Below are positions 1 through 21,700 of a stretch of DNA of 21,700 nucleotides, piece by piece. Every line of letters starts with the position of its first letter. Position 1 is the first letter of the stretch. Below the pieces are notes generated by a model. That model made no database searches and had not been told where the DNA came from. It worked only from the letters and a program-made list of their open reading frames with translations. Position numbers and translations under genes: made by a program. Source of the stretch: a virus; the IMG/VR virus record IMGVR_UViG_3300041409_000063, positions 1 to 21,700 of that record; one strand, written 5' to 3'.

Positions 1-2
1 GC

Positions 3-890
3 TGGGCTTTTATCGCGCATCTCGCCGGCTGCGAGCGTCCGGTCAAAAAAGCCGAGTACAAGACCCAGCCGATGGCGGTGCCGCGCTATCACCGCGTGCC
101 CGGCGAGCCCTATGGCCGCGGCCCGATCCTGCTGGCGCTGCCGACCATCAAGACGCTGAACAAGGCGGTCGAACTGACGCTGAAATCCGCCGCGATCCAG
201 ATGCTCGGGATCTACGGCTACCGGCCCGGCGGCGCGTTCAATCCCGACACGGTGCGGCTCGGGCCCGGTGAATTCTGGCCGATGCAGGCCACCGGCGGCG
301 TGCTCGGCCCCGACGTGGTGCGGATGGATGCCGGCGCCGGCAAGGTCGATCTCGGCAATCTGATCACGCAGGAATTGCGGATGCAGGTGCAGTCGATGCT
401 CGGCGACGACCGGTTGCCGGACAAGGGCGCGACGCCGGTCTCTGCGACCGAGATCATGGCGCGGATGAAGCGCATTTCGCAGAATTACATGGGCGCGTGG
501 GCACGCATCGTCAACGAGGTGCATCCGGTGATCGTGCGCCGCGTCATCGAAATTCTGGCGCGCAAGCAGATCAAGGGCGTGCCCAACATCGAGATCGACG
601 CGCTGCTGGTCAAGCTCGACGTGCTCTCGCCGATCACGCAGGCGGTCAAGGCCGCCGCGCATTCGCGCATCATCGATTTCATCCAGCTCGTCACCGCCGT
701 GAAGGGCTCGCCGATGGCCGTCGACCTGATCGTCAAGGTCGACGATGCGCTGCAGGCGATCGCCGAGGACCAGCTGCCGGCCAACCTGATCGTGTCGCTG
801 GCCGAGCGCAAGGCGCTCAAGAAACAGATGGCCGAGGCCGCGGCGCAGATTGCCGCCGCGCAGGCACAGGCCGGAAAGAAGGCCGCATGA
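3..890 (+). CDS. Portal (head-tail connector) protein, C-terminal part; 5' end outside window
   Basis: The frame is open from base 3, so the gene starts upstream; 295 residues and the stop are visible. The product forms the dodecameric ring at the capsid vertex through which DNA enters and leaves, and to which the tail tube attaches. The segment GEPYGRGPILLALPTIKTLN and the later pattern with DDRLPDKGATPVSATEIMARM followed by a helical NEVHPVIVRRVIEIL match the C-terminal half of podoviral head-tail connector proteins (T7 gp8 type). The C-terminus is a lysine- and alanine-rich helix. The ATG at 72 is internal: the connector pattern already reads in frame before it (residues ERPVKKAEYKTQP). 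The stop overlaps the next start (ATGA), indicating translational coupling. The position just upstream of scaffold and capsid genes fits the family. The identification is by remembered family pattern, not by a search. Confidence 0.9.
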   Translation, partial: WAFIAHLAGCERPVKKAEYKTQPMAVPRYHRVPGEPYGRGPILLALPTIKTLNKAVELTLKSAAIQMLGIYGYRPGGAFNPDTVRLGPGEFWPMQATGGVLGPDVVRMDAGAGKVDLGNLITQELRMQVQSMLGDDRLPDKGATPVSATEIMARMKRISQNYMGAWARIVNEVHPVIVRRVIEILARKQIKGVPNIEIDALLVKLDVLSPITQAVKAAAHSRIIDFIQLVTAVKGSPMAVDLIVKVDDALQAIAEDQLPANLIVSLAERKALKKQMAEAAAQIAAAQAQAGKKAA

Positions 891-988
891 ACACGATCTA
901 TTACATCATGGCGGGCATCGCGTTGCTGATCCTCGCGACGATCCTGCTCGATCGCGCTTTGAAGTGGTTTAAAGGCGAGGTCCGCTAA
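887..988 (+). CDS. Small single-pass membrane protein (33 aa)
   Basis: This is a short frame that overlaps the portal stop by ATGA and shares a TAATG junction with the following gene, so it is tightly packed between two coupled genes. The upstream purine-rich GAAAGAAGG is a plausible ribosome binding site. The product is almost entirely one hydrophobic helix (roughly residues 5-21, IYYIMAGIALLILATILL) with a positively charged tail (DRALKWFKGEVR), predicting a small inner-membrane peptide. I do not recognise a family. Tiny membrane peptides are common in phage late operons, and a holin-like or superinfection role is possible but purely speculative. The seamless junctions on both sides are the best argument that it is translated. 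Confidence 0.7.
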   Translation: MNTIYYIMAGIALLILATILLDRALKWFKGEVR

Positions 989-1443
989 TGGTCGCGATCG
1001 CTCCCAATCGGTTCGGCGCCCGCGATGCGCAACCGCTGGACAGCTATTTCGGCAGCGCCAAGGATGTGCTGCAGGGCCTGTTCGGCGACAACGGCAACAA
1101 GGATATGCCGCCCTTCGCGCAGGCCGCGATCGAGCAGACCGCCCGGATCCGCGCCATCGCCGCCCGCAAATTCGGCGATGCCGAGGGCGAGGAATTGCTG
1201 GAGGCGCTGTGCGACGCCACGCTGCGGCGTCCGACCTTCATCACGCAGATGAACATGCCACCGGATCAGGTGCTGGCGATCGGCCAGTTCCGTGAAGGCA
1301 TGGGCGCCGCCGTATTTCTGTTGCTCGCCTGGATCGCCGAGGGGCGAAGCGAGCAGCCACCACAGCGAGAGGGAAGCCATGCAAAATCTACCCGCGAACG
1401 AAAGCCACGCCGTGCCGCACCGAAACCTAAGCGCAAGCGTTAG
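988..1443 (+). CDS. Hypothetical phage protein, weakly Bbp19-like (151 aa)
   Basis: The start overlaps the previous stop (TAATG), and AAAGGCGAGG lies about ten bases upstream. The first ~115 residues look like a folded helical domain: after GEELLEALCDATLRRPTF comes FREGMGAAVFLLLAWIAEG, a pattern reminiscent of the small Bbp19-type proteins found between portal and scaffold genes in Bordetella phage BPP-1 relatives. That resemblance is weak and from memory. The last ~30 residues are strongly basic (RKPRRAAPKPKRKR), which suggests nucleic acid contact or a disordered tail. The 3' end overlaps the next gene out of frame by 65 bases. The function is not known; a minor role in head assembly is inferred from position only. 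Confidence 0.75.
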   Translation: MVAIAPNRFGARDAQPLDSYFGSAKDVLQGLFGDNGNKDMPPFAQAAIEQTARIRAIAARKFGDAEGEELLEALCDATLRRPTFITQMNMPPDQVLAIGQFREGMGAAVFLLLAWIAEGRSEQPPQREGSHAKSTRERKPRRAAPKPKRKR

Positions 1444-2404
1444 CGATTTTTTGTCACGTCCCGTCGTCGCGGCCGCTGGCGCAAAAATTGGCGCTGGCGC
1501 CGCCGGCGCGTTCGCCGTCGGCCACATCAGCGCCTACCAGCCCCGCTTCGGCGCGCGCTTCCTGCTGTCGCCGGATGAACCGGCGCCCTCGCCCGCGCCC
1601 GCACCATCGCCCGCGCCCGCTCCCTCACCGGTGCCATCCCCTGCGCCGACGCCGGCTCCCTCACCGGCGCCTGGCCCGCAGCCGGCCGATGGGCCACAGG
1701 CCTATCGGCCGGAGGGCTTGCCCGACCATCTGTTTGGCGGCAGCGACAAGGAGACCATCGAAAAACTCCACGCCGCCGTCACCGGCTTTCGCAAGACGCA
1801 GGGCGATGCCGGCGTGGTGCCGGACAAGCCAGAGGCCTACGCGCTCGATGCCAGCGACAAGCTGAAACCCTATGTCGCCAATTTCGACAAGGACCCGGTG
1901 TTCAAGGCCACGCGTGAGATCGCGCACAAGGCCGGCCTGACCGACAAGACCTTCAAGGCCTTCATCGGGCCGCTGCTCGAAAGCATGGTCGATGGCGGCC
2001 TCGTGGCCGCGCCGATCGACGCCAACGAGGTGCTGCGCTCGATGGCGCCGGCGTCCATGAAGGATGCGCCCGACGCCGACAAGCTGACCGCCGGCGCCAG
2101 GCGCGTGCAGGACAACATCGCCTGGGCCGATGGCGCCAAGGCCAGCCAGGCGATCGACGGCGACATCGCTTCGTTCCTCGCCGCCTCCGCGGCGGACAAT
2201 CCGGCGGCCAACAAGCTGATCGAATGGCTGCGCGGATCCAACGGCGAAACCATTCCGGCGATGGGCGGTGGCGGCGGCAGCGGGCTCTCCGACGACGCGA
2301 TGAAATCGCGCATCAACGATCCCAAGAACAATCCGTCCTCGCCGCATTACGACAAGGCGTTCCAGCGCGAGACCGATGCGCTGACCAAGAAACATTACGG
2401 CTAA
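1379..2404 (+). CDS. Probable capsid scaffolding protein (341 aa)
   Basis: I chose the ATG at 1379 because GAGAGGGA sits a few bases upstream; the frame is open further upstream but lacks a better site. The protein has three parts. An N-terminal stretch (about 25-50) is Ala/Gly-rich and mildly hydrophobic. Residues 67-101 form a low-complexity Pro/Ala/Ser linker. The helical charged body begins at GLPDHLFGG and contains GVVPDKPEAYAL followed by AREIAHKAGL-type sequence (here TREIAHKAGLTDKTFKAF). The C-terminus (INDPKNNPSSPHYDKAF, then a basic KKHYG end) has the short charged helix typical of podoviral scaffold proteins. The place between portal and capsid genes fits a scaffold, which organises coat subunits around the portal and later leaves. 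No protease motif is visible. The first ~60 residues are less certain because they overlap the preceding gene. Confidence 0.75.
   Translation: MQNLPANESHAVPHRNLSASVSDFLSRPVVAAAGAKIGAGAAGAFAVGHISAYQPRFGARFLLSPDEPAPSPAPAPSPAPAPSPVPSPAPTPAPSPAPGPQPADGPQAYRPEGLPDHLFGGSDKETIEKLHAAVTGFRKTQGDAGVVPDKPEAYALDASDKLKPYVANFDKDPVFKATREIAHKAGLTDKTFKAFIGPLLESMVDGGLVAAPIDANEVLRSMAPASMKDAPDADKLTAGARRVQDNIAWADGAKASQAIDGDIASFLAASAADNPAANKLIEWLRGSNGETIPAMGGGGGSGLSDDAMKSRINDPKNNPSSPHYDKAFQRETDALTKKHYG
1577..1681 (+). repeat. Low-complexity Pro/Ala/Ser-coding repeat in the scaffold gene
   Basis: Near-tandem GC-rich units of the type GCGCCCTCGCCC or GCTCCCTCACCG encode repeated APSPAP-like blocks (residues 67-101 of the scaffold). 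The units are imperfect, so this is a degenerate repeat that could expand or contract by slippage. It separates the N-terminal segment from the helical scaffold body and probably encodes a flexible linker. Confidence 0.8.
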
Positions 2405-2419
2405 CAGGAGAGCGCGGCC

Positions 2420-2689
2420 ATGTCATCGTCAGCTTACGACAGTCCGGAAGATGCGACCCGCGGCTCGGCGCCGGCCAAGTCGCAGGTGCTGGTGACGCCG
2501 GCCAATGCCGACCTGCCCGGCGGCGTCTGCAAGGCGATCGAGGTGATCACGGCCGGCGACGTCGTCACGATTGCCGAAGCCGACAGCGTCGCGGTGACGC
2601 GTTTGTCGGTCGCCGCCGGCACCATCATCCCGGTCCGCATCAAGCAGGTGCGAACCGGCACCACGGCATCCGTCGTCGCCTATTACTGA
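2420..2689 (+). CDS. Spike base-like protein (RCAP_rcc01079/GhsB family pattern), 89 aa
   Basis: AGGAG lies about ten bases before the ATG. The protein shows the pattern I associate with the gene transfer agent head-spike base family: an N-terminal DSPEDATRGSAP segment, VLVTPANADLPGG, a KAIEVITAGDVVTI strand pair, then AAGTIIPVRIKQVRTGTTAS, ending in aromatic residues (VVAYY). In Rhodobacter capsulatus GTA this family anchors capsid spikes that bind host capsule. Here it stands two genes before the major capsid gene, consistent with a capsid-surface anchor. It is shorter than many relatives, which run near 100 residues. The family call is from remembered motifs; a profile search would settle it. 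A generic small beta-sandwich decoration protein is the alternative. Confidence 0.65.
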   Translation: MSSSAYDSPEDATRGSAPAKSQVLVTPANADLPGGVCKAIEVITAGDVVTIAEADSVAVTRLSVAAGTIIPVRIKQVRTGTTASVVAYY

Positions 2690-2698
2690 GGGATCGCC

Positions 2699-2836
2699 AT
2701 GACGCGCGCGGCCAACCTGCAGATCGGCCTGTCGATGGGAAGCCCGCGCGGCAGCGGCGGCGCCGCGCTTTCGTTCCGCCTGCTGTGGAACGGCAATCAA
2801 CTCGTGTGGGCCGCAGGCCGGCTGTACTGGAGCTAA
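2699..2836 (+). CDS. Short hypothetical protein (45 aa) in the putative spike module
   Basis: This small frame fills the space between the spike base-like gene and the next gene, with nine bases before it and three after it. GAGGGA upstream is a modest ribosome binding site. The peptide starts MTRAANLQIGLSMGSPRG, has a Gly/Ser-rich turn and ends with a hydrophobic, tryptophan-rich stretch (LLWNGNQLVWAAGRLYWS). There is no signal peptide or clear membrane helix. I do not recognise a family. The tight spacing and codon use matching the neighbours support translation; a small virion component working with its two neighbours is an inference. Confidence 0.6.
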   Translation: MTRAANLQIGLSMGSPRGSGGAALSFRLLWNGNQLVWAAGRLYWS

Positions 2837-2839
2837 GCG

Positions 2840-3421
2840 ATGGCTGACTATGATCTCAAAGTGATTTCCGCCGACGCCGACGGGCCGGCCAGCGACAACA
2901 GCGTGCTGTTCGGCGCCGACGATCAGTCCAGCGCGACGCCGAAGCCCTACACGTTCGGCGGCATCAAGGCATGGATCGCGGGCTTGTTCGCCAAGAAGCC
3001 GGTCGGGTTTCGCGCCACCAAGGGCGGTACCGACCAGGTCGGCATTCCCAACAGCAATTTCACCGCTGTCAGTTTTGGCACTGAGGATTACGACCAGGGC
3101 AACTACTTCTCCAGCGACGCGTGGACGCCGCCGGCCGGGCTGGTCAATCTGCAGGTGTCACTGCTTAGCTATGCTTCCAACCAGGTTGCCGGCGGCCTGT
3201 TCATCGGGTCGATCTTCAAGAACGGCGTGCGCTTCAAGGACAACTACGAGTTGGCGTTTTCCGCCGGCGTTTCCTACAGCTGCGACATCAACCTCTGGGA
3301 CGTTGCCAACGGCACCGACGTGTATTCCGTGCAGGTGAACGTCGCCACCAATGGCGGCACCACCGCCCTGTCGGGCGGGACGACGCATACCTATTTCTCC
3401 GGCACCTGCTTCCCCTCCTAA
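2840..3421 (+). CDS. Probable C1q/TNF-like head fibre or decoration protein (193 aa)
   Basis: The gene begins three bases after the preceding stop. The first ~55 residues look like an attachment segment (VLFGADDQ, then YTFGGIKAWIAGLF). From about residue 56 the sequence has the cadence of C1q/TNF-like jelly-roll domains: FRATKGG, an NFTAVSFGTEDYDQGNYF segment, WTPPAGLVNLQVSLL, IFKNGVRF, and a last strand near YFSGTCFPS. Such trimeric domains are common receptor- or glycan-binding ends of phage fibres. Because the gene sits between a spike base-like gene and the capsid gene rather than with tail genes, I infer a fibre on the head rather than on the tail. The stop codon lies inside the first copy of the 36-bp intergenic element. 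The fold call is from sequence pattern only. Confidence 0.65.
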   Translation: MADYDLKVISADADGPASDNSVLFGADDQSSATPKPYTFGGIKAWIAGLFAKKPVGFRATKGGTDQVGIPNSNFTAVSFGTEDYDQGNYFSSDAWTPPAGLVNLQVSLLSYASNQVAGGLFIGSIFKNGVRFKDNYELAFSAGVSYSCDINLWDVANGTDVYSVQVNVATNGGTTALSGGTTHTYFSGTCFPS

Positions 3422-3453
3422 CTCAGTTAACGCCGCGCGCCCTGCAGCATTCT
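3418..3453 (+). promoter_or_regulatory. Copy A of the 36-bp intergenic element (upstream of capsid gene)
   Basis: The 19-base core reads CTAACTCAGTTAACGCCGC, followed by 11 variable bases, then GCATTCT. It begins inside the TAA stop of the preceding gene and precedes the 160-base capsid leader. It matches the copies at 16741, 19316 and 19702 at fixed spacing. TTAACG (3427-3432) and CATTCT (3448-3453) are separated by 15 bases, so a host-type -35/-10 pair is conceivable but poor. A phage RNA polymerase promoter is the alternative. Function is inferred from repetition, orientation and position. Confidence 0.65.
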
Positions 3454-3612
3454 CGCCTCGACCGCGAGGGATGGACCTGCGGACGCCAACTGCAATTGCA
3501 CTCGACGAACGCTGCGCGTTCGCGAGAGGTGGACCAGAGGGCGCCGCGGCAATCGGCCGATAGCGGGTTTCTTGCAACCGTTTTTGCAACCCACAATCAG
3601 GACGATCACCCC
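3454..3612 (+). promoter_or_regulatory. Structured leader of the capsid gene
   Basis: No convincing gene lies here. The sequence holds a small stem-loop (CTCGC 3452-3456 with GCGAG 3464-3468), a 10-base palindrome TGCAATTGCA (3491-3500), a perfect 7-bp hairpin (CGAACGC 3506-3512, loop TGC, GCGTTCG 3516-3522), and the direct repeat TTGCAACC (3572-3579 and 3584-3591), which can also form a bulged hairpin starting at GGGTT 3565. AGGA at 3599-3602 is the likely ribosome binding site. A stable structured 5' leader would suit a highly expressed capsid message, but that role is inferred. Confidence 0.5.
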
Positions 3613-4470
3613 ATGAGCATCGAAGCTCCCAACTGGTACACCATCCAGTACGATACCCGCGTTCACCATCTGCTGCAGTCCGAAGGCTTCCTGTTGCGCG
3701 GCACCACCTCGGCTCCGGTCGAAGTGAAAGGCAACACGCTGGAATTCTTCTTCATGGGCCGCGGCGAAGCGCAGCCCTTCGGCAAGACGCCGGAGCGCGG
3801 CAAGGCGGCCAATCTCGGCAAGACCACCAAGACCGTCGATATGACGGACTGGCAGTTCTACGAGGAAGTCCGCCACCTCGAACCCGAAAAGATCTCCGTC
3901 GAGTACCGGTCGAAGATCCAGGAAGCCGGCGCGATGTCGCTCGGCCGCAAATTCGATCGCATCATCATGGAGGCGATGGACATCGAGGCCGGCAACATCA
4001 CCACCATCGGCAACGGCACCGCGCCGATCTCGCCGATCCAGCTCTCGACCGGCAAGGCGCAGATCAACGCGCTCGGCATGATGAAGCAGAACGAATTCTT
4101 CCTGCCGGTGCCGTCGATGTCGTGGGAGGCGCTGTGCCTCTACAAGGTGTTCAACAACAAGGACTACACCGGCGACGATCTGATCTTCAAGACCATGTCC
4201 GACGCCAAGACGTGGAACCGGATCCATGTGTTCCAGGCGCCGGACGAAATGTTCACTGCCTTCGACAGCCACAGCGTCGATACCTACCTCTGGAACAAGG
4301 CCAATGTCGGCTTCGGCCAGAACGCGCCGATGTCGTCGAAGATCACCTACGAAAACCTGATCACGGCGTGGGTCTACAACACCGTGATGTCGGGTGCGGC
4401 CAAGACGCTGCAGCCCGCCGGCGTCAAGCGCCTGCGCGTCAAGATCGACGATCCGCTGGTCATCAACTGA
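3613..4470 (+). CDS. Major capsid protein (285 aa)
   Basis: The ATG at 3613 is chosen because AGGA precedes it and because the sequence from MSIEAPNWYTIQYDTRV onward looks like a true N-terminus; the upstream in-frame extension is the structured leader. The protein forms the icosahedral shell, presumably with an HK97-type fold. Family-like features are FFFMGRGEAQPF, the DWQFYEEVRHLEPEKISVEY helix region, EAMDIEAGNITTIGNG, and FNNKDYTGDDLIFKTMSDAKTW with the conserved closing domain ending in LRVKIDDPLVIN. This recalls the capsid proteins of BPP-1-like and P22-like podoviruses of Proteobacteria. Length is modest for the class, in line with a shell assembled by a separate scaffold. It is the first gene after element A and its structured leader, and a hairpin follows the stop. 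Confidence 0.88.
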   Translation: MSIEAPNWYTIQYDTRVHHLLQSEGFLLRGTTSAPVEVKGNTLEFFFMGRGEAQPFGKTPERGKAANLGKTTKTVDMTDWQFYEEVRHLEPEKISVEYRSKIQEAGAMSLGRKFDRIIMEAMDIEAGNITTIGNGTAPISPIQLSTGKAQINALGMMKQNEFFLPVPSMSWEALCLYKVFNNKDYTGDDLIFKTMSDAKTWNRIHVFQAPDEMFTAFDSHSVDTYLWNKANVGFGQNAPMSSKITYENLITAWVYNTVMSGAAKTLQPAGVKRLRVKIDDPLVIN

Positions 4471-4475
4471 CGACC

Positions 4476-4494
4476 CGCCGGGATCATCCCGGCG
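4476..4494 (+). terminator. Hairpin after the capsid gene, possible weak terminator or attenuator
   Basis: CGCCGGG (4476-4482) pairs with CCCGGCG (4488-4494) around the loop ATCAT, seven G-C-rich pairs lying six bases past the capsid stop. Only CCCTTTCCC follows, so there is no proper T-run. It could protect the capsid message from 3' decay or lower expression of the next gene rather than stop transcription. Confidence 0.45.
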
Positions 4495-4531
4495 CGGCCC
4501 TTTCCCGCTGAACAACGACACAGGAGCTACC

Positions 4532-5245
4532 ATGTCCTACGACCCCAATTCCCTCGTCCGCATCGGCTCGGTGCCGTTCTCCGCGGGGGTTTCCAAGTCG
4601 GAATTCTATTACGCCACCGGCGACACCAAGGCGCAGGTGCTGACCGCGAACTACTTCAACGCCGACTACAAGCGCTTCGATATCGCCGACCGCATCACCG
4701 TGGTCTACGGCATCGGCGGCACGATCGGCACCATGGTGGTGGTCGTCACCTCGGCCAAGGGCGTATCGCCCGTGGTGGTGGCGGCGGCCGGCCAGCAGCC
4801 GCTGACCGACAACACCGGCGGCACGCCAGGCGCGTCGCTCGGCGCCAACGTGGCGAAGCAGACGGTGCTGTTGCCGCTGCAGCTGCTGGACATCGCGACC
4901 GGCACCTTCAAGGTGGCGGTCCCGTTCGCGTTCACGCTTCTGGCGACCAACTTCCGCACCGCCAAGCCGGCAACAACGGCGGCCAAGGCCGCGACCCTGA
5001 CGCCCGACATCAACGGCACGCCGGTGACCGGCGGCGTGATGGCGTTGACCTCGGCCAATCAGAACACGATCGGCGGCGCCGTCGCCGGCACCGCGGTGAC
5101 CGCCGCCAATGTCGGCACCGCGGGGCAGACCCTTGGCGTGACCGCTTCGGTGGTGACCGCGTTCATCGAAGGCGACGGCTGGGTCGAGTTCACCGTGCGC
5201 AACGATGATCTCAACAACGCGATCGCCTCCCTCAACGCGGCGTAA
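4532..5245 (+). CDS. Probable virion decoration/structural protein (237 aa)
   Basis: AGGAG (4522-4526) stands six bases before this ATG. The first ~75 residues (PNSLVRIGSVPFSAGVSKSE, then ATGDTKAQVLTANYFNADYKRFDIADRITVVYGI) look like a compact beta domain often encoded next to podoviral capsid genes. The middle is Val/Ala/Gly-rich. From about residue 135 a Thr/Ala-rich second half (PATTAAKAATLTPDINGTPV, then GGVMALTSANQNTIGG) ends in EGDGWVEFTVRNDDLNNAI. The composition and place suggest a capsid-surface decoration or minor head protein co-expressed with the coat. I cannot assign a named family. A strong terminator follows, so capsid plus this gene may form their own highly expressed unit. 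Confidence 0.6.
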   Translation: MSYDPNSLVRIGSVPFSAGVSKSEFYYATGDTKAQVLTANYFNADYKRFDIADRITVVYGIGGTIGTMVVVVTSAKGVSPVVVAAAGQQPLTDNTGGTPGASLGANVAKQTVLLPLQLLDIATGTFKVAVPFAFTLLATNFRTAKPATTAAKAATLTPDINGTPVTGGVMALTSANQNTIGGAVAGTAVTAANVGTAGQTLGVTASVVTAFIEGDGWVEFTVRNDDLNNAIASLNAA

Positions 5246-5259
5246 AAACCTCCCAGACT

Positions 5260-5293
5260 GGAGCGGGGCGCAAGCGCCCTGCTCCGCTTTTCT
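5260..5293 (+). terminator. Factor-independent terminator after the capsid/decoration unit
   Basis: GGAGCGGGGCGC (5260-5271) is complementary to GCGCCCTGCTCC (5274-5285), apart from one G-T pair; with a GCAAGC or CAAG loop, ten or eleven base pairs can form. GCTTTTCT follows. This is a textbook intrinsic terminator in the 63-base gap before the tail genes. No copy of the 36-bp element lies in the gap, so tail genes probably depend on readthrough. Confidence 0.8.
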
Positions 5294-5308
5294 CCCGCGG
5301 GATTGCCG

Positions 5309-5962
5309 ATGCCCGATGTCACCGACCACCTCAAGATCATGAACAACGCGCTGGCCCGGATCGGCGCCGGCGCGATCATGGCTGAGGATGAGGATACCGA
5401 TCTCGCGGCGCAGGTGGTCGCGGTCTATTACGACCGGCTGCAGGCCGTGCTGGCGATGCATGAATGGTCGTTTGCCGGCAAGACCTACAAGCTCGACGCG
5501 ATCGCCAAGACCGCCGAGAACGATTACGACGCCACGGGGCTTATTTTCAATAATGGATGGCGCAACGCCTTCGCGCTGCCGGGCACGCGGCTCGGCGCGC
5601 CGCGCAAGGTGCTCTCCGATCCGCGCTGCCCGCAAGACCCGCTGCGCGAGTTCCTGATCGAGAGCGGATGGCTCTATGCCGACCGCGACCAGGTCTGGGC
5701 CGTCGTCACCGTGATGCGGGCGCCGCCGATATGGGACCCGATGTTCACGCACGGCGTCACCACGCTGATCGCGGCCGATCTGTGCGTGCCGGTGACGCAT
5801 GACGCCGGGCTCGCCAAGACGTTGCGCGAAAACGGCGAAGGCACGCCGCAGGAACAGGGCCGCGGCGGCCTCATCGGTCGCGCGATGGCCAGCGATGCGG
5901 CCAAGGCGCGCACCGCAACGCCGCAGTGGCGCGACCCGCTCTCCGACGCGAGGCTGTCCTAG
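5309..5962 (+). CDS. Tail tubular protein A-like head-tail adaptor (gp11-like), 217 aa
   Basis: The ATG at 5309 is preferred over the in-frame TTG at 5303; the ribosome binding site is weak (GCGGGAT). The protein shows the adaptor family pattern: an N-terminal helix with MNNALARIGAGAIMAEDEDT, then AAQVVAVYYDRLQAVLAMHEWSFA, followed by WLYADRDQVWAVVTVMRAPP and a helical end. In T7-like phages this adaptor ring joins portal and nozzle and forms the gatekeeper of the short tail. Length is close to that of T7 gp11 (about 200 residues). It opens the tail operon and is followed after two bases by the nozzle gene, the same order as T7 genes 11 and 12. Confidence 0.85.
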   Translation: MPDVTDHLKIMNNALARIGAGAIMAEDEDTDLAAQVVAVYYDRLQAVLAMHEWSFAGKTYKLDAIAKTAENDYDATGLIFNNGWRNAFALPGTRLGAPRKVLSDPRCPQDPLREFLIESGWLYADRDQVWAVVTVMRAPPIWDPMFTHGVTTLIAADLCVPVTHDAGLAKTLRENGEGTPQEQGRGGLIGRAMASDAAKARTATPQWRDPLSDARLS

Positions 5963-5964
5963 CC

Positions 5965-8406
5965 ATGGTTGCCAGGCCGGGCACCTATCAGGCTTCGAAC
6001 AACGCGGGTGAGCTGGCGCCGGAAGTGCATGGCCGCACCGACCTGAAGCAGTTCTTTGCCGGCCTTGCCACAGCTCTCAACATCGAACCGGTGCCGCAGG
6101 GCGGATCGAAGCTGTCGATGCGGACGCGGCACCTCGGCCGGATCCGCAAACTTCTGGCCGCGATCGCACTGACGGGATCGACGGTGCCGGCGGGATCCTA
6201 CGTCGCCGGCGCCGTGCTGGCGACCGCCACTTTTGTGGCATCGAACGTCTCGGTCGTGAAGCTGCCGGGCTGGGCGGCTTCGCAGCTGCTCGGCGCCATC
6301 CTGCAGGTGGAATATTTTTCCGGCGGCAACTATCTCGCCTTTGGCGCGCCGTTCACTCTCGGCGTCGATGCCGGCACGCTCGCGGTGGCGCTGCCGCCGC
6401 GGCAGTCGGTCAACACCACGGCGGTCCGGGTCCGCATGGTCTCGGCGCCGCCGTCCTCGACCAGCTTCACCGCCTCGGCTCTGGTGGTGCTGACGGAGAC
6501 CGCGACCAAGGCCAATGCGCGGGCGCGGCCGTTCACCTTCTCGCTGACGCAAACCTACGTTGCGGTGATGATGGACCATGTCGTGGATTTCTACCGCGAT
6601 GGCGTCTGGGTCGGCGCCTCCGCGACCGGCTTTGCCGAAAGCCAGCTGGCGACGCTGGACACGCCGCAGCGGCTCGACACCATGCTGCTGTTCCAGTCCA
6701 GCACCAAATCGCAGCGCATCCTGCGCGACGGCGCCGACACCAAATGGCTGCTGTCGGATATCCCGTTCGAGAATATCCCGCTGGCGGATCTCGGCGGCAG
6801 CTACGGCAACCAGCTGGTCGACACCTGGGAAATGTACATCCGCTATCCCAGCGCCGACAGCGACTTCGTCGGCGGCGCCGATGTCGCCGTCACGCTGTCG
6901 GTCAATGGCGAGAATACCGCCGTCGTCACCGGCTCGCATACGCCAGACTGGGTCGCCTTTGCCGGCAACCTCAAGGCCGCGATCGAGGCCGTCAGCACGG
7001 TCGGCCCGGGCACCACGGTGACGTCGACCACCAGCCTGGTCGGGTCGGTCAAGTTCACCATCCAATTCACCGGAGCGACCAACCTCGGCAAATCGAATTC
7101 GCTGTCGGCGCAGGTGGTCAATACCGCCGACTGCGCCGCGACCATGACGCACACCCAGACCGGCGATCCTGGTGGCGAGGACCTGTTCTCGGTCAGCCGC
7201 GGCTATGCCGCCTGCGGCAATTTCTACCAGGACCGGCTGCTGACCGGCGGTTTCAACGCCAAGCGCAGCGCCTGGCTGGCCAGCGCCACCGGGGAATATT
7301 TCGACCTCAACACCAAATTCACCGGCGCGTCCGGCGCCATCCTCGCCAACATCGACACTGATGGCGCCGAGCAGCTGCAGCGCATCGTGCGCGACAAGTA
7401 CCTGCTGCTGTTCACCTCGGACGGCGAATATTTCGTCGCCGACCGGACGCTGGATCGCACCAAGCCGCCGACCATCGTCAACTCGTCGCGCTACGGCTCG
7501 GCGGCGGATCTGCCGGTGATCGCCAATGAAGGCGAGATCATCTTTGCCTCGCACAACAAATCGGTGCTGTACGCGGCGAGCTACGACGAAGTGGCGACGT
7601 CCTATGTGTCGGCGCCGATGTCGCTGCTGGCCTCGCACATCGTCAACGGCATGACCGACATGGCGCTGCAGCGGCCGAGCGGCGTCACCAACGCGGCACG
7701 GCTGTGGATGCCGCGCGAGGACGGCAGCGCCACCGTTGGCGTGATGCTGCGCAATCAGGACGTCACCTCGTTCGTGCGCTGGCAGACGCCGGGGCTGGTC
7801 AAGTCGGCCTGCGTCGACGGCAAGAACGCGCCGCATCTGCTGGTGGAGCGGACCGTCGCCGGCGCGACCGAAATCCATCTGGAGCGGCTGGAAGACGGGC
7901 TGATCTTCGACGACGTGGTCGAACAGAGCTTCGACCCGCCGCAGGCGATCGTCACCGGGCTTGCGGTGCATGAAGGCGCTGAAGTCTGGGCCGAGACGGA
8001 TGGTTATGTCGAAGGGCCGTTCACGGTCGCATCCGGGCAGATCACGCTGGATTTCGCGGCGGCGAATGTCAGGGTTGGCCGCTGGACGCCGCCGCTCGCC
8101 AAGACGCTGCCGCTGCCCTCGGAGGTAGCCGAGCGCACCGTGCTGCGGCGGCCGAAGCGGGTGCACACCGTTCGGATCGACCTGGTCGATACCACCTCGG
8201 TGGCGGTCGGCGCCAACGACCGGCCGGCGCGCAATGTCGCGCTGTCGCGGATCTCGGACGATGTCGATGCGCCGCAGGCGCCGGTCAACCGCACCGAGGT
8301 CATCACCGGCCTGACCGGCTTCAGCGATACCGGCCAGGTCACCGTCACCCAGATCCGTCCCGGCCATCTGGCTTGGCGCGGCATCGTCATCGAAGCGCGG
8401 AGCTGA
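5965..8406 (+). CDS. Tail tubular protein B-like nozzle protein (gp12-like), 813 aa
   Basis: The ATG at 5965 lies just after the adaptor stop; an upstream in-frame start would add only 13 residues from the overlapping gene. The N-terminus YQASNNAGELAPEVHGRTDLKQF, followed by LNIEPVPQGGSKLSMRTRHLG, is the typical opening of podoviral nozzle proteins (N-x-GEL-P-x-x-GR-D, then a P-x-GG-x-x-x-R turn). The middle contains FQDRLLTGGF-like sequence (NFYQDRLLTGGFNAKRSAWL), the hallmark of the beta-propeller body. The end repeats beta strands (VTVTQIRPGHLAWRGIVIEARS). Size is close to T7 gp12 (794). The hexameric nozzle closes the tail tip and carries fibres. The stop is four bases before the next gene. 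Confidence 0.88.
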   Translation: MVARPGTYQASNNAGELAPEVHGRTDLKQFFAGLATALNIEPVPQGGSKLSMRTRHLGRIRKLLAAIALTGSTVPAGSYVAGAVLATATFVASNVSVVKLPGWAASQLLGAILQVEYFSGGNYLAFGAPFTLGVDAGTLAVALPPRQSVNTTAVRVRMVSAPPSSTSFTASALVVLTETATKANARARPFTFSLTQTYVAVMMDHVVDFYRDGVWVGASATGFAESQLATLDTPQRLDTMLLFQSSTKSQRILRDGADTKWLLSDIPFENIPLADLGGSYGNQLVDTWEMYIRYPSADSDFVGGADVAVTLSVNGENTAVVTGSHTPDWVAFAGNLKAAIEAVSTVGPGTTVTSTTSLVGSVKFTIQFTGATNLGKSNSLSAQVVNTADCAATMTHTQTGDPGGEDLFSVSRGYAACGNFYQDRLLTGGFNAKRSAWLASATGEYFDLNTKFTGASGAILANIDTDGAEQLQRIVRDKYLLLFTSDGEYFVADRTLDRTKPPTIVNSSRYGSAADLPVIANEGEIIFASHNKSVLYAASYDEVATSYVSAPMSLLASHIVNGMTDMALQRPSGVTNAARLWMPREDGSATVGVMLRNQDVTSFVRWQTPGLVKSACVDGKNAPHLLVERTVAGATEIHLERLEDGLIFDDVVEQSFDPPQAIVTGLAVHEGAEVWAETDGYVEGPFTVASGQITLDFAAANVRVGRWTPPLAKTLPLPSEVAERTVLRRPKRVHTVRIDLVDTTSVAVGANDRPARNVALSRISDDVDAPQAPVNRTEVITGLTGFSDTGQVTVTQIRPGHLAWRGIVIEARS

Positions 8407-8409
8407 TCC

Positions 8410-8982
8410 ATGGAATTCGCAGCCGCGGCATTGGCATCGGTGGCAGAAGCAGGCATGGCAGCGGGCACCGCGGCCGCGACCGCGGCGACCGGCCCGGCCG
8501 GCGTCGCAGGGCTGGCGTCGTTCCTGCCGAGCGTAGGCACCGCGGCCAGCGTGTTGAGCGGCGGCGCTACCGTGCTGTCGGTGTTGAATGCCAACCGCGC
8601 CGGCGAGGCCAAGGCGATGGCGCTCGACGCGCAGGCCGACGATGCGGTCACGCAAAGCCGGCTGGAAGCCGTGCAGGGGCTGGACCGCCGCACTTCGCTG
8701 AAAGCCGCCATGGCGGCGCACCTCGGCAATCGCGACGTCGCCACGGCAGCCAGCGGCACCGACCTGTCGTTCGGCACGCCGGTGATCGCGCGGGCGCAGG
8801 AAGTCAAGGAAGGCGAGCGGGCGCTCAGTATCGATCAGGACACCGAGGACAGCCGGGTGGCGCGGTTGCGCGAGCGCTCGGCGAATTACCGCATCCAAGC
8901 GCGGCAGGCCTCGGCCGGCGGGCTAGGCACCGCCGCGGCGCTAGCGCTGCAGGGCGCGGCATCCTTCCTAAAGCGGGGCTGA
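8410..8982 (+). CDS. Internal virion/ejection protein, gp14-like (190 aa)
   Basis: GGAG (8399-8402) precedes the ATG by seven bases. The first ~65 residues are Ala/Gly-rich and hydrophobic (SVAEAGMAAGTAAATAATGP, then LPSVGTAASVLSGGATVLSVL), able to insert in a membrane. The remainder is charged and helical (RLEAVQGLDRRTSLKAAMAA, then ERSANYRIQARQASAGG) and closes with an Ala-rich segment. In T7-like phages the first of three ejection proteins after the nozzle gene is a small helical protein of about this size (gp14, 196 residues) that forms the channel in the outer membrane. The assignment rests on position, length and composition, not on a specific motif. Confidence 0.7.
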   Translation: MEFAAAALASVAEAGMAAGTAAATAATGPAGVAGLASFLPSVGTAASVLSGGATVLSVLNANRAGEAKAMALDAQADDAVTQSRLEAVQGLDRRTSLKAAMAAHLGNRDVATAASGTDLSFGTPVIARAQEVKEGERALSIDQDTEDSRVARLRERSANYRIQARQASAGGLGTAAALALQGAASFLKRG

Positions 8983-8983
8983 C

Positions 8984-11203
8984 ATGCCGAACAAATTCGC
9001 ACGCGCCGTTCCGATCGAGCCGTTTCATCCGCACGGGCTGCTGCCGGAAGGGCTGCTGCCGGTGTCGCGCCCGGACGGATCATTCGAAACCGAAATGTCG
9101 AATGCGGCCGGCCGCGTCGCCAGCACATTCGGCGCGATAGCCGATGATGCCGCCAAGCAGGAAGGCGATGCCGCCGGCAAGGTCGCCGGGCTCGACCCGC
9201 ACTACCGGCCGGACGGCTCGCTGACCATCCGCGGCAAGGCGTTCAACGACGCCGCCACCAAGACCTACGAGAACAATCTCGACGCCAAGCTGCGCAACAA
9301 TCTGCAGGCGACCTACGAGACCTACAAGAACGATCCGGCGGCCCTGAAGCAGGCGCTGGACGGCTTGCATTCCAAGATGTCCTCGGACGATGTGTTCGAT
9401 CACATTCGCGGTGACTTCAATGCGCAGTTCGCGCGGCTGCGGATGCCGTATGAGAACAAGGCGCTTTCGAATTTCGAGGACGGCGTCAAGGACGAAAGCC
9501 GGGCCTCGCTGGTGAGCAACGTCACGGCGACGCAGACCAACGCGGCGCGGATGGCGGCTGCCGATCCGAACAATCCGCTGACCGGAAAGAATATCGGGAT
9601 CGAGCTCGATCGCGCCGACAAGATGATCGACGCCCAGATCGAGAGCGACGCCATCACCGCGGAAGCCGGCGCCAAGCTGAAGATCAAGAACCGCAACGAT
9701 GTGCTGCAGATCGCGGCACTGGCGCAGGCGGCCACGCTGAAAACGCCGGAAGCGATTGCCGCTTATCGGGAGAACGCCAAGAACAAATTTGCCAAGGGTG
9801 AATTCAGGGGCCTGACGGCGGATGGTTTCCAGACTTTGGATAGCAGCCTGCAGGCGCTGGAAAAGTCGGTCCGGACCGCGACCGATGCCGGCGTCACCCA
9901 ACTGACCAAAAACATCAGCGACTATGTCGATCGCGCGGCCAGCGGTTTGCCGACGCCGGCGGATGAGTGGACGCGCTACCTCACCAGCGATGCGGCCAAG
10001 ACGCCGAAGGGTCAGCTTGCGATCGCGACCGGCGAAAACAAGGTCAAGCTCGCAACCGTGATGAGCAACCTTTCGATCGAGGATGCCGGCCGCCTGGTCG
10101 CGGGCTTTCGCGCCGAGGCCAGCAAGGGCGGCGCGACGGCGCCGGCGGCAGAGATCATCGAGTTCGCCGAGAAGCAGCTGGAAAAACAGCGCAAGGCGAT
10201 CAACACCGATCAGCTCGGCTATGCCGCCGCGCGTCGCCTGATCCCGGCGGTGGCGCCGATCGACTTTCAGGGCTTTGCCGCCTCCGAGGATCCGGCGGCC
10301 GCCGGCGCGCTGGCCGCGCAAGTCCGCGACCGCACCGCCCAGGCGCGCGCGGTCGGCTCGCAGCTGTCGCGCGCGCCGCAATTCCTGCGACCAGAAGAAA
10401 GCGAACGGCTTAAAGAAATCGTCGATCGCGGCGGGTCGCAGGCGCTGGCGCTGGCCGGCGCGATCGTCAAGGGCGCCGGTGCCGATGCGCCGGCGATCCT
10501 GCGCGAGATATCGACGGATGCGCCGTTGCTGGCGCAGGCCGGCAATATCATCGCGAACGGCGGTTCACTGTCGGCCGCGCGTGACGCTTTCACGGCGGCG
10601 CGGGTCAAGGCGGAAACCGGCAAGGATTTACCGGGCATCCCGCCGTCAACCAGCGGCAAGGCGGCGCGCGAAACCTTCGGCGCCGCTTTTGCAATGCAAG
10701 GCGAAGACGGCAACCGGATCCGCACCACGGCGGACGCGATCGCCCGCGCACGGCTCGGCAACATCGATCCAAAGGGCGCGGAAGCCGAAACCATTTACAA
10801 GCGCGCGCTGCAGGAGGCGGCCGGGGCCAACTTTGTCGGCGGCGTGCAGTATGGCGGCGTCGCCGACTACAAGCCCGGCTATTGGTCCTCCTACAAGGTG
10901 CCGGTGCCCAGCAACATCCGCGCCGACGCCTTCCGTGACGTGGTGCGCTCGTTTCGCGATGACGATTTGAAATCCCTGCCCGTGCCGCCGCAAACGGCGG
11001 ACGGCAAACCGTATAGCGCGCGGGATCTCGCAGGCGCGATCCCGATCGCGGTGCGCGGCGGCTACCGCTTCGCGATGGGCGATCCGTCCTCCAACGATCC
11101 GAAATATATGCGCGGGGCCGATGGCGCGCCGTTCGTTCTGCCGTTCGACGCGCTGCAGAAGGTGGCGCCGCGGATCTCCGGCGCCTTCCTGGGTGGCAGC
11201 TGA
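8984..11203 (+). CDS. Internal virion/ejection protein, gp15-like (739 aa)
   Basis: The gene starts one base after the previous stop and its own stop overlaps the next start (TGATG). The protein is long, charged and overwhelmingly helical, without signal peptide or membrane segments. The N-terminal region carries a proline-rich head (IEPFHPHGLLPEGLLPVSRP) and then repeated coiled helices (AFNDAATKTYENNLDAKLRN, NNLQATYETYKNDPAALKQAL). The C-terminal ~120 residues are more globular (VPVPSNIRADAFRDVVRSFR, and KYMRGADGAPFVLPFDALQK). Size is close to T7 gp15 (747), which forms the periplasmic tunnel hub with gp16. No lytic transglycosylase motif is visible. The call is by position and size within the conserved 11-12-14-15-16 order. 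Confidence 0.72.
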   Translation: MPNKFARAVPIEPFHPHGLLPEGLLPVSRPDGSFETEMSNAAGRVASTFGAIADDAAKQEGDAAGKVAGLDPHYRPDGSLTIRGKAFNDAATKTYENNLDAKLRNNLQATYETYKNDPAALKQALDGLHSKMSSDDVFDHIRGDFNAQFARLRMPYENKALSNFEDGVKDESRASLVSNVTATQTNAARMAAADPNNPLTGKNIGIELDRADKMIDAQIESDAITAEAGAKLKIKNRNDVLQIAALAQAATLKTPEAIAAYRENAKNKFAKGEFRGLTADGFQTLDSSLQALEKSVRTATDAGVTQLTKNISDYVDRAASGLPTPADEWTRYLTSDAAKTPKGQLAIATGENKVKLATVMSNLSIEDAGRLVAGFRAEASKGGATAPAAEIIEFAEKQLEKQRKAINTDQLGYAAARRLIPAVAPIDFQGFAASEDPAAAGALAAQVRDRTAQARAVGSQLSRAPQFLRPEESERLKEIVDRGGSQALALAGAIVKGAGADAPAILREISTDAPLLAQAGNIIANGGSLSAARDAFTAARVKAETGKDLPGIPPSTSGKAARETFGAAFAMQGEDGNRIRTTADAIARARLGNIDPKGAEAETIYKRALQEAAGANFVGGVQYGGVADYKPGYWSSYKVPVPSNIRADAFRDVVRSFRDDDLKSLPVPPQTADGKPYSARDLAGAIPIAVRGGYRFAMGDPSSNDPKYMRGADGAPFVLPFDALQKVAPRISGAFLGGS

Positions 11204-14139
11204 TGTTCCTGTCGGATCCTCGCGAAAAGGAAATCACCTTCGGCACGCCGGGCAACAATGAACCGTTCACGTTTTCAATGCGCGACATGTTTAAGGTGGA
11301 CGATGCCACGCTTGACGGCATCAACAAGTTGAACAATCCGGATTGGGGCGACGTCAACAAGATGGGCGAGAAGTTCGGCGCCGGCGTTCTCGCCGCCGAG
11401 CGGCAGACCCGGCTGGTCGATACGGTCAACGCGCGTGAGAATGCATTGTTCGAAGCGGCAGAGCATCGGATCCGGACGGTGCAGGAGCGAACCGGGATCC
11501 AGCTGGAAAATCCGTTTCGCGGTGGCTACGCGATGGAAGCGCAGGAACGCCTCGGCGTGCCGCTGACCGGCGCCAGCCCGATCGACTTAAACCGGATCCC
11601 GGCGGCGCAGCGCGACATCTTCAACGAGAAGATGGATGAGGTGGCACGAAATTTTCCCGACAACGCGGCGGCGCTGAATTTCGGCCAGTCGCTGGAAGAC
11701 CAGGCGGCGGCGATCGCCAAGTCGGCGGCCTATGACGGCGAGCATGCCGATGGCGGTTTCATCGCGGCCGTGGCGGGCGGCCTGTGGGGATCGCGCCGGG
11801 ATCCGCTATTTCTCGGATCGCTGTTCGTCGGTCCCGGCACCTCGGTGGCCAAGACCGCGCTCGGCAAGATCGGATGGGGCGCGATCAAGCAAGGGCTGTT
11901 CAATGCCGGCCTGCAGGCGGCGGCGCAGCCGGCAGTGCAGGAATGGCGGCGCGAGATCGGCGAGAAAAACGGCGTGGTGCCGGCGCTTGAAAATGTCGGC
12001 ATGGCGTTTGTGTTCGGCGCCATTCCGGGCGCCGCGATCGAGGGCTTTCACGTCTGGAAGGCTGGACAGAAAGAAGCGTTGAAGCGCATCGGCGCCGGCA
12101 CGGCTACGCCTGATGATGTCAGGACCGTAGGGGACGCGCTCGGCGTCAAGATCGACGATGCCGCCGATCGCCAGATCCGGACGGCCGCGGCCGATGCGGC
12201 CAACGACGCGGACGCGATCGGCGAACCTCCGCCCGGCATCGCGCCGGATCAGCATGCCGACCTCACCGCCCAGGCGGTGCGCCACGCTGAGGATCCCGCC
12301 ACCAACCCGCCGCCGGAAATCCCGATCGTGACGCCGGCGCGGGCGCCCGATCAGGTCCGCGTGCTGGATGAAACCCGGCCGGCCGCACCAGGCGATCGCC
12401 AGATGGTCGACGGCAAGCCGGTGACGTTCGAGCGGTTCAATCCGCAGGATCTCGCCACGGACGCGGTCGCGTTCCAGTACAAGGGCGGCGGCGATGCGGC
12501 CGGCGTCACCGATCGGCTCAAGCATGTAACGGCGTTCGATCCGCTGGCATCGGGCAAGACGCTGGTATTCGAGCGAGCGGACGGCACGCGTGTGATCGCG
12601 GATGGCCATCAGCGGCTCGGCCTGGCGAAGCGGCTCGGCGAAACCGATACCAGCGTCAAGCTCGACGGTTTCACCTTCCGCGAAAAAGACGGCTGGACCG
12701 CTGAAGATGTCCGCGCGATCGCCGCCAAGAAGAACATGCAGGAAGGCTCCGGCGACGCGCTCGATGCCGCACGGGTATTGCGCGACCGGCCGGACCTGCT
12801 CGACGGCTCCCTGCCCGTGTCCTCGCCGATGATGAAAAACGCGATCGCGTTGTCGCGGCTGTCCGACGAAGCCTTCGGCATGGCCATCAATGGCATGGTG
12901 CCACCAAACTATGCCGCCGCGGTCGGATCGATGGTGCCGGACCGTCTGCAGCACGCCGGCGTGTTGTCGGATCTGGTGCGCTTCGCGCCCGACACCGAAC
13001 GGGAGGCCCGCGTCCTGATCGGCGAAATCATGGCGGCGGGTTTCCGGCCAGAGGAGCAGATCAGCCTGTTCGGCGCCACCACGGCAACGCGATCGCTGAT
13101 GGGCGAGCGCGTCAAGGTGCTGGACGCCGCCCTGACCGGGCTGGCAAAGGACAAGCGGCTGTTCGGCACGCTGGCTGAAAAAGCGGACGCGATCGAGGCG
13201 GCGGGCAACCAGCTGGCGCGCGGCAGCAACGATGCTCGAGCACAGGATGCCGCCCAACTGCAAGACATGCTGACCCGCCTGGCGCGTCGGACCGGCCCGG
13301 TATCGGATGCCCTCAACCGGGCCGCGGCGCAGATGGCCGAGGGCATGAAGCCGGCCAAGGCCGCCGAAGGGTTTTTGGACGACGTCCGGACCCTGCTCGA
13401 TCGCGACGGCCTCAACGGGCTGCTGGCCTCCCCGGAGCTTAAACCAGCCCGCGCCGTGGAGCCGGGTACGCCGGAGGCGCTGGCGTCCGCCGAGACCGCC
13501 GCCGCGACCCGGACCGAAATAACGAGCCCTGAGGCCCCGCAGGGTCATGGCGGGGCATCTCAGGCCACGGGCTTCACCACGGCCAAAGGGTCCAAATACG
13601 TCGTCCACGAGGACGGGACCACCACCCGCGACAAGGCGGCCCGCTCTGATGCCGGCCACGAGGGTGACAGCGGCCTGAAACCGCGCACGGCCAAGACGAT
13701 CTATGTGGATGCGGACAAGGCCAGCGCCCTGTCCGGTGCGGGCATCTCTGGCGCGAATGAGAAGGGCTTTCGTGTCATCATCACCGATGGAAAGGCCTCG
13801 CTGCTCTCGTGGAACGAAGCCGCCGACAAGTGGGGCATTTCGCCGTCCTCCCGCGACATCCCGTTCACCACGACGCCGGAAGTAGGCAAGGCACCCGTAG
13901 AGCTGTGGAAGCCTGCCACGGACGTGTCGGGACATGAGGCTTATCGGGGCCAGCACGCCGGCAACGCCATCACCGAGGTGACGCTGCCGGCGCCGAAAGA
14001 ACCCAGCCTGTTCGACAGCATCGCGGTGGCCGGCCGGGACGATGGCCGCGATGTCCGGTTCATAAGCCGGGAGGCCGCCCTTGCGGAAGCTGGCAAACCA
14101 AGCGAGCATGCCGATCTCGTTGCATCCTGCAAGGGATGA
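11203..14139 (+). CDS. Large polyvalent ejection protein with ParB-like domain and inserted C-terminal module (978 aa)
   Basis: The start overlaps the previous stop (TGATG). Residues 1-180 are helical and charged. About 184-290 form a Gly/Ala-rich, membrane-seeking region (GGFIAAVAGGLWGSRRDPLF, then QPAVQEWRREIGE), seen in many phage ejection proteins. Residues 405-525 resemble a ParB/DdrB-type domain: FERFNPQDL, the GxxR-like DGHQR at 467-471 (ADGHQRLGLAKRLG), and KKNMQEGSGDALDAA at 509-523, which parallels the ParB helix after the nucleotide site. Helices follow to about 765. A separate domain at about 780-925 (KGSKYVVHEDGTTTRDKAAR, later VELWKP and YRGQHAGNAITEV) uses different codons. The last 50 residues (PSLFDSIAVAGRDDGRDV, ending ADLVASCKG) return to the usual style and resemble the ends of other phage polyvalent proteins. 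It is inferred to be injected with the genome. No transglycosylase is seen. Confidence 0.75.
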   Translation: MFLSDPREKEITFGTPGNNEPFTFSMRDMFKVDDATLDGINKLNNPDWGDVNKMGEKFGAGVLAAERQTRLVDTVNARENALFEAAEHRIRTVQERTGIQLENPFRGGYAMEAQERLGVPLTGASPIDLNRIPAAQRDIFNEKMDEVARNFPDNAAALNFGQSLEDQAAAIAKSAAYDGEHADGGFIAAVAGGLWGSRRDPLFLGSLFVGPGTSVAKTALGKIGWGAIKQGLFNAGLQAAAQPAVQEWRREIGEKNGVVPALENVGMAFVFGAIPGAAIEGFHVWKAGQKEALKRIGAGTATPDDVRTVGDALGVKIDDAADRQIRTAAADAANDADAIGEPPPGIAPDQHADLTAQAVRHAEDPATNPPPEIPIVTPARAPDQVRVLDETRPAAPGDRQMVDGKPVTFERFNPQDLATDAVAFQYKGGGDAAGVTDRLKHVTAFDPLASGKTLVFERADGTRVIADGHQRLGLAKRLGETDTSVKLDGFTFREKDGWTAEDVRAIAAKKNMQEGSGDALDAARVLRDRPDLLDGSLPVSSPMMKNAIALSRLSDEAFGMAINGMVPPNYAAAVGSMVPDRLQHAGVLSDLVRFAPDTEREARVLIGEIMAAGFRPEEQISLFGATTATRSLMGERVKVLDAALTGLAKDKRLFGTLAEKADAIEAAGNQLARGSNDARAQDAAQLQDMLTRLARRTGPVSDALNRAAAQMAEGMKPAKAAEGFLDDVRTLLDRDGLNGLLASPELKPARAVEPGTPEALASAETAAATRTEITSPEAPQGHGGASQATGFTTAKGSKYVVHEDGTTTRDKAARSDAGHEGDSGLKPRTAKTIYVDADKASALSGAGISGANEKGFRVIITDGKASLLSWNEAADKWGISPSSRDIPFTTTPEVGKAPVELWKPATDVSGHEAYRGQHAGNAITEVTLPAPKEPSLFDSIAVAGRDDGRDVRFISREAALAEAGKPSEHADLVASCKG
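13528..13564 (+). repeat. Strong inverted repeat inside the polyvalent protein gene
   Basis: CCTGAG (13528-13533) pairs with CTCAGG (13559-13564), and directly inside it GCCCCGC (13534-13540) pairs with GCGGGGC (13550-13556); the loop is nine bases and only AT (13557-13558) bulges. Thirteen base pairs form in all. It lies exactly where the reading changes from the helical body to the differently composed C-terminal module. There is no T-run, so it is not a normal terminator. Confidence 0.75.
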
Positions 14140-14153
14140 GCAAAGGTTAACCG

Positions 14154-16724
14154 ATGTCATTCCGCGACTGCCTGATTGCCGCCGTCGACCAGGGCGCCAT
14201 CTCCAAGGAAGAAGCCGAGAAGCTGCAATCGCGGTTCGACGCCGAGTTTGCCCAGGCGCGGTTGTCGCTCGGCGACGACGCCGCGGCCGGCGCCGCCAAG
14301 GCCAAGCTGGAAGCGGATCTGCGGGCCGAAGGCATCGAAGCGCGCCGGCATGTCTTGCTGCAGGATGCCGCCCAGGACCGGCTCGCCGAATATGTCGCGG
14401 GCTATCGCGGGCTGGACGGCAAGGCGGACGCCTTCGGCGCGGTGCTCAACTTGATCGAAAACCATGGCTATGCCGGCACCTCCTCACTGGCCGGCCGTTC
14501 CAAGGCGATCGTGTCGCTGGTTCACGGCGAGTTGTCCGATGTGCTCGGCACCTTCCGCCGATCGCTATTGACCGGCCGGCGCTTCAACAAGCCGCTGTTG
14601 ACCGATGTGGTGCGCGACACGCTCGGCGAGGCCAGTGGCAAGCCGGAAGCAAAGGCGATGGCGGACGCGATCCAGTCCGTGTTCGAGACGCTGCGTCAGC
14701 GCTTCAATGCTGCCGGCGGCTCGATCGGCAAGATCGAGGGTGGCTACCTGCCGCAATATCACGATGCGCGCGCGCTGCTCAATGTCGGCAAGGAAAAGTG
14801 GAAAGGCTTTATCCGGCCGCTGCTCGATACCGACCGCATGAAGGATCCGCTAACGGGCGAAAAATTGACGCCGGCGCGGCTCGAACAGTCGCTCGATGCG
14901 GCGTTCGATACCGTCACCACGGACGGTTGGTCGACGCGCACGGCGCAAGCGACGCCGCAAGGCGGCGCCGGCATGCTGGCGTCGCAGCGATCGGACCATC
15001 GGTTTTTGCATTTCAAGTCGGCGGATGACTGGCTGAAATACAACGAGCAATTCGGCAAGGGCGATCCGCTTAAATCAATCTTCGAACACATCAACAGCAT
15101 GGCGCGCGACGTCGCCGCGATGGAGCAATTCGGACCGAACCCGAACGCAACGATGAACTGGCTCAAGCAGATCGTGCAGGTTGAAGCCGGCAAATCGATA
15201 GCCGGCAAGCCCTCGCTCTACAATCCCGGCAACAAGGCCGCCGAAGGCGTGCGCGACAAACTGGATTATCTGCCGTGGCGGATTGATAGCGTTTACCAGT
15301 ATGTGCGCGGCCGCAGCGTGGTGTCCGGCAACATGGCGATCGGCTTCGGTAACGTTCGCAACATGCTGACGTCTGCGCTGCTCGGATCGGCTTCGATCAC
15401 GGCCGCCATGACCGATCCGTTCCTTGACGCATCCGCGCGCTACCTCTCCGGGTTGCCGGCGACCAAGGCGCTGTGGGGCGTCGTCAAGACGTTCTCGCAG
15501 GGCACCAAGCAAGAGGCCGTCCGCTCCGGCATCATCATGGATGACTTCCTGCATATCCTCGGCGACGAAGCCCGATTTGCCGGCCAGATCGGCGGCAGCG
15601 AATGGTCGAAGTGGCTGGCCGATCGCACCATGGCGCTATCGGGGCTTGAACCGATGACGCAGGCGAGGAAGCACGTTTTCGCGCTGGACTATCAGGCGGC
15701 CGTCGCTGACCACGCCGGCGTGACGTTCGACGCGCTGCTGCCGTACCTCAAACGCGGGCTGGAAGGCTACGGCATTGATCAAACCGCGTGGGACGTGCTG
15801 CGATCGACGCCGCTGCATGCGCCGAACGGTGGCGCCGGCTTCCTGCGGCCCATCGACGTGGCTGGCCTCGTTGAAGGGCCTGCCCTGCCCAAGGTGCAGA
15901 AGCTGCTCGGCATCGACACGGCGGATGAAAAACTTGCCGCCGAGCAAACCGCCGCCGGCGTGCGCCGGATCGCCGAGCAATATCTTGAAGTGATCCTGCA
16001 GCAAACCGAGCGCGCGGTGCCCACGTCGACGGCGCGATCGCGATCGGTGTTCGTCGGAACGCAGCCGAAGGGATCCTTTTGGGGCGAAGTGGTCGAAAGC
16101 GGATTGCTGTTCAAGTCGTTTGCGCTTTCGCTCACCACGCTGCAGTGGCAGGCAATCCAGCAGGAGCTGCACCAAGGTGCAGCGCGAGGTGCCGGCTATG
16201 CCGCGTCGCTCGGTCTGGCGTTGACGATGGGCGGCGCCGCGGCGCTGCAGATCAAGAACGTGATCAACGGCAAGGATCCGCAGCGCATGGATGATCCGCG
16301 GTTTTGGCTGCAGGCGCTGCAGACCGGCGGCGGTTTCGGCCTGGCCGGCGACTTCCTGTTCGCCGACGTCAACCGGCAGGATCAGAACCTAGCAACACAG
16401 ATCATGGGACCGACTGTCGGGCTTGCAACCGATATCAGCAAGTTGACGGTCGGCAATGTACAGCAAGCGATCCAGGGCAAGCCAACGCATTTGGGCCGCG
16501 AAGCGGTCAACAAGGTTGGCCGATATGTGCCCGTGGCATCCTCGCTGTGGTACGCGCGCGCGGCCTACCGGCGCGTGGTGCTGGATCAGCTGCAGTACCT
16601 GACCGATCCGGAAGCGCACAAGAATTTCCGCGAGCAGGAGCAGAAGCTGCGGACCGAAACCGGACAGGGCATGTGGTGGAAGCCGGGCGACCTGACGCCG
16701 TCGCGGGCGCCGGCGCTGCCGTGA
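14154..16724 (+). CDS. Large internal virion/ejection protein, gp16-position (856 aa)
   Basis: CAAAGG (14141-14146) gives a ribosome binding site for the ATG at 14154, fourteen bases past the previous stop. The protein is mostly helical: it starts with an EEAEKLQSRFDAEFAQAR-type coiled region, carries a Gly-rich turn GGSIGKIEGGYLPQYHDARA in the first third, and a helix-rich core. Hydrophobic stretches occur near 394-420 (NVRNMLTSALLGSASITAAM) and 680-700 (GYAASLGLALTMGGAAAL). The end contains INGKDPQRMDDPRFWLQALQ, GGGFGLAGDFLFADVNRQ and MGPTVGLATDISKL, a pattern I associate with the closing domain of phage large polyvalent proteins. As the last ejection protein it would correspond to T7 gp16, which spans the inner membrane. 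It lacks the N-terminal transglycosylase of T7 gp16 and is shorter than T7 gp16 (1318). Confidence 0.72.
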   Translation: MSFRDCLIAAVDQGAISKEEAEKLQSRFDAEFAQARLSLGDDAAAGAAKAKLEADLRAEGIEARRHVLLQDAAQDRLAEYVAGYRGLDGKADAFGAVLNLIENHGYAGTSSLAGRSKAIVSLVHGELSDVLGTFRRSLLTGRRFNKPLLTDVVRDTLGEASGKPEAKAMADAIQSVFETLRQRFNAAGGSIGKIEGGYLPQYHDARALLNVGKEKWKGFIRPLLDTDRMKDPLTGEKLTPARLEQSLDAAFDTVTTDGWSTRTAQATPQGGAGMLASQRSDHRFLHFKSADDWLKYNEQFGKGDPLKSIFEHINSMARDVAAMEQFGPNPNATMNWLKQIVQVEAGKSIAGKPSLYNPGNKAAEGVRDKLDYLPWRIDSVYQYVRGRSVVSGNMAIGFGNVRNMLTSALLGSASITAAMTDPFLDASARYLSGLPATKALWGVVKTFSQGTKQEAVRSGIIMDDFLHILGDEARFAGQIGGSEWSKWLADRTMALSGLEPMTQARKHVFALDYQAAVADHAGVTFDALLPYLKRGLEGYGIDQTAWDVLRSTPLHAPNGGAGFLRPIDVAGLVEGPALPKVQKLLGIDTADEKLAAEQTAAGVRRIAEQYLEVILQQTERAVPTSTARSRSVFVGTQPKGSFWGEVVESGLLFKSFALSLTTLQWQAIQQELHQGAARGAGYAASLGLALTMGGAAALQIKNVINGKDPQRMDDPRFWLQALQTGGGFGLAGDFLFADVNRQDQNLATQIMGPTVGLATDISKLTVGNVQQAIQGKPTHLGREAVNKVGRYVPVASSLWYARAAYRRVVLDQLQYLTDPEAHKNFREQEQKLRTETGQGMWWKPGDLTPSRAPALP

Positions 16725-16740
16725 CCTTTGGGCAGGGCCT

Positions 16741-16776
16741 GATACTCAGTTAACGCCGCGCCGCCGCCGCCATTCT
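16741..16776 (+). promoter_or_regulatory. Copy B of the 36-bp intergenic element (upstream of tail spike gene)
   Basis: The core reads GATACTCAGTTAACGCCGC, then 11 bases, then CCATTCT. It lies in the 60-base gap after the ejection genes. The element ends only eight bases before the tail spike ATG, and no Shine-Dalgarno sequence lies in between; if transcription started near the CAT triplet, the message would be almost leaderless. Spacing between TTAACG and CAT is identical to the other three copies. Confidence 0.7.
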
Positions 16777-16784
16777 GCGCGGCC

Positions 16785-19319
16785 ATGAGCATCGCCTTTC
16801 CGCTGCCGCGCCAGACCCGCCAGGCGACCCTGACCGCCGGCGCCGGGCAGACCGTGTTCGGCCCGTTCGACTTCATCCTGTTCGATCCTGATGACGTCGA
16901 GATCCGGGTGCGATCGCCGATCACCACCTTCGTCAAACTGGCGGACGATCAGTACGTCGTGGCGCCGGCCTCGCCGGTGATTGCCTTTCCGGCGCTGTTC
17001 ACGGTCACGCTGCTGACGCCGCGGCAATATGGCGACACGGTCTGGATCAAGGGCGCGCGAACGGGATCCCGCACCACCGACGTGACCCGCGCCGGCAAGG
17101 TGCAGTCGCAGCCGCTGGAGACGGAGTTCGACCGCATCGTCGCGACCGAACAGGAGCTGCGCCGCGACATTGATGAGGTGACGGCATCGCTGCCCATCAA
17201 TGCCGATGACATCCTGGCGGATGCGGTCGCCGCGCGCGATGCCTCGCAGGCGGCGGCGTCGCTGGCGGCGGGTTACGCCGCTGCGCTTGGCAACGCCGTG
17301 CATCAATACGACACGCGCGCGCAGGCGATCGCGGCCGTGATCCCGGCCGGCGTCGGCCTGGTGCTGCTGCTCGGCCGCGGCTTCCCCGGCGATCTTGGCG
17401 GCGGGCTCTACAAGAAACTCGGTGGCGCGCCAGGCGCGGTGCGGTCATGGCACTGGCAGAATACGGCCGCCGGCACCTGGTGGCAGCTGGTCGAGCGCAC
17501 CGTCAATCCGCGGATGTTCGGGTCGGTCGGCAACAACGTCGCCGACGACTACCAGCCCTTGCGCGATTGCGGCGAATATCTCGCGGCGTTCGTTCCGGGC
17601 GGCACCTATAACGGCATCGGCGGCGACATCTACAAGGCAGTGATCACGACAGCGACGCCGGATCTCGGCCTGCCGCTGCCCGCCGGCATCAAGGCGATCG
17701 GCAACGGCGCCGCGATCCGCTTCAGTTGCGCCGGCCACGTTTACGGCATGCGGCCGCTCGGCAGCAACCGGATCAGCGGCTGGGACTTCAAGGTGGTGTC
17801 CTCCACCGGGCTCAGCGCCACGCCCGGCGCCGAGCAGGCGATATGGCACGCTCCGATTGCGCCTGGCTGCGCCTATGGCGATGGCGGCACCGTTGCCAGC
17901 CCTTCCGCCTTTTGCGCACCGTCCGATATCGAGATCGACCATTGTTTGTTCGATAGCGTCAGGAACAATGGTCAGGGCGGCCTGATCCAGGGGTTCGGCG
18001 GCGGCGACAATATCGACATTCACGACAACACATTTCCCGACAACGCGACGATCTGCATCGCCATCGGCTTCGACTGGTTGCCGCAGGGCGCGATTGACGA
18101 AGCCAATCTGACCGCCACCAAGGCGGCCTATCTCGCCATCCCGCGCACGGCCCAGACCTTGCACTGGTCCAACATCAAGATCCGCTACAACCGGATCGGC
18201 AAGATGACGATGCCGGCGACACTGTCGGGATCAACTCCGACGTTCGGCTCGCATGGCATTCGCCTTTCCGGCGCTGTGTCGTGGGATGTCAGCCACAACA
18301 CGATCGGGTCAACGTCATATTGCGGCATCTTCATCACCGGCGGCGATCTCGCGCTGGAATACACGTCCGATGCGACGCAGCGAGTTGCCGCGTTCCGAGA
18401 CTGCTACATGGCCGGCAACACGCTGAAGAACAACAACAGCGGCCTTGGCATTGCCGTCGATTGCTATCCGGACAACATCTACGGCGCCTTCACCAACCCG
18501 GCCAACCCGCAATATCCGTATGCCCCGATCTATCTGGCCGTGTACCCGACCAACATGGTGATCGAGAACAACAAGCTGGCCGGCAACGGCGCCTCCGGAT
18601 GCCTGGAGGGTATCTTTCTGACGCAATTGCTCGGCGGCTCCGTGCGCGGCAACGCTGTCCAGTTCCACAAGAACGGAATTTCGCTTGGCAACGGCTGCGT
18701 CGACACCAAGGTCACCGAGACCAATTACATCACGAATTGCCGTGAAGCAGGCATTCTCGTCCACGGCGGCAGCGTGCCGCCGAAAAACTGCATCATCCAC
18801 GACAACGCGGTCTTTGGAAATTACACGGCCGCATCCGGTGCGCAGGGCAACATCTGCATCGACAATGCGATCCGAACCTGCGTCAGCCACAATCATGTCG
18901 GTGCCGGCGAAGCGACCGCAGACGTCGGGATCAACAATACGGCCAATGCGGTCTACACCACGATCGAGAAAAACCATGTCGAGGCGGTCAAGGCCGGCGG
19001 CATCGCCTACAAACTGGCGAATGTGCAGTCCAGTGTCTGGGTATTCCAGGACAACAAGTACGACGGCGCCGATACCTACCTGAGCGGGCTCGACATCCTG
19101 CCGGTGAGCCGAACCGCAACGACGGCGGCAGGCAAGATGGTGACGCACTATCATGTCAAGCAGTCGGCGATGAGCGGCAACAAGCCCAATGCCGGCGCTT
19201 ATGTGGCCGGCGATACGCTTCAGGTGCCGGACGCCACGAACACATCGGACGTCTACACGAGCAAGTGCACGGTGGCCGGCGCCCAGGGAACATGGAAAAC
19301 GACCTGTGCGCTGCCCTAA
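16785..19319 (+). CDS. Tail spike/fibre with parallel beta-helix, possible depolymerase (844 aa)
   Basis: The ATG follows element B and lacks a clear ribosome binding site. Residues 1-110 resemble the T7 gp17-type virion-attachment domain (GAGQTVFGPFDFILFDPDDV and later TDVTRAGKVQSQPLETEFDR). A short helical coiled neck (about 110-168, TEQELRRDIDEVTAS and AARDASQAAASLAAGYAAAL) follows. From about 245 (RMFGSVGNNVADDYQPL, GIGNGAAIRFSCAGH-like sequence) to about 770 there are repeated beta-helix turns, such as NIDIHDNTF, IKIRYNRIG, VIENNKLAGNGA, IIHDNAVFGN and TIEKNHVEA. This is the pectate lyase-like fold of phage spikes that bind or cut surface polysaccharide. A small C-terminal domain ends SKCTVAGAQGTWKTTCALP. 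The helix carries unusually many cysteines for an extracellular fold. Catalytic residues cannot be picked out by eye, so enzymatic activity is inferred. Confidence 0.85.
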   Translation: MSIAFPLPRQTRQATLTAGAGQTVFGPFDFILFDPDDVEIRVRSPITTFVKLADDQYVVAPASPVIAFPALFTVTLLTPRQYGDTVWIKGARTGSRTTDVTRAGKVQSQPLETEFDRIVATEQELRRDIDEVTASLPINADDILADAVAARDASQAAASLAAGYAAALGNAVHQYDTRAQAIAAVIPAGVGLVLLLGRGFPGDLGGGLYKKLGGAPGAVRSWHWQNTAAGTWWQLVERTVNPRMFGSVGNNVADDYQPLRDCGEYLAAFVPGGTYNGIGGDIYKAVITTATPDLGLPLPAGIKAIGNGAAIRFSCAGHVYGMRPLGSNRISGWDFKVVSSTGLSATPGAEQAIWHAPIAPGCAYGDGGTVASPSAFCAPSDIEIDHCLFDSVRNNGQGGLIQGFGGGDNIDIHDNTFPDNATICIAIGFDWLPQGAIDEANLTATKAAYLAIPRTAQTLHWSNIKIRYNRIGKMTMPATLSGSTPTFGSHGIRLSGAVSWDVSHNTIGSTSYCGIFITGGDLALEYTSDATQRVAAFRDCYMAGNTLKNNNSGLGIAVDCYPDNIYGAFTNPANPQYPYAPIYLAVYPTNMVIENNKLAGNGASGCLEGIFLTQLLGGSVRGNAVQFHKNGISLGNGCVDTKVTETNYITNCREAGILVHGGSVPPKNCIIHDNAVFGNYTAASGAQGNICIDNAIRTCVSHNHVGAGEATADVGINNTANAVYTTIEKNHVEAVKAGGIAYKLANVQSSVWVFQDNKYDGADTYLSGLDILPVSRTATTAAGKMVTHYHVKQSAMSGNKPNAGAYVAGDTLQVPDATNTSDVYTSKCTVAGAQGTWKTTCALP

Positions 19320-19351
19320 CACACTTAACGCGGCCGGTCGGGCGGCATGGT
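19316..19351 (+). promoter_or_regulatory. Copy C of the 36-bp intergenic element (after tail spike gene)
   Basis: The core reads CTAACACACTTAACGCGGC, then 11 bases, then GCATGGT. It includes the TAA stop of the tail spike gene. It is the most divergent copy but keeps TTAACGC, the upstream AAC and the CAT triplet at the fixed distance. The in-frame ATG at 19347 lies inside the element's CAT block, which argues that this ATG is not a real start. Confidence 0.6.
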
Positions 19352-19472
19352 CGCGGCCATGAACGGATTTCTTGCATCGCGCAGCGGACGTTTCCGGACC
19401 CCGGCCTCCGAGCTGGACCGGCACCTGACGCAGGCGATCGCTGACTTCGCCCCACCTTCGAAGGAGCCTGCC

Positions 19473-19688
19473 ATGCGCGGAATGCGGCGTCTCGCCAACA
19501 TTGCGGAAACCGTCACCAAGGCGATGGACGCCCGGGCCGATGCCGTCGCCGACCGGATCGTTGCCGGCCAGGCGCGCGCCGAACAGGCGATCGGCCGGTT
19601 CGAGGACTATGCCGGCACCATCGAGCAGACCGCCGACGAGATCGAGGCGGCGCTGGGCCAGATCACCAACCTCCCTACGCCGGGCTGA
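19473..19688 (+). CDS. Small helical hypothetical protein (71 aa) upstream of lysis genes
   Basis: AAGGAG (19461-19466) stands six bases before the ATG at 19473, a near-ideal site. In-frame ATGs at 19347 and 19359 would add about 40 residues, but that stretch has visibly weaker G/C bias at third positions than the rest and the first ATG falls in element C, so I treat it as leader. The product is charged and helical, with heptad-like patterns (AETVTKAMDARADAVADRIV and EQAIGRFEDYAGTIEQTADE), predicting a short coiled coil. It has no membrane segment. I do not recognise a family; its position between spike and endolysin genes suggests a small accessory late protein. If initiation instead uses 19359, 13 bases after the CAT block, the product would be 109 residues. 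Confidence 0.6.
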   Translation: MRGMRRLANIAETVTKAMDARADAVADRIVAGQARAEQAIGRFEDYAGTIEQTADEIEAALGQITNLPTPG

Positions 19689-19701
19689 AGCGGCTCGCCC
19701 T

Positions 19702-19737
19702 GATACTGACTTAACGCCGCATCGCCGGTTGCATGGT
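19702..19737 (+). promoter_or_regulatory. Copy D of the 36-bp intergenic element (upstream of endolysin)
   Basis: The core reads GATACTGACTTAACGCCGC, then 11 bases, then GCATGGT. It occupies the gap between the small helical gene and the endolysin gene, 30 bases before the chosen ATG. It would be the natural promoter or control site of the lysis cassette. Confidence 0.7.
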
Positions 19738-19767
19738 GCTCATCGTCACAACGGATGGGTTTGGACG

Positions 19768-20592
19768 ATGTCCCGCTGGCCTCACGACGATCCCGCTTCG
19801 CTCGCCGCCTTCTACGGCGATCCCGATCAAGGCGAGCCGGACAAGCAGCTGGTGCCGGTGGTGCCGCCGTTTGCGATGTATTACGCCGGCAAGCGGGTGC
19901 CTCACATCATGTTCCATCGCAAGGCGGCGTCGGCGCTGGCCGCCGCGCTTTCCGAAATCTGGGAGACGTGCCAGCGCAGCCAGGCCAGGATCGACGCGGC
20001 GCGGATCTCGATCTTTTCCGGCGCCTACAATCCGCGCTACGTCCGCGGCTATGAGCCCGGCAACGCCGCCGGCCGCACGCCGCGCTGGTCGAACCATGCC
20101 TATGGCGCCGCAATCGACTTTGACGCCCCGCATAACGGTTTCAACACCGGGCGCGGCACCATGCCGAATTTCGTGGTGGACGCCTTCAAGCGCCAGGGCG
20201 CGTTGTGGGGCGGCGACTATCGCGGCCGCACCGACCCAATGCATTTCGAATTCTGCTCGCGCGATGTCGCGCCGGTGGCGTTCGCCGACGTGCCGCAGGC
20301 CGATGGCGACAGCGACGCCGCCGCCGCCGATGCAGCGCCGCTGCCGCAGGGTGTGCCGACGCCGGTGACGCCGGCCGGCACTGCGTCCGGCTTCTTCGGC
20401 CGTGCCCGCAACTGGATCGTGGCCGCGGCCTCAAGCGTCGGCTTCGGCGGCCTCGGCGCGTTGAGCAATTGGGAAATAGCGGCCGTGGTGTTCGGCTTCC
20501 TGTTTCTCAGCGTGGTCGGCATCGTCACCTTCATCATTCTTTTCTTCGGCGCCGAACCGGTGCGGCAGTGGGTGCGGAGGCACGTGGCATGA
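19768..20592 (+). CDS. M15-family peptidase endolysin with C-terminal membrane anchor (274 aa)
   Basis: The start at 19768 follows TTTGGACG; upstream frame has no better site. Residues 1-170 form a D-Ala-D-Ala carboxypeptidase/L-Ala-D-Glu endopeptidase-type domain. The zinc motif SNHAYGAAID gives His110 and Asp117; DPMHFEF gives His159 and Glu161, the expected order for family M15. Its substrate is the peptide part of peptidoglycan. The segment before it, ARISIFSGAYNPRYVRGYEP, is the usual strand leading to the site. Residues 172-215 are an Asp/Ala/Pro-rich linker. Hydrophobic stretches follow at about 216-233 and, strongly, 237-262 (AAVVFGFLFLSVVGIVTFII), ending in a basic WVRRHVA tail. There is no N-terminal signal. 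An endolysin tethered at its C-terminus is unusual. The stop overlaps the next start (ATGA). Confidence 0.85.
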   Translation: MSRWPHDDPASLAAFYGDPDQGEPDKQLVPVVPPFAMYYAGKRVPHIMFHRKAASALAAALSEIWETCQRSQARIDAARISIFSGAYNPRYVRGYEPGNAAGRTPRWSNHAYGAAIDFDAPHNGFNTGRGTMPNFVVDAFKRQGALWGGDYRGRTDPMHFEFCSRDVAPVAFADVPQADGDSDAAAADAAPLPQGVPTPVTPAGTASGFFGRARNWIVAAASSVGFGGLGALSNWEIAAVVFGFLFLSVVGIVTFIILFFGAEPVRQWVRRHVA

Positions 20593-20849
20593 ATTTCATT
20601 TCCGGCCTTGCCGCCAAATTCGCCACGCAGCTGATCATCGGCGGCGTGGTGGCGCTGATCGCGGGCGCCGGCTTCCTCGGCTTCAAGGTCCACTACACCA
20701 ACGCAGGCTACCAGCGCGCGCTCGACGACATCGCCGCTGACAACAAGGAGGCGATCGATGCGGGGAATAAGGCTGTTGGCCGTGTGCGTGCTTGCTGGAA
20801 CGCTGGCCGCGTGTGGAACTCTACCGAAGGTGTCTGTGCAGGGCGGTGA
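20589..20849 (+). CDS. Probable inner-membrane spanin-like protein (86 aa)
   Basis: ATGA overlap with the endolysin stop indicates coupled translation. Residues 1-12 are short and polar, 13-35 form one membrane helix (ATQLIIGGVVALIAGAGFLG), and the remaining ~50 residues would face the periplasm, with a charged helix (GYQRALDDIAADNKEAIDAG) and two cysteines near the end. The type II membrane topology and the out-of-frame overlap with a lipoprotein gene resemble Rz/Rz1 two-component spanins, which fuse inner and outer membranes at the last step of lysis. At 86 residues it is much shorter than typical Rz (about 150), so its reach across the periplasm would depend on the longer lipoprotein. The role is inferred from arrangement. 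Confidence 0.65.
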   Translation: MNFISGLAAKFATQLIIGGVVALIAGAGFLGFKVHYTNAGYQRALDDIAADNKEAIDAGNKAVGRVRACWNAGRVWNSTEGVCAGR

Positions 20850-21123
20850 GGATCACGTGCTCAAGGGGCCTGAGGTCGCCGTCAAGGGCGCCACCGATTT
20901 CGACCAGCGCTGGATCGACGAGACCACGGAAGCCGGTATCGCCGGGCTCGGCTGGCAGCGGCCGGCCGCGCGGCCGCCGGAGTGGGACAAGCCGCTGGCG
21001 AAACATGCGCGCGCGCCGATCCCCGACGTGATCCCGCCGGATGCGAAGCCGGTCGTTAAAAAAAAGCGCTGGCGCGATCGCATCCGTGGATTGATGCATC
21101 GCGCGCCCGTCGAAGGCGGCTGA
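20758..21123 (+). CDS. Outer-membrane lipoprotein, probable o-spanin (121 aa)
   Basis: AAGGAGG (20745-20751) lies six bases before the ATG, inside the preceding gene; the two genes overlap out of frame by 92 bases, the Rz/Rz1 arrangement. The signal sequence MRGIRLLAVCVLAGTLAACG has a clear lipobox with Cys19 as the lipidated residue. Gly20 follows it, with no Asp retention signal, so outer-membrane sorting is expected. The mature part is Pro-rich (PAARPPEWDKPLAKHARAPI, IPPDAKPVV) and ends with a basic cluster (KKKRWRDRIRGLMHR). Rz1 proteins are proline-rich but usually only about 60 residues, so this one is long, which may balance the short partner. A general phage lipoprotein is the alternative. 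The stop overlaps the next start (TGATG). Confidence 0.72.
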   Translation: MRGIRLLAVCVLAGTLAACGTLPKVSVQGGEDHVLKGPEVAVKGATDFDQRWIDETTEAGIAGLGWQRPAARPPEWDKPLAKHARAPIPDVIPPDAKPVVKKKRWRDRIRGLMHRAPVEGG

Positions 21124-21500
21124 TGTCGGATCAGAACACCGAAGCCGCCTTGCGTGAAATGAGCCATTCGATCGGCGGGCTGCAATCGACTGTCACCAGT
21201 CTGATGACGATGTGGCAGCAGCAGGAGCAGGCTGCATCGCAAGGCCGCCGCGACCTGCATCAGAAGTTTGATGTCGTGGTCAAGGACGTCGCCGGCCTTA
21301 CCGTGAAGCTCGATGCCGCGGTCAAGGACATCACCGACATCAAGCCGGCTGTCCGCGCATTCGAGAATGCGAAAGAGCAGGCGAAGGGCGCGCAGACGGT
21401 CGGCAAGATGATCTGGGCGGCCTTGATTGCGGCCGGCGGACTGATTGGCTGGGCGCTTGCCAACTGGATCACGATCGGGCCGAAGCCGCCGCTGCATTGA
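21123..21500 (+). CDS. Coiled-coil membrane protein, DUF1515-like (125 aa)
   Basis: The start overlaps the lipoprotein stop. The N-terminal half (AALREMSHSIGGLQSTVTSL, then GRRDLHQKFDVVVKDVAGLT) forms a long amphipathic coiled coil with repeated VKLDAAVKDITDIKPAV-type heptads. Residues 96-115 (MIWAALIAAGGLIGWALANW) are one membrane helix, leaving a short tail. This layout and the opening sequence resemble DUF1515 proteins known mostly from Rhizobiales genomes and prophages; I make that match from memory. As the last gene of the lysis cassette it may act as a holin or lysis regulator, since no other classical holin is present besides the endolysin anchor and the 33-residue peptide. That function is inference. 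Confidence 0.7.
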   Translation: MSDQNTEAALREMSHSIGGLQSTVTSLMTMWQQQEQAASQGRRDLHQKFDVVVKDVAGLTVKLDAAVKDITDIKPAVRAFENAKEQAKGAQTVGKMIWAALIAAGGLIGWALANWITIGPKPPLH

Positions 21501-21683
21501 GCGTGAGACTTTTGCCGGAAATCGCCCGGAAAAGCAGGCCGTGAGACACATAAGTTACTGATTTCTTAAAGGTCATAGTGAATTTAACGTTAACGGCGCA
21601 AAGACGCCGCCGCTCCGGCCAAAACGCGCCCGCGGGCATGGACGCTGCAAAGCCTGTCTTGCACAACAACCAGGGGAATGCGC
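21501..21683 (+). other. AT-richer non-coding gap after the lysis genes
   Basis: I see no gene in these 183 bases. They contain the 8-bp direct repeat CGTGAGAC (21502-21509 and 21540-21547), the perfect palindrome TTAACGTTAA (21584-21593), and a CGGCG/CGCCG stem around CAAAGA just after it. The part from 21541 to 21595 is clearly richer in A and T than the rest of the window and could carry a promoter for the next gene, but no convincing -35/-10 pair stands out. The TTAACG echoes the 36-bp element but lacks the CAT block. Confidence 0.5.
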
Positions 21684-21700
21684 GTGAGCGAAAGCGGGAC
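21684..21700 (+). CDS. Possible start of a further gene (cut by window end)
   Basis: AGGGG (21672-21676) stands seven bases before a GTG at 21684, and the frame stays open to the end of the window (start M/V, then SESG). An in-frame ATG at 21678 lies too close to the AGGGG to use it well. Only five codons are visible, so nothing can be said of the product. Confidence 0.3.

Follow-up and report, generated by a model that had tools for sequence, protein, structure and literature searches.

A candidate capsid-vertex spike cassette with a GhsB-family base and a C1q-like fibre tip in a T7-like podovirus

A three-gene cassette between the scaffold and capsid genes

We identified three consecutive genes between the scaffold-like and major capsid genes of a short-tailed phage that probably make up an optional cassette for a spike at the capsid vertices, composed of a GhsB-family base, a 45-residue linker and a fibre with a C1q-like tip. 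The genes lie on the plus strand of an IMG/VR virus sequence, a 21.7-kb fragment referred to here as the window. The data show the family of the base, the C1q fold of the tip, a conserved insertion site with exchanged fibres, and a likeness of the linker ends to known or recurrent docking peptides. An earlier note on this DNA had proposed a head-spike module at this position. Its gene identities stood and its head-spike reading gained support, notably from a relative with a GhsB–GhsA pair at the same site, whilst the position of the products in the virion is a prediction.

The window begins with a portal gene (PF12236) and small genes, followed by the scaffold-like gene, the three cassette genes, the capsid gene and a decoration-like gene. 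Beyond these lie tail tubular and nozzle-like genes, then large genes resembling those for internal virion proteins, and finally a tail-spike-like gene and a probable lysis region. A portal combined with tail tubular and nozzle-like genes fits a podovirus, as does the fact that no tape-measure gene was seen. The siphovirus-like tail of the gene transfer agent (GTA) head–tail cluster was not seen in the window either, and an RcGTA-type gene transfer agent was ruled out for the whole element by its tail and capsid genes. The 5′ neighbour of the cassette (1379–2404, plus strand) was assigned as scaffold-like from its position and a weak match to the T7 capsid-assembly family PF05396 (16.2 bits against a cut-off of 27.1). 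The 3′ neighbour (3613–4470, plus strand) encodes the major capsid protein (PF19821, E=4e-59; PHROG 3437), and the placing of all three frames between scaffold and capsid genes was thus borne out. The tail-spike-like gene at 16785 has an N-terminus resembling that of a 751-aa protein in a relative.

The cassette frames occupy positions 2420–2689 (89 aa), 2699–2836 (45 aa) and 2840–3421 (193 aa), as first described. Their third-codon-position G+C was 0.85, 0.89 and 0.85, respectively, in line with the neighbouring genes of the window (0.77–0.93), compared with 0.55 and 0.54 for two competing frames examined (2224–2844 and 3075–3335). A Shine–Dalgarno-like stretch precedes every cassette start (3/3), and the spacing between the genes is tight. 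Because its codon-position composition and ribosome-binding site match those of genes, the 45-codon frame behaves like a real gene. The 207-aa frame at 2224–2847, which overlaps the cassette genes, was rejected on its non-coding codon composition.

A base protein of the GhsB family

The first gene (2420–2689, plus strand) encodes an 89-aa spike base protein of the GhsB/RCAP_Rcc01079 family. It scored 43.6 bits against NCBIfam model NF048002, for which the curated cut-off is 28, and the same model reached 42.6 bits in a six-frame search of the window's record. The product also matched the solved GhsB structure (PDB 6tb9_E3), at E=0.0012 as a single sequence and E=1.5e-6 as a profile. Profile searching, which might have placed the product outside the spike base family, instead put it above the NF048002 cut-off and, together with the GhsB match, upheld the family assignment made from the sequence pattern. 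Comparison across five related phages revealed that the N-terminal 19 residues (codons at 2420–2476, plus strand) were the most conserved part of the protein: invariant residues filled 9 of these 19 columns, compared with 9 of the other 70. The N-terminus of Rcc01079 is the part that binds the capsid protein in RcGTA (PMC7296036), and by analogy this stretch is likely the capsid-docking segment. An AlphaFold2 model of the homologue built from five sequences had a pLDDT of 46.8, too low for fold comparison. A further structure, PDB 8cjz ('Spike Base Protein'), matches a typical member of the family; our literature search found no paper naming that entry.

Members of this family are also deposited under other names. 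GhsB-family proteins appear as 'tail fiber protein' or 'hypothetical protein' in JQ066768, NC_029047, MT497078 and other entries from phages of Rhodobacter, Verrucomicrobia and Flavobacterium, and PHROG 12296, which labels GhsB-family proteins tail fibre, inherits the tail label. A spike-base gene above the cut-off was present in 62 of 398 Hyphomicrobiales genomes, in many cases followed by long genes with glycine-rich alternating N-termini. Such a module had been considered notable in a podovirus, but this proved less exceptional than supposed, as members of the family were also found in Flavobacterium phages whose names mark them as podoviruses (vB_FspP_elemo), and in several further phages, where they had passed unnoticed or been labelled 'tail fiber protein'.

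A short fibre with a C1q-like tip

The third gene (2840–3421, plus strand) encodes a 193-aa protein that by itself matched no Pfam, NCBIfam or PHROG family, with nothing in Pfam at E-values up to 10. Single-sequence searches of Pfam and the PDB gave nothing useful, and it was a 23-sequence profile and a structural model that succeeded. Residues 55–193 (3002–3418, plus strand) have relatives, about 20–43 % identical, at the C-termini of many phage fibres, in one case after collagen-like repeats. The profile of these relatives matched a C1q-related factor in the PDB at E=3.6e-4. AlphaFold2 modelled the whole protein with a pLDDT of 85.6, mostly above 90 within residues 55–193, and the top PDB matches of this model in Foldseek were the C1q domains of C1QL1 and Caprin-2 (probability 1.00, target TM 0.80–0.81). 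The C1q/TNF-like jelly roll suggested earlier for this gene was therefore recovered by both profile and model. We claim a C1q fold rather than membership of a Pfam family, because the sequence is divergent and without a Pfam match; the tip is probably trimeric. The GhsA fibre domain NF048003 had no match in this gene or anywhere in the window's record, which rules out the product as a GhsA-family fibre.

The start of the fibre has a different distribution from its tip. Residues 1–47 (2840–2980, plus strand) are 68 % and 64 % identical to the fibres of two otherwise unrelated phages, L009 and L010, and weaker similarity was found in a third, L223. The C-terminal parts of the L009 and L010 fibres differ from that of the window fibre. 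A shared start combined with differing C-terminal parts is what one normally sees where a docking segment carries an exchangeable tip, and residues 1–47 would accordingly be a fibre dock.

A 45-residue putative linker

The middle gene (2699–2836, plus strand) encodes the putative linker, for which profile searches including NCBIfam and PHROG returned no family match; a blastn search of 2699–2998 against plasmids gave short chance matches only. Residues 5–13 (A-N-L-Q-I-G-L-S-M; 2711–2737, plus strand) reproduce the pattern of the peptide with which GhsA plugs the pentameric GhsB, and may form a plug of five pegs between A5 and M13. The gene after the base thus carries, at the level of pattern only, an alternating hydrophobic plug-like peptide, and it is the only plus-strand ORF of 40 codons or more in the window with a run of four alternating hydrophobics. 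Such N-termini are enriched in genes that follow GhsB. GhsB genes were collected from Alphaproteobacteria, Hyphomicrobiales and phages. An N-terminal run of at least four alternating hydrophobics was present in 18/80 of the genes directly following them and in 8/1227 other genes (p=2e-17), a value that is indicative only because the criterion was set once RcGTA and some of the examples had been seen, some of these being among the 80. Shuffles of the 45-residue protein also reached the pattern in 2.7 % of cases, which makes it a weak indicator by itself for a single protein of this length.

The other end of the protein (2777–2833, plus strand) contains three tryptophans, W30, W37 and W44, at a period of seven, and is a putative fibre dock. 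The same spacing was found in L009, L010, L222 and L223. A 115-residue protein of L009 matched by BLASTP at E=2e-7 and also ends in three period-seven tryptophans. Its gene stops three base pairs before a fibre that shares the N-terminus of the window fibre, an arrangement as in the window. A strict triple-tryptophan scan of all viral contigs returned five places, comprising L009 and L010, which were already known, and L221, L222 and L223. The L221 hit was spurious, being a 21-codon frame that overlaps longer ORFs. In L223, the motif is present in three copies, and the next gene encodes a fibre beginning with the N-terminal segment shared by the window and L009 (E=1e-8 to the fibre of the latter); in L010, the corresponding fibre gene is the second one downstream. 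In L222 the motif ends a baseplate-like protein, and the next gene encodes a long fibre-like protein with a different start. This recurrence with fibre genes suggests that the triple-tryptophan motif most likely receives the fibre N-terminus. The strict DNA pattern was absent from the 398 Hyphomicrobiales genomes, and its canonical form is therefore rare there. The L223 protein (7341–7640, 99 aa) has its three sets of tryptophan triplets one after another and immediately precedes a 518-aa fibre; it might hold several fibres.

Judged from these sequence features, the 45-residue protein seems to be a detached linker, one whose single chain might join a fivefold base to a threefold fibre. The number of pegs (five) equals the subunits of a pentameric base and that of tryptophans (three) the chains of a trimeric C1q fibre, a correspondence that we infer. 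We think it possible, though somewhat doubtful, that the protein is a single-chain symmetry adaptor in which pegs A5, L7, I9, L11 and M13 fill the five GhsB pockets and W30, W37 and W44 engage the three fibre chains, the triple-tryptophan motif being a general fibre-docking code that, appended by phages to bases on heads, to baseplates or to bases elsewhere, allows fibres to be exchanged.

Optional carriage at the scaffold–capsid junction

A portal profile was used to gather 74 relatives, a capsid query against genome contigs having returned none. The portal-to-capsid distance was 1334–1806 bp in 40 of the 44 unique loci with both genes (window included), and was longer only in L004, L006, L071 and the window itself. 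Locus L006 (IMG/VR phage 3300042997_002643) has a capsid protein 75 % identical to that of the window and carries, at the same junction, a spike-base gene just above the NF048002 cut-off. This is followed by a fibre gene whose product scored 97.7 bits against NF048003 (cut-off 36) and matched the GhsA structure PDB 6tb9_F3 at E=1.7e-8. GhsB occurs alone at the junction in L004, and likewise in L005/L008; a search of the 38.9-kb L004 record for a plug- or linker-like gene elsewhere revealed none that was convincing. The L032 contig ends within a GhsB-like gene. L071 encodes a 510-residue two-domain protein ahead of the capsid, the start of which resembles the decoration-like gene after the capsid gene and the middle of which is a GhsA-like domain below the cut-off. 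The cassette is absent from the junction in the close relatives L007, L031, L034 and L035, and L009 has the pair of fibre and triple-tryptophan protein without any GhsB match.

Alignment of seven loci indicated that the untranslated stretch before the capsid gene (3422–3612, plus strand), which marks the 3′ limit of the insertion, is partly conserved in relatives both with and without the cassette; the cassette therefore sits directly after the scaffold gene. Conserved non-coding blocks, among them ACCGCGAGGGATGGACCTGCGG and GGCAATCGGCCGATAGCGGG, were observed before the capsid gene in the window (3422–3612), L004, L006, L007, L008, L031 and L034. Rfam returned no match for this element, which is possibly a leader or processing signal.

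Since L006 has a GhsB–GhsA pair at the junction, and others have GhsB alone or nothing, the genes are best described from these comparisons as an optional cassette in which the base is conserved and the fibre can be exchanged. Of the evidence for the spike reading, these comparisons are the strongest. We read the scaffold–capsid junction as a position at which adhesins of the head region are gained and lost.

Head or tail location

In the proposed arrangement, the GhsB-family base, presumably a pentamer, would dock via its N-terminus onto the capsid pentons, as in RcGTA. The alternating hydrophobic N-terminal peptide of the linker would plug this base, and the triple-tryptophan C-terminus would hold the N-terminus of the 193-residue fibre. 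The C1q-like, probably trimeric, tip would then touch the host surface first, with the tail spike (16785) engaging later. We infer the head location, the pentamer and trimer stoichiometry and the linker contacts, as well as adhesion through binding of host polysaccharide and the receptor.

Several observations run against a head location. In other phages, genes of the GhsB family are often neighbours of tail or lysis genes, those of RcapNL and P8625 being near tail genes; C1q-like domains are commonest on tail fibres; and the triple-tryptophan motif of L222 is on a baseplate-like protein. Together with the tail-fibre label of PHROG 12296, these would agree with a GhsB homologue and C1q fibre borne on the tail, for instance as extra collar fibres, the adjacency to the capsid gene being incidental. 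We regard this as unlikely. The family member whose structure is solved occupies the capsid pentons (PMC7296036), several relatives have the cassette placed between scaffold and capsid genes, and a tail-spike-like gene is already present in this phage; the label of PHROG 12296 came by annotation transfer, which is no localization.

Separate roles for the genes were also considered, whereby the base alone would be a vertex cap or decoration, and the 45-residue protein and C1q fibre, for example as a tail-borne adhesin, would merely share its insertion site. The loci with a base and no adjoining fibre (L004, L005/L008) are consistent with this, as are the failure to find a convincing linker-like gene elsewhere in L004 and the fibre and triple-tryptophan pair of L009. 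However, plug-like N-termini are frequent directly after GhsB and the 45-residue gene fits that pattern, and the same kind of base in L006 is followed by a true GhsA fibre, so that we find separate roles rather improbable. That the cassette is a degraded or chance assembly, with an untranslated 45-codon frame and a remnant fibre, is very improbable: the frame is short and without a family match, yet codon-position composition, ribosome-binding sites and tight spacing all indicate genes, the C1q fold is intact and the triple-tryptophan end is recurrent.

Relation to known systems

Head spikes of the GhsB family are already known from RcGTA, and vertex head fibres with other bases from phage 7-7-1. 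The window cassette resembles the RcGTA head spike of Rhodobacter capsulatus (GhsB Rcc01079 and GhsA Rcc01080) in that the base belongs to the same curated family, the next gene starts with an alternating hydrophobic peptide and the product is presumed to be a capsid-vertex adhesin. It differs in having plug and fibre on two separate proteins, a C1q-like tip instead of the GhsA domain, and a position inside the head operon of a T7-like podovirus, whereas the RcGTA genes occupy an ectopic locus of a siphovirus-like GTA. The L006 cassette belongs to the same phage group, junction and base family (NF048002), but has a single-chain GhsA-type fibre (NF048003) where the window has linker and C1q fibre. 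C1q-tipped phage tail fibres share the homologous C-terminal domain (about 20–43 % identical) and are mostly long, unlike the 193-aa protein encoded here in the head gene region.

Agrobacterium phage 7-7-1 carries one flexible fibre per capsid vertex for first host contact (PMC12796354). The spike proposed here would share this vertex position and role. The 7-7-1 base is attributed to an Ig-type linker protein, and the passages on it mention no GhsB homology. Capsid-fibre genes have also been mentioned for Rhizobium phage 16-3 and others (PMC11409702, published in 2024). Our literature search, which covered mainly open-access papers, found neither the GhsB family in T7-like phages nor a scaffold–capsid cassette described.

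If the proposed reading is true, short-tailed phages proper possess GTA-type head spikes in the form of an accessory cassette that can be exchanged, which would suggest where the head spikes of GTAs came from and how phages swap first-contact adhesins whilst leaving the tail untouched. The 45-residue protein would be a small and directly testable candidate solution to a recurrent structural problem, the joining of a fivefold base to a threefold fibre. To our knowledge, neither a split linker nor the triple-tryptophan motif has been described.

Other features of the window and its relatives

The likely lysis region of the window (19777–20592 and 20758–21123) encodes a peptidase of the M15 type that has a membrane segment at its C-terminus, together with a small lipoprotein-like product. 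Next after the capsid gene comes a member of PHROG 18004, a family with no assigned function, and its product shares a core of ~85 residues between the window (4532–5245), L004 (5916–6185) and L006 (5922–6191). In L004 and L006 it stops at the core (89 aa), whereas the window version adds a tail of ~150 residues, and in L071 (10826–12355) a similar core is fused to the GhsA-like domain ahead of the capsid gene. The PHROG 18004 protein resembles a decoration protein of the head whose extensions vary. In L004 (4873–5000), the capsid gene is extended from an in-frame upstream ATG in place of the usual start codon, which adds about 43 residues of hydrophobic, signal-like leader (MSRYNRFAVRFAIAFAIGIAALSLLGY...). 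Finally, L217, which belongs to the same record as L004, carries a 669-aa membrane acyltransferase-like gene (2327–4336) on the opposite strand, adjoining the tail-spike gene; its product may alter host surface polysaccharide as a form of lysogenic conversion.
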